Positions 1-64,000 of a stretch of DNA of 64,000 nt are shown here, piece after piece (position 1 is the stretch's first letter; each line of letters begins with the position of its first letter). The notes under the pieces are model-generated. The model did no database searches. It was not told where the DNA came from and saw only the letters and a program-made list of their open reading frames with translations. The position numbers and the translations under genes were made by a program. The stretch comes from Streptococcus devriesei DSM 19639 (GTDB lineage Bacteria; Bacillota; Bacilli; Lactobacillales; Streptococcaceae): positions 446,222 through 510,221 of the forward strand of contig NZ_KE384084.1 in the NCBI RefSeq assembly GCF_000423725.1, written 5' to 3'.

Positions 1-30
1 CTATAGTGGACTGACGTACACCCTTACTAA

Positions 31-67
31 GTTAAAAAGCAAGGCATTATCGGCCTTGCTTTTTAAC
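31..67. terminator. Bidirectional intrinsic terminator-like inverted repeat
   Basis: Positions 31-45 and 53-67 are perfect reverse complements (15 bp stem, 7-nt loop). A and T runs on the two sides give a U tail in either direction. Confidence 0.6.
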
Positions 68-192
68 TGTCGTAGCTGTTTTGACAGCCTCAACTTTTCA
101 ATCTCATCTGCTGCAAAGTCCTTTAAGACCTTTAAATTTTTTATTATAACATGCCCCATTGACTTTTTGAAAGCGTTTTGCTAAACTGATTT

Positions 193-198
193 TATAAT
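193..198 (+). promoter_or_regulatory. Candidate -10 box for the ABC-F leader
   Basis: TATAAT lies about 295 bases before the ABC-F start codon. No good -35 sits at 16-18 bp, so the promoter is only moderately supported. A start near 205 would give a leader of almost 290 nt. Confidence 0.4.
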
Positions 199-228
199 AT
201 CATTGGAGGTATGGTGCATTGAAAAACT

Positions 229-269
229 AAAATTCTTCATATTGGATATACTTTATCTAGAAGAATTTT
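229..269 (+). promoter_or_regulatory. Leader hairpin 1 of the ABC-F transcript
   Basis: AAAATTCTTC (229-238) pairs perfectly with GAAGAATTTT (260-269) and is followed by more T residues, so it can act as a terminator. Its loop side (249-260) is perfectly complementary over 12 nt to 443-454, inside the second hairpin. A triplet ORF (ATG GTG CAT TGA, 211-222) with GGAGG at 205-209 lies just upstream. Confidence 0.55.
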
Positions 270-436
270 TTGTGTGCACCAAGATCCAAAAAATTGCAAC
301 CAATACTCAAATAAAATCAAAATGATGCTAGGTGACAAGCTGCAGCCGGTACTAAAAGTGACATCACCGACCTACGACCTACCATTTTTATTTTCAAAAA
401 GTATAGACTGCTGCTGTTTTTGATAGCATAAAAAAT

Positions 437-470
437 GCCCTACTAGATAAAGTAGCGGCTTTTATTGTTT
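437..470 (+). terminator. Attenuator terminator directly before the ABC-F gene
   Basis: GCCCTACT (437-444) pairs with AGTAGCGGC (451-459) with one bulged C, then TTTTATTGTTT follows. The structure ends about 8 bases before the Shine-Dalgarno, so it is placed to stop transcription before translation begins. Pairing of 443-454 with 249-260 would destroy it (antitermination). Confidence 0.6.
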
Positions 471-492
471 GAAAAAGAAAGGAGGACAGTCT

Positions 493-1998
493 ATGCTGCA
501 ACTCCAGCATCTAACGATTACCCACCAGAAAGATTTGCAAACACTTATTCGAGATCTTAATCTTGTGGTCAACCCTGGCGACAAGCTGGCTCTTATCGGT
601 GAAGAGGGAACTGGTAAGTCTACCCTGCTTAAAGCCCTTCTCAATCCTCGCTTGATTGCTGGCTATACCATCATGGAAGGAACAATCACCAACCGCTTTA
701 GCCGTACAGGGTACCTCCCTCAGAATATAGCGCCAGTAGATTTAGACCGCAGCTTAAGCAACTATCTCTACCATGATATAGACTATGACAGCTTTGATTT
801 TAATCTTTTTTATCAAATGGCAGAGCTCTTTCAATTTGATACTAATCGCTTTGATGACCATGAACAACTGGTCAGAAACCTCTCAGGCGGGGAAAAATTG
901 AAATTGCAGCTGCTGAAAATCTTAGCCAGTGGCCCTGATCTCTTGCTCTTTGATGAACCTTCCAGTGATTTGGATCTAGAAAGTCTGCAATGGCTGGAAA
1001 AATTTGTCAAAAGGACAGATAAGACTGTTATCTTTATCTCACATGATGAAGAACTCTTAACAAACACTGCTACTGCTATACTTCATCTTGAATTATTGAA
1101 AAAACGTCAAGAAGCTCGCGCCAGCTATTTTCATGGAGACTACCGAAGCTATCGTCAGCAAAGACGTGAACGGTTTGAACGCCAACTGCAGCTGGCCAAT
1201 AAGGAGCGCGAAGAACACGCTAAAAAATCTCAGAAATACCAGCGCATTCAGCAACGCATAGAACATGAACTGCGCAAGACTAAAAATGATGTTACAGGAC
1301 GGCTTCTAGCCAAAAAAATGCATGCCCACCAAGCTCAAAAAGGCCGCCTAAACAAAGAGGCGGAGCAATTCACTGAAATTCCTCAGGATATGGATACGAT
1401 TGACCTTTTCTTTTCAGATATTCAGGCTCTGCCTGCTAGCAAGGTCATTCTTAAATGGGAAGCAAGAGAATTAGTAAGCGGACAAAAAGTCGATTGGCAA
1501 ATCCGTGGGCAGGACAAGCTGGTCATTACAGGGCAAAATGGCATTGGCAAAACACTTCTGCTCAAGCAGGTTTTGGAAGAATTGAGAACAAGAACAGACC
1601 TTTCCTTGGGCTACATGCCCCAAAATGACGAGGAGATTTTAGATGCCCACCAAACTGCTCTGAGCTTTCTATCGGATGTCGCAAGTCCAGAGAAGGCAAG
1701 AACTTTCCTTGCCAGCCTGCAATTCACACGCCAAGAAGTCGGGCACACCGTTCTTGACCTCTCCGGTGGGCAAAAAGCCAAGCTCTTTCTGGCTAAAATG
1801 GTCCTGGAAGGAAATAATGTTCTCATTCTAGATGAACCAACACGCCACTTCTCGCCAACCAGCCAGCCGCTGATCCGGCAACTTCTTAAGGATTACCCCG
1901 GCTGCATCATCAGTGTTTCCCATGACCGTAGTTTTATAAAAGAGATTGGTAACACTATCTATCAGCTCGACCAAAAGTACCTCCGAAAGATTCAATAA
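493..1998 (+). CDS. ABC-F family ATP-binding protein (ribosome-associated type)
   Basis: A 501-residue soluble protein with two ABC cassettes and no membrane segment, as in ABC-F proteins that act on the ribosome (translation factors or antibiotic-protection proteins). First cassette: Walker A GEEGTGKST, signature LSGGE, Walker B LLLFDEPSSDLD. A charged, coiled-coil-like linker rich in R, E, Q and K follows. Second cassette: GQNGIGKT, LSGGQK and VLILDEPTRHFSP. I place the start at ATG 493 because AAAGGAGG sits 7 nt upstream; the longer frame would need TTG at 469 inside the leader. The attenuator-like leader is typical of antibiotic-inducible ABC-F genes. Whether this one gives resistance cannot be read from the sequence. 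Confidence 0.88.
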   Translation: MLQLQHLTITHQKDLQTLIRDLNLVVNPGDKLALIGEEGTGKSTLLKALLNPRLIAGYTIMEGTITNRFSRTGYLPQNIAPVDLDRSLSNYLYHDIDYDSFDFNLFYQMAELFQFDTNRFDDHEQLVRNLSGGEKLKLQLLKILASGPDLLLFDEPSSDLDLESLQWLEKFVKRTDKTVIFISHDEELLTNTATAILHLELLKKRQEARASYFHGDYRSYRQQRRERFERQLQLANKEREEHAKKSQKYQRIQQRIEHELRKTKNDVTGRLLAKKMHAHQAQKGRLNKEAEQFTEIPQDMDTIDLFFSDIQALPASKVILKWEARELVSGQKVDWQIRGQDKLVITGQNGIGKTLLLKQVLEELRTRTDLSLGYMPQNDEEILDAHQTALSFLSDVASPEKARTFLASLQFTRQEVGHTVLDLSGGQKAKLFLAKMVLEGNNVLILDEPTRHFSPTSQPLIRQLLKDYPGCIISVSHDRSFIKEIGNTIYQLDQKYLRKIQ

Positions 1999-2000
1999 CT

Positions 2001-2072
2001 AAAAGAGAGTGGAGAAAAATCGGTAAATCGTCATGAAATAGCGATTTCGATTTTGTTGTCCCACTCTCTTTT
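2001..2072. terminator. Bidirectional terminator between convergent genes
   Basis: AAAAGAGAGTGG (2001-2012) is the perfect reverse complement of 2061-2072. Shorter nested stems (AAATCG/CGATTT) lie inside. It serves the ABC-F gene and the convergent ABC permease gene. Confidence 0.8.
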
Positions 2073-2093
2073 CATTCTTAGTTAAGCTCATTT

Positions 2094-2747
2094 TTAAAAT
2101 TCTTTGGTTTTCATAATACCAATACTGATTTTTAAGGAAATCGCCAAAATCAGAAGGGCTGCAAGAATTAATAAAGCGACGAGTGCTTCTGCGCTGAGAA
2201 CAGGCAGGTGATTGAGTAAATTTGCCAAATCAATGTCAAAAAACATGTTAGCAGTTTTAAGAAGAACAATACCTAGAACAACCAGTCCGGCAATGCTTGC
2301 AATTATTGCGATACGGCCTTTTTCTGCTCCAAACTTCAGCTGAATCGGGAGCATGATAGCCTGCATTATCACAACCAAAGGGAAAATAAAGCTGGCTGTC
2401 ATCAAAATGTCTTTGACTGACATTCCCCTCAAACTTGCAGCTACTATTGCCAAAAGGAGAGCAGCTATCCAAGAGCTGAAACTCAGCAGAACAGCCAAAA
2501 TATATTTCTCAAGAGCATAGTTACTGCGGGTGATAGGAAGGGTGAACAAAAAGGCACTTCCGTTGTCAAGTTCATCATAGCTGGTAGTTGTTAAAGCAAA
2601 TAAGGAAACGGTAAACGTCATAAAATATAAGGGAAAAGCAATGTCATCTGAAAAGCCAACCAATCCAATCACAACAGCCAGCAGCAAATAAAAGAAGTTT
2701 TTTTGCTGCCCAATCAATTTAAAATCTTTTATCAAAAGCCCTTTCAT
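2094..2747 (-). CDS. ABC-2 type transporter permease
   Basis: A 217-residue, strongly hydrophobic protein with about six predicted membrane segments and no ATPase motif. It is the membrane half of the transporter whose ATPase is encoded just upstream; the start codon overlaps the ATPase stop (ATGA), so the two are translationally coupled. Its content and length fit the small ABC-2 permeases that travel with YtrA-type GntR regulators. In such operons the exporter usually answers cell-envelope stress or peptide antibiotics. That role and the substrate are inferred from context. Confidence 0.8.
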   Translation of the reverse strand: MKGLLIKDFKLIGQQKNFFYLLLAVVIGLVGFSDDIAFPLYFMTFTVSLFALTTTSYDELDNGSAFLFTLPITRSNYALEKYILAVLLSFSSWIAALLLAIVAASLRGMSVKDILMTASFIFPLVVIMQAIMLPIQLKFGAEKGRIAIIASIAGLVVLGIVLLKTANMFFDIDLANLLNHLPVLSAEALVALLILAALLILAISLKISIGIMKTKEF

Positions 2748-3595
2748 AGTTTATCCCCCCTTATCATCAAGGCTGTCACCGTGTCAATAGTCCCCTTTTC
2801 AAGAGCAATCGCGGGATAGTTTTCCAAGTAAAATTGCTTTTGATTGGTCAGACAGCTATAGCCAAATCTTCCTTTTTTAAAGCGAAGAATAAACGATTTA
2901 TCCAATTCAGCAAACTGTTCTTCTGTAGCTTTCAAGACAGCATAATCACTCAGTAAAACATCTGTTTCCTCGTGCAGAATAATCCGGCCTTCATCTATCA
3001 TGTAGAGATCATCGCACAAACTTTCTAAGTCGCTTGAAATATGGGAGCTAATCAGAATAGAACGTCTGTCGTCCTGCTCCATATAATCTCTCAATAAGTC
3101 CAGCAATTCATCTCTGGTCATAACGTCCAGACCTGCTGTCGGCTCATCCAGTATGAGCAGTTCTGCCTGATGAGAAATAGCAACCAGGACTTTTAACTTG
3201 GCTTTCATACCTGTTGAGAAATCTTTTAAAAATTTTTCTTTGGGCAGCTGAAATCTATCCAGCTGTTTAAGAAAGAATGCCTTGTCAAAAGCCGGATACA
3301 TAGCTTCTAAAATCGAAAGAATATCGATTATCCGTAAATAGCCGCTGAATCCAGAATCAGAAAGCACCACGCCCAGTTTTTCTTTGTCCTTAGCTGTCAA
3401 ACGCTGACTGTCTTTTCCAAAAAGACTAATCTGCCCGCCGTCTGTTGAAATCAAACCTAAGATAGACTTAAACAGTGTCGTTTTGCCGGATCCATTTTGT
3501 CCAATCAAACCGGTAATCACCCCCTCTTTGATGTCTAACGAAGCCTTCAGAGAAAAGCGATCATATTGTTTCCTTAAATCGTTGATTTTTAACAT
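2744..3595 (-). CDS. ABC transporter ATP-binding protein (YtrB-like)
   Basis: A 283-residue ATPase. Near the N terminus is Walker A GQNGSGKTT; a degenerate signature (FSTGMKAKL) follows, then Walker B LLILDEPTAGLD and the switch H in ISSHISSD. About 80 C-terminal residues lie beyond the core, as in multidrug/bacitracin-type ABC ATPases. GGAGG 8 nt before ATG 3595 overlaps the 3' end of the GntR gene. It is the middle gene of a GntR-ATPase-permease operon and should be controlled by the GntR protein through the operator at 3993-4047. Confidence 0.9.
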   Translation of the reverse strand: MLKINDLRKQYDRFSLKASLDIKEGVITGLIGQNGSGKTTLFKSILGLISTDGGQISLFGKDSQRLTAKDKEKLGVVLSDSGFSGYLRIIDILSILEAMYPAFDKAFFLKQLDRFQLPKEKFLKDFSTGMKAKLKVLVAISHQAELLILDEPTAGLDVMTRDELLDLLRDYMEQDDRRSILISSHISSDLESLCDDLYMIDEGRIILHEETDVLLSDYAVLKATEEQFAELDKSFILRFKKGRFGYSCLTNQKQFYLENYPAIALEKGTIDTVTALMIRGDKL

Positions 3596-3598
3596 GGC

Positions 3599-3973
3599 TT
3601 AATCCTCCAAAATCAAATCAAATAGACTCCTGATCTCCTTGTCAGAAAGGCCGTAACGCCTTCCTTTTTGAACGGCGCGCTCAAAATCAGTCTCTACTTC
3701 TTTTTTCTGCTCTTCCAATAAGAGTGCCGGGTTTACAGCGGCAACATAGCTGCCCTTGCCATGGACAGTGACTGTAAAACCATCGCTTTCTAAAACATCA
3801 TAGGCCTTTTTTACGGTCAGTGCACTGATTTTTAAATCCTTGGATAAAGAACGAACGGACGGCAAGAGGTCATTTTCTTTTAACTGGCCTGTTCGGATGC
3901 CTTTCTTTACTTGCTCCACAATCTGCTCATAAATTGGAACCATAGAAGAGTTATTAATTATTATTTGCATCAT
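3599..3973 (-). CDS. GntR-family transcriptional regulator, YtrA subfamily
   Basis: A 124-residue repressor-sized protein. The N-terminal 70 residues form a GntR winged helix (PIYEQIVEQVKKGI, LPSVRSLSKDLKISALTVKKAY, HGKGSYVA). Only a short C-terminal tail follows, which marks the YtrA subfamily. It is the first gene of an operon with an ABC ATPase and permease, so it most likely represses its own operon. An extended symmetric site sits exactly on the promoter. The inducer is unknown. An alternative ATG lies one codon downstream. Confidence 0.88.
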   Translation of the reverse strand: MMQIIINNSSMVPIYEQIVEQVKKGIRTGQLKENDLLPSVRSLSKDLKISALTVKKAYDVLESDGFTVTVHGKGSYVAAVNPALLLEEQKKEVETDFERAVQKGRRYGLSDKEIRSLFDLILED

Positions 3974-3992
3974 CTGATTTCTTCCTTCTTGT

Positions 3993-4047
3993 TATAAACA
4001 GTATATAACAGTATACAACTCTTGTCAAGTGTTATATACTGTTTATA
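3993..4047 (-). promoter_or_regulatory. Promoter and operator of the GntR-ABC operon
   Basis: On the minus strand TTGACA (4023-4028) and TATACT (4000-4005) are separated by exactly 17 bp. Two 17-bp perfect inverted arms (3993-4009 and 4031-4047) flank the core. A third, direct copy AACAGTATACAAC (4008-4020) is offset by 11 bp from AACAGTATATAAC (3997-4009). Binding of a GntR dimer here would cover both promoter elements. Confidence 0.8.
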
Positions 4048-4061
4048 GAAAAATTTTTAAA

Positions 4062-4098
4062 AAAATACCAGCCGATATTCACATCAGACTGGTATTTT
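4062..4098 (-). terminator. Terminator of the 53-aa small gene
   Basis: AAAATACCAG (4062-4071) pairs with CTGGTATTTT (4089-4098). The T run on the minus strand is the A-rich stretch 4052-4065. Confidence 0.75.
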
Positions 4099-4101
4099 GC
4101 G

Positions 4102-4263
4102 TTATTCTGCTTTTTCTTTAGCAATTTTTTCGCGTTCCAAACGCAGCTTGCGATTGGGATTGAGCTTATTAAAAAGTTTTTCTAATTTCTCAGCATTCCA
4201 AACATCGGCTGCTGACACAAAATTGCCATCTTTATCTTTAAATGATATTGGCTTATCACCCAT
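4102..4263 (-). CDS. Small conserved acidic/basic protein of unknown function
   Basis: A 53-residue frame starting MGDKPISFKDKDG, with a perfect GGAGG 7 nt upstream (4271-4275) and a strong terminator right after the stop. It is hydrophilic, with no membrane segment; the first half is mixed (VSAADVWNAEKLEKL) and the last twenty residues are rich in R, K and E. I believe similar short proteins occur in other streptococci, but I cannot name a function. The signals around it make it a real gene despite its length. Confidence 0.75.
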   Translation of the reverse strand: MGDKPISFKDKDGNFVSAADVWNAEKLEKLFNKLNPNRKLRLEREKIAKEKAE

Positions 4264-4282
4264 AATAAAACCTCCATCTTGA

Positions 4283-4615
4283 TTAGGTTTAATATTTAGT
4301 TACTCGTAAAGGCCGGCTGAGCTTAACTAATTCTATAGTGGCTAGAATTCCTTTTGCCAGCCAAAAGCCTGGTGTTACGACAGGCAGGCCGCCAGCAGTT
4401 TCTCCTTTATTCATGAAAAAGTCACGACGTGAGAAAAACGATTCGAGACTAATCGTTTTTCGAGCTAGTAAGTCGCTTAGCCAAATATCCTAGCGATTCT
4501 CACTTTTCCACCGGATACCTTTGCCAGCTAAAAGCCTGGTGTTACGACAGGCAGACCGCCATAGCGGCTGCCGTTGTATATCTAAGTACTTTAGTACTTA
4601 GATATACTTCCAACA
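4283..4615. repeat. Intergenic region with a 44-bp direct repeat and palindromes
   Basis: No gene seen. Two nearly identical blocks (4350-4394 and 4518-4561; two substitutions and one length difference) are 168 bases apart. Between them is a hairpin GAAAAACGATT/AATCGTTTTTC (about 4434-4461). After the second block comes a 30-base palindrome (4577-4606), which may be the obg terminator. This looks like a non-coding repeat element rather than decayed coding sequence. Confidence 0.55.
4577..4606. terminator. Perfect palindrome after obg
   Basis: Fourteen bases pair perfectly around a 2-nt loop (TATATCTAAGTACT...). It lies 10 bases after the obg stop codon on the minus strand. There is no clear T run, so its function as a terminator is uncertain. 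Confidence 0.4.
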
Positions 4616-5926
4616 TTAATCCACAAACTCAAATTCAAACTTACCAATACGGACAGTATCGCCATCCCTAGCACCGCGCTCACGCAGAGCCTCATCCACT
4701 CCCATGGCACGCAATTGCCGCGAGAATTTCATGATGGCTTCATCACGCTCAAGATTAGTCATGACAAAGAGTTTTTCAAGTTTTTCACCGGAGAGTACCC
4801 AGGCAGCATCATCAGCCCGGGAAATCTCAAAGGCTTTTTCTTCCTCATCAAAACCATAGTAAGCTTCTTCCTGCATTTCTGAAGCATCATAAAGAAGAAA
4901 GTCATCGGTCTTGTCTAATAGCTGTGCCGTTGCATCCAGCAAAGCATCGAGTCCTTGATGAGTAATTCCTGAAATTGGAAAAATCTGCGGCTGCTCATCA
5001 AACTCATCATAATTGGCTGCCAGCTTTTCTTTGAAGACCTTTAGGTTTTCTGAAGCTTCCGGCATATCCATTTTATTGGCAACAATAATCTGCGGCCGCT
5101 CCATCAAGCGGAGATTATAGGTTTCAAGCTCCTTATTGATCGCTAAATAGTCCTCATAAGGATCCCGGCCTTCCGCTGCTGACATATCAATCACATGTAA
5201 AATAACACGCGTACGCTCAATATGCCGCAGAAACTGTGTTCCCAAACCGACACCCTGACTGGCTCCTTCGATCAGCCCGGGTAAATCAGCTACAGCAAAG
5301 GAGTCGCCGGACTTGGTCCGAACCATGCCTAAATTAGGAACGATGGTGGTAAAATGATAGGCACCGATCTTTGGTTTAGCTGCCGTAATAACGCTGAGCA
5401 AGGTTGATTTCCCTACTGAAGGAAAACCGACTAAACCGACATCTGCCAAAATTTTCAGCTCCAAGGCTAATTCACGCTCTTCTCCCGGTTCCCCATTTTC
5501 AGAAATCTCAGGCGCCGGATTTCGAGGTGTTGCGAAACGAATATTCCCACGGCCGCCGCGGCCGCCGTGAGCAGCAATAAACTCCTGACCATTGGTCACT
5601 AAATCTGCCAGAACCTTACCCGTCTCCGCATCTCGAACTGTTGTTCCTTGCGGTACCCGCACATAGAGGTCCTCTGCGCCGCGGCCGTGCATTCCCTTGG
5701 TCATCCCGTTCTCACCGGCCTTGGCTTTAAAATTGCGGTTGTAGCGGAAATCCATCAGCGTACGGAGCCCTTCGTCAACCACAAAAATAACATTGCCCCC
5801 GCGGCCGCCGTCGCCTCCCCAAGGACCGCCGTTGGCAACATATTTTTCACGGCGGAAAGCAACCATCCCATCACCGCCGCGGCCAGCTTTGACTGAGACC
5901 TTAGCAGTATCTAAAAACATACTCAT
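4616..5926 (-). CDS. obg: Obg GTPase (ribosome assembly)
   Basis: A 436-residue essential GTPase of 50S ribosome maturation and stress control. Residues 1-158 form the glycine-rich Obg fold ([19 protein letters not shown]). The G domain follows with G1 GFPSVGKST, switch sequence [11 protein letters not shown]3 DLPGLIEGA and G4 NKMD. The last 90 residues are the C-terminal OCT domain found in Firmicutes. The length is normal for streptococci. A second ATG lies two codons in; I keep the first because MSMFLDTAK is the usual start. The DUF4044 gene lies just upstream on the same strand with a short terminator-like hairpin between them. Confidence 0.96.
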
Positions 5927-5954
5927 ATCTTTTCTACCTTGTCTTGATTCGCTT

Positions 5955-5978
5955 AAAAAAACGCCCGTAAGCGTTTCT
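5955..5978 (-). terminator. Short terminator between the DUF4044 gene and obg
   Basis: On the minus strand AAACGC and GCGTTT form a 6-bp stem followed by seven T residues. The stem is short, so some readthrough into obg is likely. Confidence 0.5.
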
Positions 5979-5980
5979 TT

Positions 5981-6109
5981 TTAAATAATGGCACTGAGTG
6001 CGCTGAGAACTACCGCTCCGACAGTGACCAAAACCATAATGATAACGACAATTAACGTCAGTTTTTCAAACGGTGTTTTCTTACGTGGTCCGTTTTCTCC
6101 AAAAGCCAA
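5981..6109 (-). CDS. DUF4044-type small membrane protein
   Basis: A 42-residue protein: a short basic N terminus (AFGENGPRKKTPFEKL) followed by one transmembrane helix. It starts at TTG 6109, with AGAGGT about 7 nt upstream. The pattern basic head, FEKLTL, then a single helix ending in ALSA matches small streptococcal DUF4044 proteins as I remember them. Function is unknown. It lies directly upstream of obg on the same strand. Confidence 0.75.
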   Translation of the reverse strand: MAFGENGPRKKTPFEKLTLIVVIIMVLVTVGAVVLSALSAII

Positions 6110-6335
6110 TTTTTCTACCTCTTTCACTGCATTTTATCTCATTTATCTTACCACGAATCAAAGGAATAAGCAAATACCAAGCTAAAGAAAAATTCCTTAG
6201 GTAATTAGTTGTGATTTGCTTTTAAATATGCTAGAGTTAATTTGAAAAATGGCAGTAACTGCAGCTGCTTGAACAGCTCAAAATTTAATCGATCTTCGCT
6301 AACAAATCTGTCATACCAGCAAAAGGAGGCCGCTT

Positions 6336-6698
6336 ATGTCCATTTACAGTAAATCTTACACCACTGCGCCCAAGCATTCAGCTATGCATTTGGGTTCCGG
6401 CTGCTTAAATGTATTATCAACTCCCAGCATGACTGCTTTTATTGAAAATACAGCCTTCCTCTACTGTGAAGAAAAGCTGGATGTTTCAGAAACGACTGTC
6501 GGAGCGCAGATTACGGTTCAGCACTTAACCCCGACCAAAATCGGCCAGGCCGTTGATGTCAGAATATTGGAAGCTGACAAAGACGGTCGGCGCTTCCATT
6601 TTAAGTTTGAAGTTTACGAAGGCGATAAGCTCATTGGTAAGGGAGAGCACACCCGTGTCACCGTCAATATCCAAAAATTTCTTGATAAATTAGATTAA
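6336..6698 (+). CDS. Hot-dog thioesterase, fluoroacetyl-CoA thioesterase-like
   Basis: A 120-residue single hot-dog domain protein. The N-terminal segment (HLGSGCLNVLSTPSMTAFIENTA) and the later V-x-H-L-x-P-T and GKGEHTR-like segments match FlK/YkgJ-type acyl-CoA thioesterases, which use a T/E/H set of residues; E and H are visible here (FIENTA, GKGEHTRV). A strong AAAGGAGG precedes ATG 6336. Its substrate cannot be told. It stands alone on the plus strand between minus-strand genes and has two terminators after it. Two more hot-dog proteins are encoded within 3 kb. Confidence 0.8.
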   Translation: MSIYSKSYTTAPKHSAMHLGSGCLNVLSTPSMTAFIENTAFLYCEEKLDVSETTVGAQITVQHLTPTKIGQAVDVRILEADKDGRRFHFKFEVYEGDKLIGKGEHTRVTVNIQKFLDKLD

Positions 6699-6705
6699 AA
6701 AAATG

Positions 6706-6755
6706 AAAAAAGCGGAAAAATCTGTTTAGGCAAACACATGATTTCTCCGCTTTTG
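6706..6755 (+). terminator. Terminator 1 after the thioesterase gene
   Basis: A long stem AAAAGCGGA-AAATC / GATTT-TCCGCTTTT with one mismatch, within 10 bases of the stop codon. Confidence 0.65.
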
Positions 6756-6764
6756 CTACTTCAC

Positions 6765-6788
6765 GCTGCCTGACAGGCAGCTTTTTTT
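6765..6788 (+). terminator. Terminator 2 after the thioesterase gene
   Basis: GCTGCC and GGCAGC around TGACA, followed by seven T residues: a compact rho-independent terminator on the plus strand. Confidence 0.75.
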
Positions 6789-6799
6789 GTCAGGGAAAA

Positions 6800-7024
6800 T
6801 TAGTTTGATTCAAATTGTTTCCAGTCCAATTGGCTAACTGTTTGGTACAAATCCCCAATCACTCCTTTGTAGCCAATGTCCTGCCCCTTATAAGTCAGCG
6901 ACACAACTCGGTAATAATCCGGCAGGGTGAGACAGCCGCTCAGTGCCAGCATCAATTCTTCAATAGTGTTAAAGTGGTTTTCTTTTTTAGCTTGGTAAGC
7001 GTCTAAATAAGTTAATACAATCAT
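6800..7024 (-). CDS. DUF4649-type small protein
   Basis: A 74-residue soluble protein starting MIVLTYLDAYQ, with an IEELMLALSGCLTLPDYY core. I recognise it as similar to the small streptococcal DUF4649 family, whose function is not known. It lies 32 bases downstream of the NmrA-like gene on the same strand, so the two may be co-transcribed. Confidence 0.7.
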   Translation of the reverse strand: MIVLTYLDAYQAKKENHFNTIEELMLALSGCLTLPDYYRVVSLTYKGQDIGYKGVIGDLYQTVSQLDWKQFESN

Positions 7025-7056
7025 AAATTTTTTCCTTTATTAATTAGCTGTTCATT

Positions 7057-7896
7057 TCAGTTCAGCTTTTGCCTAAGTAATTGTTCCAACGAAGCAGCCG
7101 GGCGTCCAAGGACACGCTCAATATCAGAAGAAACCCCTGCTTGTTCGCCCTCTTTAATAGCTGTGTAGGTGCTGACCCAGGCATCGTATTCCCATGCTTC
7201 CGCCGGCCAGGCCTTGCGCGATTGGTAGGCCTCTTCAATCGTTTCATCAATATAACAAACAGGCTTTTTACTTGCCTCAGCAACCGCCGTCACAATATCA
7301 TCCATTGATAAATCTGCCGGTCCGGTCATATCTAAGATTTGATTTTTCCATTTATCGGGATTGACCAAAATGGCTGCTGCCACTTCAGATACATCCTGTC
7401 TGGCTACGGCAGATACTTTCCCCTTGCCAGCCGGTCCGCGAATCTCACCATTTTCTAAACAGAGATCCAAAAAGAAATCCAAATAAAAATTGTCCCGCAA
7501 AAAAGTGTAGTCAAATCCCTTTTCCTTGATATAATTTTCAGTCTTAGCATGATCACGCGCCAAAGTGAAGACAGCATCATCTGCAGCATGGTAAAAAGAT
7601 GTGTAGATGATATGCTTGACACCCGCCTTGTCAGCTGCATCAATAAAATCAAAATGCTGCTGCAAACGATTAGGACTTTCTGAAGCAGACACCATCAGCA
7701 AGGTGTCAATGCCCTTTAAAGCTTCGATCGTTGCCGAAGAATTTTCAAAAGCAGCTTTAAGCACCTCAGCATTGTCATAATCAGCTGCCTTTTGCGGATT
7801 TCGAGCCAAGTGTCTGGCTGAAATACCCTTTTTTGCAATGAGTTCAGCAGTCACACCGCCCAGCTTGCCGGTTACACCTGTAATAGCAATTGTCAT
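7057..7896 (-). CDS. NmrA-like NAD(P)-binding protein / NAD(P)H quinone reductase-like
   Basis: A 279-residue atypical short-chain dehydrogenase. The N terminus has the Rossmann motif ITGVTGKLGG. No SDR Y-x3-K catalytic pair is evident; family members bind NAD(P) and either sense redox state or reduce quinones (QorB-type). I start at ATG 7896 because AAGGAGGT lies 5 nt upstream; the longer frame starts inside that ribosome binding site. It probably heads a two-gene unit with the DUF4649 gene. Confidence 0.82.
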   Translation of the reverse strand: MTIAITGVTGKLGGVTAELIAKKGISARHLARNPQKAADYDNAEVLKAAFENSSATIEALKGIDTLLMVSASESPNRLQQHFDFIDAADKAGVKHIIYTSFYHAADDAVFTLARDHAKTENYIKEKGFDYTFLRDNFYLDFFLDLCLENGEIRGPAGKGKVSAVARQDVSEVAAAILVNPDKWKNQILDMTGPADLSMDDIVTAVAEASKKPVCYIDETIEEAYQSRKAWPAEAWEYDAWVSTYTAIKEGEQAGVSSDIERVLGRPAASLEQLLRQKLN

Positions 7897-7980
7897 CACA
7901 ACCTCCTTCAAAGTTTATAAACTTATTATACCATTAGGAGGTTAAAAAAGAATGAATTTAGTTTGCTGGGAAGTTACTTA

Positions 7981-8391
7981 TCAGGACTGACTGAGTTCTG
8001 CTAATTTGCTGTAGAAATCAGGGTATTCTTTTTTAATATTGACAAAGCTGCCGCTTTGAGATAAGAAACTGTGTTCTGACTGAGCCCGACAGACCGTTTC
8101 CCCCTTTTGATTAGTCATTTCATAATGAAAGATCAATCGTGCGGCTTTAACGTTTTCTACAGTAATGACAATGGCAATCTCATCAGCAAAAGTTGATGTT
8201 GTCAGGTACTGACAGTTAACCGAAACGACCGGCGATATGATGCCTTCTTCTTCCAGGGTATCATAGGGCCAGCCGATTTCTGTCAAAAAATGAACACGCG
8301 CCTCTTCCATCCAGCGGATATAATTGGAATGATGGGTAATGCCCATGCGGTCCGTTTCATAATATTGAACCAAGTGATGATAAGTCGTCAT
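7981..8391 (-). CDS. Acyl-CoA thioesterase, YbgC/4HBT type
   Basis: A 136-residue hot-dog protein. The N-terminal motif QYYETDRMGITHHSNYIRWMEEAR contains the catalytic Asp (YxTDxMG) and the H-x-x-Y-x-x-W/E surroundings of the 4-hydroxybenzoyl-CoA thioesterase family. The length is normal. It acts in the cytoplasm on acyl-CoA or acyl-ACP; the exact substrate is unknown. It stands alone on the minus strand. Confidence 0.88.
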   Translation of the reverse strand: MTTYHHLVQYYETDRMGITHHSNYIRWMEEARVHFLTEIGWPYDTLEEEGIISPVVSVNCQYLTTSTFADEIAIVITVENVKAARLIFHYEMTNQKGETVCRAQSEHSFLSQSGSFVNIKKEYPDFYSKLAELSQS

Positions 8392-8472
8392 GGTAACCTC
8401 ATTTCTTCAAGAGTGTATCTTCTGTTACTTTCGTTCGCAGCAATCGTTCTGCTATTTCTGCCCAAGCCATTT

Positions 8473-8946
8473 TTAATCATGTCCGTAGCTGTAAAGCCGC
8501 CAAGGGCCGCCTTTTTTTCGGACTAAAATCCAATTCCAATGGCTGTAATGACTATTAGCACTAAAACCTGCATCAGGACAGCCGTCAGTGCTGAAGCTTG
8601 ATTGGTAAACAATGCACTCATCATAGGTCTTAGAAGCGTCTTTTTTATCATACTTCTCCTTGTACCTGTCAGCATCCATATGTTTTTTTGATACTAACAT
8701 TTCCTGAGACCTTTTATCTGAAGTATAGTCCAATGTTTCCAGGCGGCAGCCATTAAAGGCAATGAAATTTCTCCTTATCAGATTAGCAGCTGCTTTTCGA
8801 TCCTTCAGGGTGTAGATTTTAGAGTGTCCGTAGCTGATTTTGGTATGCAGGACATTTCCCGGCATTCCCCACCCCACAATATAGATACCTCCAGCTAGAA
8901 CAATGACAAGAAAAATAGCTGAAATCCAGATAATTATTTTTTTCAT
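8473..8946 (-). CDS. Membrane-anchored protein of unknown function
   Basis: A 157-residue protein with one N-terminal hydrophobic segment (KKIIIWISAIFLVIVLAGGIYIV) and no lipobox cysteine, so it is probably a membrane anchor with an extracellular domain. The rest is basic and contains three cysteines, in NGCRLE, DECIVY and DGCPDA. The end is W- and Y-rich (SHWNWILVRKKGGPWRLYSYGHD). I do not recognise the family. Confidence 0.6.
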   Translation of the reverse strand: MKKIIIWISAIFLVIVLAGGIYIVGWGMPGNVLHTKISYGHSKIYTLKDRKAAANLIRRNFIAFNGCRLETLDYTSDKRSQEMLVSKKHMDADRYKEKYDKKDASKTYDECIVYQSSFSTDGCPDAGFSANSHYSHWNWILVRKKGGPWRLYSYGHD

Positions 8947-8995
8947 CAGATTATTCTCCCATTGGCATGCACTTTAGTGATTGCAAACTAAATGC

Positions 8996-9385
8996 TCATT
9001 CGTTTGCGCGCTCTCCTGTCACAAACATAGTAAAAGTAGCTTTGGCTACTTCCTGATCTAATTGATTGGTAACTGTAACGTCAACAACCTTAGTTGTCCG
9101 TCCATCGTGAACACAGCGGCCGTCAATCAATAAGGTATCTCCCAGCTTTCCGGATTTTAAGTAATTGATACTGGACTGAAGTGTCACCGCATCAAACCCG
9201 GTTGAAATAGAGACCAAGCCGCTGATTTGATCACACAAGGTAAAGATATAGCCGCCGTGCGCAAAACCATAATAATTTAAAGACTTGTCTACGACTTCTG
9301 TGGTTACGACTACATGGCCTTTCTCAAAAGAAACCATATCAAAATTTTCAAACACACGAATTTCGTGTAAATGATCTTTTTCCAT
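8996..9385 (-). CDS. PaaI-family hot-dog thioesterase
   Basis: A 129-residue hot-dog protein. NYYGFAHGGYIFTLCDQISGL is the PaaI signature (N and H of NxxGxxHGG, D in the following helix). I choose ATG 9385 because AGGGGAG lies 5 nt upstream; an ATG at 9421 would add 12 residues without a ribosome binding site. It is one of three separate hot-dog enzymes encoded within 3.1 kb, but not an obvious operon with the others. Confidence 0.85.
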   Translation of the reverse strand: MEKDHLHEIRVFENFDMVSFEKGHVVVTTEVVDKSLNYYGFAHGGYIFTLCDQISGLVSISTGFDAVTLQSSINYLKSGKLGDTLLIDGRCVHDGRTTKVVDVTVTNQLDQEVAKATFTMFVTGERANE

Positions 9386-9482
9386 TTTCTCTCCCCTAAC
9401 AATTAGCAGTTCTTTGTTCATTATACCACTTTTGACACAGCTGAGAACAAAGAAAAGCCCTTATCATAGCTAAAACGATTTT

Positions 9483-9509
9483 AAAAAAACTTACGCAAGG
9501 GTAAGTTTT
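9483..9509 (-). terminator. Terminator after the 226-aa membrane protein gene
   Basis: AAAACTTAC (9486-9494) pairs with GTAAGTTTT (9501-9509); the minus strand then reads a run of T. Confidence 0.65.
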
Positions 9510-9561
9510 CATTCGCAAGGCTTCTTTTAAAATCCTTAATGCCATTTTTTTATTCCAATAT

Positions 9562-10242
9562 TTAACCTAAATCGACAATATTTTTGACGTCTTCCAGCTG
9601 AACCTCCTCAATTGGAACAGTTAATTCGTACTCCGACTTCCCGACCGTTGAAAAGCTGAGCTCATCAGCTACCTCACCATCTATTGTATACAGTAAAATG
9701 GATTTCCGTTTATCTTTTTGACGTCTATTTACTGGGAATGTATGTCCCTTGTAGTGACAATAGGTGCGGATATTGTATACTTCTCCGAGTTCTTTTGGTT
9801 CAGCATAGCGGATATAAAATCTGCCGTATTTTTTAAAACCAGCATGAGGACCACTCAAAAAATAGTTCCCCTTCTTGTCGAGATAAACATCGCATTCTTT
9901 TTCCTCAAAAATAGTTCTTCCAATATATCTCGCCTGATACATGGGATGGTTTTCATCGATCTTTCCCGCATTTCTAGAAAGTATAGTTGCTAAGTCTATC
10001 CCTGAAACGCCGGTACTAAATACTGTACCCAGCAAAAAAAGCAATGTCAGTGGAATGAGGATAATAAGTCCGATAATTTGTGTTGCTGTCAAGTGCCCAA
10101 AGTCTCGAAGATTGTACCAAATCGTGTATAGGCCAACACTGGTCACTCCAAAATACAGACAAAATATAATTACTTTTTTATATTTTGATTCCAAAACTTT
10201 AAGCATCAATACATTCACTAGAAATCTTATAATTAATCGCAT
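9562..10242 (-). CDS. Two-helix membrane protein of unknown function
   Basis: A 226-residue protein. Two hydrophobic helices (about residues 22-45 and 55-80) are followed by about 140 hydrophilic residues, rich in Y and K, that should face one side of the membrane. I do not recognise a family. It lies about 70 bases downstream of another membrane-protein gene on the same strand and has its own terminator. Confidence 0.55.
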   Translation of the reverse strand: MRLIIRFLVNVLMLKVLESKYKKVIIFCLYFGVTSVGLYTIWYNLRDFGHLTATQIIGLIILIPLTLLFLLGTVFSTGVSGIDLATILSRNAGKIDENHPMYQARYIGRTIFEEKECDVYLDKKGNYFLSGPHAGFKKYGRFYIRYAEPKELGEVYNIRTYCHYKGHTFPVNRRQKDKRKSILLYTIDGEVADELSFSTVGKSEYELTVPIEEVQLEDVKNIVDLG

Positions 10243-10309
10243 CTGTTACCCCTGCTTTAACTGCTGCTCACTAAATGAAGAATCTTCGCTTGTCTGTACA
10301 AGCTGAAGT

Positions 10310-10810
10310 TTATTTTGCTATGAAGTTCAAATATCCGTTCACTGTATGAATCATAAAAAACAGAGAAGCAGAGCCAACCAGCAGAACATTGCTCGTCCAC
10401 AATCCGAAGAATAAATAATACAGCGGAACGGCTGCAAATTGAGTGATAACAATCAGCCATCCGTACTGATGTCCCAGATCATAAAATATCCAACCAACAA
10501 AATTGATCAGAATCATGAACATGGTCACAGCAAAGAACACCTTTTCTCTTATCGTTGCAATCGAAAAGGCCTTTGCATCGTCACGAACGATCAGCAGCAG
10601 CAAAATCACCGACAGCAGGCTCAATATGCCTTGTGTAATCTCAATCCATTTGATTTCCTTCTGCATATTCATAATTGGGTTCGACTTAAGATGAATGAAC
10701 GGTATGATCATGTACGGAAGTTCCTGTATGATAAATGCTGCCAATCCAATCAGAGAAAATCCTAAATAGTAATGCTTAAACAAGTGCACAATCTTTATAA
10801 TGATAATCAC
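10310..10810 (-). CDS. Polytopic membrane protein of unknown function
   Basis: About 166 residues, nearly all hydrophobic, with four or five membrane helices. No family recognised. The start is unclear: the given frame begins at GTG 10810, which overlaps the Shine-Dalgarno GGAGG (10811-10815), so the true start may be a nearby codon such as ATT or a later GTG. Possibly functionally linked to the downstream 226-residue membrane protein by position only. Confidence 0.5.
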   Translation of the reverse strand: MIIIIKIVHLFKHYYLGFSLIGLAAFIIQELPYMIIPFIHLKSNPIMNMQKEIKWIEITQGILSLLSVILLLLIVRDDAKAFSIATIREKVFFAVTMFMILINFVGWIFYDLGHQYGWLIVITQFAAVPLYYLFFGLWTSNVLLVGSASLFFMIHTVNGYLNFIAK

Positions 10811-10815
10811 CTCCG

Positions 10816-11115
10816 CAAATTCCCATTTGCTTTTCTAACATCTGACCCAAACATTCAACTTTGCCGCTTTTCGAGCCAAACCAGCTTTGGATAAGTTAGC
10901 GCAGAGTGTTTTATCAGTCTTGATGCCAAATTTGTCTGATTGCTTGAAAGGCAGGCAAGCGATTTTTACGGCTCATTTAATGCTCTAATGCTTTTCTTTT
11001 CGTAAGCCATATCGTTATTCCTAAGATTTTTTAAGTATATTATACCATGAAACCACACAAAAACTGCAGCCTTTCGGTCACAGTTCCTTCAAAAAACTCC
11101 CTTCCCTAATCCTAA
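10816..11115. other. Intergenic stretch with possible gene debris
   Basis: No gene is supported. A minus-strand frame of about 45 codons (10840-10980), rich in K and A, lies between two stops without a start codon and may be a relic. The sequence just upstream of the SDR fragment's end gives no clear terminator. Confidence 0.35.
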
Positions 11116-11301
11116 TTACTTATTAAATAATTTTGCCCAGTTTTGCTTTGAATTCATGATACGAGAAATATAGACATTATAGTCCAGCTTTTGAGGATTG
11201 CGGCCGTGAAGAATGACTTCGTGTCCTTCTGTGGCCAGCCTTGTCGCCAGATGCTTACCGATACCATCAGTCGCACCTGTAATAAGAATAGTTTTAGCCA
11301 T
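11116..11301 (-). pseudogene. Truncated short-chain dehydrogenase
   Basis: 61 residues. The first 40 are a normal SDR N terminus ([36 protein letters not shown]) with the TGxxxGIG cofactor motif. The sequence then jumps to an unrelated-looking tail and stops, so the catalytic Y-x3-K half is missing. Full SDR proteins have 240-290 residues. It begins 1 base after the hydrolase stop, so it was the last gene of that operon before an internal deletion. Confidence 0.75.
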
Positions 11302-11302
11302 T

Positions 11303-12139
11303 CTATACTCCCAGGAAAGCTTCTAAATCTTTAGCGAATTGGTCAGCGTACTGAAAAAGTGAGCCATGACCAGCATTTGGATAGATGATGAGCTGGCTGT
11401 TATCAATCTTATCGTGCATGATGTAAGAATTTTCCGTCGGCACCATCATGTCCTTGTCACCATTGACAATCAAGGTCGGTTGGCTGATAAAGCTCAGGTC
11501 GTCCTCTGCTGACTTGCCCCAGCGTTTGATTGCTTTCAGTTGACGTAAGAAAGACGGCACAGCCATTGCCTTATCAGCATAAGCCTTTTTGCGACTGTCT
11601 AAACGACCGAGAACCTTATCAGCTTCTATTTTTCCCTCATCATCATGCCCGTAAAAAATGTAGCGTTTAGGGTCCACACGGTGGAAACCAGCACGCGCCA
11701 TGTAACGAAAGGTCGTTGATGTTACCTTATCAATACCGACTCCGCCTCGGTGTCCCGTCCCTACTAAGATCAAACGATTCACTAAGTTTGGCGCAAGCCG
11801 AACGACTTCTTGAGCGACCATGCCGCCCATGGAAAGTCCCAGTAGATTGACGCTGGTATAACCCATGGCCTTGATAATGGCGATCACCTGCTCAGCCATG
11901 CCCGGAATAGTTGGAGCAACCTTGCCTCCGCTTGCCCCAACTCCCGGTAAGTCAAGCAGGATAACATGTTGTTTTTGGGTCAAAAGATCGATCAGCTTGG
12001 GATCCCAGTTATCCATGGTTGCTGCTAAATGGATCAGCAAGACCAAGGGCCGTTCTGACTTACCTTTACCGATTTCACGGTAGGCGATTTTGTAGTCATT
12101 AACAGTAATATATTGGTTTTTAGTTGTTAAATAGGCCAT
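11303..12139 (-). CDS. Alpha/beta hydrolase
   Basis: A 278-residue alpha/beta-hydrolase. [17 protein letters not shown] is the nucleophile elbow (G-x-S-x-G, Ser in LSMGG). The likely acid is Asp in [10 protein letters not shown] and the base is His in NAGHGSLFQ. Family members include esterases, epoxide hydrolases, peroxidases and C-C hydrolases; the substrate is not readable. It lies 3 bases after the quinone-oxidoreductase-like gene, in a probable operon headed by that gene and under Rrf2-type control. Confidence 0.88.
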
Positions 12140-12142
12140 GTT

Positions 12143-13147
12143 TTACCCTTTCATGCTGAGAACAGTTTTACCACGTGAGCGACCGTTTGCTACCTTGTCC
12201 AGAGCCTTGTTGATATCTGAAAAGGCAAAGACCGTATCTAGGGACGGTTTAATATGGCGGTCTGTAAAGATATCTGCCACTTCCTGCAACTGTTTGCCAT
12301 TACTTTCAACGAAGATAAAGTCATAATGAACCCCATATTTATCAGCCATTTTATCGAATTTACGGCCAGCTTGAGCAAAGAGAAGTTGTTTAGGTTTTGA
12401 CAGGTTCATGCGTTTGGCAAAGCTGCCGTTTGGCATGGCACGAAGCGACACCAAGTGACCAGAAGGTTTTAAGATGGTCATCTGTTTCTCGGTTTCAGCA
12501 CCGCCTAGTGTGTCTAAAACCAAATCTATATCTGACAAGAGCTCGGTATAATCTTCCGTTTTGTAATCAAGAAATTGATCCGCACCAAGCTCAAGGACAC
12601 GCTCACGACTATCAGCTCCGCCATTAGTGATAACGGTCAATCCCTTAGCTTTAGCAAGAGGGATAGCCATAGCACCGACACCGCCGGTTCCACCAGAGAT
12701 AAAAAGTGTCTGCCCCGCTTTGGCATCCATCAACGCTAAGGCCTGCATAATAGTTAGGGCAGTCAGTGGCACACCAGCGGCTTCTTCATCTGTCAAATAA
12801 TCCGGAACGATCGCAAGAGCATCCGCATCCACCGCTATATATTCGGCAAAAGCACCAATACTATCTAGCGGCAGGCGACCAAAGACACGGTCACCAAGGT
12901 TAAAATCGCTCACCTTACTGCCGACCTCCTCGACAATACCGACCACTTCATTACCGGCGATGAGGGGTGTTTTGTAAGGGACAATCATCTTAACCTCACC
13001 ACGAGTAATCATGTTGTCCAGCGGATTAACTCCAGCAGTCAAGACCTTGATGAGGACTTGATTGACCGCTGCGGTTGGTTTTGGGACATCAACTAAATCA
13101 AGGTTGAGGTTGGTTTTGCTATATGCGTTTAATTGTGCTGCTTTCAT
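12143..13147 (-). CDS. NADP-dependent oxidoreductase, zinc-independent MDR (quinone oxidoreductase) type
   Basis: A 334-residue medium-chain dehydrogenase. N-terminal GroES-like domain (AGVNPLDNMITRGEV, GNEVVGIVEEVGSKV), then a Rossmann domain with SGGTGGVGAMAIPLAKAKG. The zinc cysteines of alcohol dehydrogenases are absent. It probably reduces quinones or enones with NADPH. It is the first gene of the operon with the hydrolase and SDR remnant. Upstream lies a site resembling that before the Rrf2 gene (shared TGTTCTT and GATACAAG), pointing to common control. Confidence 0.9.
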   Translation of the reverse strand: MKAAQLNAYSKTNLNLDLVDVPKPTAAVNQVLIKVLTAGVNPLDNMITRGEVKMIVPYKTPLIAGNEVVGIVEEVGSKVSDFNLGDRVFGRLPLDSIGAFAEYIAVDADALAIVPDYLTDEEAAGVPLTALTIMQALALMDAKAGQTLFISGGTGGVGAMAIPLAKAKGLTVITNGGADSRERVLELGADQFLDYKTEDYTELLSDIDLVLDTLGGAETEKQMTILKPSGHLVSLRAMPNGSFAKRMNLSKPKQLLFAQAGRKFDKMADKYGVHYDFIFVESNGKQLQEVADIFTDRHIKPSLDTVFAFSDINKALDKVANGRSRGKTVLSMKG

Positions 13148-13220
13148 GGTTTTCTTCTTTCTATTTTTGGAAAATGGCAGAGCTGGGTCTGCTAGTGATT
13201 GATGTGAATGTTGGTTTTCT

Positions 13221-13247
13221 TGTTCTTATTTTCAATACAGATACAAG
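13221..13247 (-). promoter_or_regulatory. Candidate Rrf2 operator before the oxidoreductase operon
   Basis: TGTTCTT (13221-13227) and GATACAAG (13240-13247) repeat the parts of the site at 13751-13771 in the same order, with a slightly longer spacer. On the minus strand both begin CTTGTATC. Confidence 0.5.
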
Positions 13248-13273
13248 ATGGTTTTAATAATTAGCCAAGCTTA

Positions 13274-13702
13274 TCACTTGACTAAACTCACTTGTTTGTA
13301 GAGATTTGCAATGACATCTGCCAGACTTTGACCAGCCAGTTCCTGAGCCAGTTGATTCTCCGCCTGTTGGAAGACTGGGCTGATCGCCCCTTCGATATGC
13401 TTGCCAACAGGGCACTCCAGATTAGCATGTTGGTGAACTTGGAAAAGCTTGACCTGAGTCACTTCTTGTGTCGCATAGTAGATATCAAGCAGACTGATGT
13501 CCGACGGTTCCTTGGTTAGCTCATAGCCGACCTTGCCCTGATGCGATGTGATGAGATCTGCATTTTTCAGCAAGGCAATAACCTTTCTGATATAACTGGC
13601 ATTGGTTCCGACACTTGTTGCCAAGGCCTGAGAAGAGAGGCTTTCTTTGCTCTCGCTAATCATTGTTAAGATATGCAAAGCAACTGAAAATTTTGTGTCC
13701 AT
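13274..13702 (-). CDS. Rrf2-family transcriptional regulator (YwnA-like)
   Basis: A 142-residue protein. The N-terminal winged helix matches Rrf2 (FSVALHILTMISES, TSVGTNASYIRKVIALLKNADLI, QGKVGYELTKEPSDISLLDIY). Only one cysteine, Cys97 in LECPVGKH, is present. Fe-S members such as IscR or NsrR need three, so this protein more likely senses thiol-reactive or redox compounds through that single Cys. It lies just upstream of the oxidoreductase operon, with matching sites before both genes. Confidence 0.87.
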   Translation of the reverse strand: MDTKFSVALHILTMISESKESLSSQALATSVGTNASYIRKVIALLKNADLITSHQGKVGYELTKEPSDISLLDIYYATQEVTQVKLFQVHQHANLECPVGKHIEGAISPVFQQAENQLAQELAGQSLADVIANLYKQVSLVK

Positions 13703-13754
13703 GGTACTCCCTTTCTACAACAAAGAATATTCTTTTGGCAAAATCTTTGTTGTT

Positions 13755-13771
13755 CTTGTTTGTGATACAAG
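13755..13771 (-). promoter_or_regulatory. Candidate Rrf2 operator (autoregulation)
   Basis: CTTGT (13755-13759) and ACAAG (13767-13771) form an inverted repeat with a 7-bp spacer, about 50 bases before the Rrf2 start codon. Confidence 0.5.
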
Positions 13772-13839
13772 TATATGATGCCTTTTAAAAAAGGTCAAGC
13801 CCCACGCTTAACTTTTTTCAAAATTTTTATTTTAACTAA

Positions 13840-13992
13840 TCACGCTTGAATTGTTGTCTTACCTGCTCCGCTTTGGCCACCTAATAAGATAGCTTGAGGA
13901 TTTGCTGAAGAAGTTTTTCCTCGTGTCAGAGAACGAATACTCCGTTTCAAAGCTAGGTCAAAATCTGTCTGACTAAATGCTTCTAGTTCCAT
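13840..13992 (-). pseudogene. pezT: pezT toxin remnant (zeta-type), cut off after Walker A
   Basis: Fifty residues that match the N terminus of PezT/zeta toxins: a leader, LKRSIRSLTRGK, then AILLGGQSGAGKTTI (Walker A), and a TGA stop two codons later. Full PezT is about 250 residues, so the UDP-GlcNAc kinase domain is gone and the product cannot be toxic. Its ATG overlaps the 3' end of the antitoxin gene, as in intact pezAT pairs. The sequence after the stop shows no recognisable PezT continuation, so this is a deletion or recombination, not a point mutation. Confidence 0.85.
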
Positions 13993-14522
13993 TCAGCCAC
14001 CACCTGATGTTTAGCAAGATCTAACATGCGCTCAATACCATCCAAATAACCATTGTAACGTTCGATCTCATCAAAGGTATTAACAAGATAAATTTTAGTA
14101 TTGATTAGATCCGACAAGTCAGCACTCATCAAAATCCAAGGATTGGTATCATCATCAAAAGCGATCTTTTGACTATCTTGATAACGATACAGTTGGGATA
14201 AAATAGCTGCGCCACGTTCTTTGATAACTTCAATTTTCAGAGTCAATTGATAGTCTTCTACTGGTGTTAGCATCTTTTCTTTTCCTACAATATCAACGTA
14301 CGAAACATTAAATTTCTGACAAATACGGTCTATGAGTTCTGTCGAAACGGAACTCGTCCCATTTTCATAACGGCTAAGACTATTGCGTGAAATCCCAATC
14401 ATTTCCGCAAATTCCGGTTGCGTCAAATCACAGTTTTTTCTCATTAAGACTTTCTCACAGAAAGCCTCTATTTTCAAGCCTTCCCGGCTATGACATCTAA
14501 CCTGAACAGCCGACCCTATCAC
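13983..14522 (-). CDS. pezA: PezA-like antitoxin, probably orphaned, with an unusual N terminus
   Basis: The C-terminal 150 residues match PezA: HTH (DLTQPEFAEMIGISRNSLSRYENGTSSVSTELIDRI cut over several blocks), then LTLKIEVIKERGAAIL, NPWILMSADLSDLI and DEIERYNGYLDGIERML. PezA represses the pezAT promoter and neutralises PezT. The first 25-30 residues do not look like PezA, so the 5' end seems replaced by recombination. The frame opens at GTG 14522; an ATG at 14444 would give a shorter protein lacking helix 1. The start is uncertain. The partner toxin is truncated. Confidence 0.75.
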   Translation of the reverse strand: MIGSAVQVRCHSREGLKIEAFCEKVLMRKNCDLTQPEFAEMIGISRNSLSRYENGTSSVSTELIDRICQKFNVSYVDIVGKEKMLTPVEDYQLTLKIEVIKERGAAILSQLYRYQDSQKIAFDDDTNPWILMSADLSDLINTKIYLVNTFDEIERYNGYLDGIERMLDLAKHQVVAEWN

Positions 14523-15100
14523 ATTTCAGCCGCAAATCGTTTTCAGAAAGCTTTGGATAAATTACCACGAAGCGGTCATCCACTCGACCATCCTGAGACG
14601 GTCGAAACCCGGAAAGTGCCTTGTTTCAAGGGCTTTTGCACACCTTGCGACATCAAGACTACTGTCTCGATGTGATGCGTATGCGAGAGTGAAAGATCCA
14701 CTAGACCTTTTTAGTAACTCACTCTGAGATAAGAAAGCATGCTGGACTCTTAATCTGCGGCTCTTTCTAATAATCCGACTGCCTCACAATGTGGTGATAG
14801 GAATTACCTATACTATAAAACGAAACGAAGTGGTTAAATTTAGGATTACACTTTTAAACGAAAGTATTTGATGTATGCATACTTCATTCTTGTATTGGAA
14901 TGTAAAGTTAGTATAAAACTCAACATGCTAAAATAGAAGTATCCCAGATGGCTGGAAACAGATCGCCTACGATCATATTGCAGTTTATCAATCAGATCTT
15001 GACATTCCTGAAAACAAAGATATATAGAAAAAACTAGGTCCAAATGGAACCTATCCCTATATTAGATATTATTGTCTAACTTTAGGAGTGGTCCAAATTG
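14523..15100. other. Gene-debris region between pezA and the HxlR gene
   Basis: No intact gene. Several short frames look like pieces of former genes. A plus-strand stretch near 14600-14690 reads SALFQGLLHTLRHQDYCLDV; another, 14941-15028, reads PDGWKQIAYDHIAVYQSDL before a stop. They lie in different frames and lack starts. Together with the truncated pezT this suggests a decayed mobile or integrative segment. Confidence 0.45.
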
Positions 15101-15112
15101 GAACCTAGTTTT
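15030..15112 (-). terminator. Inverted repeat at the end of the HxlR gene
   Basis: AAAACTAGGT (15030-15039) and ACCTAGTTTT (15103-15112) are perfect reverse complements. Inside, GTCCAAATGGAACC and GGTCCAAATTGGAACC form further partial repeats. The right arm overlaps the stop codon of the HxlR gene. Confidence 0.45.
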
Positions 15113-15449
15113 CTTTTTCTTTGACGAACTCAATGTACTTTTGTCCAAAGATATTGATTTGATCAAGGACGCTGGTAAATTCTTTCCCAAGGTCACTCAG
15201 GTTATACTCGACCTTAGGTGGGACTTGTGGATAGACTTTGCGCGTGATCAGTCCGTCTTCCTCTAATTGACGCAGTTGCTTGGTTAAGGTTGCTTGTGAA
15301 ATGCCCTCAATCTGACGGTGGAGTTCGTTGAAGCGCACGTCGCCATCTTCCAATAAATGTAAGATAATAATAGACCACTTGCCTGAAAGAACTTTCTGAG
15401 TGGTCACATAAGGACAATCGGGAATAGTATGTTTTGTAAATGTTGCCAT
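15105..15449 (-). CDS. HxlR-family transcriptional regulator
   Basis: A 114-residue winged-helix protein with the HxlR pattern: Cys12 in PDCPYVTTQKVLSGKWS, then LEDGDVRFNELHRQIEGISQATLTKQLRQLEEDGLI and VEYNLSDLGKEF. The N-terminal cysteine is the aldehyde- or redox-sensing residue in characterised members (HxlR, HypR, QorR). It is divergent from the DsbA-like operon with a 213-bp shared promoter region, so it probably controls that operon. Confidence 0.9.
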   Translation of the reverse strand: MATFTKHTIPDCPYVTTQKVLSGKWSIIILHLLEDGDVRFNELHRQIEGISQATLTKQLRQLEEDGLITRKVYPQVPPKVEYNLSDLGKEFTSVLDQINIFGQKYIEFVKEKEN

Positions 15450-15662
15450 GATTCACCTTTCTATTGTAGTCTAGTATAGCAGATGTACTATCAAAATGTA
15501 AAGTATGCCTAAGAAATAGAGTACCGCAAAAAAATATCATTTTATTTTAGCCCGTAACTATACAATTCTATCTAAAAAAATAGTATCTATTCGAAAAAAA
15601 CCTACTTTTCAAAAATATTGTATCCTGTATAATAAGAGCATAAACAAGAGAGGAGGACGACT

Positions 15663-16289
15663 ATGAAACTTTATTATATCTGGGATGCCTACTGTGGTTG
15701 GTGCTACGGTTTTAACAGTATCTTTACGGATTTCCATGCCCAGCATCCTGAGCTTGAGCTAGAGACGATTTTCGGTGGACTATTTCTTGGTGACAATAGC
15801 AGAGCTATTGGAGAGTATGGCTTTTTTGAGTCAGGAAATGCCAAGATTGAAAGCCTGTATCCTGTGACCTTTGGCGAGGGCTATCAGCTTGCTCTTTCTG
15901 AAGGCAGCATGGCGCTGGATTCAACTGGTCCAGCAGCAGCTTTTGCCCTCTTGCGTGAGCACGTGCCAGTCTCTCGTCAGTCAGAGCTAGCTTTCGCTAT
16001 GCAAAAAGCCTTTTTTGAAAATGGCAAGAGCTTAAGTGAGGTTGCTACCTATCTTCCCATTTTAAAGGCTTTCGACTTAGATGAAAAACTAGAAGAGCAA
16101 CTCACCCTTGCATTAGAGAACGGTCAGCCTGCCCAGTTAGATTTTCAAAAGGCGAGAGCCATGGGCATCCAAAGCTATCCGACGGTCATCGCTCAAATCG
16201 GTGACAAATACTATGATTTCAGAGGGCAAGCCATGACAGCTAGTGACCTTGAGCAACAATACCAAACCTTATTAGATATGGAGAACTAA
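15663..16289 (+). CDS. DsbA-family protein (FrnE-like thiol oxidoreductase)
   Basis: A 208-residue cytoplasmic thioredoxin-fold protein; there is no signal peptide. The active site is CGWC at residues 11-14 after MKLYYIWDAY, and the cis-Pro loop is SYPTVI near the C terminus. FrnE-like proteins act as disulfide oxidoreductases/isomerases or in oxidative stress. AGAGGAGG 6-7 nt before the ATG is strong. It is the first gene of a three-gene operon (next start 1 base after its stop), divergent from the HxlR regulator. TATAAT at about 15627-15632 is the probable -10. Confidence 0.88.
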   Translation: MKLYYIWDAYCGWCYGFNSIFTDFHAQHPELELETIFGGLFLGDNSRAIGEYGFFESGNAKIESLYPVTFGEGYQLALSEGSMALDSTGPAAAFALLREHVPVSRQSELAFAMQKAFFENGKSLSEVATYLPILKAFDLDEKLEEQLTLALENGQPAQLDFQKARAMGIQSYPTVIAQIGDKYYDFRGQAMTASDLEQQYQTLLDMEN

Positions 16290-16290
16290 A

Positions 16291-17100
16291 ATGAAACAAA
16301 TCAATACTGCAAATTACACCATCACAACTTTCACAACCAATGACCAAAGCTTCTTAGTGACTGCAAGTTTGCTTGAGAAAGATGGGCATGCCTTTTTAAT
16401 CAATACAGCCTTCACAAAGACTAGTGCCCTAGAAATCGTGGCTTATTTGAAAGCCAATCAGTTGGAACTTGATGAGGTCTTTCTCATTCACGGTGACCCA
16501 GATTATTACTTTGGAGCAGAGGTGATTAAGGCAGCCTTTCCTGAGGCGATTATCCGAGCGACCAAGGAAACTCAAGAACACATCGTTCAGAAAGTCTTAG
16601 GTAAATTGGCCGTTTGGTCAGGTCAGCTTGGGGCGGATGCTCCTGTCAATGTGGTCTTACCACAGGCTATTGAGGGAAATGTCATCAACTGGCAGGGTGT
16701 AACTCTTGAAATGGTTGGTGATAGTCACCGTATCAACCTTTATGACAAAGACCAGAAAGTGATGATTGGTGGGATTGACACCTTTGATCAAGCTCATGTC
16801 TTTTTAGCTGATAGCAAGACAGTTGAGGAAATGCAGACTTGGGCAGCTCGTCTGGAGGATTTGGAGCAAATGGATATTGCCCACCTCATTCCAAGCCATA
16901 GTAATCCAGAAAGCAAGTTTGACAAGACTGCCTTAAGCTTTACCAAAGCCTACCTCGAAAAAACTATCCAGGTAGAGTCAGAAAGTGCAGATTCTGCAGC
17001 CTTTATGGCAGCCATGAACCAAGCCTTTCCAAATTTACCAAACCAAGGCGTACTGGGACTGAGTGCCAAGGTTGTGATGCAAGAAATGCCATGGGGGTAA
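16291..17100 (+). CDS. Metallo-beta-lactamase-fold protein with altered metal motif
   Basis: A 269-residue protein with the MBL fold order of segments (FLINTAF, VFLIHGDPDYYFGAEVIKAAFP, MVGDSHRINLYDKDQKVMIGGID, HLIPSHSNPE). The usual HxHxDH motif reads HGDPDY: the second and last histidines are Asp and Tyr. The later H of the canonical GH(T/S) motif is a Ser. It may bind metal differently or be a non-catalytic or repurposed MBL. It lies between the DsbA-like and NTF2-like genes with 1-4 base gaps. Function unknown. Confidence 0.8.
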   Translation: MKQINTANYTITTFTTNDQSFLVTASLLEKDGHAFLINTAFTKTSALEIVAYLKANQLELDEVFLIHGDPDYYFGAEVIKAAFPEAIIRATKETQEHIVQKVLGKLAVWSGQLGADAPVNVVLPQAIEGNVINWQGVTLEMVGDSHRINLYDKDQKVMIGGIDTFDQAHVFLADSKTVEEMQTWAARLEDLEQMDIAHLIPSHSNPESKFDKTALSFTKAYLEKTIQVESESADSAAFMAAMNQAFPNLPNQGVLGLSAKVVMQEMPWG

Positions 17101-17104
17101 GAAA

Positions 17105-17506
17105 ATGACAGAACACGATTATCAAGTTATTTTAGCCAAAACCTACGAACTGACTGGACAGGGGAAACTAGAGGAATTTGCCACCTATCTAGCAGATGAT
17201 GTCTCTTGGACAGAAGCTGCCGGATTTCCCTATGCCGGGACCTATGTAGGCAAAGAAGCAGTGCTCAACAATGTTCATAAACGTTTGGGCACCGAGTGGA
17301 TTGGCTATACCGCTGAGCCTCTTCACTATGCCTTTAATGGTCAGCAGGTCATGGTATACGGTCGCTACAGTGGCACTTATAAAAAATCTCAGAAATCCTT
17401 CCAAGCAGACTTTGTCCATCTTTATACCTTTAATGCAGACAATAAAGTCAGCCAATTCATCCAAGTTGTAGACAGCTATCCGGTTGTAAAGGCTATGGAA
17501 GGGTAG
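17105..17506 (+). CDS. NTF2-like / SnoaL-type protein
   Basis: A 133-residue single-domain protein. The pattern is a long N-terminal helix (YELTGQGKLEEFATYLADDVSWTEAAGFPYAGTYVGKEAVLNNV), then beta-strands with YGRYSGTYKKSQKSFQADFVHLYTF, typical of SnoaL-like polyketide cyclases and small isomerases or hydrolases. No specific activity can be assigned. It is the last gene of the HxlR-linked operon and is followed by a terminator. Confidence 0.82.
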   Translation: MTEHDYQVILAKTYELTGQGKLEEFATYLADDVSWTEAAGFPYAGTYVGKEAVLNNVHKRLGTEWIGYTAEPLHYAFNGQQVMVYGRYSGTYKKSQKSFQADFVHLYTFNADNKVSQFIQVVDSYPVVKAMEG

Positions 17507-17565
17507 GAAAAGAGTCTGGGATAAGATTTTTCCGACTGAAGAAAATCAAACGGCTACACAAAGTG

Positions 17566-17597
17566 AAAGCAGGAATCGTAAAGACTCCTGCTTTTTA
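17566..17597 (+). terminator. Terminator after the HxlR-linked operon
   Basis: AAAGCAGGA (17566-17574) pairs with TCCTGCTTT (17586-17594), then more T. Confidence 0.75.
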
Positions 17598-17672
17598 TCT
17601 ATCCATTTTCTGTTTTTAAAACCATTCCATCTACACTACTTAAAGCAACTGACTTGATTATTTTAGGAGTAA

Positions 17673-19094
17673 TTAAAGTTTGATATTGTACTTTTTATTT
17701 TTTGATAAAATTAATGTCACACAAGCACCAACCACAAGTGAGATTGATATTCCAATCATATAGTTTAAAATATCAGTCGATTTGATTGATACAAATCCTA
17801 AAATACCTGCAGCACCAGGTGATACATTCAAAACATTAGTTAGAGTAACATATGCGGCACCGATAGCAGAACCAATCATTGCACCATAAAATGGATATTT
17901 TAATTTTAAATTTACTCCGAACATTGCTGGTTCTGTAATTCCAAGTAGTGCTGAAATTCCTGATGATGTAGCTACAGTTTTAATATTCGAATCTTTATTT
18001 AATAATGAAGCCATTAAGGCTGCTCCCCCTTGAGCAACATTATTACACGCTGCAATTGCAAATAGGAAACTTCCGCCATTAGCGATCAATTGTATATCTA
18101 CCGGTAACAAGCTATGATGCATACCAGTTAAAGTTATCGGAGCATAGAAAAAGCCAAATAATGCACCACCAAAGATTCCTAAAGTATCTCTTGCCCAAAG
18201 GATTCCTTGTGTAACAAAATCACCAGCAGTTCTCATAATACCTCCAACAATCAAAAATGTGATAAATGCAGTCAACAAAATAGATAGCATCGGAGTTACT
18301 AAGGTATCCAAAGCTTCTGGGACTTTCTTATGAAGCCAAGATTCCAATTTAGCTAATATATAACTAGATACTAAAATTGGTAAAACAGTTCCTTGATAAC
18401 CAACTTTTTCTATGCTTAATCCAAAAATATTCCATGTAGGAACTTCATTATTTAAGATAGCATTACCATAGCCATAGGCATTTAATAAGTCCCCAGATAC
18501 CATAATCATGCCCAATGCGGCTCCAAGATAAGGGTTACCACCAAATATTTTAGTAGCTGAGAAACCAACCAAAACTGGTAAAAATGCATATGCTGCACTT
18601 GCAAATGTATTAATCATACTCGTAAAATCTGAGATAGCAGGCCAAGCTTCTACAAGAGATTGTTTTTCAAAAAATAAACCTTGAGCAGTAAGAATATTGT
18701 TGATTCCCATCAAAAGTCCAGAAGCTACAAGAGTAGGTATAATTGGTACAAAGACATCAGATAGTGTCTTCACAGCTCTTTGAATGGGATTTAATTTTTT
18801 ATCAGCTTCAAGTTTTAATTCTGCTTTTGAAACTTCATCCACGTCAACTAACTTTACAAATTCTTTAAAAACTTCATTAACGGTTCCACTTCCAATTATA
18901 ATTTGAAATTGACCTGCATTGCTGAAGTCACCTTTTACAACATCAATTGAATTAAGTTTTTCATGATCTACTACATTTTCATTTATTAAAACCAATCTAA
19001 GACGTGTAGCACAGTGTGCTGTAGAGATGACGTTTTCTTTCCCCCCGACTGCCAATAAAATTGACTCGGCACTTTTTTTGTAATTAATAGGCAT
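17673..19094 (-). CDS. PTS sugar transporter EIIBC (sucrose/trehalose type)
   Basis: A 473-residue PTS permease of the glucose superfamily. Residues 1-90 form EIIB with the phospho-cysteine in AHCATRLR. Residues 105-465 form EIIC with about ten membrane helices and a TGMHHSLLPVDIQLI segment like trehalose permeases. There is no EIIA domain, so phosphate must come from an IIA encoded elsewhere. It follows the GH13 gene by 5 bases with its ribosome binding site in the GH13 3' end. Length and motifs fit TreB-like IIBC, but alpha-galactosidase and AraC neighbours make another alpha-glycoside possible. Clearly more AT-rich than the flanking housekeeping genes. Confidence 0.88.
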   Translation of the reverse strand: MPINYKKSAESILLAVGGKENVISTAHCATRLRLVLINENVVDHEKLNSIDVVKGDFSNAGQFQIIIGSGTVNEVFKEFVKLVDVDEVSKAELKLEADKKLNPIQRAVKTLSDVFVPIIPTLVASGLLMGINNILTAQGLFFEKQSLVEAWPAISDFTSMINTFASAAYAFLPVLVGFSATKIFGGNPYLGAALGMIMVSGDLLNAYGYGNAILNNEVPTWNIFGLSIEKVGYQGTVLPILVSSYILAKLESWLHKKVPEALDTLVTPMLSILLTAFITFLIVGGIMRTAGDFVTQGILWARDTLGIFGGALFGFFYAPITLTGMHHSLLPVDIQLIANGGSFLFAIAACNNVAQGGAALMASLLNKDSNIKTVATSSGISALLGITEPAMFGVNLKLKYPFYGAMIGSAIGAAYVTLTNVLNVSPGAAGILGFVSIKSTDILNYMIGISISLVVGACVTLILSKNKKYNIKL

Positions 19095-19099
19095 AATAT

Positions 19100-20719
19100 T
19101 TACTCCTTTTTATCTGTTAGAATAATTGCTTCATATGGTCTAAGCCCTATTTTATTAGAAAGTTGAATATCTTGATAATTACTATATAAAACTTTTAGAT
19201 TACTAGTATCTAGACTAAAATCTGTCTCAACTTGGTGAAAATTACATATAATGTATAAGGTTTCATTATGGCTCGTCCTTCGGTATGCAAAAACGTGTGG
19301 ATGATCAAATTCTAATAACTCGAACTTACCCAAACGTAACGTACCATTTGTTTTTCTTAAATTAACCAAAAATTGATAGGTATAAAAAATAGAATCATTA
19401 TCCTTCAAAGCTTGCTTAACTGTTATACTTTCAAAGTTTGGACTTAATTGCGTCCACGGCTCTGTATCAGAGAAACCTGCAAATTTCGTATCATCCCATT
19501 GCATTGGTGTACGTCCACTGTCTCTTGCTTTAAGTTGTATAGCTCTTAATAGTTTTTTAGGATCATCACCTTTAGCCAATCTTTCTTCAATAATATTTTT
19601 TGTCTCAATATCACTATAATATTCTAAACTAGGAAAATTTGGATTCGTCATACCAATTTCTTCCCCTTGATAGATGTAGGGAGTTCCTTTCATCCCATGT
19701 AGTAATATAGCTAACATCTTAGCACTTAGTGTACGATAATATCCGTTATCATTCCCCCATCTCGAAACTATTCTAGGTAAGTCGTGATTATTCCAAAATA
19801 AACTATTCCATCCATTATTCTCTAAACCAAGTTGCCATTTAGAAAAAACTTGCTTTAAATCCTGTAAATCAAGTTCTTTTAAATCCCACCGTTGCCCTCC
19901 CGGAATTTTATCTAAGTTTATTTGTTCAAATTGAAATATCATTGAGAGCTCATTACGATCTGGACGGCTATATAGCGGTGCGTTTTCAATAGTAGCCCCC
20001 CACGTTTCTCCAACTGTCATTAAATTTTTTCCCTTAAAGCAATGAGTATACATTTCTTGGAGATAATTGTGTAATTGTGGCCCATTCTCTTTTATACCTT
20101 CAAATGGCTTTTTCCCTATTAAATCTATTACATCTAATCTAAAACCTGCTACTCCTTTTGAAATCCAAAAATTTATCATTTTATAAATTTCATTTCTAAG
20201 GTTTGGATTTTCCCAATTTAAATCTGGTTGCTCCTTCGAGTAAAAATGAAGATAGAATTGCTCTAAATGTGGAACATATTCCCAAGCCGATCCAGTGAAA
20301 TTTGATTGTAAATTAGTTGATTCGTCACTCCAAATATAGTAATCATGGTAAGGATTATCTCTAGATTTCGATGCTTCTTGAAACCACCGATGCAAATCAC
20401 TAGTATGATTTAAAACTAAATCCATGATTATCTTTATTCCTAATTCACTGGATTTTTGAATAAGTTCTTCAAAATCTGTCATTGTACCATATTTAGGATT
20501 AATAGAATAATAATCACTTATATCATAGCCACCATCAATTTCAGGAGATTGATATATTGGTGTTAACCAAATTACATCAATCCCCAAATATTTTAGATAA
20601 GGTAATTTACTAATTATACCTTGTATATCACCAATTCCATCAGAATTACTGTCATTAAAACTTTTGGGATAAATTTGATACACTACACTAGAATGCCACC
20701 ATTTTTGAATATCACCCAT
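19100..20719 (-). CDS. GH13 alpha-glucosidase (oligo-1,6-glucosidase / phospho-alpha-glucosidase type)
   Basis: A 539-residue TIM-barrel enzyme with the GH13 signatures in order: IGDIQGIISKLPYLKYLGIDVIWL, DLVLNHTSD, GFRLDVIDLI (nucleophile Asp), TVGETWGA (acid/base Glu) and WNNHDLPR (third Asp). GTPYIYQGEEIGMTN is usual for GH13_31/29. No signal peptide, so it hydrolyses an imported, probably phosphorylated, alpha-glucoside. It is co-transcribed with the PTS EIIBC. The exact sugar (trehalose-6-P, isomaltose or sucrose-type) is open. Divergent from an AraC regulator gene. Confidence 0.9.
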   Translation of the reverse strand: MGDIQKWWHSSVVYQIYPKSFNDSNSDGIGDIQGIISKLPYLKYLGIDVIWLTPIYQSPEIDGGYDISDYYSINPKYGTMTDFEELIQKSSELGIKIIMDLVLNHTSDLHRWFQEASKSRDNPYHDYYIWSDESTNLQSNFTGSAWEYVPHLEQFYLHFYSKEQPDLNWENPNLRNEIYKMINFWISKGVAGFRLDVIDLIGKKPFEGIKENGPQLHNYLQEMYTHCFKGKNLMTVGETWGATIENAPLYSRPDRNELSMIFQFEQINLDKIPGGQRWDLKELDLQDLKQVFSKWQLGLENNGWNSLFWNNHDLPRIVSRWGNDNGYYRTLSAKMLAILLHGMKGTPYIYQGEEIGMTNPNFPSLEYYSDIETKNIIEERLAKGDDPKKLLRAIQLKARDSGRTPMQWDDTKFAGFSDTEPWTQLSPNFESITVKQALKDNDSIFYTYQFLVNLRKTNGTLRLGKFELLEFDHPHVFAYRRTSHNETLYIICNFHQVETDFSLDTSNLKVLYSNYQDIQLSNKIGLRPYEAIILTDKKE

Positions 20720-20827
20720 AATTTCTCCTTGTCATTTATCTTTGATATAATTATAATGGATAAGAACAAAAAATTTTATAACTTTTTTGGCAAAAAATAT
20801 AACAAAATTATCATTTTTGAGGACAAT

Positions 20828-21670
20828 ATGACTTATCAAGATTTGAAAGAGCAAAGAGAGCATGGTAAACCAGATTTCCGATTTCAGGTAATAAAACATG
20901 TAGATATGATTGGCAACTATTCTGTTCCTGTACACTGGCATACTGATTTTGAAATAGTATATGTAGAATCTGGTAGTATGATTATCTCAAATAATAATGA
21001 GGAATTGACAATGTCAGGAGGGGAATTTTGTTTCATCAATAGCAATGCATTACATTCCGTAATTAGTTTGACTCCATCAGTTCATCATGCGATTATTTTT
21101 CATCCTTCATTATTAGACTTTAGGCAGTATGACTTGGCTCAATCCAACTTTATTCAACCACTGACCAGTGGAAATTCTAAAGTTATTACTACAATTTTAC
21201 ATAACGATAATTTCAAAAATAAAATACACGATCTTGCATATACTGAAGAGACTGAATATTTGCGCATTAAATTATTATTGTATCAATTGATACTTGATTT
21301 TTACGAATACGAACTAATCAATATTAAAAATCAAGAAGATCGAATGTCTAAAATCAAACACATTATCACTTATTTGCAGTTACACTACAAGACTAATGTG
21401 AATTTGAAAAATCTAAGTAAATATATGGGTTATTCAGAAAATTATTTATGCAAGTATTTCAAGGAAAGAACAGGTCAAACTATCTTTCAGTATTTAAACC
21501 AATATAGAATACACAAATCTATATATTTATTAGAGCAAACAAATAAATCAATGATTGAAATTGCACTAGATTGCGGATATGAAAGTGATTCATACTATAT
21601 CAAGCAATTTAAAAAACAGATGAATCAAACTCCAAAACAATATCGTAAATTATTTCAAAAAATTAAATGA
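20828..21670 (+). CDS. AraC-family regulator with cupin sensor domain
   Basis: A 280-residue regulator. The N-terminal half is a cupin-type sugar sensor (PVHWHTDFEIVYVESGSM, GEFCFINSNALHSV). The C-terminal 100 residues hold two HTH motifs (NLKNLSKYMGYSENYLCKYFKERTGQTIFQYLNQYRI, IEIALDCGYESDSYYIKQFKKQMNQTPKQYR). I place the start at ATG 20828 with GAGG 5 nt upstream; the longer frame runs through the divergent GH13 promoter region. It probably activates the GH13-EIIBC operon from the shared 110-bp region. Confidence 0.88.
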   Translation: MTYQDLKEQREHGKPDFRFQVIKHVDMIGNYSVPVHWHTDFEIVYVESGSMIISNNNEELTMSGGEFCFINSNALHSVISLTPSVHHAIIFHPSLLDFRQYDLAQSNFIQPLTSGNSKVITTILHNDNFKNKIHDLAYTEETEYLRIKLLLYQLILDFYEYELINIKNQEDRMSKIKHIITYLQLHYKTNVNLKNLSKYMGYSENYLCKYFKERTGQTIFQYLNQYRIHKSIYLLEQTNKSMIEIALDCGYESDSYYIKQFKKQMNQTPKQYRKLFQKIK

Positions 21671-21814
21671 GTATCTTTTTAAATTTTAACACGATAAGAA
21701 TTATGCCATTAACCATATTTTCGTGCAATTCTCATTATTACAATTTCAATATTTCTTATTTTATTCTGCCTAAAAAAACTGTTCTCAACCTCATTTTTAG
21801 ACTCTTATTAAATC

Positions 21815-24001
21815 TTATTTATTTACCTTTTTAAATATTTTTAACCAGCTATAGAAATCTGTACGCACTCTTTCAAAACTTATACCTGAAAACATCAATT
21901 CGTCACCTCCAAATACTTCACCAGATTCGATATTCTCATAAAATGACTCACTATCCAATCCAGCGAGTTTAATAATTGGAACTCGATATGAGTTCGGAGA
22001 AAGTTTTTGAATTACTACTACTGCAATCAATTCAGCATTTTTGGATATAATTTGCCACGCATTATAATTACTATTTGACGAATATAGCTTGGAAAATTTT
22101 CCAAACTGAAATAGACTTCTGTAGCTTTTGTAAAAATCAATTTGAGATTTTATGATAAATTTTTCTTTATCATCTAGACAGGTCAAATCAAGCTCATAAC
22201 CAAGTATGCCTAGCAATGCCACATTAAATCTTGTTTGAATAGGTGTGATTCTTCCAACTTGATGATTTGGAATATCAGAAACATGGTTACCTAAAATTGA
22301 GGGAGGGAATAATATACTAGTGCCTTCTTGGATATTTATACGTCCAATTGCATCAGTATTATCACTAACCCAAGCTTGTGGCATATATCTCAACATTCCA
22401 GGATCTAGCCTCCCTCCACCACTCGAACAGTTTTCAAAGAGTACATCCGGAAAACATAAATTTAACTTTTCTAACAGTGAATATAGTCCTAAAGTATATC
22501 GGAAGCTTAGTTCACCTTGTTGAGAATTTGATAAACCTGCGGAAAATAAATCCGTCAAATGTCGATTCATATCCCACTTTATGTATGTCACCTTGCTTTC
22601 AATAATGATAGTTGATATCTTTTCAAATAAGTAATTTTGTACATCTTTAATACCCAAATTCAGCACAAATTGATTTCTAGAATTTATTGGTTCATACCTA
22701 TGACTACATATAACCCAGTCTGGATGTTGTTTAAACAAATTACTATCCTTTGAGACCATTTCCGGCTCAAACCATAATCCAAATTCTAATCCCATTTCAC
22801 GAATTTGCTTCGAAAGTGCAGCGAGACCAGAGGGGAATTTCTCTCCATCTACAACCCAATCACCTAAGCCAGAAGCATCTGAATTTCTATTTTTAAACCA
22901 CCCATCATCAATTACTAATAATTCAAACCCTAAATCCTTTGAAACCTTTGCCAACTCTAATACTTTAGTTTCGTCTATAGCATTATAAAAGGATTCCCAA
23001 GTGTTAATTAAAATTGGTCTCTCTCTTTCTCTAAATTGCGGTCTAATAACTCTACTTTCAAATAATTTATGAAACTCATTCGACAACCCATTTGTACCTT
23101 CATCTGAAAATGCAATAATCGCCTCTGGAACATCTAATGATTCTGAAGGATTGGAAACCCAAGAAAAACCATCCGAATTGATACCAATCTGTGTACGAAT
23201 ACTACCAAATTGTGCTTTTTGAACAGTAGCCTCGAAACTTCCGCTATACATTATAGTAATCCCAACACAATCCCCAACAAATTCATTAGACTGAGGCTTT
23301 AACAAACCAATGAACGGGGTTGCTTGTGGACTGCTGGTTCCTCGAGAACTTTCAATCCTTATTTGATCTGATAATATTGCTCTTCTATTTTGACGTTTTT
23401 CATCTAAGTGAGAGCCAGTCAAGGTTAACACTTCCCAATCTTCATCCAAAAAATCAATATTCATGCTTAATAATTTTTCCACACAAATTGTTTCAGTACT
23501 ATCATTGATAAATTTTACGCTTCTTGTGACAACTGCAACATCCTCATATATGTTATAAAATAATATTATCTTTAAATTTCGAATATCATCTAATAAATAA
23601 ATTTCTAATGTAAGTGTATCATTTTCATTTCCATCAACTTGAGGTAATCCAGACAAATCCTGCTTACCACGATAAATCTTATGTCCTGCGAATTTAAATC
23701 TTGTTACTGCATCTCCATCCTCAGACCTGATTCGATAGGCAGCTGTTCTAAAATCGCCCTGAAAAGTGTCAGGAAACTCTCTTAAAATTACATCTAAAGA
23801 AAATTGTTTGTCTGCATTATCTGGGTTTGATAAAAACCCCCTATCATATTGCCAATGTCTACGGCTCATATTAAATGAACGAATTCTCTTTCCAAAATAT
23901 TGAGTTACTAGAAATTGATTCTTTTCAACTGAAATCACGTAACTTAATTTTGAATTGTACAAATGAAAGGTATTATTTTGTGAATTATAATCTATATTCA
24001 T
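21815..24001 (-). CDS. aga: Alpha-galactosidase, GH36
   Basis: A 728-residue cytoplasmic GH36 enzyme that removes terminal alpha-galactose from melibiose, raffinose or stachyose. KWDMNRHLTD holds the nucleophile Asp, and WVSDNTDAIGR the acid/base Asp; ENCSSGGGRLDPGML is also typical. No signal peptide, so its substrate must be imported. GAAGGAGT before ATG 24001 decides the start. It is flanked by two AraC genes and is divergent from the second. No raffinose-type ABC transporter or gtfA is beside it, unlike the usual streptococcal raf/msm loci. Confidence 0.92.
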   Translation of the reverse strand: MNIDYNSQNNTFHLYNSKLSYVISVEKNQFLVTQYFGKRIRSFNMSRRHWQYDRGFLSNPDNADKQFSLDVILREFPDTFQGDFRTAAYRIRSEDGDAVTRFKFAGHKIYRGKQDLSGLPQVDGNENDTLTLEIYLLDDIRNLKIILFYNIYEDVAVVTRSVKFINDSTETICVEKLLSMNIDFLDEDWEVLTLTGSHLDEKRQNRRAILSDQIRIESSRGTSSPQATPFIGLLKPQSNEFVGDCVGITIMYSGSFEATVQKAQFGSIRTQIGINSDGFSWVSNPSESLDVPEAIIAFSDEGTNGLSNEFHKLFESRVIRPQFRERERPILINTWESFYNAIDETKVLELAKVSKDLGFELLVIDDGWFKNRNSDASGLGDWVVDGEKFPSGLAALSKQIREMGLEFGLWFEPEMVSKDSNLFKQHPDWVICSHRYEPINSRNQFVLNLGIKDVQNYLFEKISTIIIESKVTYIKWDMNRHLTDLFSAGLSNSQQGELSFRYTLGLYSLLEKLNLCFPDVLFENCSSGGGRLDPGMLRYMPQAWVSDNTDAIGRINIQEGTSILFPPSILGNHVSDIPNHQVGRITPIQTRFNVALLGILGYELDLTCLDDKEKFIIKSQIDFYKSYRSLFQFGKFSKLYSSNSNYNAWQIISKNAELIAVVVIQKLSPNSYRVPIIKLAGLDSESFYENIESGEVFGGDELMFSGISFERVRTDFYSWLKIFKKVNK

Positions 24002-24115
24002 TTTTTCTACTCCTTCTATATATTCCAATTATAAAATTTAGAATTCAAAATTAAAATAGTAATCTTAACCCTACTATGGTAAAATATTGCTATAAATATG
24101 AAAGGAGTTAATTTA

Positions 24116-24961
24116 ATGTCAAACTTTACTTCTATTGGATATCACTTTGAAGAATATTTACCATATCCTATGATAATTGGACTAGGTGAACAATCAATCA
24201 CAAATCATTCATACTATTGGGATAACAACAACAGGCCCGACAATCATTGTCTAATTCAATATACACTTCGAGGACAAGGAAAATTAATTTATCAAGGAGC
24301 ATCATATATACAGAGGCCTGGAGATATTTTTTTAATAAATATCCCCAGTAGAAGTAAGTATTTTCTGCCCGCTGATTCCAGTTTGTGGGAGTTTATCTAC
24401 ATAGAATTTTCTATAGAAAGTATTTTACTATTTAGCCAGATAATAAATTTCTCTGGTCCAACACTAACTATAGGAGAAAATATTAAAATAATTGAACAGA
24501 TAAAAGAAGCCTATCATATGGCATTAAATAACAAAATCTCTACCATCTACAATAACAGTAAAGTAGCCTACAATTTACTTATGGATTTACTAGAAGCTTC
24601 AAAAAATATTGGCTCAGAAATTCCAAACCATACAGAATTAGCAAAAAAATATATTGATTCAAATTATTCCTTACCAACCATTAACCTAGATGGTGTCGCT
24701 GAAGAAATAGGGGTTTCAAAATTTCACCTTGCAAGAGAATTTCATAAAAAATTTGGTATTACAGTAAACAACTATTTAACAACAATAAGAATTGAACAAG
24801 CCTGTAGATTATTAAAACAAAAAAATTTTTATTCAATTAAAAAAATTTCGGAATTAACTGGTTTTTCAAATGATAGTTATTTCGGAAAAGTATTTAAAAA
24901 AGTCAAAGGACAAACACCCCTAGAGCATAAGAAACAAAACAATAATTATGATATAGTTTGA
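24116..24961 (+). CDS. AraC-family regulator (MsmR/RafR-like)
   Basis: A 281-residue regulator. The N-terminal cupin-like ligand domain (NHCLIQYTLRGQGKLIYQGASYIQRPGDIFLI) matches MsmR/RafR-type sugar sensors. The C-terminal AraC domain has LDGVAEEIGVSKFHLAREFHKKFGITVNNYL and KISELTGFSNDSYFGKVFKKVKGQTPLEHKK. ATG 24116 with AAGGAG upstream is preferred over ATG 24098. Divergent from the alpha-galactosidase gene, so it most likely activates it in response to an alpha-galactoside. Confidence 0.88.
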   Translation: MSNFTSIGYHFEEYLPYPMIIGLGEQSITNHSYYWDNNNRPDNHCLIQYTLRGQGKLIYQGASYIQRPGDIFLINIPSRSKYFLPADSSLWEFIYIEFSIESILLFSQIINFSGPTLTIGENIKIIEQIKEAYHMALNNKISTIYNNSKVAYNLLMDLLEASKNIGSEIPNHTELAKKYIDSNYSLPTINLDGVAEEIGVSKFHLAREFHKKFGITVNNYLTTIRIEQACRLLKQKNFYSIKKISELTGFSNDSYFGKVFKKVKGQTPLEHKKQNNNYDIV

Positions 24962-25214
24962 ATTATTTTTAATAATCCTCATAAAAATAATCTTGAAAAA
25001 TAAAATGCCCAAAAAACAAATTACAATGTTTTCCCAAAATCATACTTTCTTAAACCTCATTAATAGGTGGGGACGTTTCTATTCCCACAAACTCCTTGTC
25101 AATGGAAACAAACACGTACCCACAGGGTAAATGGAAATAAAATCTGATAATCTCTAGCTATCACTTCTACCCACTCCAAAAATTTTCTCACTCTGATACT
25201 CCCCAAAAAACGAC
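24962..25214. other. Intergenic stretch with possible coding relic
   Basis: No gene. Around 25060-25180 the minus strand has open stretches in two frames (one reads PCGYVFVSIDKEFVGIETS) without a start codon, which looks like a decayed gene. It marks the right edge of the AT-rich carbohydrate island. Confidence 0.35.
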
Positions 25215-25240
25215 AAAAAGCCTTGATTTCAAGGCTTTTC
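25215..25240. terminator. Bidirectional terminator after rlmD
   Basis: AAAAGCCTTG and CAAGGCTTTT around a 4-nt loop, 25 bases after the rlmD stop on the minus strand. Confidence 0.8.
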
Positions 25241-25264
25241 AATATCCCTTTCGTTCCAAGGTTT

Positions 25265-28067
<2,803 letters not shown>

Positions 28068-28113
28068 TTTTTAATGTCTCTAACTTAATTTTTTTCTATA
28101 CTTATCGATTCTT

Positions 28114-28938
28114 TTAAAGCCTGTAAACGGCATACATACCCAAAATTTTATACTGAATTCCGATACTTGTCAACTCTTCCAAGGCAAAAGAAACTAATTT
28201 TTTATTGTGATTTTCAAAATCGATAATAAAAAAGTACTCGCCTAGAACAGTTTTCAACGGACGGCTTTCAATTTTAGTCAAGTCAATCCCTCGCCAAGCA
28301 AAGGTAGACAGCGCCTTGTAAAGAGCACCGGGGAGATTGTCAGGCAGTGTCAGAGCAAGTGACACTTTGTTATCAATCTTTTCCAGAGGAATATCAGGCA
28401 CTTCGTGACCCAAGACCCAAAAGCGCGTAAAATTCTCTTCAATTTCCTGAATGTCCCGGGCAATAATAGACAGACCGTATTCATCAGCAGCAGCCTTGGG
28501 AGCGATAGCCGCAAAATTTTCCTGAGGATGCTCAGCTACCAGTCTGGCCGCATAGGCGGTGCTTGCGGTCATTTCAATTTTGGCATTGGGATAATGACGC
28601 TTGATATATTTTTTCCCTTGCGCAATGGCCTGAGGATGAGAGAAAATCTTCTCAATTTTTTTATCTGTTCCGGTAGCCATCAGCTGCTGCTTAATGGGCT
28701 GAATAATTTCAGCCACAGCTTGAATTTCTGCCTGATGAAACAGATAGTCAGTGGTTTCATGGACACTGCCCTCAATCGAATTTTCGATAGGGACAATGGC
28801 AAAATCAACCTTTTGATCCTCGTAAGCCTTGATAACTTCTGTAATATTAGCAAAAGAAAGCAAATTAGCTTCCGGAAAAGCATGCATGGCAGCATTATGC
28901 GTAAAAGACCCGTTGGGGCCCAGATAAGCAATTTTCAT
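28114..28938 (-). CDS. pheA: Prephenate dehydratase
   Basis: A 274-residue enzyme converting prephenate to phenylpyruvate in phenylalanine synthesis. The catalytic-domain motifs are IAYLGPNGSFTH, VPIENSIEGSVHETTDYL and the TRF triad in ENFTRFWVLG. The C-terminal ACT regulatory domain follows, with GALYKALSTFAWRGIDLTKIESRP and YFFIIDFE. It stands alone, without a chorismate mutase fusion, as in other streptococci. Between aroA and the LCP gene on the same strand. Confidence 0.96.
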   Translation of the reverse strand: MKIAYLGPNGSFTHNAAMHAFPEANLLSFANITEVIKAYEDQKVDFAIVPIENSIEGSVHETTDYLFHQAEIQAVAEIIQPIKQQLMATGTDKKIEKIFSHPQAIAQGKKYIKRHYPNAKIEMTASTAYAARLVAEHPQENFAAIAPKAAADEYGLSIIARDIQEIEENFTRFWVLGHEVPDIPLEKIDNKVSLALTLPDNLPGALYKALSTFAWRGIDLTKIESRPLKTVLGEYFFIIDFENHNKKLVSFALEELTSIGIQYKILGMYAVYRL

Positions 28939-29094
28939 TTATTTTATTTCCTCAATGATTGGTTAGGCTGTTTTATCAGCAGCATTACTAGTTTTATTTG
29001 TCTTTTCATATCCCGCCTGTCTTGACTCAAAAAGCTCTGAAATAAATGATTTTATCATTTCGAACAAGGGTATGGCGGCAATTCACGTAAACTG

Positions 29095-30378
<1,284 letters not shown>

Positions 30379-30423
30379 TCATTGCTCCAAAAATTATTTT
30401 CCTTTATTTTACCATAATTTCAC

Positions 30424-30449
30424 AAACAAAAAAACCACCGCAAGGGTGG
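30424..30449 (-). terminator. Weak terminator between aroK and aroA
   Basis: CCACC (30435-30439) and GGTGG (30445-30449), followed on the minus strand by seven T residues. The 5-bp stem suggests incomplete termination. Confidence 0.5.
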
Positions 30450-30479
30450 AATCCTACCGTCTGGCATGCAAGAAATGCC

Positions 30480-30980
30480 TTACATGCATTCAATAATTTT
30501 GGCCACTTCTTTTGGAGTGCGGTGATCGGTATTGATAATCAAATCCGATAAGCCTTCATAGAGTTTCATACGGCGGTCATAAATCCCATGAAAGTCCTCT
30601 TTGGAGTTATTTAAAAACAGCGGACGTTGGAACACTTTATCATGTTCAATACGGTCATACAGCACTTCAAAAGACGCTGCTAACAGCACGTTATTCTTGC
30701 GATTAGCCCTCAGCAATTCGCGATTGTGCTCTGAAATAACGACACCGCCGCCTGTGGAGATGATGATATTGCCATCCAGTGCCAACAATTCTTCTAAGAC
30801 CTGAGACTCAATCTTACGGAAGTTAGCTTCTCCTTCACGCGCAAAATATTCTGAAATAGACATACCGATACGCTCTTCAATGATAAGATCCATATCTAAA
30901 AATTGATCAAAGCTTTCTTGCAGTTCCCCTGCAACGGTCGTCTTGCCGGCACCCATAAATCCAAGTAACACTTTTGCCAT
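30480..30980 (-). CDS. aroK: Shikimate kinase
   Basis: A 166-residue P-loop kinase: Walker [10 protein letters not shown], shikimate-binding [35 protein letters not shown] and the lid region QRPLF. It phosphorylates shikimate. In the streptococci I know, aroK follows aroA; here it precedes aroA and is the first gene after about 800 bases of repeat-rich spacer that ends the inserted shikimate-reduction cluster. Confidence 0.95.
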
Positions 30981-31469
30981 AATAAATTCCTTTAATTTTT
31001 AACTTAGTTAAACTAGATCTGAATTCTATATTCCTTCTCAAAGAAGTTATATCTATATTATCATATTTATCACGATTTTGCTAAATTTTCAGATTAAAGA
31101 AAAAGGCTTTTTTGAGGCTCTTCTTTCCACCTCAAACAGTCTTCCAGACCATTTGAGCAACTGGTAGCAATGAGGAAACTTTCGTTTCCTTATGATCAGC
31201 TTTATGACAATTTCAGCCTAGGGAATTCCATACCTAAGTGCAAGATACGAAGGGCGTCTGCGGATTCTTTTTGCTTATTAAGGTAGGCAAATGAAGGTTT
31301 GTCTACAGTATGAAGATGACTTCCTAGACGGAAATCCTCTCATGTTGTAGACAAACTTTCAAAATTAAATTCTCTCTAAAATTTCATCATAGAATCGTAT
31401 CACTTTTTTATTTTGTAAAATAATATAGAAACTATCAAAACCTAACCCGATACTTTCCGATGTAGCAAA

Positions 31470-31498
31470 AGAGGCAGAAACATTGAGTTTCTGCCTCT
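31470..31498 (-). terminator. Hairpin/terminator in the spacer
   Basis: AGAGGCAGAAAC and GTTTCTGCCTCT form a perfect 12-bp stem with a 5-nt loop; the minus strand continues with TTTT. Confidence 0.55.
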
Positions 31499-31560
31499 CG
31501 GAGATTTTGAGACCTAGGCTCAAAATCTAGATATGGAATTCCGAAGGAAGTCGCTATGAC

Positions 31561-31599
31561 GATTGCCGTTAGAAATCGATACTATTTCTAACGGCAATC
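31561..31599. repeat. Perfect 16-bp inverted repeat
   Basis: GATTGCCGTTAGAAAT (31561-31576) and its exact reverse complement (31584-31599) with a 7-nt loop. No T run on either side, so probably not a simple terminator. Confidence 0.5.
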
Positions 31600-31765
31600 T
31601 AATGCAAAACCTAGTCAAGAGCTATAGCCTTGGCGTTTGGTTTTGCCGTCCGTGCTACCTAAGGAAGGTATCATAATAAAATATTACTTTTTGAGAAAAT
31701 AGACTTTTTCTTCAGTCTGAGATGACTTCTTAAACGGAAATCATCTTTTTTATATTTTGCAGTTG

Positions 31766-31786
31766 AAAACTGATATACAGTTTTCT
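31766..31786 (-). terminator. Hairpin right after the flavoprotein stop codon
   Basis: GAAAACTG and CAGTTTTC around a 5-nt loop, 12 bases after the stop on the minus strand. The tail is not T-rich, so its strength is doubtful. Confidence 0.4.
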
Positions 31787-31797
31787 CATTTAAAATC

Positions 31798-34716
31798 TCA
31801 GCGTGCAAGTTTCTTTTTAATTTCTTCAGCAGCCAGCTTGCCGGATGTCAGAGCCCAAGCATTATTTGCTCCGGACGGTGAGTCTGTTCCCATAACACCG
31901 CCCACAACTTCGCCTGCTGCGTAAAGGCCGTTAATAACCTTGTCATTTTTATTGATGACTTCCAGTTTTGAATCAACAACAAGACCTCCCATGGTAGTTG
32001 CAAACCGCGGTTTTTGCTCTATCAGATAGTAAGGTCCGTCGCCAATAGGCTTTTGCAAAAACTTGGACGGTCTTCCAAAATCTTCATCCTTGCCTTGTTT
32101 GACAAATTGATTGTAGCGTTCAACTGTGTTAACCAAGGCATTTTTGTCCATACCAGCATGAACAGCCAAATCCTCTAAGCGATCTGCACGGAAGAAATAA
32201 GGCGTCGTTGAACCATTGTTTTCAACCCAGGTGTCAATATCACTGGCAGAAATGCCGCCTTCAGCTACTTCTTCTCGGAAAATTGAGAAATGTTCCTGAT
32301 CTAAGAGTAAATAAAGCATTTTGGATTCCTGCTGCATGAGAACATCAAGAATATCATGGTTGCTTGCACGCTCATTAATCACCCGGCGCCCGTTGGTGCT
32401 GACCAAAAGGCCATTTTCTTTAAGCACTGCAATATTGCCGCCTATAGTTGATTTCGCAGATCCCGGAGCAACTTCAATCCCATTTGGATAAATCTTCCCT
32501 TGATCCAGCATCCGCGTAGCTGCATCTACGCCCGGTGCCTGTGCCATTTGCAGTCCTTCACCCATGGAAGAGCTTGTACCGTAGAAAAGAACATTTTTTA
32601 GTCTCTCAGGAAGAAGATATTTGTTATTTCCATAACCGCCAGTCGTTAAAATAATGGCGCCGGCAGAAATCCGGTGAGTTTTCCCATTATCCTCAACGGC
32701 TTCGATGCCTGTTACATTGCCCTTATCATCTGTAAATAAGTGCTGCGCCTTTGTCTGGAGAAGAAGCTTAATAGCTGAATGCGCCATTTTTTTACGAACG
32801 GTTGCCGCAAAACCATGACCGCCATCTTCATAAGCCAGTTCCCTATCCTTACGATATTCGGCCAGAACATGCAGGCCTTCTTTCATATCGTACTGAACAC
32901 CAATATAATCATGCACCCAGTCTGTTGCTGAGCCGACATTTTCAGCTAAAAGAGTCAGTAATTCAGGAACATTGGCATTGTTGCCGTTTTTCATGAAATC
33001 TTCATACATTAAAGCTGTGGTATCATCTGTAACGCCTGCTTCTTTTTGCAAACGGGAACCCATGACAACCTGATTTCCGCCTGATACCGAAATAGCACCG
33101 CCAATAAAGCTCAATTTTTCAATTAAGGTAACAGATAAGCCTAACTCATCAGCTCTAAAAGCTGCTGCCAGTCCGGCTGCACCGCCGCCTACAACAACCA
33201 CATCAGTCTGTTCTTCACTGATTTCTGTTGATTTTTTAACAGTTGGTTTATGGCGATTTTTAAGAACATCCACCGCATCTTGACCGCTTGCCATCAAAGC
33301 TGCATCAGCGACGCCATCAATAACGCCTTGACTGGTAGCAGAAGCTCCTGATACAGCATCAACATTTAAGGTTTGAAACTCAATGATCTGCTGAGGCAAT
33401 TTTTCAAAGACCAAGTCTGAAAGTCCTTGCGATTCTCCGGAAGAATCAATTTTAATATCGGTAATTTTAGAATCGCTAAACGTTACAACCATCGGTAAGC
33501 TGCTATTGTGACCCTTAGCGATGACATTATAGTCACCCGGCTTAAATTCAAGCGATTTTCCCATTAATTTAATAAGCCGCTTTTGCTTTTTCATTTCTGC
33601 ATCGGAGTCTTTGACCAAATGGAACGTTTCATCCATAAAATGCCAAAGAGGTGTCGGGATAACAAGATTCTCTCTATCATGGATATCTGCAAAACTTTTA
33701 ACTTTTTTGCCCTCTTTGATAGCTCGGGCCCAATTGGGCTCTACCAGAAAGCCTTTTGCAACAGCTATCAGGTCGTAGCCAACTTCCAAAGCATTTTCAG
33801 CATCTTCTTTTTGAAGGATGGAACCAACTCCGATAATCGGAATTTCTGCCAGCCTGTCGGAACGCTGTGCTAAATACTTAGTGATCAGCATCTCCGGATC
33901 ATCTGATTGAACAATGGAATTGCGGGTGTAAGATCCCATAGAAAAATGGAAATAGTCTAAACCATATTCTGCCAAGGTATTCAGAAGATACATGGTATCG
34001 TCAAAACGAATTCCCGGTTCTTCCAGTTCTTCGGGTGAGAATCGATAGCCTAAAATAAACTTGTCAGCACCTTCTTCTTTGATCACTGCCTGGGCGGCCT
34101 TAACCACTTCAATTGGAAATTTAGCTCTTTTTTCAATCGTTCCGCCCCAAGCATCTTCACGACGGTTGGAGTGAGGAGAGAAAAATTGTTGAATGAGATA
34201 CGTATTAGCTCCGTGTAATTCAACCCCGTCAAATCCGGCCTTAATTGCCCGGCGTACACCCTCCGCAAAATTGTCAATCATATCTAAAATATCGCGATGG
34301 GACATTTCTGTCGGTACCGGCGCATTAGGTCTTAGGGCTGCTACTGCTGAAGCAGAAATAGGATTAGCACCTTCGTTCATTTCCGGAAAGCCCATTCGAC
34401 CGGCATGATAAATCTGAATGATGGCTTTTGACCCCTTCTCATGAATCGCCCGCGCGAGCCGAGACAGGCCTTCTATTTTGTCATCCTTATCAATTCCCAG
34501 AGCTCCAAAAAATCCGCGGCCCTTATTTTCAACAAAGGCTGATTCAACGATAACCGCACTGACCTCACCAGAGCGATTGGCATAGTAACGAATCAAGCCT
34601 TGAGTGATGCTGCCATCGAAATATGCTGATTGAGTTGTCATCGGCGCCACTAAAATTCTATTTTTCAGCCTTGCTCCCGAAGGCAGAACAACTTCTTCAA
34701 AAATCTTTTTTGTCAT
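31798..34716 (-). CDS. Three-domain flavin reductase: OYE domain + FMN_bind + fumarate-reductase-like FAD domain (candidate shikimate reductase)
   Basis: 972 residues with no signal peptide. Residues 1-370 form an Old-Yellow-Enzyme domain (ILVAPMTTQSA, IIQIYHAGRMG, GVELHGANTYLIQQFFSPHSNRRED, IIGVGSI), the NADH-oxidising part. At 390-480 is an FMN_bind domain with DAVSGASATS; the usual flavinylated Thr of DxxSGAT is Ser here. From 506 to the end is a FAD domain (DVVVVGGGAAGLAAAF, catalytic-Arg motif NGRRVINERASNHD). The fumarate-binding His of HTMGG is Thr (TTMGG, about 907) and the substrate Arg before GGN is missing (SPSGANN), so fumarate is unlikely. Start fixed by GGAGGT 7 nt before ATG 34716. 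The aroD/ydiB neighbours point to shikimate or a dehydro form as acceptor (inference). Confidence 0.88.
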   Translation of the reverse strand: MTKKIFEEVVLPSGARLKNRILVAPMTTQSAYFDGSITQGLIRYYANRSGEVSAVIVESAFVENKGRGFFGALGIDKDDKIEGLSRLARAIHEKGSKAIIQIYHAGRMGFPEMNEGANPISASAVAALRPNAPVPTEMSHRDILDMIDNFAEGVRRAIKAGFDGVELHGANTYLIQQFFSPHSNRREDAWGGTIEKRAKFPIEVVKAAQAVIKEEGADKFILGYRFSPEELEEPGIRFDDTMYLLNTLAEYGLDYFHFSMGSYTRNSIVQSDDPEMLITKYLAQRSDRLAEIPIIGVGSILQKEDAENALEVGYDLIAVAKGFLVEPNWARAIKEGKKVKSFADIHDRENLVIPTPLWHFMDETFHLVKDSDAEMKKQKRLIKLMGKSLEFKPGDYNVIAKGHNSSLPMVVTFSDSKITDIKIDSSGESQGLSDLVFEKLPQQIIEFQTLNVDAVSGASATSQGVIDGVADAALMASGQDAVDVLKNRHKPTVKKSTEISEEQTDVVVVGGGAAGLAAAFRADELGLSVTLIEKLSFIGGAISVSGGNQVVMGSRLQKEAGVTDDTTALMYEDFMKNGNNANVPELLTLLAENVGSATDWVHDYIGVQYDMKEGLHVLAEYRKDRELAYEDGGHGFAATVRKKMAHSAIKLLLQTKAQHLFTDDKGNVTGIEAVEDNGKTHRISAGAIILTTGGYGNNKYLLPERLKNVLFYGTSSSMGEGLQMAQAPGVDAATRMLDQGKIYPNGIEVAPGSAKSTIGGNIAVLKENGLLVSTNGRRVINERASNHDILDVLMQQESKMLYLLLDQEHFSIFREEVAEGGISASDIDTWVENNGSTTPYFFRADRLEDLAVHAGMDKNALVNTVERYNQFVKQGKDEDFGRPSKFLQKPIGDGPYYLIEQKPRFATTMGGLVVDSKLEVINKNDKVINGLYAAGEVVGGVMGTDSPSGANNAWALTSGKLAAEEIKKKLAR

Positions 34717-34795
34717 CCGTATAACCTCCAATAGATTTCAAAACATTATAAATACCTTATCTTTTATAAAATTTTTCTATCTATTTCTTTTGGAA

Positions 34796-34823
34796 AAAGT
34801 CCAAAGTAAATTTTTTGGACTTT
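34796..34823. terminator. Terminator-like hairpin between the second aroD and the flavoprotein gene
   Basis: AAAGTCCAAA (34796-34805) pairs with TTTGGACTTT (34814-34823) and is followed by T on both strands. On the minus strand it would reduce readthrough into the flavoprotein gene. A TATAAT after it (34744-34749 on the minus strand) could restart transcription. Confidence 0.6.
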
Positions 34824-34832
34824 ATTAATGCC

Positions 34833-35588
34833 TTAGTTCAATTTTAACGTTTCTAACATGCCGCGCAAAACAGCAACCGGCACTTGCCCGGGTGCAGAAG
34901 CTTTGGCTGCTGCTCCAAAGGTGGCAGCCGAACCAAACAGCTCTCCGCTGACCCGGCTGACCATCCCAAGAGCTCCCATAGACATGGTAATAAGAGGGCG
35001 CGTTGCCTTAGCTTTCATTTCTGAAGTTGCTTCCAGTAAGGTCAGCACATCAGAATTAGAATGAGGCATGACTGCTATTTTGCAAATATCGGCACGGCGC
35101 TCTTCCATCAAGCTTAAGCGTCTGACAATCTCTTGTTGACTTGGTGTCCCATCAAAATCATGGTTGCACATAATAACCTTAACATTTTGTCTGTGGGCCA
35201 AGTCAATGGTTTCTTGAACGTGAGTCTCAGGCATAAAGAGTTCAACATCTAACAAGTCTGCAGCACCACTTAGCAGGACTTCTTTATAAATGTCAAAATA
35301 CAAGTCATCAGAAATTTCCAGCTCACCGCCTTCTTTTTTACTTCTAAAAGTAACCAAAAGAGGCTTTTGGACAGCTGCTTTGACCTTATGCGATAAGCTG
35401 GCAACGTCTGCAGGAGACTGAGCCTGATCGTAAAAATCAACCCGCCATTCAATAATGTCACAGTCCAAATCTCTAAATTGTTCTGCAGTTGTGAGAATTT
35501 CAGATTCTGTTTTACCTACGATAGGAACAAGGATTTTTGGACGTCCTTCACCTAATGTAACATTTCCTACTGTAACTGTCTTTGTCAT
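34833..35588 (-). CDS. aroD: Type I 3-dehydroquinate dehydratase, second copy
   Basis: A 251-residue type I DHQase. It has the Schiff-base Lys in CKIAVMPH, the catalytic His in VIMCNHDFDGTPS, and the E/R residues of IIEWRVDFYD and LVTFRSKKEGG. It interconverts 3-dehydroquinate and 3-dehydroshikimate through an imine. The biosynthetic copy at 46445-47122 is 225 residues and clearly different. I start at ATG 35588 since the GTG at 35597 lies in the ribosome binding site. Its place between a transporter and a reductase, away from the biosynthetic block, suggests a catabolic or respiratory role. Confidence 0.93.
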   Translation of the reverse strand: MTKTVTVGNVTLGEGRPKILVPIVGKTESEILTTAEQFRDLDCDIIEWRVDFYDQAQSPADVASLSHKVKAAVQKPLLVTFRSKKEGGELEISDDLYFDIYKEVLLSGAADLLDVELFMPETHVQETIDLAHRQNVKVIMCNHDFDGTPSQQEIVRRLSLMEERRADICKIAVMPHSNSDVLTLLEATSEMKAKATRPLITMSMGALGMVSRVSGELFGSAATFGAAAKASAPGQVPVAVLRGMLETLKLN

Positions 35589-35600
35589 AGTTGTCACCTC

Positions 35601-36803
35601 TTATTTTGACTTATCAACTGTTTGATTATAGCGGATAAAGACGATAACCGCGATAATAAATCCAATGACAGCAAATACCGTATCCAATAGCATGATATTT
35701 CGAACACTGTTTGCTTCAATTGCAGCAGCCCAAATCGGTACTACGAAGGAAGCAATAGAGCCAAAGGTATAGAAAATACCTGTAATCGTGCCTTTTCCTG
35801 AAGGGAACATTTCTCCCATGACTGTCAGGCCCAGCTGCATAACACCGCCCGCTGCAAAGAAACCAACAGCCGCAGCACCGATTTGAACAACAATCGGTTC
35901 AGGGAAGATCCACATTGTTCCAATCGAAATCATAGACATAAACGTATAAAACAGCATCAGATTAACTGAACGCAGACGCAGACCAACAATTGCTGTAAAG
36001 GCCACACAAAGCAGTGAACCGGTCGAATAACTGGACAGGAGCAGTTTAGCAGCGGCTGCTGACATTCCGGCAACTTTTTCACCATAAACGGAAATGAATT
36101 GTGAAATCAGATAGAAAGTTGCTTGGGAAATGAAACCATAGATAATGAAAGCAACACCTTCCAACCAAATTTTAGGTTTTGATTTAAAGGTTACTGCTGA
36201 AACAAAAGCTTCTTCTGCTTCGCCTTTTTCGGCAGCTTCTTTAGCATCAGCATCAGGAAACGGCAATTTCAAAACCAAAAAGATATTCACGAAAAGAACT
36301 GCAGCTGCGATAAAGAAGGTCAGTCTCCAAAAGCCCATGCTAGAGGCAAGAATCAAAAGAAAAGGAAGAATAAACTGACCAATTTGAACTGCTGCCTTAA
36401 TCAAAACATTAGCTGTACCCGCATGCTCTGGAAAAGATTCCATCAAGGCCGGATAAGTTCCTGAGTCCAAAAAAGAATTAGCGATACCGGCTAAAACAGT
36501 CAAAAACATGGCAATACCGATATTAGGACTGAAAATCAAACCGAGGAAGTACAAAATATAAGTTGCAGCCCCTAAGATAACAAAGGGCTTGCGTCCGAAC
36601 ATATCGGATAATTTACCTGAAATCAAAATCGCAATTAAACGGCCGATACCAAGCATGGCAACAACACTCATGACCTCCTGAGCATTGGCTCCCCATTGCA
36701 GGGCAAGCTCATCTCTGTGCTGCGAAATAATGATAACACCAATACCATGAATAACATAGTTTAGATATAACGATAAGGCGGTTGGCAAATAACGATTTTT
36801 CAT
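35601..36803 (-). CDS. MFS transporter, candidate quinate/shikimate permease 1
   Basis: A 400-residue major facilitator with 12 predicted helices, a GxLSDMFGRKPF loop between helices 2 and 3, and a long central loop rich in K, E and A. It lies 12 bases upstream of the second aroD. Its paralog (37796-38998) has the same length and aligns along the whole N terminus (LYLNY, SQ, WGA, GxGRxxxLxxxG). The gene content suggests import of quinate or shikimate, or exchange of substrate for reduced product; this is inference. Confidence 0.85.
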   Translation of the reverse strand: MKNRYLPTALSLYLNYVIHGIGVIIISQHRDELALQWGANAQEVMSVVAMLGIGRLIAILISGKLSDMFGRKPFVILGAATYILYFLGLIFSPNIGIAMFLTVLAGIANSFLDSGTYPALMESFPEHAGTANVLIKAAVQIGQFILPFLLILASSMGFWRLTFFIAAAVLFVNIFLVLKLPFPDADAKEAAEKGEAEEAFVSAVTFKSKPKIWLEGVAFIIYGFISQATFYLISQFISVYGEKVAGMSAAAAKLLLSSYSTGSLLCVAFTAIVGLRLRSVNLMLFYTFMSMISIGTMWIFPEPIVVQIGAAAVGFFAAGGVMQLGLTVMGEMFPSGKGTITGIFYTFGSIASFVVPIWAAAIEANSVRNIMLLDTVFAVIGFIIAVIVFIRYNQTVDKSK

Positions 36804-36860
36804 AAAAATCTAAAACTCCTTCTTCATTACTATTTCTTTGTTTTAAGCTAAAAAACAGGT

Positions 36861-37727
36861 TTAAAACAAAATGGATTTAATATAATCAACCGGCATGTCT
36901 TCCCCAGTGATTAGTTTGAATGCTTCTGCACCTTGATAGAGCATCATTCCAAGACCGTTATAAACTTTAGCAGCCCCATTTTCTTTAGCAAATTTCATGA
37001 GTTTTGTTTCCCTAGGTGCATACACCACATCAAAAATAACAAGGTCGGGACGGATAAGAGATGGATCATCAATCAGGCTGACATCTTCCTGCGGATGCAT
37101 ACCTGCGCTTGTGGCATCAATGTAGATATCACTTTCCGAGATAGATTTTTTAAATGCTGTTTGATCTTCTAAAGGTGTAACGGTTGCGACTGTGTCGGTG
37201 TTTTCATTGATTTTTTTAGCATTTTCAACTGCTGTTGCATAGTGATCGTCATCACGGTTAAAGATTCTAATTTCTTTAGCACCGTCTAAAGCCGCCTGAA
37301 TAGCAATCGCCGTTCCGGCACCGCCGGCACCGGCCAGTGTCACTACCTTATCTTTAATATCAAACCCTTCATCCTGTAAAGCACGCATACAGCCTGTACC
37401 ATCAGTCACATGACCTACCAAATGGCCGTTTTGATTCACAACTGTATTGACAGCACCAACTAATCTGGCAGCAGGCGAAAGTTCGTCTAATAAAGGAATA
37501 ATTTTTTGCTTATTAGGCATTGAAACATTAGAGCCTTTAATATCAAGTGCTCGAATACCTTTTACGGCATCTTCAAGCTGTTCATTGCCAACTTCAAAAG
37601 CTAGATAAGCATAATCCATCCCTTTTTTGGCAAATGATTCATTCCACATGGTTGGTGACATAGAGTGACGAATGGGTGTAGCAATTAAACTAACTAAAAG
37701 CGTATGACCTGTTAAACGTTCAGACAT
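36861..37727 (-). CDS. aroE: Quinate/shikimate dehydrogenase (YdiB-like), second AroE
   Basis: A 288-residue AroE-fold enzyme. N-terminal substrate site: [17 protein letters not shown] (Ser pair) and [10 protein letters not shown] (catalytic Lys). The nucleotide site is [33 protein letters not shown]. Biosynthetic NADPH enzymes have a basic NRTxxRA; here it is NRDDDHY, with three acidic residues, as in NAD-using YdiB-type enzymes. It would oxidise quinate or shikimate with NAD+, or run in reverse. The biosynthetic AroE is at 45586-46455. Confidence 0.9.
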
Positions 37728-37795
37728 AATAAAATTCCTTTCTTTAATAAAGCAAACGTTTTTGAAACGTTATAGTGACAGATACCTTTATTTTC

Positions 37796-38998
37796 CTAAC
37801 GTTTAAAAAGCTGCTGGTAACGCCTTTTAACAATAAACATTGCCAGAAAACCGATAACTGCTAAGATAAAATTATAAATAAAGGCTAAATAAACAGACTG
37901 CTCAACCATCAACCCTGTGATATAAGGTGTTGACATAACAGATAGAGCCGTTGAAAGTGAGTAAAAACTGGTAACAATTCCCTTATTCATGGGGAAGAAT
38001 TCCAACAGCAAGGCCAGCCCCAGCTGCCAAATACCTCCTGCCGCAAATAACCCAACGAAGGAACTGGCAAGAATGATAGAAAACAAGGAGGGCAGCCAAA
38101 TCATATACAATATTGAAAGACTCGTCAGACCTAGGCAAACTAAGATTAGGTTTGATATATTGACCTTCTTCTTGACAATAACGGAGGTAGCAAAGACAGA
38201 TACAAATGAACAGATGCTGTAAATACTGACAAAGAGTAAGCTGTCTGCTTTATTGATGCTTAAGACCCTCTCTGCAAATGTTGGTATCCAAAAGACAAAA
38301 ATATTAAATAATGAAACGGATACAAATGAGAAAATCATCAGGGCAAGACCTTCAATGTGCAGCTTAGCTTTTTTAGGACGAACCGCTGTTTTCTCGCTTA
38401 AAGTCTTTTTACTTTTAGGACGACTATTCTGCTTTTCAGGATAAGATAGCTGCATGAGCAAAATTAAATTTAAGAGCAGACCTATGTCGCAGATAAAAAA
38501 TACCCAGCCGAAGTAAATCTTATTGCGAAGTGTCCAGCGAACAACAATCGGCAGGACGAACTGTCCTGTTGAAATAAAGGCTTTATTCAAAACACTCAGG
38601 GAACCATTGTCACTTTCCGAAGGAAAGGACTCAACAACAATCGGATAGGTGCTCGTATCCAAGAAAGCGTTACCAACTCCGGCCAGCAAAGCAACTATAA
38701 AGGCAATAAAATAGTTATTGGTAAAAACCATGCCGACAAAGAAAAGCATATCTGCAGCAACACCGACCAGCACGGTTAGTTTTCGGCTGAAATAATCAGA
38801 AAACCATCCGGCTAAATTGAGCGTCAAAATCCTGCCAAGACCAATGGCACTGATAACCAGAGTCACTTGGCTGAGACTGGCACCCCACTGATTTTGAAAA
38901 ATGGTTAAATTTTGCGAAATAACAATCGAAGCAATCCCTTGAAAAAAGTAGTTTAAATACAGACTTACAATTAAAAAGATATAATTCTTCTTTTCCAG
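37796..38998 (-). CDS. MFS transporter, candidate quinate/shikimate permease 2 (non-ATG start)
   Basis: 400 residues if read from CTG 38998, which aligns exactly with the Met of the paralog (LEKKNYIFLIVSLYLNYFFQG versus MKNRYLPTALSLYLNY). The first in-frame GTG/ATG is only at 38866, which would remove the first membrane helix. A GGGGGTG precedes the CTG by about 5 nt. A nearby out-of-frame ATG (39016) would join this frame if the run of five G (39005-39009) were four. It is the first gene of the operon after the Rex/cre/LysR region. The central loop is rich in S and K. Confidence 0.75.
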   Translation of the reverse strand: MEKKNYIFLIVSLYLNYFFQGIASIVISQNLTIFQNQWGASLSQVTLVISAIGLGRILTLNLAGWFSDYFSRKLTVLVGVAADMLFFVGMVFTNNYFIAFIVALLAGVGNAFLDTSTYPIVVESFPSESDNGSLSVLNKAFISTGQFVLPIVVRWTLRNKIYFGWVFFICDIGLLLNLILLMQLSYPEKQNSRPKSKKTLSEKTAVRPKKAKLHIEGLALMIFSFVSVSLFNIFVFWIPTFAERVLSINKADSLLFVSIYSICSFVSVFATSVIVKKKVNISNLILVCLGLTSLSILYMIWLPSLFSIILASSFVGLFAAGGIWQLGLALLLEFFPMNKGIVTSFYSLSTALSVMSTPYITGLMVEQSVYLAFIYNFILAVIGFLAMFIVKRRYQQLFKR

Positions 38999-39019
38999 TT
39001 CAGCACCCCCATTTCATCA

Positions 39020-39037
39020 ATGTGAACCAATTCACAA
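39020..39037. promoter_or_regulatory. Candidate Rex operator
   Basis: ATGTGAACCAATTCACAA matches the Rex consensus TTGTGAA-N4-TTCACAA at 13 of 14 defined positions (only the first base differs). It lies in the predicted 5' UTR of the shikimate-reduction operon, about 20-35 bases after the expected transcription start, so bound Rex would block elongation when NADH is low. Confidence 0.75.
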
Positions 39038-39038
39038 T

Positions 39039-39052
39039 AAAAAACGCTTTCA
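39039..39052 (-). promoter_or_regulatory. Candidate cre site (CcpA)
   Basis: On the minus strand TGAAAGCGTTTTTT fits the core of the cre consensus (TGWAANCGNTNWCA) except the last two bases. It begins within a few bases of the expected transcription start, the usual place for catabolite repression. Confidence 0.5.
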
Positions 39053-39061
39053 TCTATTAAA

Positions 39062-39091
39062 AGTATACTGCTTTTTGATAAATTAATCCAA
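39062..39091 (-). promoter_or_regulatory. Promoter of the shikimate-reduction operon
   Basis: On the minus strand TTGGAT (39086-39091) and TATACT (39062-39067) with an 18-bp spacer. The -35 lies inside the LysR-type palindrome. Confidence 0.55.
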
Positions 39092-39117
39092 TCTATTTTT
39101 TAAATAGAATTTATCAA
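39075..39117. promoter_or_regulatory. Palindromic operator between the LysR gene and the operon
   Basis: TTGATAAATT (39075-39084) and AATTTATCAA (39108-39117) are perfect inverted arms. Inside is a second palindrome TCTATTT/AAATAGA (39092-39098/39102-39108). Another TTTATCAA follows at 39123-39130. Such nested symmetric sites between a divergent LysR gene and its target are typical LTTR binding sites. Confidence 0.7.
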
Positions 39118-39141
39118 CTTTATTTATCAAATAAAAAAGAG

Positions 39142-39147
39142 TATAAT
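39142..39147 (+). promoter_or_regulatory. -10 box of the LysR gene
   Basis: TATAAT 28 bases before the LysR start codon; the -35 region overlaps the end of the palindrome, consistent with autoregulation. Confidence 0.5.
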
Positions 39148-39174
39148 AGATAAAAAAATAGTAAAGAGCAAAAA

Positions 39175-40080
39175 ATGAATATCCAGCAATTAAACTATTT
39201 TATCGCTTTAGCTGAAAACGAGCACATGACCAAAACGGCCCAAGACCTGAACATCTCCCAGCCCAGCTTAAGCTATACGATTTCGGAGCTTGAAAAAGAA
39301 CTTGGCGTTCCCTTATTTAAAAAAACGGGCAGAAATATCCGCTTGACCAAGTATGGGAACTACTATTATCAATATGTCAGGCAAGCCCTAAAGCTGCTTT
39401 CCCAAGCGAAAAAAACTATTAGCGATGATATCCATCCGTCCGTCGGAAAAATTGATTTTGGTTTTATATATACCATGGGAGCGGTCAATGCGCCTCAGGT
39501 TACCAAAACTTTTTTAGAAACCAATCCAGACGTCCGCTTTTCTTTTAAGCAAAATAATTCGAATAATCTCCTCCAAGATCTGCGTGATGAAATTCTTGAC
39601 GTCATCTTTGTATCTCATGTTGAAGGCTATGAGGATATCCATTTTGAACCACTGTTAACTGAAAAAATTATCGTCGCTGCACCGCTGCAGCATCCCATCA
39701 GTCAAAAAGACCTTATTTCTCTCGAAGAACTTGCTGAACATAACTTGGTCTATTACAATCATTCCAGCGGGTTAAGGTCCTATCTTGATCAGCTATTTCA
39801 GGAAGCGCACTTAACCATTTCCAGCAACATCGAAGTGGAAGACGACCAGACTGTATTGGGATTTGTATCCAGAGGCTTCGGACTTGCGATTATGCCGGAT
39901 ATTCCTACGATTAAAGCCTTCCCTGTTAAAACTCTCAAAATCAGCAATCCCATAAGCCCCAGAATTATTTATTTAGCAACCAGAAAGAATGCCTATCTTT
40001 CTCCCACGCTAAAAAAATTCAAAGCATTTTGTCTGTCTTACTTTAATTCAGATAAGGCCAAAAAAACCTCGAAACACTAA
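39175..40080 (+). CDS. LysR-family regulator of the shikimate-reduction cluster
   Basis: A 301-residue LTTR. Residues 1-60 are the HTH (MNIQQLNYFIALAENEHMTKTAQDLNISQPSLSYTISELEKELGVPLF); from about 90 on is a periplasmic-binding-like effector domain (IDFGFIYTMGAVNAPQ, LVYYNHSSGLRSYLDQLF, GFGLAIMPDIP). It is divergent from the MFS/aroE/aroD/reductase operon, with a nested palindrome between. The likely co-inducer is a pathway intermediate such as shikimate or quinate (inference). Confidence 0.9.
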   Translation: MNIQQLNYFIALAENEHMTKTAQDLNISQPSLSYTISELEKELGVPLFKKTGRNIRLTKYGNYYYQYVRQALKLLSQAKKTISDDIHPSVGKIDFGFIYTMGAVNAPQVTKTFLETNPDVRFSFKQNNSNNLLQDLRDEILDVIFVSHVEGYEDIHFEPLLTEKIIVAAPLQHPISQKDLISLEELAEHNLVYYNHSSGLRSYLDQLFQEAHLTISSNIEVEDDQTVLGFVSRGFGLAIMPDIPTIKAFPVKTLKISNPISPRIIYLATRKNAYLSPTLKKFKAFCLSYFNSDKAKKTSKH

Positions 40081-40135
40081 TGTTTCTGACAGCTATAGAG
40101 AAGCTTATCTGCCATTACAAATGTAAAACAGCATA

Positions 40136-40155
40136 AAAATTTTGGGAACTATATA
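40136..40155 (+). repeat. 20-bp repeat, left copy (AAAATTTTGGGAACTATATA)
   Basis: An identical direct copy lies at 40500-40519 and the exact inverted copy at 40539-40558. The left copy and the last inverted copy bracket the MazE-like gene as 20-bp terminal inverted repeats of a 423-bp unit. Confidence 0.75.
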
Positions 40156-40207
40156 CCATTTTACACCAGCTACAACATAGCGTAGGTTAGATAAGGAGGA
40201 ACAAGAG

Positions 40208-40483
40208 ATGAACACTCTAAAAACAGAGGAAAGACAGGTTAGAAAGTGGGGTAATGGATTAGGGCTTCATATCCCTAAAACAATCGCTGATAAGTTAGAC
40301 CTGTCTATCGGTGATAATGTAGTATTTGACATAACAGACCATGATAGCATTATGATTAAAGTAAAAAGACCTGAAAACGAGGTATTTATTCCTAAGTACA
40401 ATTTCAGCGATTTATTAAGCAGCAAAGACCAACAAGTCACTGAATTAGATTGGGGAACCCCTCAAGGGGAAGAAAGGATTTAA
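40208..40483 (+). CDS. MazE/AbrB-type antitoxin without a visible toxin
   Basis: A 91-residue protein. Residues 8-55 form a MazE/SpoVT-AbrB swapped-hairpin DNA-binding domain (QVRKWGNGLGLHIPKTIADKLDLSIGDNVVFDI). The tail is acidic (FSDLLSSKDQQVTELDWGTPQGEERI), as in antitoxins that wrap around MazF. GGAGG precedes ATG 40208. No mazF-like frame follows: the next features are an inverted repeat and a terminator. So it is an orphan, or it works on a toxin elsewhere. It lies inside a repeat-bounded unit. Confidence 0.85.
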   Translation: MNTLKTEERQVRKWGNGLGLHIPKTIADKLDLSIGDNVVFDITDHDSIMIKVKRPENEVFIPKYNFSDLLSSKDQQVTELDWGTPQGEERI

Positions 40484-40499
40484 CAACCTATGCCATTTA

Positions 40500-40558
40500 A
40501 AAATTTTGGGAACTATATATTGTGGTTGCGTAGACTGGTATATAGTTCCCAAAATTTT
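40500..40558. repeat. Long perfect inverted repeat after the MazE-like gene
   Basis: A 20-bp arm (40500-40519) and its exact complement (40539-40558) around a 19-nt loop. It would make a strong RNA hairpin at the end of the mazE-like transcript and repeats the sequence found upstream of the gene. Confidence 0.8.
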
Positions 40559-40565
40559 ATTAACC

Positions 40566-40603
40566 AAAAGGAGTGGGTATTATTGTAATTTCCCACTCCT
40601 TTT
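40566..40603. terminator. Bidirectional terminator between the MazE-like and hydroxyacid dehydrogenase genes
   Basis: AAAAGGAGTGGG (40566-40577) pairs perfectly with CCCACTCCTTTT (40592-40603). Confidence 0.8.
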
Positions 40604-40634
40604 ATGTTGCAAACGATTTTGGTAGATATTTTTA

Positions 40635-41564
40635 TTACTCAAAATCGTTTTTTAAAGCTTTATCAAGGTTGTCTCTGATAATCTTGGCAGACTCAGCAAG
40701 AGAATGTTCTTCACTTGAATTTAATTGAAGCTGACACTCTTCAATAATACCGGAACGCCCGACAACAGCAGGATAACCCAGGTAGAGGTCTTCTGCTTCA
40801 AAATAATGAGATACCGGCATCAGCTCATGAGAATCGTTTAAAACGGCTAAAACCAGACGAATCGCCGCCGTGGCAATCCCATAACTTGTATATTTTTTAC
40901 CTCTAAAAACAGTATGGCCGCCTTTCATCGACTCATACCTAACCTGATTGCGTTCTTCCGAGTTCAAGAAAGCTTGAATAGCCTGACCCTTAACTCTTAC
41001 CTGACTCCAGGCAACAAATTGAGAATTGCCGTGCTCTCCTAAATTATAACCCTCAATACTTCTTGGATCAACGCTCAGTCTGTCGCCAAGTGCCCTTTTC
41101 ATTCTGGCAGTATCCAGAAGGGTTCCTGTTCCGATAACTTTTTCACGAGGCAGACCCGTGTATTTTTGATAAAGCTGACTGATGACATCCACCGGATTCG
41201 TAATAACGATTAAGATCCCCTTAAAGCCAGATTTTTTAATCTCCTGACCGACGCCGATAACTTCCTTGCTGGTAAAAGGCAATTCTGCAAAACGGTTATC
41301 ATCTTTATTATCCTGTAAAATAATATTTCCCAATGCTGAAACAATAATATCAGCATCAGCTAAAGCACTGTAATCATTGACAATAAAATTAGCATGATAT
41401 TGAGAATTGGCCAAAGAATCCTGAAAATCAAGGGTATCAGCGACTACTTTTGCTTCATTGCTATCAATGAGAACATAATCATCAAAAATTCCCTGAGCTA
41501 TCAAACCATGTGCAACGGTGGAACCAACATGCCCCATTCCAATAATACCGATTTTCCGTGTCAT
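40635..41564 (-). CDS. L-2-hydroxyisocaproate (L-2-hydroxyacid) dehydrogenase
   Basis: A 309-residue member of the L-lactate/malate dehydrogenase family. NAD site GIIGMGHVGSTVAHGL; catalytic LDTARMKR (Arg/Asp) and NLGEHGNSQFVAWS (His). The flexible loop has DDNRFAELPFTSK in place of the lactate dehydrogenase loop, as in L-HicDH, which prefers branched or bulky 2-oxo acids. It would recycle NADH on keto acids. ATG 41564 has AGGAG 8 nt upstream. It lies alone between terminators, within the material that splits the aro operon. An AACGATTTTG/CAAAATCGTT repeat overlaps its stop. Confidence 0.87.
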   Translation of the reverse strand: MTRKIGIIGMGHVGSTVAHGLIAQGIFDDYVLIDSNEAKVVADTLDFQDSLANSQYHANFIVNDYSALADADIIVSALGNIILQDNKDDNRFAELPFTSKEVIGVGQEIKKSGFKGILIVITNPVDVISQLYQKYTGLPREKVIGTGTLLDTARMKRALGDRLSVDPRSIEGYNLGEHGNSQFVAWSQVRVKGQAIQAFLNSEERNQVRYESMKGGHTVFRGKKYTSYGIATAAIRLVLAVLNDSHELMPVSHYFEAEDLYLGYPAVVGRSGIIEECQLQLNSSEEHSLAESAKIIRDNLDKALKNDFE

Positions 41565-41620
41565 TATCATCACTCCTAACTAATTCTATTATAAAACTTT
41601 CTTGAAAAAAGAAAACCAAA

Positions 41621-41669
41621 AAAGAGTGAAAGTACCCAAAATATTTACAATCAGGTTTCATTTCACTCT
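41621..41669 (-). terminator. Terminator of the rlmI-to-ylbF aro operon block
   Basis: AGAGTGAAA (41623-41631) and TTTCACTCT (41661-41669) with AAAAAA before it, giving a T run on the minus strand. Confidence 0.6.
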
Positions 41670-41690
41670 CTTGCTTTTCAATAATAGCTT

Positions 41691-41799
41691 AAAAATCTGC
41701 TGAAATGCTGGAGCACCGCTGTGCTAAAACAATTTCCTAGCAGCGAATGACAGTTAGCTGATGCTCCTAAGCAACTCGTCTAAAAGACAGCGGATTTTT
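41691..41799. repeat. Nested imperfect inverted repeat (about 109 nt)
   Basis: AAAAATCTGCTG (41691-41702) pairs with CAGCGGATTTTT (41788-41799) allowing one G-U. Inside, GGAGCA (41710-41715) pairs with TGCTCC (41762-41767), and an inner CGCTG-CTA/TAGCAGCG stem has a 2-nt bulge. It begins 12 bases after the ylbF stop. It could be a structured 3' end or a small palindromic element. Confidence 0.45.
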
Positions 41800-41810
41800 T
41801 ATCCTGCTTT

Positions 41811-42149
41811 TTACATGAGATCTTTCATCGGCTGGAAAATAATGCGTTCAATGTCTGTCATATACACTGAAAGAGCCTGCTGAGCATCAAAATAGGGTTT
41901 TAAAACAGCGTTTGCTTCAATACGTTGGCTAAGTTCCTGCATTTCCTCCTGATGAGCTTTCGTTGGCAATTGACCAGCTTGAGCCATACTTTGCAGTTTA
42001 GTTTGAAAATCAACAAATTCTTTTAAGAGCGCTGAAGCTTGCGGATCAGCATCCACCTTCACTTTGGCATCAGCTACACTTTGATACTCAGGAAGCGACC
42101 GGATACCGCGCTCTAATTCATTAGCTAAATCATATACGTTTACTGACAT
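41811..42149 (-). CDS. YlbF-family protein
   Basis: A 112-residue all-helical protein ([47 protein letters not shown]). It belongs to the YlbF/YmcA family; in Bacillus these form the Y-complex that tunes RNase Y, though streptococcal members are less studied. It lies 10 bases after tyrA and is the last gene of this aro block, a position it also has, as I recall, in other streptococci. Confidence 0.85.
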
Positions 42150-42159
42150 TTTTTCTCCT

Positions 42160-43266
42160 TTAATCTAAATAAACATTGTAGGTTGTATTTTGACTGATTA
42201 ATTTTTGAGCCCTGATAAGATCTGCTTCCGTTTTGAAAGAGATATGCAAAACACCGTTGATATCATCTCGGTTTTCTTCATTGATATGAATATTGACCAG
42301 AGAAGTTCCGCGCAGCAATTCCAGAATTTCCAAGATGACATTTTCTCTATCCGGAACATCCACATAGATATCGTAAAAGCTGTCAACGCCGCCTCTTTTA
42401 TGAATTTCCATCTCTTTTCGCTTTTGCCTGCCATTATCAAAAAAATGCCAAATAGCTTCTGCATCTCCTTGATCAATGAATTCAGCTATTTCATCAAGAC
42501 GTCCTTTAAAATCAGAAATTCTTTCCAAAACCGCCTCGGCATTTGACAAAAGAATACTTGTCCACATGCCGGGTTCGCTCTCAGCAATACGTGTCATATC
42601 CCGAAAACCGCCCGCAGCAAATCGATTCGTTAGCTGATGATTAACCGCATAATCACCCGCTTGCTCCATTAACCCTGAGGCCAGAATATGAGGAAAGTGG
42701 CTTATCTGACTGGTCACCTTATCATGCTCTTGGGCATCAACTTCAATAAAGCGCGCATTAAGCCCCGACAGCATTTCCTGCATTTCAAGAATGGTAGATG
42801 ATTTTGTTAAACTGCTGGGGCAGAAAATATAGTAGGCATTTTCAAAAAGATTGACATTTGCCGCAATAGCACCCGACTTGTGACTGCCGGCCATAGGATG
42901 GCTTCCTACAAACTGTACCGGTTTATGCTTAAGATATTTCTCAGCAGCTTTGACGATTTCAAACTTAGTGGAGCCTGCATCGGTAATAATGACGTTTTCT
43001 TTCAATTCCAAATTTGCCAGAATTTTGATGAAATCAATTGTCTGTTTGATGGGAACAGCTAAAATGATGACGTCAGCCAGAGGCGCAAATTCTTTGAAAT
43101 CCGCTGTTGCTTCTTCAACAATTCCGCGTTCCAAAGCAATGTTACGCGACTTGTCAGAGCGATTATAGCCGATAATTTTATAGTGAGGATGACCTCGTTT
43201 AATACCGAGAGCAAGTGAGCCGCCAATCAAGCCCAGTCCTGCAATATAAATTATTTTTTCTTCCAT
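42160..43266 (-). CDS. tyrA: Prephenate dehydrogenase
   Basis: A 368-residue enzyme for tyrosine synthesis. NAD site [18 protein letters not shown]; catalytic His in [31 protein letters not shown]. The C-terminal ACT domain ([22 protein letters not shown]) gives feedback control. I use ATG 43266 because GGAG lies 5 nt upstream; a GTG-type extension to 43323 is possible but unlikely. Between aroC and ylbF on the same strand. Confidence 0.95.
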
Positions 43267-43341
43267 CTTTTCTCCACTGTCATTCCGCTTGGCCGCATTT
43301 TCCATCAGCTTTTTGCTCCCCATAGAATTCCTGAGAATTTT

Positions 43342-44508
43342 TTAAAATTCTTTGACAAATTTCCGATGACGCTCTACAGCTTCTTGTAATTCTTCCATAT
43401 TGTCAGATGAGAATTTGTCCAACACTTCTGTGGCAAGCACTGTTGCCACAACGCTTTCCATGACTACTCCTGCCGCCGGAACAGCCGTAGGATCCGAACG
43501 TTCAACGCTGGCTTTATAGGGTTCATGCGTTTCAATATCAACACTCATTAAAGGTTTATAAAGCGTTGGGATAGGTTTCATGACACCGCGAACAACAATG
43601 GGCTGACCATTAGTCATACCGCCTTCAAAACCGCCCAGATTATTTGACTTGCGGGTGTAACCATCTTCCTTGGACCAGACAATCTCGTCCATAACGTCGC
43701 TTCCTTTGAGGTAGCCGTCTTTAAAGCCCAATCCAAACTCGACACCTTTAAAGGCATTGATCGAAACAACTCCTTGAGCAATCTTAGCATCGAGCTTACG
43801 ATCCCATTGTACATAAGAACCCAGACCTGCCGGCACGCCGCCGACAACAGTCTCAATGACACCGCCAATGGTGTTGCCTTCTTTTTTGATACGATCAATA
43901 TAATCCTTGATTTCCTGCTCACGCTCTTGATTGACAATTGACACTTCAGATTGGCGGGCACGTTTTTTAATCTCAGCAACTGTTAAATGATCCGGTACAT
44001 CAATCTCAATCCCGCCAAAGACGACTACATGGCTGGCAATGTCCATATCAAGTTCTTCCAAAAGCCGCTTAGCTACAGCACCAACCGCAACACGCATGGT
44101 TGTCTCACGCGCACTGGATCTCTCTAAGCTGTTGCGCAAATCAGAAAAGCGATATTTCATCCCGCCTACCAAGTCAGCATGACCCGGACGCGGCTTGGTG
44201 AGCTTACGAATGGATTTTTTCTTTTCCTCAATATCAGCAGCACTCATGACTTCGGTCCAATTCTTAAAATCACGATTTGTGACATTGAGTGTAATCGGAC
44301 TTCCCATGGTCAAACCGTGGCGCACACCGGAAGTGATTTCTACCTGATCAGATTCAATCTTCATGCGGCCGCCGCGGCCATACCCGCCTTGACGGCGCTT
44401 AAGCTCAGCATTAATGTATTCAGCTGTCAGGGGAAGACCCGCCGGCACCCCTTCAATAATAGCTGTCAGTCGAGGGCCGTGTGACTCTCCGGCTGTAAAA
44501 TATCTCAT
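43342..44508 (-). CDS. aroC: Chorismate synthase
   Basis: A 388-residue FMN-dependent enzyme converting EPSP to chorismate. Family signatures: [49 protein letters not shown] and [21 protein letters not shown]. The long Firmicute insert is present. It starts one base after the aroB stop, so it is translationally close-coupled. Confidence 0.97.
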
Positions 44509-44509
44509 C

Positions 44510-45577
44510 TCACTTCTCCAAATACTCTTTCATTTCTTGCAGACTGATCTGGTTGATAGCAGCCTGTCCTAATTGAGGAACAATCACTGTCTTAATCATC
44601 TGACCGCGGGCTTTTTTGTCGTGTTTCAACGCTTGGTACATCTTTTCGACATCCCATGGTTCATAGGCCGTCGGCAGACCGAATTTAGCACACATGGCTG
44701 CAATCTTTTCGGTTATACCCTCCGGCATCAATCCCTTTTTCTCGGCAACCCGAGACATCTGAACCATTCCGATTGCCACCGCTTCACCGTGCATCACTTT
44801 GCCATAACCAGCTGTTGCTTCAATGGCATGGCCGATAGTATGGCCAAAGTTCAAATAAAGACGAATGCCATTGTCCAGTTCGTCTTCAACGACAACCTTG
44901 CGTTTAACCTCGCAAGAACGGTAAATAATCATTTCAGAGTTATCCAAAATAGAAGCTGCAGAACCATCCAGAGCGTCCAGCTTATCCCAGAGCTCGGTAT
45001 CCGCAATTAAACCGTATTTAATAACCTCGCCCATTCCTTCAATCAGTTCACGCTGTCCAAGCGTCTTAAGCGTGTCCGGATCGATCAAAACGCCATCAGG
45101 CTGAGTAAAAGTTCCCACCATATTTTTAGCAAAAGGGGTGTTAACACCGGTTTTGCCGCCGATTGAAGAATCCACCTGTGCCGTCAGGCTGGTTGGAATC
45201 TGCAGGAAATGAATACCCCGCATGTATGTTGATGCAACAAAACCCGCCAGATCTCCGACAACACCGCCTCCCAGCGCAATGATCCCATCACTTCTGGTCA
45301 TGCCTTGCTTAACCAAAAATTCATAGGCCTTGTTAACAGTTGTCAAATTTTTACTGGCTTCACCTTCTAAGAAATCAAAAACGACTGTTTCAAAACCAGC
45401 ATCTTCAAGGCTGAGTTTAACTTTTTCAGCATAAAGGCTGCCCACACGGTTATCAGTAATAATAGCTATTTTTTGCTGCTGCCAGAGCCCTTTTACCCAC
45501 TGGCCTGCCTTAGCCAGACTGCCTTTTTCAATGATAATGTCATAAGGATTTTGAGGGAGATTAACGTTTAATTTCAT
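44510..45577 (-). CDS. aroB: 3-dehydroquinate synthase
   Basis: A 355-residue NAD- and metal-dependent enzyme making 3-dehydroquinate from DAHP. The motifs are [60 protein letters not shown] (metal His) and [10 protein letters not shown]. Part of the tight aroD-aroE-aroB-aroC cluster. Confidence 0.97.
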
Positions 45578-45585
45578 TGAGACAC

Positions 45586-46455
45586 CTATTTTGTATTGTA
45601 TTTTTCTTCCAGTGCCTGCCAGATTTCCTGACTCGGCATTTCCTTACCCGTCCAAAGTTCAAAGGCTTCAGCCGCCTGAAAAAGAAGCATGCCTAAACCG
45701 TTAATAGCTTTTAAACCGCGGCTGCGAACCAAATGTAAAAACGGCGTTTCAAAAGGCTGATAAATAACATCTGCCACCATCAGATCTTTAGGAAATTCAA
45801 AATCATCATTAATAATCATTGATTTGCCATCCATACCTACGCTTGTGGCATTGACAAACAAATCAGATGCTAAAACCTTCTCTTGAATCAGCTGCAAATC
45901 TTCAACAGGGAAAATTTCCAGAGGAACACCTGTTTTAGCTGACAGCTCCTTGGCTTTCTCTTTGGTTTCCTGCAAAAATTCTGTTTGGTTGAAAATGTTA
46001 ATTTTTGCAGCACCATTAATAGCAGCCTGTGCAATAATTGCTGTAGCAGCTCCGCCGCCGCCGAGAATCGTCATCGTTTTATCTTTAACGTCAAAATCAG
46101 CAAACACAGCTAAGCTTCTGAAAAAACCCAGACCGTCTGTATTGTAGCCCAACAGTCTGCCCTTTCGGTTGACAACAGTATTGACTGCACCGATTAAATC
46201 GGCTGCTTGAGTCACTTCATCAAGATAGGGAATAACAGCCTGTTTGTAAGGCATGGAAATGTTAATGCCAAACATATCATAACGTCTGACATTTTCTACA
46301 GTAGCCTCAAGATCAGACTCCGGAATATCCCAAGCGACGTAAACGCCATTGACACCAGTTTTGTCAAAGGCATAGTTCTGAATAAAAGGTGAAATCGAAT
46401 GTTTAATCGGTCTTGCAACAACTGCTGCTAAACGTGTATGACCATCAATCTGCAT
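45586..46455 (-). CDS. aroE: Shikimate dehydrogenase (biosynthetic copy)
   Basis: A 289-residue AroE. Substrate residues in [16 protein letters not shown] and the Lys of [10 protein letters not shown]; nucleotide loop [50 protein letters not shown]. It differs from the second copy in the cofactor-specificity loop (NQTE versus NRDDDHY). Its start overlaps the aroD 3' end by 11 bases, so translation is coupled. This is the anabolic enzyme by position. Confidence 0.95.
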
Positions 46456-47122
46456 CTAAAACCTCCTTAATCTTGCGCATATCCGTCAGTGCTATTTGTC
46501 CCGGAGCGCTTTCTTGCTCGAGACTGGCAAAAGTCCAGGAACTGCCTGTCAAATCAGCTGCTAAACGCGATATCTGTCCCAATTTAGACATGGACATGGT
46601 GACATATTCCTGCTCAGGATTCAGGGTCTTGAACCCCCTTGTATAATTCATCAAATCAAGAACATCCTGCTCATTTTGAGGCATAACAGCTATCTTGACC
46701 ACACGCGGTGCCAGTGCCGTTAACTCCGAAAATACTTCCATCAGATTTTCAGGGGTTTCCTCAAAATTATGGTAGGATAAGACCAGATTAGAAAAATCAT
46801 ACATGTCTTTTAAGATTTCACGATAAGAAAAATACTCAAAGTCAATATAATCCGGCTGATAGAGTGTTGCAATATCGCGAATAATCGCAAGATATTCTTC
46901 ACTGGTCAGCGAAATATGACCGCCTTCTTTTTCTGTACGCAGGGTGAAGATCACTTCATGCCCCGCAAATTTCTCAAAAATAGCCGGAGCTACTGTCAAA
47001 ATATCGTTCTTAGCCAAATAATCAGCCCGCCATTCGATAAGATCGGCGCTGCCAATTTTTGCTAAATCAAGCTGGTTAACCTCTTCAATGTTTCGAGGCA
47101 TAACAGAAACTACTATTTTCAT
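46445..47122 (-). CDS. aroD: 3-dehydroquinate dehydratase, type I (biosynthetic copy)
   Basis: A 225-residue type I DHQase with Schiff-base Lys in [14 protein letters not shown], His in [13 protein letters not shown], and the IEWRADYL and [10 protein letters not shown] segments. It overlaps aroE and follows rlmI by 6 bases. It is shorter than the second copy (225 versus 251 residues), as is usual for streptococcal biosynthetic AroD. Confidence 0.95.
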
Positions 47123-47128
47123 GAATAA

Positions 47129-48286
47129 TTAAACCTTTATTGTAAATACTTTTAAATAATTGCTGCTTTCATCTTTGTCATTGACAGCAAAATCACTGGG
47201 TAACTGCTGCAAGTCAAGATAAGTATGCGGTCGTTTCCCAAAACCTTTTTCAAGCTGTTTTTTAAACTGAGCTGCGGTCATATTAGAAGCATTGGTTGAA
47301 GCAATTATCAAACCATCCTCAGCCAAAATCTCAAGTCCCTGACTAATTAACTTATGGTAGTCTTTCGAAACAGAGAACGTCTCTTTTTTATTTCTCGCAA
47401 AACTCGGCGGATCAATAATCAAAACATCAAAGGTCAGCTGATGGCGCTTAGCATATTTTAAATAAGCAAAAACATCCATAACAACCAGCTGATGCTGATC
47501 CATTTCCAAATGATTGACCTTAAAATGAGCTATAGAAAGCTCCTTAGAACGTTTGGCAAGATCCACTGATGTCGTCGCAACAGCGCCGCCCATGGCAGCT
47601 GCAACAGAAAAAGCAGCTGTATAAGAAAATAAATTTAAGACCCTTTTCCCGGCAGCCAGACCGTTTACCAAACCGTTACGTACCTGATGCTGATCCAAAA
47701 AGATACCTGTCATTAAGCCATCGTTTAAGAAAACACTGTAAGATACGCCGTTTTCTAAAACTGTAAAGCTCTTGGGTGCTTCTTGACCGTACAAATGAGC
47801 TGATTCATAATCAGGCCCCTTGAAGCGAATTTTTTCATAGGCTCCTAAAAATTCCGGATAAACCTGACGAAAAGCAGCAGCAATCTGATCTCTCAGCTGG
47901 TAAACAAAGGCATTGTACCAAGAAAAAAGAGCAAACTGACCATAGCAATCGACAGTTAAGCCGCCAAAACAATCGCCGTCCTGATTGAAAAGACGATAGG
48001 CTGTTGTTAAATCAGAGTTTGCCAAAGACTGTCGCTTTTTCTTAGCCTTTTGAAACAGCTCAGCAAAATAAGCCTGGTTGAGTGTCACTTTTTTGGATGA
48101 CACCAACCAGCCAACTCCCTTATTTTGCTTGGACAGATAAGCTGTTCCCAAAAAATCGCCTGCCTGAGAATACAGATAAACCGTCTGGTCACTCAAACGT
48201 ATATTCGGAAAATCGTTACTGTTTAATAACTGAACTCCCCGTTTAAGCTTTTTTTCTGCCGAAGAACCCACCATAAGTCTATTCAT
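47129..48286 (-). CDS. Class I SAM-dependent rRNA methyltransferase, RlmI-like
   Basis: A 385-residue protein: N-terminal PUA RNA-binding domain, then a Rossmann methyltransferase with VLNLFSYTAAFSVAAAMGGA, SVDLAKRS, VLIIDPPSFARNKKE and a final segment with SNYLKVF. Close to RlmI, which methylates C1962 of 23S rRNA. It is the first gene of the aro block, as in other streptococci. The -10 box sits only 7 bases before ATG 48286, which would make the transcript leaderless. A start at 48295 would overlap the -10. Confidence 0.88.
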   Translation of the reverse strand: MNRLMVGSSAEKKLKRGVQLLNSNDFPNIRLSDQTVYLYSQAGDFLGTAYLSKQNKGVGWLVSSKKVTLNQAYFAELFQKAKKKRQSLANSDLTTAYRLFNQDGDCFGGLTVDCYGQFALFSWYNAFVYQLRDQIAAAFRQVYPEFLGAYEKIRFKGPDYESAHLYGQEAPKSFTVLENGVSYSVFLNDGLMTGIFLDQHQVRNGLVNGLAAGKRVLNLFSYTAAFSVAAAMGGAVATTSVDLAKRSKELSIAHFKVNHLEMDQHQLVVMDVFAYLKYAKRHQLTFDVLIIDPPSFARNKKETFSVSKDYHKLISQGLEILAEDGLIIASTNASNMTAAQFKKQLEKGFGKRPHTYLDLQQLPSDFAVNDKDESSNYLKVFTIKV

Positions 48287-48293
48287 AACAACC

Positions 48294-48299
48294 ATTATA
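48294..48299 (-). promoter_or_regulatory. Extended -10 promoter of the aro operon
   Basis: On the minus strand TGTTATAAT (extended -10, TGnTATAAT). The expected start point, 6-8 bases on, falls on the A of the RlmI-like ATG at 48286. Confidence 0.55.
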
Positions 48300-48416
48300 A
48301 CAAAAAATTAAGAAATTTTCTCCCTTAAAAAAACATTTCTTCTATATGCCAAAAATAAATTTATGTTATAATCAAATAATAAGATTTTATCTTTAAAATG
48401 ATAAGGAATCGGTATA

Positions 48417-50573
48417 ATGAAAAAAATAGTTAAATTTCTCCTAAGCGTTGTCAAGACGCGTTTAGGATTTATTTTGACACTTGTGCTCATTTATTGGCTC
48501 AAAACGCTATGGGCTTATAATATTGATTTTAGTTTAGATATAGGAAATTCCTATCAGTTTCTTTTAACATTGATTAATCCTATTCCGGTATCTCTGCTGC
48601 TTCTGGGACTGAGCCTTTACATAAAAAATACACGCGCTTTTTACATTGTGACAGCTGTTATTTACACTGTCCTCAATGTTTTATTATTTGCAAATTCGAT
48701 TTATTTCAGGGAATTTTCAGATTTCATTACGGTCAGTGCAGCTCTCGCCAGCAGTAAAACTTCTGCCGGCTTAGGAGCCTCAGCCCTTAATTTATTAAGG
48801 CCTTGGGATGCTATCTATATTTTAGATTACATCGTCTTCATCACGCTTTTTTCGCTTAAAAAAATCTCTTTTGATTCCAGACCTTTTAATAAGAGAGCCA
48901 GCTTTGCTATTTCAGCACTGTCAGGACTTTTCTTTTCGGTCAATCTCTTCATGGCCGAAATTGACCGACCGGAATTGCTGACACGCGGCTTTTCGAATAT
49001 CTACATTGTTCGTGCCTTGGGTCTTCCGGCTTTCAGCGCCTACAGTGCCAATCAGACCTATCAAACGCAAAAGGTACGCTCTGAGGCGACTGCCGATGAA
49101 CTCGGTACTGTCAAGGAATACATCAAGGAGCATTACGCCGCTCCAAATCCTAAATATTATGGCATTGCCAAGGGTAAAAATGTTATCGTCCTTCACTTGG
49201 AGAGTTTCCAGCAGTTCCTGCTTGATTATAAACTCAATGTTGATGGCAAAGAGTATGTTGTCACACCTTTCCTCAACTCCCTTTACCATTCCAAAGAAAC
49301 ATTTGCTTTTTCGAACTTCTTCCATCAGGTTAAGGCCGGTAAGACATCCGATGCTGAGACCCTCATGGAAACATCGCTTTTTGGTCTCAATCAAGGCTCT
49401 TTCTTTGTTCAATACGGCGGTGATAATACCCAACAGGCTGCACCTCATATCCTCAATGATACCAATAACTACAGCAGCGCTGTCTTTCACGGTAATATCG
49501 GTACCTTCTGGAATCGCAATAATGCCTATAAACAGTTAGGCTATCAGCATTTCTTTGACCAGTCCTACATGTCTAAAATGACCAAGGATAATTCCTTCCA
49601 GTACGGTCTTAATGATAAAGTTATGTTCTCAGACTCCATCAAGTATCTGGAGCATCTGCAGCAGCCTTTTTATACCAAGTTTATTACGGTATCCAACCAC
49701 TATCCTTACCAAAGCTTGGCCGGCGATGACACCGGTTTTCCTCTTGCTAAGACAGATGATGAAACCATCAATGGTTACTTTGCAACTGCTAACTATCTAG
49801 ATTCTGCCATCAAAAGTTTCTTTGATTATTTGAAAGCCTCCGGCTTGTACAAAAATTCGATTATTGTCCTATACGGTGACCATTACGGTATCGCTAATTC
49901 AAGAAATACCGATCTCGCGCCGCTTCTGGGCAAGGATCCGCAGACATGGACAGAATACAACAATGCTATGCTGCAACGCGTTCCTTACATGATTCATGTT
50001 CCCGGAACAGACAAGGGCTTCATCAGCAATACCTACGGCGGTGAAGTTGATGCCCTGCCGACCTTGCTTCATCTGCTTGGAATTGACAGCAAGAACTATG
50101 TTGAATTAGGTCAGGACCTACTGTCGCCTGCTAATAAGCAACTGGTTGCTTTCCGTTCTGAAGGCAACTACATCACTCCTAACTATACCAACTACAGCGG
50201 ACGTGTCTACGATACTAAAACAGGTGTTGAAATCACCAACCCTGATGAGATAACAACCGCAAAACTCAAAGAACTCCGTGAAGCGGCTGATAAACAGCTT
50301 GATATGAGCGACGAGATTCAAACCGGAGACCTGCTGCGCTTTGATAAGGACAGCGGTCTAAAACCGATTAACATCAGTTCTATCTCATATAAGAACGATT
50401 CCCTTGCTTCTCTGAAAAAGATTGAAAAGAAATTAGGTCAGAATTCGACCAGCCTTTACAGCAAAAACGGCAATAAATCAACACAAGATTTGTATAAAGC
50501 ACCGAGCTATAAGGAATTACATCCGGAAGCAGCCAAGGAATCCTCATCAACAAACACAGATTCGAAAAAATAG
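48417..50573 (+). CDS. ltaS: Lipoteichoic acid synthase family protein (LtaS-type)
   Basis: 718 residues: five N-terminal membrane helices (about 1-175), then an extracellular sulfatase/phosphoglycerol transferase domain. Catalytic Thr in VKAGKTSDAETLMETS; metal residues in NVIVLHLESFQ (Glu), GTFWNRN (the Trp/Asn region) and VLYGDHYG (Asp-His). The tail is rich in S, K, N and T. LtaS polymerises glycerol-phosphate from phosphatidylglycerol onto the glycolipid anchor. It is divergent from the rlmI-aro operon, with its own extended -10 (TGTTATAAT, 48360s), and ends in a terminator. Confidence 0.9.
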   Translation: MKKIVKFLLSVVKTRLGFILTLVLIYWLKTLWAYNIDFSLDIGNSYQFLLTLINPIPVSLLLLGLSLYIKNTRAFYIVTAVIYTVLNVLLFANSIYFREFSDFITVSAALASSKTSAGLGASALNLLRPWDAIYILDYIVFITLFSLKKISFDSRPFNKRASFAISALSGLFFSVNLFMAEIDRPELLTRGFSNIYIVRALGLPAFSAYSANQTYQTQKVRSEATADELGTVKEYIKEHYAAPNPKYYGIAKGKNVIVLHLESFQQFLLDYKLNVDGKEYVVTPFLNSLYHSKETFAFSNFFHQVKAGKTSDAETLMETSLFGLNQGSFFVQYGGDNTQQAAPHILNDTNNYSSAVFHGNIGTFWNRNNAYKQLGYQHFFDQSYMSKMTKDNSFQYGLNDKVMFSDSIKYLEHLQQPFYTKFITVSNHYPYQSLAGDDTGFPLAKTDDETINGYFATANYLDSAIKSFFDYLKASGLYKNSIIVLYGDHYGIANSRNTDLAPLLGKDPQTWTEYNNAMLQRVPYMIHVPGTDKGFISNTYGGEVDALPTLLHLLGIDSKNYVELGQDLLSPANKQLVAFRSEGNYITPNYTNYSGRVYDTKTGVEITNPDEITTAKLKELREAADKQLDMSDEIQTGDLLRFDKDSGLKPINISSISYKNDSLASLKKIEKKLGQNSTSLYSKNGNKSTQDLYKAPSYKELHPEAAKESSSTNTDSKK

Positions 50574-50581
50574 CCCTGAAA

Positions 50582-50626
50582 AAAAAGGATTGGGACAAAG
50601 CACAATGCTCTCTCCCAGTCCTTTTT
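50582..50626 (+). terminator. Terminator of ltaS
   Basis: AAAAAGGATTGGGA (50582-50595) pairs with TCCCAGTCCTTTTT (50613-50626) with one G-U pair. Confidence 0.8.
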
Positions 50627-50773
50627 AAGTATGGACATTTTATTGACGAGACCGGACGCCCAACTGGACAAGCAATTTAAATCAAATGGATTTTATTTGC
50701 TGGCTCTAGCTGCGTCTGGCAGATGTCTTATAATTGACAGACACATTCTTCATACTGTCGTTGCTGAATACTA

Positions 50774-50803
50774 AAAAAGCGGGACACTGTCATCCCACTT
50801 TTT
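50774..50803 (-). terminator. Terminator of the infC-rpmI-rplT operon
   Basis: AAAAAGCGGGA and TCCCACTTTTT with one mismatch; T run on the minus strand, 5 bases after the rplT stop. Confidence 0.75.
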
Positions 50804-50808
50804 GTTTC

Positions 50809-51168
50809 TTATTTGCCCAGCTTTTCTTTAGCTGCATCTGCAAGAGCTGTGAAAGCTGCTGCATCATTAACTGCTAAGTCAGCAAGCATCTTGCGGTTAA
50901 CTTCAATTTCAGCAAGTTTCAAACCATGCATCAATTGTGAGTATGAAAGTCCGTTCATACGAGCTGCCGCATTGATACGAGTGATCCATAATTTACGGAA
51001 ATCACGTTTCTTTTGACGGCGGTCACGGTAGGCATAGTAATATGAATTCATTACTTGTTCTTTTGCTGTACGGAACAAGATATGCTTTGCACCATAGTAA
51101 CCTTTAGCTAATTTTAAAATACGTTTACGACGTTTGCGTGAAACAACGCCACCTTTAACACGAGCCAT
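50809..51168 (-). CDS. rplT: 50S ribosomal protein L20
   Basis: 119 residues, very basic ([47 protein letters not shown]). It is an assembly protein of the 50S subunit that also represses its own operon by binding the infC leader in Bacillus. Third gene of the usual infC-rpmI-rplT operon; length normal. Confidence 0.98.
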
Positions 51169-51218
51169 TTATTGATCCTCCAATAGTTCTTTCTAATTTT
51201 CTAAACTGCCAGCTGCGC

Positions 51219-51419
51219 TTATTTCAAGCGAGTAAGCATTGATTTGATACGTTTGAAATCTCCTGAATGCACCATTGATGCCTTACGGAGATGACGACGC
51301 TGCTTCTTAGTTTTACCATGGAAACGGTGTGATGTATAAGCGCGGAAGCGTTTCAATCCACCTGAACCTGTACGTTTAAAACGTTTAGCTGATGCGCGGT
51401 GTGTTTTTTGTTTTGGCAT
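51219..51419 (-). CDS. rpmI: 50S ribosomal protein L35
   Basis: 66 residues, basic, starting [21 protein letters not shown] with [16 protein letters not shown]. Second gene of infC-rpmI-rplT; length and sequence typical. Confidence 0.98.
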
Positions 51420-51453
51420 TTTAATATTCTCCTACTTTACTATTTTTATCGAC

Positions 51454-51975
51454 TTATTTTTTGTCTGGAATTGGTGCAAGCTGCATAAACATTTGACGGC
51501 CATCCATTTTAGCTCTTTGCTCAATAATCGCAATATCCTGCGTTGCTTCAGCAAAATCAGCTAACACCTTTGCTCCGATTTCCTTATGAGTGATCATACG
51601 TCCTCTGAAACGAATAGAAACTTTGACCTTATTTCCTTTTTCAAGGAATTTGCGACCATTGCGGAGTTTAGTCTCAAAATCACCTTTGTCAATAACAGGA
51701 CTGAGACGGACTTCCTTAACAGTCACAACGCTTTGTTTTTTGCGCTGCTCCTTTTGTTTCTTCTGATACTCAAATTTGAACTTACCATAGTCCATGATAC
51801 GAGCAACAGGCGGTGTAGCCTGCGGCTGAATTAAAACTAAGTCAACATTGGCATTATCAGCCATAGACTGTGCTTCTGCCAGTGGCTTAATTCCTAGTTG
51901 TTCACCATCAAGGCCAATAAGACGAACTTCGCGAACACGAATTTCATCATTAATGAACAAATCTTTTTTAGCTAT
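51454..51975 (-). CDS. infC: Translation initiation factor IF-3 (probable ATA start)
   Basis: About 173 residues from [19 protein letters not shown] to APIPDKK: N-domain, lysine-rich linker ([15 protein letters not shown]) and C-domain ([22 protein letters not shown]). No ATG/GTG/TTG gives the right N terminus after a ribosome binding site. AAAGGGGTG followed 6 nt later by ATA (51973-51975) matches the rare-codon initiation used by infC for autocontrol. Upstream in-frame ATGs at 52034 and 52104 lie inside the leader hairpin or before it and lack ribosome binding sites. Confidence 0.9.
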
Positions 51976-52136
51976 GTTCTTCACCCCTTTAAATTTTTTC
52001 GAGAAAAACGAAAGCGGACTTGACATTTCAAGCCCGCACACATACATAATTTTCCTTATATAACAGGAATTTTGACATGTTGGGCCAGACAACCTTAGTC
52101 GCAAGGCGAGAAGTTCTCACTTCTGCTTTTCTCACT
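51976..52136 (-). promoter_or_regulatory. infC leader RNA with attenuator (L20-leader-like)
   Basis: About 160 nt of 5' leader. A GCGGGCTTGA/TCAAGTCCGC stem (52014-52037), followed on the minus strand by TTTCGTTTTT, forms an intrinsic terminator just before the infC ribosome binding site. A second hairpin around GAAGTGAGAACTTC lies upstream. It fits L20-controlled attenuation known for Bacillus infC; that the same protein acts here is inference. Confidence 0.6.
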
Positions 52137-52143
52137 GTTAACC

Positions 52144-52172
52144 AGTATAACATGCCAATTAATGACTGTCAA
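52144..52172 (-). promoter_or_regulatory. Promoter of infC-rpmI-rplT, inside the end of cmk
   Basis: On the minus strand TTGACA (52167-52172) and TATACT (52144-52149) with an exact 17-bp spacer. The -35 is made of the last codons of cmk. Confidence 0.8.
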
Positions 52173-52839
52173 TCATTTTCTTTGCTTTTTCTTCAATAAA
52201 CTGTACAACACCATCAATTGTCACACCTGTTGTGTCAAAAGTAATGGCATCCTCAGCTGCCTTGAGCGGAGAAACCTTTCGGTGGCTGTCCTTGTAGTCG
52301 CGCGATGAAATTTCTCTCTTGAGCTTAGCTAAATCAGTTTCAATTCCTTTTTCAAGATTTTCCTTATAGCGGCGTTCAGCCCTTTCGTCAACAGAAGCAA
52401 CCAGAAAAATCTTCAACTCGGCATCCGGTAAAACAACTGTTCCGATATCACGGCCATCCATGACAATACCGCCCTGATCAGCAATCTGACGCTGAAGTTC
52501 CACCAAGGTTTCACGCACTAGAGGTAAGGCTGATACTGTAGACACATTATTGGTCACATCATTTTCCCGAATAGGAAGGCTGACATCAACATCTCCGACA
52601 AAGACTAGCTGCTGCCCATCCTCGCGGCGGCCAAAACTAATGGGATATTCTTGTAACAGTTTAACAATAGCGTCTTCATCCGTCAAAGCAACATCATGCT
52701 GAAGGGCCAGATAAGTCGCGGAACGGTACATAGATCCTGTATCCAAATAAGTATAACCCAGATCCTTCGCAATAATTTTAGCAACCGTACTCTTCCCGCT
52801 TGAAGCAGGTCCGTCAATAGCAATTTTAATTCCTGTCAT
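52159..52839 (-). CDS. cmk: Cytidylate kinase
   Basis: A 226-residue NMP kinase: P-loop [26 protein letters not shown], the CMP-specific insert and [21 protein letters not shown]. It phosphorylates CMP and dCMP. It lies 9 bases after the LysM-protein gene and is followed by infC, the usual streptococcal order. Confidence 0.97.
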
Positions 52840-52848
52840 ACAATCCCC

Positions 52849-53343
52849 TTACTTAATTTTGATATTATCACCGGGATTGGCATACCAATATCCCTTTGTC
52901 ATGTGATCCGGATTTAACTCGTAAAGTTTCTCAACAGAAATACCTGCACGCGAAGCAATAGCTGCCGCACCTTCACCGCCTTGAACAGTAAGGGTATCTT
53001 CTCCATCTGAAGAAGTCGTTGTCTCTGCTTGAGTAGTCTCAGCCTCAGTTGTTTCTGTCACTGTTTGTTCTTCCGACTCAGAAGACTGGCTGGCTTCCTT
53101 TTTAGATTTTTTAACGGTCTTGGAAGAACCATAAAATCCTGAAGTCGCCGCTTTCTCATCGCTGCCGCCATTAGAAGTATAAAGTACAAAAAATAAAATA
53201 CCAATAATAATTAAGAAAAAAAGACTCAGTAAAATCGTTAAAACCGGTGTACTGACAGCACGGTCATCTTTCGAATTTCTTGTTAATTCTTTATTTTCAG
53301 TATCTGTTTCTGTTACTTTTTCTTCCCACGGTTTGTTGGACAT
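52849..53343 (-). CDS. Membrane-anchored LysM protein (SAG1386/EF1546-like)
   Basis: 164 residues: a charged cytoplasmic N terminus, one membrane helix (VLTILLSLFFLIIIGILFFVLY), an extracellular S/E/T-rich linker (about 75-120, with TEAETTQAETTTSS), and a C-terminal LysM-like domain (TVQGGEGAAAIASRAGISVEKLYELNPDHM). It would bind peptidoglycan from a membrane anchor. ATG 53343 has GGGGG 5 nt upstream. Upstream of cmk. Confidence 0.85.
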   Translation of the reverse strand: MSNKPWEEKVTETDTENKELTRNSKDDRAVSTPVLTILLSLFFLIIIGILFFVLYTSNGGSDEKAATSGFYGSSKTVKKSKKEASQSSESEEQTVTETTEAETTQAETTTSSDGEDTLTVQGGEGAAAIASRAGISVEKLYELNPDHMTKGYWYANPGDNIKIK

Positions 53344-53388
53344 GATTTCCCCCTTGTTAAATATCAATAATAGTATTACAATGTTACT

Positions 53389-53583
53389 ATGAAAGTAGCT
53401 ATTATCCCAGAAAAATGTATTGCCTGCGGGCTTTGTCAGACTTATTCAGCTGTCTTTGATTACGATGATGACGGCATTGTCAAATTTGCAGGCAGCAGCG
53501 AAAATGTTAAAACCTTTATCGAAGATCCCGCTATTCTTACTGCAGTCAAATCTTGTCCAACAAAAGCACTTACTTTACCGTAA
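53389..53583 (+). CDS. Ferredoxin
   Basis: A 64-residue single-cluster ferredoxin: CIACGLC near the N terminus and the distal Cys in KSCPTKAL, giving four Cys for one 4Fe-4S cluster. Acidic. It is divergent from the LysM gene; its last 9 bases overlap, tail to tail, with the EbsA-like gene on the other strand. Confidence 0.93.
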   Translation: MKVAIIPEKCIACGLCQTYSAVFDYDDDGIVKFAGSSENVKTFIEDPAILTAVKSCPTKALTLP

Positions 53584-54060
53584 GGGCTTTTTTTCGTCCT
53601 TGTAAGCTTCAAAATAATCCAGATTCACAAAATTATCAATCAGCTCAACTTCACCTTTAAAATCCGGATGAACAGCCAAATCATCTAAGAAATATTTTTT
53701 CGGCCACTTCCGCATGTAAAAGAGACTTTTCTTTTTATCTTTGACAAACAGCGTTACTGTTGATTTTGTGACTTCTACTTTTTCAATATCAGCAATAATA
53801 ATCTTAGAAGGTCTGAATATATTTAAGGATACAACTCTTAAAATACCCTTATCTTCAATAATGAAGTAGCGGTGAAACCCAATGCCGACCAAAACAACAA
53901 AGGCAATAAACAAAATAAAGAAATACTGCGGAATGCTGGTTTGCTCATACAAAAGTGATAAGGCAATGAAAATCGGCATAATGGCAATGGACCAATAGAT
54001 GATCAGCCAGGACAGTTCGGGCTGCCAATGATATCTCACTTTCCCAAATATTTTAATCAC
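53575..54060 (-). CDS. EbsA-like membrane protein
   Basis: A 161-residue protein with two membrane helices (about residues 18-39 and 46-63), then a basic cytoplasmic domain with RKWPKKYFLDDLAVHPDFKGEVELIDN. It matches EbsA-type proteins, named for a presumed role in surface display of enterococcal aggregation substance; function is uncertain. It overlaps the convergent ferredoxin gene by 9 bases. Confidence 0.78.
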   Translation of the reverse strand: MIKIFGKVRYHWQPELSWLIIYWSIAIMPIFIALSLLYEQTSIPQYFFILFIAFVVLVGIGFHRYFIIEDKGILRVVSLNIFRPSKIIIADIEKVEVTKSTVTLFVKDKKKSLFYMRKWPKKYFLDDLAVHPDFKGEVELIDNFVNLDYFEAYKDEKKPLR

Positions 54061-54116
54061 TTATACTTCCTCCATATTACATTATTTTATCATAGTTAAG
54101 TGATTTTTTCCAAAAT

Positions 54117-55337
54117 TTAATGCCTGAACCTAGCTATGCCTATAATGACTTCAACTGCTTTCTGCATAGTCTCTAAGCTGACAAACTCAAAGCGGCCGTG
54201 CATGTTTTCACCACCTGCAAAAAGATTAGGTGTCGGCAGTCCCATAAAAGATATTTTAGAGCCGTCTGTCCCACCTCGAATAGGCTCAATAACAGGTTTT
54301 ATCGCTAAATCTTCCATCACCTTCTTAGCGATAGTAACACAGGTCATATCTTTCTCGATTACTTTTCGCATATTGTAATATTGGTCATGAAGTTCAAGCT
54401 GTACCCGTTTTGTTCCTAGCTGTGCGTTCATTTTTTCAGCAATTTGCTGCATCAAGGCTTTACGATCAGCAAAGCTCTTATCCTCAAAATCGCGGATAAT
54501 GTATGAACTGCATGCCTCTTCTACTGTTCCGTTAAGACTAAGCAAATGATAAAAGCCTTGATAGCCGTCTGTCTTCTCAGGACGATCATCAGCAGGCAAT
54601 TGCTCATGAAAATCAATAGCCAGCTGCAGTGCATTGACCATCTGATTTTTAGCAGTTCCCGGATGAACATTGCGTCCCAAAAAATTAATTTCTGCCGCTG
54701 CCGCACTGAACGTTTCATACTGCAGCTCTCCAAGCGGTCCTCCGTCCACAGTATAGGCAAAATCAACATCAAAATCAGCCACATCAAATTTATCAGCACC
54801 GATGCCGATTTCTTCATCCGGCCCAAAGCCAACACGAATTTCGCTGTGCTCAATTTCAGGATGACTGGCCAGATATTCCACTGCTGTCATAATTTCAGCA
54901 ATTCCAGACTTATCATCGCTTCCTAATAAGGTTGTTCCGTCTGTCGTAATCAGAGTCTGTCCGATATAGTTTTTAAGATTAGGAAAGTCTGCCGGATCAA
55001 GAGTAAAATCGGTCTGACCAAGCTGAATAGAGCTGCCATCATAGTGTTCAATAACTTGCGGATTCACACCTTCAGCATTAAAATCAGCCGTATCCATATG
55101 GGCAATAAAGCCAATTTTATAAGGAAAATCACCATTGGCAGGTAAGGTTCCTACTAAGTAACCGTTAGGCAAATAGTGGACATTTTTGAGACCGATGCTT
55201 TCCATTTCCGGTTTTAAAATAGTCAATGCAAAGTCAACTTGACCTTGCGTTGTCGGAGTTTTCGTACTGTTTGCATCGCTTCTTGTATTGATTTTAACAT
55301 AAGTTAAAAAGCGTTTTAACAAATTATCGTAAGTCAT
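54117..55337 (-). CDS. pepT: Peptidase T (tripeptidase)
   Basis: A 406-residue M20 zinc aminopeptidase. Metal residues in [21 protein letters not shown] and GPDEEIG; dimer-domain [44 protein letters not shown] near the C terminus. It releases the N-terminal residue from tripeptides. A separate transcription unit. Confidence 0.96.
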
Positions 55338-55369
55338 TTTCTACCTCTTATCCTCTTAATTATAACAGA

Positions 55370-55395
55370 AAAAACCACAGATATCTGTGGTTTTT
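55370..55395. terminator. Perfect palindromic terminator
   Basis: AAAAACCACAGAT and its exact complement ATCTGTGGTTTTT, between the lipoprotein gene and pepT. Confidence 0.8.
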
Positions 55396-55425
55396 GAAAT
55401 ATTATTCAGAATTTTTTCAGTCTTA

Positions 55426-56034
55426 TTAATGCTGCGATACATGATAATAAGCGTCATCTGCCAGCTTATTACTGCTCAAACTCTCAGAAGAAATGATGCG
55501 ATCTTTTGATTTATCAGTTGTATCTGTTCGCCCGTTTGAAAAGTACTGCTGCGGCAATGCATGGTTTGCAGGGACCATATAGAGGGTCACATTTGTTTTG
55601 TTCCCTGTTTCTACATTCAGCAAGAGAATACCATCCTGATCAATATCCAGCAGACTGACTGTCATTCCAGAAGTTGTCAAGCCTTGCGCATTAAAGCTGA
55701 GAATCTGACCTTGCCCATTCTTCCAGGTTCCTGCTGCAGTGCTGTAATCAGCTTTTAAGATAGCACCTGTATCAATAGGAGCAAGATTTTCTGCCTCATG
55801 GCTCTCTTCACTAGAAGAACTGGATGACTGACTGCTTTCCGGAGCAGTCTCTGTTGTTTTCTCTTGTTCAGATGAGCTATGCTTATCGCTCTTCTGTGAC
55901 TTCGTCTGCAGACTTGTTTTAGGTGAAGCTGATTTTTCTCCGCCATGATCCTTTTTCTGAGCTGAACAGCCAACAAGAAGAACAACTGACAACAGTATAA
56001 TCGCAAGGCTTCTGAAAATAGGTTTCATTTTCAT
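55426..56034 (-). CDS. Lipoprotein (DUF6287-like)
   Basis: 202 residues. A signal peptide with lipobox LLVGC (Cys23) is followed by a low-complexity linker rich in S, K, E and T (about 25-85). The C-terminal domain has APIDTGAILKADYSTAAGTWKNGQGQIL, which resembles streptococcal DUF6287 domains. It lies 17 bases after atlA and is probably co-transcribed with it, so a role at the cell surface linked to autolysin function is possible. Confidence 0.72.
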   Translation of the reverse strand: MKMKPIFRSLAIILLSVVLLVGCSAQKKDHGGEKSASPKTSLQTKSQKSDKHSSSEQEKTTETAPESSQSSSSSSEESHEAENLAPIDTGAILKADYSTAAGTWKNGQGQILSFNAQGLTTSGMTVSLLDIDQDGILLLNVETGNKTNVTLYMVPANHALPQQYFSNGRTDTTDKSKDRIISSESLSSNKLADDAYYHVSQH

Positions 56035-56050
56035 AAATCAAACTCCTTAT

Positions 56051-58945
56051 TTACGACTGCCGGGTAAAGCGACCGGTATAGTCGATATTTTCATCTAAAG
56101 GATGAGATAATTTTGGAGAAACACTTGTGTATTGCCAAGCAGCTGCATTTGCATAGTAATTAAAGGATTTGGCTTCCTCTTGGTTCATGTAAGTGTAGCC
56201 TTTGGCATAATGTGCAATCCAAAAGTTATTAAGACCGAATTGCCCTGTATTGACACTTCCGCCGCGAATATCCAACCAGCTTGCCATGGTATAGTGAACC
56301 AAGTTGCTGTATCCTTGACGCCTCATCTCAGCCTGCCAGGCTTGAACATTAGCATTAATATTGTTCAGCATTGAAGACTCTTCCATGTCATTTACCATAA
56401 CAGTTGAAGAAGACAGACCATGTGCCTTAGCAGCGTTGACAAAATAACGCGCTTCCTCCTGTGCTCCTGCTGCCGATGTATAGTGAGAATAGTGATAGGC
56501 AGAAACTTTGACACCTGCCGCTTTGGCATTAGCAATTTGTGATTTTGCATAAGGATTAATATAGCTGGTACCTTCTGTTAACTTAACAACAACTCCCTGA
56601 ATCCCTTGCTGCTTTAAGCTCTTAAACTCCGCAACAGAAATACTGCCGTTATGGCTGCTGATATCAATAAAGTAAGATGGCAGAGCAATCGCCGGCTTTT
56701 CAGCTTCCAATCGATAAGTTCCTGTATCAAAACCAACTTCTTGGCCATCTTGATAGGTCACATAAGCATGAACATGGTAGCTGCCTTTGATATAGCCATG
56801 ATTTTTTTCGTTAACCGTAATGCTGATTTTGCCGTCCTTGACAGCGCTGTTGGTATACCAGTAGAGATTGCCTTGTTTATTTTCTGACCATGCAGCAACC
56901 TTAACAGATTTTAGTTTTTTAGAATTACTGTTTTCTGTAACGACAACATCCAAAGTGCCTTTTTTAGCCTGATGATTGGTTACGGTAACCTTGGCATTAG
57001 CGATTTTAGCCGCAGTAACTGTAAACTCTTTTCCGCCCATACCGATTAGTTTATTATTTTCCAGTCTGCTTTTGCCATAGACATGCGCATTGTAGCGCCC
57101 TGTTTCAAACTGATGATTTTTAAGGAGAATTTTCGCCTCATAAGTTTTATCTGCTACCTTACGGGCTCCATACCACTTAATATCATCTTGATTGTTCTTG
57201 CTGGTCCACACAGGAACCTGTACGGAGGAGATATAATAAGGCACATTTTTTAGAGTAACCGTGTATTCATTGTCACTCGTTTTAGCAATGTTCGCTGTCA
57301 CAGCCGGCTTAGGGACTGTCAGAGTCGCTGTCCCAAGTCCCGACAGTCGGCCATTTTGATTGTGATAGACATGAATATTATAAAGGCCGTAACCCTTGTG
57401 ATTATCATAGCTGGCAACTGCTTCGCCTTGTTTATCTGCCTGATACCATTTCAGGTCATCCTGACCTTTTTCATTTGACCAAACAGCAAAGGAAACTTTG
57501 CTCTTATCCTTAATGTTAGCGGCGATGAGTTTTAATGAAATACCTTTGGAAGTTAACTTAGCTTCAGCGGCTGGTTTGGTAATCTTGTAAGCTCCCAAAA
57601 TTTTTCCTGACTTCGTTCCGTCAGTATAGTCTGTGTAAACATGAACATGATACATCCCAGAGACATTTGCGTGGTTTGCGATATTTATTTTAGCCGTCGC
57701 TTGATTATTGGTAACTGCTGGTGTATACCATTTGAGGTCATCCTGGCCTTTCTCTTCGGACCAGACAGCAACGCTGACAGATTTTATCACTTTTGTCTTT
57801 GGGCCGCCCTTGACAACAACATCAAAAGTACCAGAGGTTTCCTTGTAACCGACAACTGAGGCAACCGCATCGGAACGGCTGTCAGCATTATCAAAACCTG
57901 AGCTTGTGCCTAAGCCAATTTGAGACTGAGTAACGGTACTGTAACCGTAGATGTGAGCTTGGTAGTGACCCAGAGTCTTTTTATGATTTTGCAGATTGAC
58001 TGACGCTTTATAGCTGCCATTAGCTGTTTTTGCGGCCTTATACCACTTCAGGTCATCCTGGCCATTTTTATCTGACCAAACAGGAATTTGAATCTGCGTG
58101 ATGGTATTTGGAACATTGGAAACAGTAATCTCAAAATTGTTAGCTGAGGTTTTTTGAATCCTTGTTTTAATCTGCGGCTTAGCAATCGTAACAGTCATTG
58201 CATTGAGCCCTGTCATCTTACCCTTTTGATTAGCATAGGTATGGACATGATAGACTCCATATTCGCGATGATTTTTGAACTCGGCATAGGCAGCTCCCAT
58301 ATTATTAGCAGTGTACCACCTAAGATCATCCTGTCCTTTTTGTGCTGTCCAAACTGCAAACTGAATCTTACTGCCCTTGGCAATAGGCTGTTTGTATTGC
58401 AATTTTATCCCTTTTGCCTCAACTGTGGCAGCTGTTACTTTTTTAGGTGCCTTTTGCACAGCTGCAGCACTTGACCGAGAAGTATTTGTGACAGCTATTT
58501 TTTTCAACGGTGCTACAGCCTTCTTAAAAGACTGATAAGACGAGATTTGTTGGCTTTGAGTGCCAGCTGCGGCTCTTGTCGTTGGCTGACTTTGAGCTTG
58601 AACATCTGCCTGACTGGATACAGGCTGGCTCGTGGTTACAGCAGCAGCCTTATTATCGTCTTGAGAGGACTTTGCTGCTTGTGACTCAGTAACAGTTGTC
58701 TGAGCAGGCGCCTGCCCCGATGTCTCTTGACTGACAGGCTGGCTGACGCTGCTTGTGCTTGGAGCCGTACTTGCCGTTGATGCCGATGTTTCGGCGCTGC
58801 TTACTGCTGCTACTTCAGAAGACGATACCTTCTCTGAAACAGGGGCCGTTTGAGCTGTTTCATCTGCGGATACCTTACCGGCAGTTATAAAAAGAGTTAA
58901 GGCCAGAGGAATCATCAGATAGGTTTTAACATTATTTTTTGCCAT
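56051..58945 (-). CDS. atlA: Surface autolysin with six Bsp-like repeats and GH25 muramidase domain (AtlA-like)
   Basis: 964 residues. Signal peptide about 1-27 (cut near VSADE). About 28-160 is rich in S, T, A, Q and V. Six GBS-Bsp-like repeats follow (about 170-755), each with VW/AW...KGQDDLKWY and YHVHxY motifs. The GH25 domain (about 760-964) has FIDISSHNG (Asp) and VNDMEES (Asp/Glu). It cuts the MurNAc-GlcNAc bond in peptidoglycan. Length and order match S. mutans AtlA, which affects cell separation, biofilm and surface proteins. No LPxTG; attachment is by the repeats. Start fixed by GAAGGAAAG 6 nt before ATG 58945. The repeats fall into two similar triplets. Confidence 0.92.
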   Translation of the reverse strand: MAKNNVKTYLMIPLALTLFITAGKVSADETAQTAPVSEKVSSSEVAAVSSAETSASTASTAPSTSSVSQPVSQETSGQAPAQTTVTESQAAKSSQDDNKAAAVTTSQPVSSQADVQAQSQPTTRAAAGTQSQQISSYQSFKKAVAPLKKIAVTNTSRSSAAAVQKAPKKVTAATVEAKGIKLQYKQPIAKGSKIQFAVWTAQKGQDDLRWYTANNMGAAYAEFKNHREYGVYHVHTYANQKGKMTGLNAMTVTIAKPQIKTRIQKTSANNFEITVSNVPNTITQIQIPVWSDKNGQDDLKWYKAAKTANGSYKASVNLQNHKKTLGHYQAHIYGYSTVTQSQIGLGTSSGFDNADSRSDAVASVVGYKETSGTFDVVVKGGPKTKVIKSVSVAVWSEEKGQDDLKWYTPAVTNNQATAKINIANHANVSGMYHVHVYTDYTDGTKSGKILGAYKITKPAAEAKLTSKGISLKLIAANIKDKSKVSFAVWSNEKGQDDLKWYQADKQGEAVASYDNHKGYGLYNIHVYHNQNGRLSGLGTATLTVPKPAVTANIAKTSDNEYTVTLKNVPYYISSVQVPVWTSKNNQDDIKWYGARKVADKTYEAKILLKNHQFETGRYNAHVYGKSRLENNKLIGMGGKEFTVTAAKIANAKVTVTNHQAKKGTLDVVVTENSNSKKLKSVKVAAWSENKQGNLYWYTNSAVKDGKISITVNEKNHGYIKGSYHVHAYVTYQDGQEVGFDTGTYRLEAEKPAIALPSYFIDISSHNGSISVAEFKSLKQQGIQGVVVKLTEGTSYINPYAKSQIANAKAAGVKVSAYHYSHYTSAAGAQEEARYFVNAAKAHGLSSSTVMVNDMEESSMLNNINANVQAWQAEMRRQGYSNLVHYTMASWLDIRGGSVNTGQFGLNNFWIAHYAKGYTYMNQEEAKSFNYYANAAAWQYTSVSPKLSHPLDENIDYTGRFTRQS

Positions 58946-59075
58946 ATTACTTTCCTTCAAAATATAGTTGTTTTCATTATAACATATTCGCAATTGCCTC
59001 TCAAAATCAAGAATTTTTTCTGCAGTATTTTATGTCGTATTTTTTACAATTATTAATTAATAAATCCGAGCAGCC

Positions 59076-59106
59076 AAAAAGACCCCAGCATCTGGCTAGG
59101 GTCTTT
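59076..59106 (-). terminator. Terminator of eno
   Basis: AAAGACCC and GGGTCTTT with an inner CCAG/CTGG stem; T run on the minus strand. Confidence 0.75.
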
Positions 59107-59127
59107 AAAAGGTTATTCAATCACCGA

Positions 59128-60462
<1,335 letters not shown>

Positions 60463-60584
60463 TTAATAATACCACAAAGTTGGAACTTAGGCAAACTAAA
60501 AAAGGTGTGTTTGCCGCACTTCCCTAAAATAAAAAAGGAAAGGCGTTCTTTTCTGCCATGTTTTTATCGGAGAAACAGTTCCCT

Positions 60585-60623
60585 AATAGAATAAAACCTG
60601 AGAACAGAGCAGCTGTTCCCAGG
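60585..60623 (-). terminator. Terminator of the DUF4352-like gene
   Basis: CCTGAGAACAG/CTGTTCCCAGG with one mismatch (60597-60623), followed on the minus strand by TTTTATTCTATT. Confidence 0.7.
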
Positions 60624-60655
60624 CTTGCTGTATTTTTTGTGCAGGTGTTCAGCTG

Positions 60656-61306
60656 TCAAACTGAACGCGATTTTTTTTGATAGGCAGACTGAGGTACCCA
60701 GTAAGCATTTCCGAAATTGACGATATAAGGGGATGTTTTAGAGATGGTAAAATAAATTTTGACATCAATGGTCTTCCCCGGTTCAATGGTCTCCGGAATT
60801 TTTTCATTGGCGGCATAGTCGCTTAAGTCTGCAATATCAAATGTTCTGTCGTAGATATAGAAATCTTGGGGACTGAACTGAATCATGTTCCTCGTCGTAT
60901 TTTTCACGCTGACAGTCAGAGCAATTTTTTGATCGCCATCAGAAGTTTCTTTCATCTTAGTGTTTGATACTGTTTTGACACCTGTTACAGTGACTTCTTC
61001 ACCGCTAGCCAGCTCAGCGCTCTCGCCAAAAATATACTGCTTAATTTTATTATTTGGATCACTGTACCAATCATCATAGCTGCCGCTGCCGTTTCTTATC
61101 CTATCATAGAGCTTTAGCCGTTTAATTTCTTTTTTCTTGTTGGCAATGGTTCTGTCCTGCATAGCGTTTGTCGCCGTCCATTGATTAAAATTTTGTCTGG
61201 ATACTATATAAAGAGCACTCATAACAAGAGTAATGAGAAAGAAAAAAACTGCTAAGCTCATAAAGACAATACTGATAATTTTCCAGACATTCGTTCTTTT
61301 TTCCAT
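60656..61306 (-). CDS. Membrane-anchored DUF4352/telokin-like domain protein
   Basis: 216 residues: an N-terminal membrane helix (WKIISIVFMSLAVFFFLITLVMSALYIV), a basic stretch (NKKKEIKRLK), then an extracellular Ig-like domain (EEVTVTGVKTVSNTKMKETSDGDQKIALTVSVKNTTRNMIQFSPQDFYIYDR, ETIEPGKTIDVKIYF) of the DUF4352 type. Function unknown. The next upstream gene is a shortened paralog. Confidence 0.7.
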   Translation of the reverse strand: MEKRTNVWKIISIVFMSLAVFFFLITLVMSALYIVSRQNFNQWTATNAMQDRTIANKKKEIKRLKLYDRIRNGSGSYDDWYSDPNNKIKQYIFGESAELASGEEVTVTGVKTVSNTKMKETSDGDQKIALTVSVKNTTRNMIQFSPQDFYIYDRTFDIADLSDYAANEKIPETIEPGKTIDVKIYFTISKTSPYIVNFGNAYWVPQSAYQKKSRSV

Positions 61307-61329
61307 TTTCGTCTCCTTGCTGTCCGCTT

Positions 61330-61605
61330 CTAATCATCATAGCTTCCATCTAAACCGCGGTTCCAGCTGTAGCGATAATAAGTATTTCTAATATCTTTAG
61401 CTTCTTTTTCCTTATACTTTCTCGCTGTTTTTCGATAGTCAGAAATTTTATCTTCCTTATCTTCTGAGCTTTCAGTTAACTGATGAACGTCCTGCTGGGA
61501 TAAAATGTAAACGGTTGTCATAGTCACCGTTGAAATGACAAAAACACTGGTTAAAACAATGAAGACTATGCCGAGAACCTTCCAGACATCTGTTTTTTCT
61601 TCCAT
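61330..61605 (-). CDS. Short paralog of the DUF4352-like protein (N-terminal half only)
   Basis: 91 residues that repeat the N-terminal plan of the following gene: MEEKTDVWKVLGIVFIVLTSVFVISTVTMT versus MEKRTNVWKIISIVFMSLAVF, then a charged region ending in RGLDGSYDD, where the longer protein has GSGSYDDWYSDP. The DUF4352 domain is absent. Either a truncated duplicate or a stand-alone membrane partner. The two genes are 23 bases apart. Confidence 0.65.
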   Translation of the reverse strand: MEEKTDVWKVLGIVFIVLTSVFVISTVTMTTVYILSQQDVHQLTESSEDKEDKISDYRKTARKYKEKEAKDIRNTYYRYSWNRGLDGSYDD

Positions 61606-61742
61606 TTTTCCTGCCCTCCCTCAACTTTTCTTGGGTTGATTATATCACTAAATTTCCCTAAAAAGCAAATTCTGCCTTATCCGCACAGCTTTTCTCTCTA
61701 AAATAGTGTATAATTTTTATAAATGACAAAACGAGGTGAACA

Positions 61743-62198
61743 ATGACTGATCTAGAGAAAAAAGTTTTGGAAAGTGCTCAGGGGGAACGCCGGTTAAACC
61801 CTGATGAACAGCGCAAGTATTTGGGGACTTTTGCTGAACGCTTGGTGCTGAGCATCCTTTTGGCAGACGCTGAAAAGCGCGCTGTTTTTGAGGATTTCGA
61901 TGCTATTTTAGCAGACCTCAAAGCAAACTATGATGAGTGTTTCCTAAAGATTTCACCCAAGCTCTCATTAAACAGCCAGATGCTTTACATGAAAAAAGCG
62001 CAGGAAGCTGACCTTCCTGCTACAATCGTTGATGAAGACAGCTGTCAGTCTCCTTTTGGCTTGCTGGCTCATACAAATAAGGCTGAACACCTTGAAAATA
62101 CGGATATCAAATATCTGTATCCACAGCTGTTTGCAAAAGAAAAACAAGAAAATCCCCAAAAGAGAAGTCTGTGGCAAAAATGGTTTTCAAAAGATTGA
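61743..62198 (+). CDS. YueI/DUF1694-family protein
   Basis: A 151-residue soluble protein with the YueI pattern: RRLNPDEQRKYLGTFAERLVLSILLADA, YDECFLKISPKLSLNSQMLYMKKAQEADLPATIVDEDS and SPFGLLAHTNKAEHLENTDI. Function unknown. It lies 9 bases before a HAD phosphatase gene and is probably in one operon with it. Confidence 0.82.
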   Translation: MTDLEKKVLESAQGERRLNPDEQRKYLGTFAERLVLSILLADAEKRAVFEDFDAILADLKANYDECFLKISPKLSLNSQMLYMKKAQEADLPATIVDEDSCQSPFGLLAHTNKAEHLENTDIKYLYPQLFAKEKQENPQKRSLWQKWFSKD

Positions 62199-62207
62199 GG
62201 AGAAAGC

Positions 62208-62870
62208 ATGTATCAGACGATTTTATTTGATTTAGACGGCACTCTGACCGACTCCGGACAGGGAATTCTTAATTCTATCCGCTATGCCCTGACCAAACTG
62301 GGCCACCCTATTCCAAATGATGAGCTGCTGAAAACCTTTATCGGTCCTCCTTTGAAAATCAGTTTTGAACAAACTTTAGGTATGTCTTTGGCTGAAAGTC
62401 AGGCAGGCATCAATTTTTACCGGGAGTATTTCAGAGAAAAAGGAATCTTTGAAAATCAGATTTACCCAGGCGTTCCGGAACTTCTGAGATCCTTGAAAGA
62501 GCAGAACAAACAGCTCTTGGTAGCTACATCAAAACCTGAAATGTTTGCACGGCAAATTTTAGAACACTTTAAACTCAGTGATTTTTTTGACTACATCGCC
62601 GGCGCCAGCATGGACAGTTCCCGCAGTAAAAAAAGTGATATTATCGCCTATGCCTTAGACAATATCAGCAGCACAAGCCTTTCTGCAGCCATGATGGTTG
62701 GCGATCGGAAATATGATATTTTAGGAGCTAAGGAAAATCACATTGCTTCAGCCGGCGTGCTTTATGGCTATGGCAGCTTTGAAGAGTTACAGGCTGCAGG
62801 AGCTGACTACCTTGCCAAAAACACGCAGGATTTAAAACGGATTGTGCTGGAAACCAGCAAAAACAATTAG
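62208..62870 (+). CDS. HAD-family phosphatase (phosphoglycolate phosphatase-like)
   Basis: A 220-residue HAD hydrolase: motif I FDLDGTLTDSG, motif II VATSKP, motif III Lys of RSKKSDI, motif IV MVGDRKYDILGAKEN. The alpha-helical cap lies between I and II. It removes phosphate from a small metabolite; annotation as phosphoglycolate phosphatase or nucleotidase is tentative. Last gene of the operon with the YueI-like gene. Confidence 0.87.
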   Translation: MYQTILFDLDGTLTDSGQGILNSIRYALTKLGHPIPNDELLKTFIGPPLKISFEQTLGMSLAESQAGINFYREYFREKGIFENQIYPGVPELLRSLKEQNKQLLVATSKPEMFARQILEHFKLSDFFDYIAGASMDSSRSKKSDIIAYALDNISSTSLSAAMMVGDRKYDILGAKENHIASAGVLYGYGSFEELQAAGADYLAKNTQDLKRIVLETSKNN

Positions 62871-62883
62871 CATTTAAGGTATA

Positions 62884-62919
62884 AAAAAGTGAGGAAAATC
62901 ATGATTTTCCTCACTTTTT
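62884..62919. terminator. Perfect 36-bp palindromic terminator
   Basis: AAAAAGTGAGGAAAATCA and its exact complement, 14 bases after the phosphatase stop. Confidence 0.85.
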
Positions 62920-63036
62920 AGGAGATTTATGAAAAAGAAAGTTTTAGGATGCTTATAATATAACAAGGAAGGCTTAAACGAAACTTAAGATTGTTTGCTG
63001 TTTATAATTTTTATTTAACCTTGCAGAATAGCCTTT

Positions 63037-63711
63037 TTACTTTTTTCTTTCAAATATTTTATAAGGACGCCCGACTTTGGTATAGATGACACGGCTGTTG
63101 AGATATGTATGCTCTTCTAAATAAGCAACATATTTGCGGATGGTAACGTGTGAAATCTGACAGCTGTCGGCCAATTCCTGAATAGTAAAGGGAGCAGCCA
63201 TACCCCTAATAGTCCTCTTGATTTTTTGCAAGGTTTCTACAGACAAGCCTTTATCCAATTCTGCGGCAGCTTGAGACTGCTCTGCTTTGCTGCTGTTCAT
63301 GAGCCGGTCAATTTGAGCCTGCTCTACAGTTTCTTTGTTTAGATTGGTTATTTGTCGGATAAAGAGATTAATGCTCTGCTGAAAACGCTGATTGGTAAAA
63401 GGCTTGATCAAATAATCAATAACACCTAAACGAAGCCCCTCTTTAACGGTCTGAGCTTCATTGGCAGCTGTTATCAGGATAACATCACTATTGCTGTGAC
63501 ATTTGCGAAGTTCACTAAGCAAATCAAGGCCGCTGCCATCTTTCAGCTGGACATCCAGCAATATTAAAGCCACCTCACACTTTTCCAGAAGCTCCTTAGC
63601 GTCTTTTAAAGAATTGGCTGAATAAATATTGTCAAACTGCCCGCCTTTTTCCAAGTAATTGCGGTGAATAAATTCAACCATGGGGTCATCTTCTATAATA
63701 AGTACATTCAT
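63037..63711 (-). CDS. Response regulator, CitB/DcuR type
   Basis: 224 residues. The receiver domain has the acidic pair DD (residues 8-9), phospho-Asp in ILLDVQLKDG, T/A in ITAANEA and Lys in YLIKPFTN. The C-terminal part has a winged-helix/HTH (FTIQELADSCQISHVTIRKYVAYLEE) of the CitB/DcuR/MaeR group, which usually senses di- or tricarboxylates. It overlaps the upstream gene by 4 bases (ATGA). The signal is unknown. Confidence 0.87.
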   Translation of the reverse strand: MNVLIIEDDPMVEFIHRNYLEKGGQFDNIYSANSLKDAKELLEKCEVALILLDVQLKDGSGLDLLSELRKCHSNSDVILITAANEAQTVKEGLRLGVIDYLIKPFTNQRFQQSINLFIRQITNLNKETVEQAQIDRLMNSSKAEQSQAAAELDKGLSVETLQKIKRTIRGMAAPFTIQELADSCQISHVTIRKYVAYLEEHTYLNSRVIYTKVGRPYKIFERKK

Positions 63712-64000
63712 GAGCTTCCCTCCCTGTATGGTGAAATCAAGATGAGCTGAATAAGATTACGCTCTGCTTTCATTTCAAATACTGCCTGATTTCCTTTAAG
63801 CATCTGTCTGAAAAAATGATTGTCAAAATGGTTTTGCAGCTGCTCTTGCTGCTCCTGTGACAAGGTCAGAAAATACCTGCTGGTCAGCTGATTATTTTCA
63901 TAGTGAATTCCTAATGAAAGTTCTCCCGGCAAGACGAGCTGCAGCAACACATGGTGAATATAACGGTAAAAGTTGATTAAGGCCTTGGTGTCTTCTTCAT
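63708..64000 (-). CDS. C-terminal part of the partner of the response regulator (cut by the window edge)
   Basis: The frame is open through the window edge; about 97 residues are visible. They contain LQLVLPGELSLGIHYENNQLTSRYFLTLSQEQQEQLQNHF (cut here) and end ILISPYREGSS. No GxGxG-type ATP-binding box is in the visible part. By position it should be the sensor kinase of the CitB-type pair; the C-terminal end of such kinases normally shows a G2 box, so it may be degenerate or another kind of protein. Confidence 0.55.
   Translation of the reverse strand, partial: EEDTKALINFYRYIHHVLLQLVLPGELSLGIHYENNQLTSRYFLTLSQEQQEQLQNHFDNHFFRQMLKGNQAVFEMKAERNLIQLILISPYREGSS

Follow-up and report, generated by a model that had tools for sequence, protein, structure and literature searches.

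The Rex regulon of streptococci, described for S. pneumoniae, S. mutans, S. suis and S. agalactiae, includes adhE, frdC/frdA, gapN, pncB and ldh. In the portions of these reports consulted, adhE is an experimental Rex target in all four species (PMC6018154, PMC3441419, PMC6154617, PMC8376106), frdC of S. mutans is bound by Rex and is 3.46-fold upregulated in a rex mutant (PMC3441419), and frdA of S. suis is also bound by Rex (PMC6154617). The locus described here resembles this regulon in the form of its predicted operator, its placement at the promoter, the reading helix of Rex and the presence of NADH-consuming target genes, but its target is a quinate/shikimate-type operon. The word "shikimate" does not occur in the main text of the streptococcal Rex papers examined; as far as these papers go, the operon would be a new member of the regulon, and an earlier prediction in RegPrecise or by Ravcheev et al. 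2012 is possible. A second related system is HcrAB of Lactiplantibacillus plantarum, which reduces hydroxycinnamates with an NADH-dependent flavoprotein reductase as an electron sink and is under LysR control, features that are also predicted for the present locus. The acceptor of HcrAB is a hydroxycinnamate and the consulted portions of its two sources do not mention Rex control, whereas the present locus combines aroD/aroE-like genes with a Rex-type site (PMC10295242, PMC13101492). The flavocytochrome c fumarate reductase and urocanate reductase structures 1qjd and 6t85 have a FAD_binding_2 domain in common with the reductase encoded here, which differs from them in its fusion to OYE and FMN_bind domains and in its replaced pocket residues.

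The window analysed is a 64-kb stretch of the Streptococcus devriesei DSM 19639 genome (2.12 Mb in 17 contigs). It contains an operon on the minus strand with the gene order MFS, aroE-like, MFS, aroD-like and three-domain reductase. The features of the operon and its promoter region are as follows:

31798 to 34731, minus strand: three-domain flavoprotein reductase, Oxidored_FMN (OYE), FMN_bind (flavinylation-type motif SGAS) and FAD_binding_2
34833 to 35597, minus strand: AroD-like type I 3-dehydroquinate dehydratase paralogue (TIGR01093, 257.6 bits; DHquinase_I)
35601 to 36803, minus strand: second MFS transporter (MFS_1)
36861 to 37727, minus strand: AroE-like shikimate/quinate dehydrogenase paralogue (NF001313, 451.8 bits, cut-off 431)
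37796 to 38998, minus strand: first MFS transporter and first gene of the operon (MFS_1), probable CTG start at 38998 to 38996
39004 to 39010, minus strand: putative Shine-Dalgarno-like GGGGGTG, read from the sequence
39020 to 39037, no strand assigned: predicted Rex operator, TTGTGAATTGGTTCACAT in the orientation of the operon (minus strand), core conserved in relatives
39038 to 39053, minus strand: cre-like box (CcpA), ATGAAAGCGTTTTTTA, one mismatch to WTGNAANCGNWNNCWW, directly abutting the operator
39062 to 39067, minus strand: -10 box TATACT, placed by eye (the script picked another box in the window)
39085 to 39090, minus strand: -35 box TGGATT, placed by eye, 17 bp from the -10 box
39175 to 40080, plus strand: divergent LysR-family regulator, with a presumed regulatory role

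The usual aroD, aroE, aroB, aroC and tyrA genes are located apart at 42160–47122 (aroB, aroC and tyrA named by eye), and the aroD- and aroE-like genes of the operon are thus second copies. The first MFS gene has no in-frame ATG, GTG or TTG before 38866, and its start was placed by aligning it to both the second MFS gene and locus L088. Within 38996–39013 a CTG behind GGGGGTG fits this start, the alternative being that the stretch of five G residues differs by one base, and a five-codon ORF (ATGAAATGGGGGTGCTGA) overlaps the same region. Between the LysR gene and an LDH-like gene, a MazE/AbrB-like ORF (40208–40483) is flanked by copies of AAAATTTTGGGAACTATATA in opposite orientation, and the whole unit (40130–40560) resembles a small mobile element.

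The palindrome at 39020–39037 reads ATGTGAACCAATTCACAA on the plus strand and is very probably an operator of Rex, the NADH/NAD+-sensing repressor. As originally predicted, it matches the Rex consensus TTGTGAANNNNTTCACAA at 13 of the 14 fixed positions, with an outermost base as the single mismatch, and pattern search identified it as the sole match with two or fewer mismatches in the window; at up to three mismatches, five matches were observed against 6.76 in shuffled sequence. The site also agrees with the TTCACAW half of the ROP consensus of S. agalactiae, given as TTGTWN6TTCACAWNNT in the consulted portion of the source, with a G for W at position 5 (PMC8376106). Pattern search of the whole 2.12 Mb genome found no perfect match to the Rex consensus and two matches with one mismatch, this site and one upstream of adhE. 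This count is near the chance expectation (1.1 matches with up to one mismatch per 2.12 Mb under a first-order Markov model of the window), so that the description "near-perfect" is accurate but the 13/14 match alone does not exceed chance on the scale of the genome.

The GTGA-N6-TCAC core is likewise unenriched, with 19 occurrences in the genome against 20.3 expected. Fourteen of these are within ORFs, one (genome 483463, window 37242) placed by coordinates only and another (C13:4193) overlapping the initial codons of an ORF that resembles a glycerol facilitator. The five intergenic cores are this site, the adhE site, one beside a 5S rRNA-like gene, one in a terminator-like hairpin and one behind an ABC-transporter gene. 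Among all 19, only the operon site and the adhE site follow a -10-like box ahead of a gene (boxes read by eye). At a single promoter, 0.0014 cores are expected per 150 bp under the Markov model of the window.

The -10 and -35 boxes place the site approximately 18–35 nt inside the transcript, with 24 nt between the -10 box and the site, which makes the originally proposed location in the 5' UTR plausible to the extent that boxes chosen by eye allow. Loci L104 and L105 have a -35 box and spacing identical to those of the window. The cre consensus is WTGNAANCGNWNNCWW, and the box at 39038–39053 is probably a CcpA site; cre-like boxes are present in 4/19 upstream regions, compared with 0.65 expected from shuffles. 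The cre-like box of the window and of S. massiliensis occupies the spot near the -10 box where other relatives have the Rex-type site. A further conserved element, approximately ATCTATTGATT ... ATATCTATTAGATTT, overlaps the -35 box 20–60 nt ahead of the sites in loci L089–L105, including relatives with no adjoining LysR gene.

A first search of 247 genomes of the genus found the reductase in 19, and a wider search of 284 genomes found it in 24. The 18 relatives of the first search and the window make up a comparison set of 19 operons, while the five genomes unique to the wider search served as a test set, examined once the pattern was already known. Bearers of the operon include S. massiliensis, S. 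ovis, S. orisasini, S. gallolyticus, Streptococcus sp. DD13, S. gallinaceus and S. varani. A perfect core is present at the operon promoter in 16/18 relatives (17/19 with the window), and the sites of L089 and L095 keep seven of the eight core bases. In all 18 relatives the motif precedes a unit holding the aroD-like, first MFS or aroE-like gene, the L095 site lying approximately 190 nt ahead of its aroE-like gene. The site starts 2–4 nt after the -10 box chosen by script in 14/19 operons, 7 nt after it in L095 and 20 nt after it in L088 (S. massiliensis); where the script failed, the distances by eye are 2 nt in L097, 3 nt in L098 and the 24 nt of the window. The four intact operons of the later test set all carry a perfect core 2–4 nt behind the -10 box (by eye). 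The fifth, L213 (G283), is decayed and has no core in the stretch from its aroE-like gene to what is left of the reductase gene; the reductase is in three pieces with a large gap, and the aroD-like and first MFS genes were not found. In total, the core is perfect in 21 of 23 intact operons, a count that does not represent independent events because the species are related.

This conservation bears on the reading of the inverted repeat as a leader RNA hairpin or a chance match. The leader can fold on the repeat, but the fold is no better than that of shuffled sequences (z -0.46; 50 of 200 shuffles give an equally good or better fold), the arms exhibit no compensatory change in the relatives, and in most of these only part of the site would be transcribed because it overlaps the expected +1. 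Approximately one 13/14 match is expected per genome by chance, which fails to explain 21/23 perfect cores at the same promoter. Both explanations are thus highly improbable.

The full Rex consensus is not kept in the orthologous operons, where relatives match 10–12 of the 14 positions. Most share the form NAGTGAA-N4-ATCACAW, with conserved deviations from the consensus at positions 2 and 12. A matrix built from 17 adhE sites, taken from plus-strand adhE genes only, gave the window site 16.1 bits, the top score in the window (runner-up 13.3), and the other operon sites 6.0–16.5 bits, against a training minimum of 18.9. Column scores from the alignment of the operon promoters are partly circular because the alignment is anchored on the site. 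In L104, L105, L211 and L212 the site is located on the transporter/aro unit and the reductase gene forms a separate unit without such a site, so that in these loci Rex may control uptake and the aro steps but not the reductase. The matches listed include no site with a core of at least seven bases close to the operon-like Gemella cluster (L050), nor one upstream of the enterococcal reductases linked to ApbE (L044, L052). Several of the streptococcal clusters also contain a unit with an esterase (Abhydrolase_3) and a CitMHS-type transporter, which carries more canonical Rex-like sites (TTGAGAATGATTTCACAA, TTGAGAATCTTTTCACAA and others). Sites with up to two mismatches precede this unit in 6/10 esterase-bearing loci (L092:14614, L098:14772, L093:4158, L096:4156, L094:15581 and L100:14647).

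A profile search identified rex above the family cut-off in this genome, where the lack of a rex gene would have counted against the original prediction, and in 19/19 operon-bearing genomes of the first set. The protein encoded here aligns over residues 4–212 with PDB entry 3keo, which we take to be S. agalactiae Rex (E 3.4e-112), and keeps the reading helix SATVRRDF, with Arg50 and Arg51, as well as Arg62 of the wing. The helix was retrieved in 15/19 genomes, the other four being missed by the search pattern. In the consulted portion of the report on the S. agalactiae Rex-DNA structure, Arg50 and Arg51 make base-specific major-groove contacts to the two G residues of TTGTGA, while Arg62 contacts the minor groove (PMC8376106). 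The G positions read by these two arginines are invariant in the operon sites except L089 and L095.

The adhE promoters provide a comparison with a known target. In this genome the one-mismatch site before adhE is followed 56 bp downstream by TGGTGAAGAATATCACAA. The adhE promoters of this genome (G000), G043 and G130 carry TGGTGAAGAATATCACAA, ACGTGAAGAAAATCACAA and AAGTGAAAAAAATCACAA, respectively, directly behind the -10 box, in the same form as the operon sites, including the deviation at positions 2 and 12. The other 16 of the 19 adhE promoters have TTG...CAA-type sites. Predicted Rex sites can be idle, since mutation of the predicted site R1 in the S. pneumoniae adhE promoter had no effect whereas mutation of R2 did, according to the consulted portion of that report (PMC6018154).

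An operator for a CRP/FNR-family protein of FlpS or ArcR type was considered because TGTGA-N6-TCACA fits the same core and because, in most relatives, positions 2 and 12 of the operon site differ from the Rex consensus. TGTGA-N6-TCACA is the consensus of this family, and the GTGA-N6-TCAC core is better conserved than the Rex flanks TTG/CAA. Moreover, at least one PF00027 protein is encoded in 17/19 genomes, one such gene adjoins adhE in this genome, and S. massiliensis (G217) encodes a FlpS-like protein with the helix RETVHQ beside arginine genes. However, G010 and G059 have no PF00027 match, yet the site is present in both (7/8 and perfect core, respectively), and the type of protein varies among genomes while the site is constant. 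The only PF00027 protein of this genome is YeiL-like (147.1 bits, cut-off 180; 30.9 bits with the CRP model), and its helix VSYRHLLRVIREF does not contain the R-E---R pattern with which CRP reads its site; a CRP/FNR protein with a matching reading helix was not found in all carriers. The position on +1 also suits a repressor and not an activator of the CRP type, for which sites are centred at -41.5 or -61.5. A CRP/FNR operator is accordingly unlikely. YeiL-like genes of the CRP family lie with an MFS gene beside adhE in both this genome (L159:6356–7036) and G043 (L161:5646–6326).

The operon sites also form a sub-motif of their own (NAGTGAANNNNATCACAW), as would be expected of sites for the divergent LysR or for a different, unnamed repressor, and LysR genes adjoin the site in the window, L093, L094, L096, L104 and L105. 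A LysR gene adjacent to the site was not found in the other loci, several of which have it at the opposite end of the cluster or lack it within the stretch; the sub-motif is also shared by the three adhE promoters, which renders this explanation still less probable than a CRP/FNR operator. Rex is favoured because the same deviating form occurs in three adhE promoters, because two site-bearing genomes have no cNMP-binding-domain protein and because the G residues contacted by Rex are invariant apart from L089 and L095. The predicted Rex operator is thus well supported by the presence of rex, the retention of the site, the form of the adhE sites and the repressor-type position, and it stands as a prediction from comparative sequence analysis.

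For residues 500–967 of the reductase, the best PDB matches are 1qjd and 6t85, the flavocytochrome c fumarate reductase and urocanate reductase entries. Flavocytochrome c3 fumarate reductase has a catalytic Arg and fumarate-binding His and Arg residues. Alignment of the reductase pocket exhibits HHTMGG replaced by ATTMGG, GxNRLGGN by TDSPSGANN, and the catalytic Arg by Asn or His. This altered pocket is present in 25/25 aligned streptococcal, Gemella and enterococcal sequences, unlike 3/3 from Vibrionaceae, and the family has the invariant acceptor pocket KPRFATTMGG / TDSPSGANNAWA. Fumarate reductase was rejected as the role of the protein since the pocket residues do not fit. An acrylate or cinnamate type, suggested by Vibrionaceae relatives with 55–57% identity, was also rejected; this identity is confined to the first ~540 residues and falls to 26–28% in the acceptor domain.

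The FMN_bind motif S-G-A-[ST] is conserved in 28/28 aligned reductases and ApbE is encoded in 19/19 genomes. By its FMN_bind motif and the accompanying ApbE gene, the reductase is predicted to be an ApbE-flavinylated protein. Enterococcal relatives of the reductase have 64–66% identity. Those of L044 and L052 (65–66%) share its acceptor pocket and are located directly behind ApbE (L044:8999–9937, identified by Pfam; L052:8969–9910, identified from position and length), and their stretches contain no aro cluster. Among the enterococcal stretches read, only that of L062 has aro genes next to the reductase.

The acceptor of the streptococcal reductase may be a hydroaromatic acid, based on gene context. 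Several clusters also encode an esterase, a CitMHS-type transporter, an SDR and a TIM-barrel protein, neighbours that would fit the use of quinate esters. The designation "shikimate-reduction operon" in the original prediction agrees with the aroD/aroE-like context, but the fumarate-type pocket residues are missing and the reductase is separate in four relatives, and we infer such a reaction from context only. A literature search on quinate and shikimate as electron acceptors found nothing fitting. Lactobacilli reduce quinate and shikimate to dihydroshikimate, which would be a physiological parallel. The electron-sink role proposed at the outset would fit both the OYE, FMN_bind and FAD_binding_2 architecture of the reductase and the binding of Rex at frdC and frdA, themselves genes of flavoprotein reductases, described in the consulted portions of PMC3441419 and PMC6154617.

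With ample NAD+, Rex would sit just downstream of the promoter and block transcription of the MFS, aroE-like, MFS, aroD-like and reductase genes, and upon build-up of NADH it would let go and free the promoter. CcpA probably acts at the cre-like box that separates promoter and operator, adding repression in response to preferred sugars, and the divergent LysR probably provides substrate-responsive control in the form of induction. The products of the operon would then import acids of the quinate/shikimate type, and electrons from NADH would pass through the flavoprotein reductase to a product containing a C=C bond. We tentatively propose, at somewhat less than even confidence, that streptococci of plant-eating or plant-exposed hosts possess a Rex-gated quinate/shikimate sink in which a reductase of new acceptor specificity reduces a hydroaromatic acid. 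The clustered esterase may release the quinate or shikimate for this sink from chlorogenate.

If the prediction is true, a plant-acid operon would join the streptococcal Rex regulon, and the site would provide regulatory evidence, independent of enzyme names, that the second aroD/aroE set contributes to redox balance and not to the synthesis of aromatic amino acids. It would also mark a conserved reductase family whose acceptor is to be sought among hydroaromatic acids. The predicted Rex site suggests that the bacterium turns this operon on to dispose of electrons.
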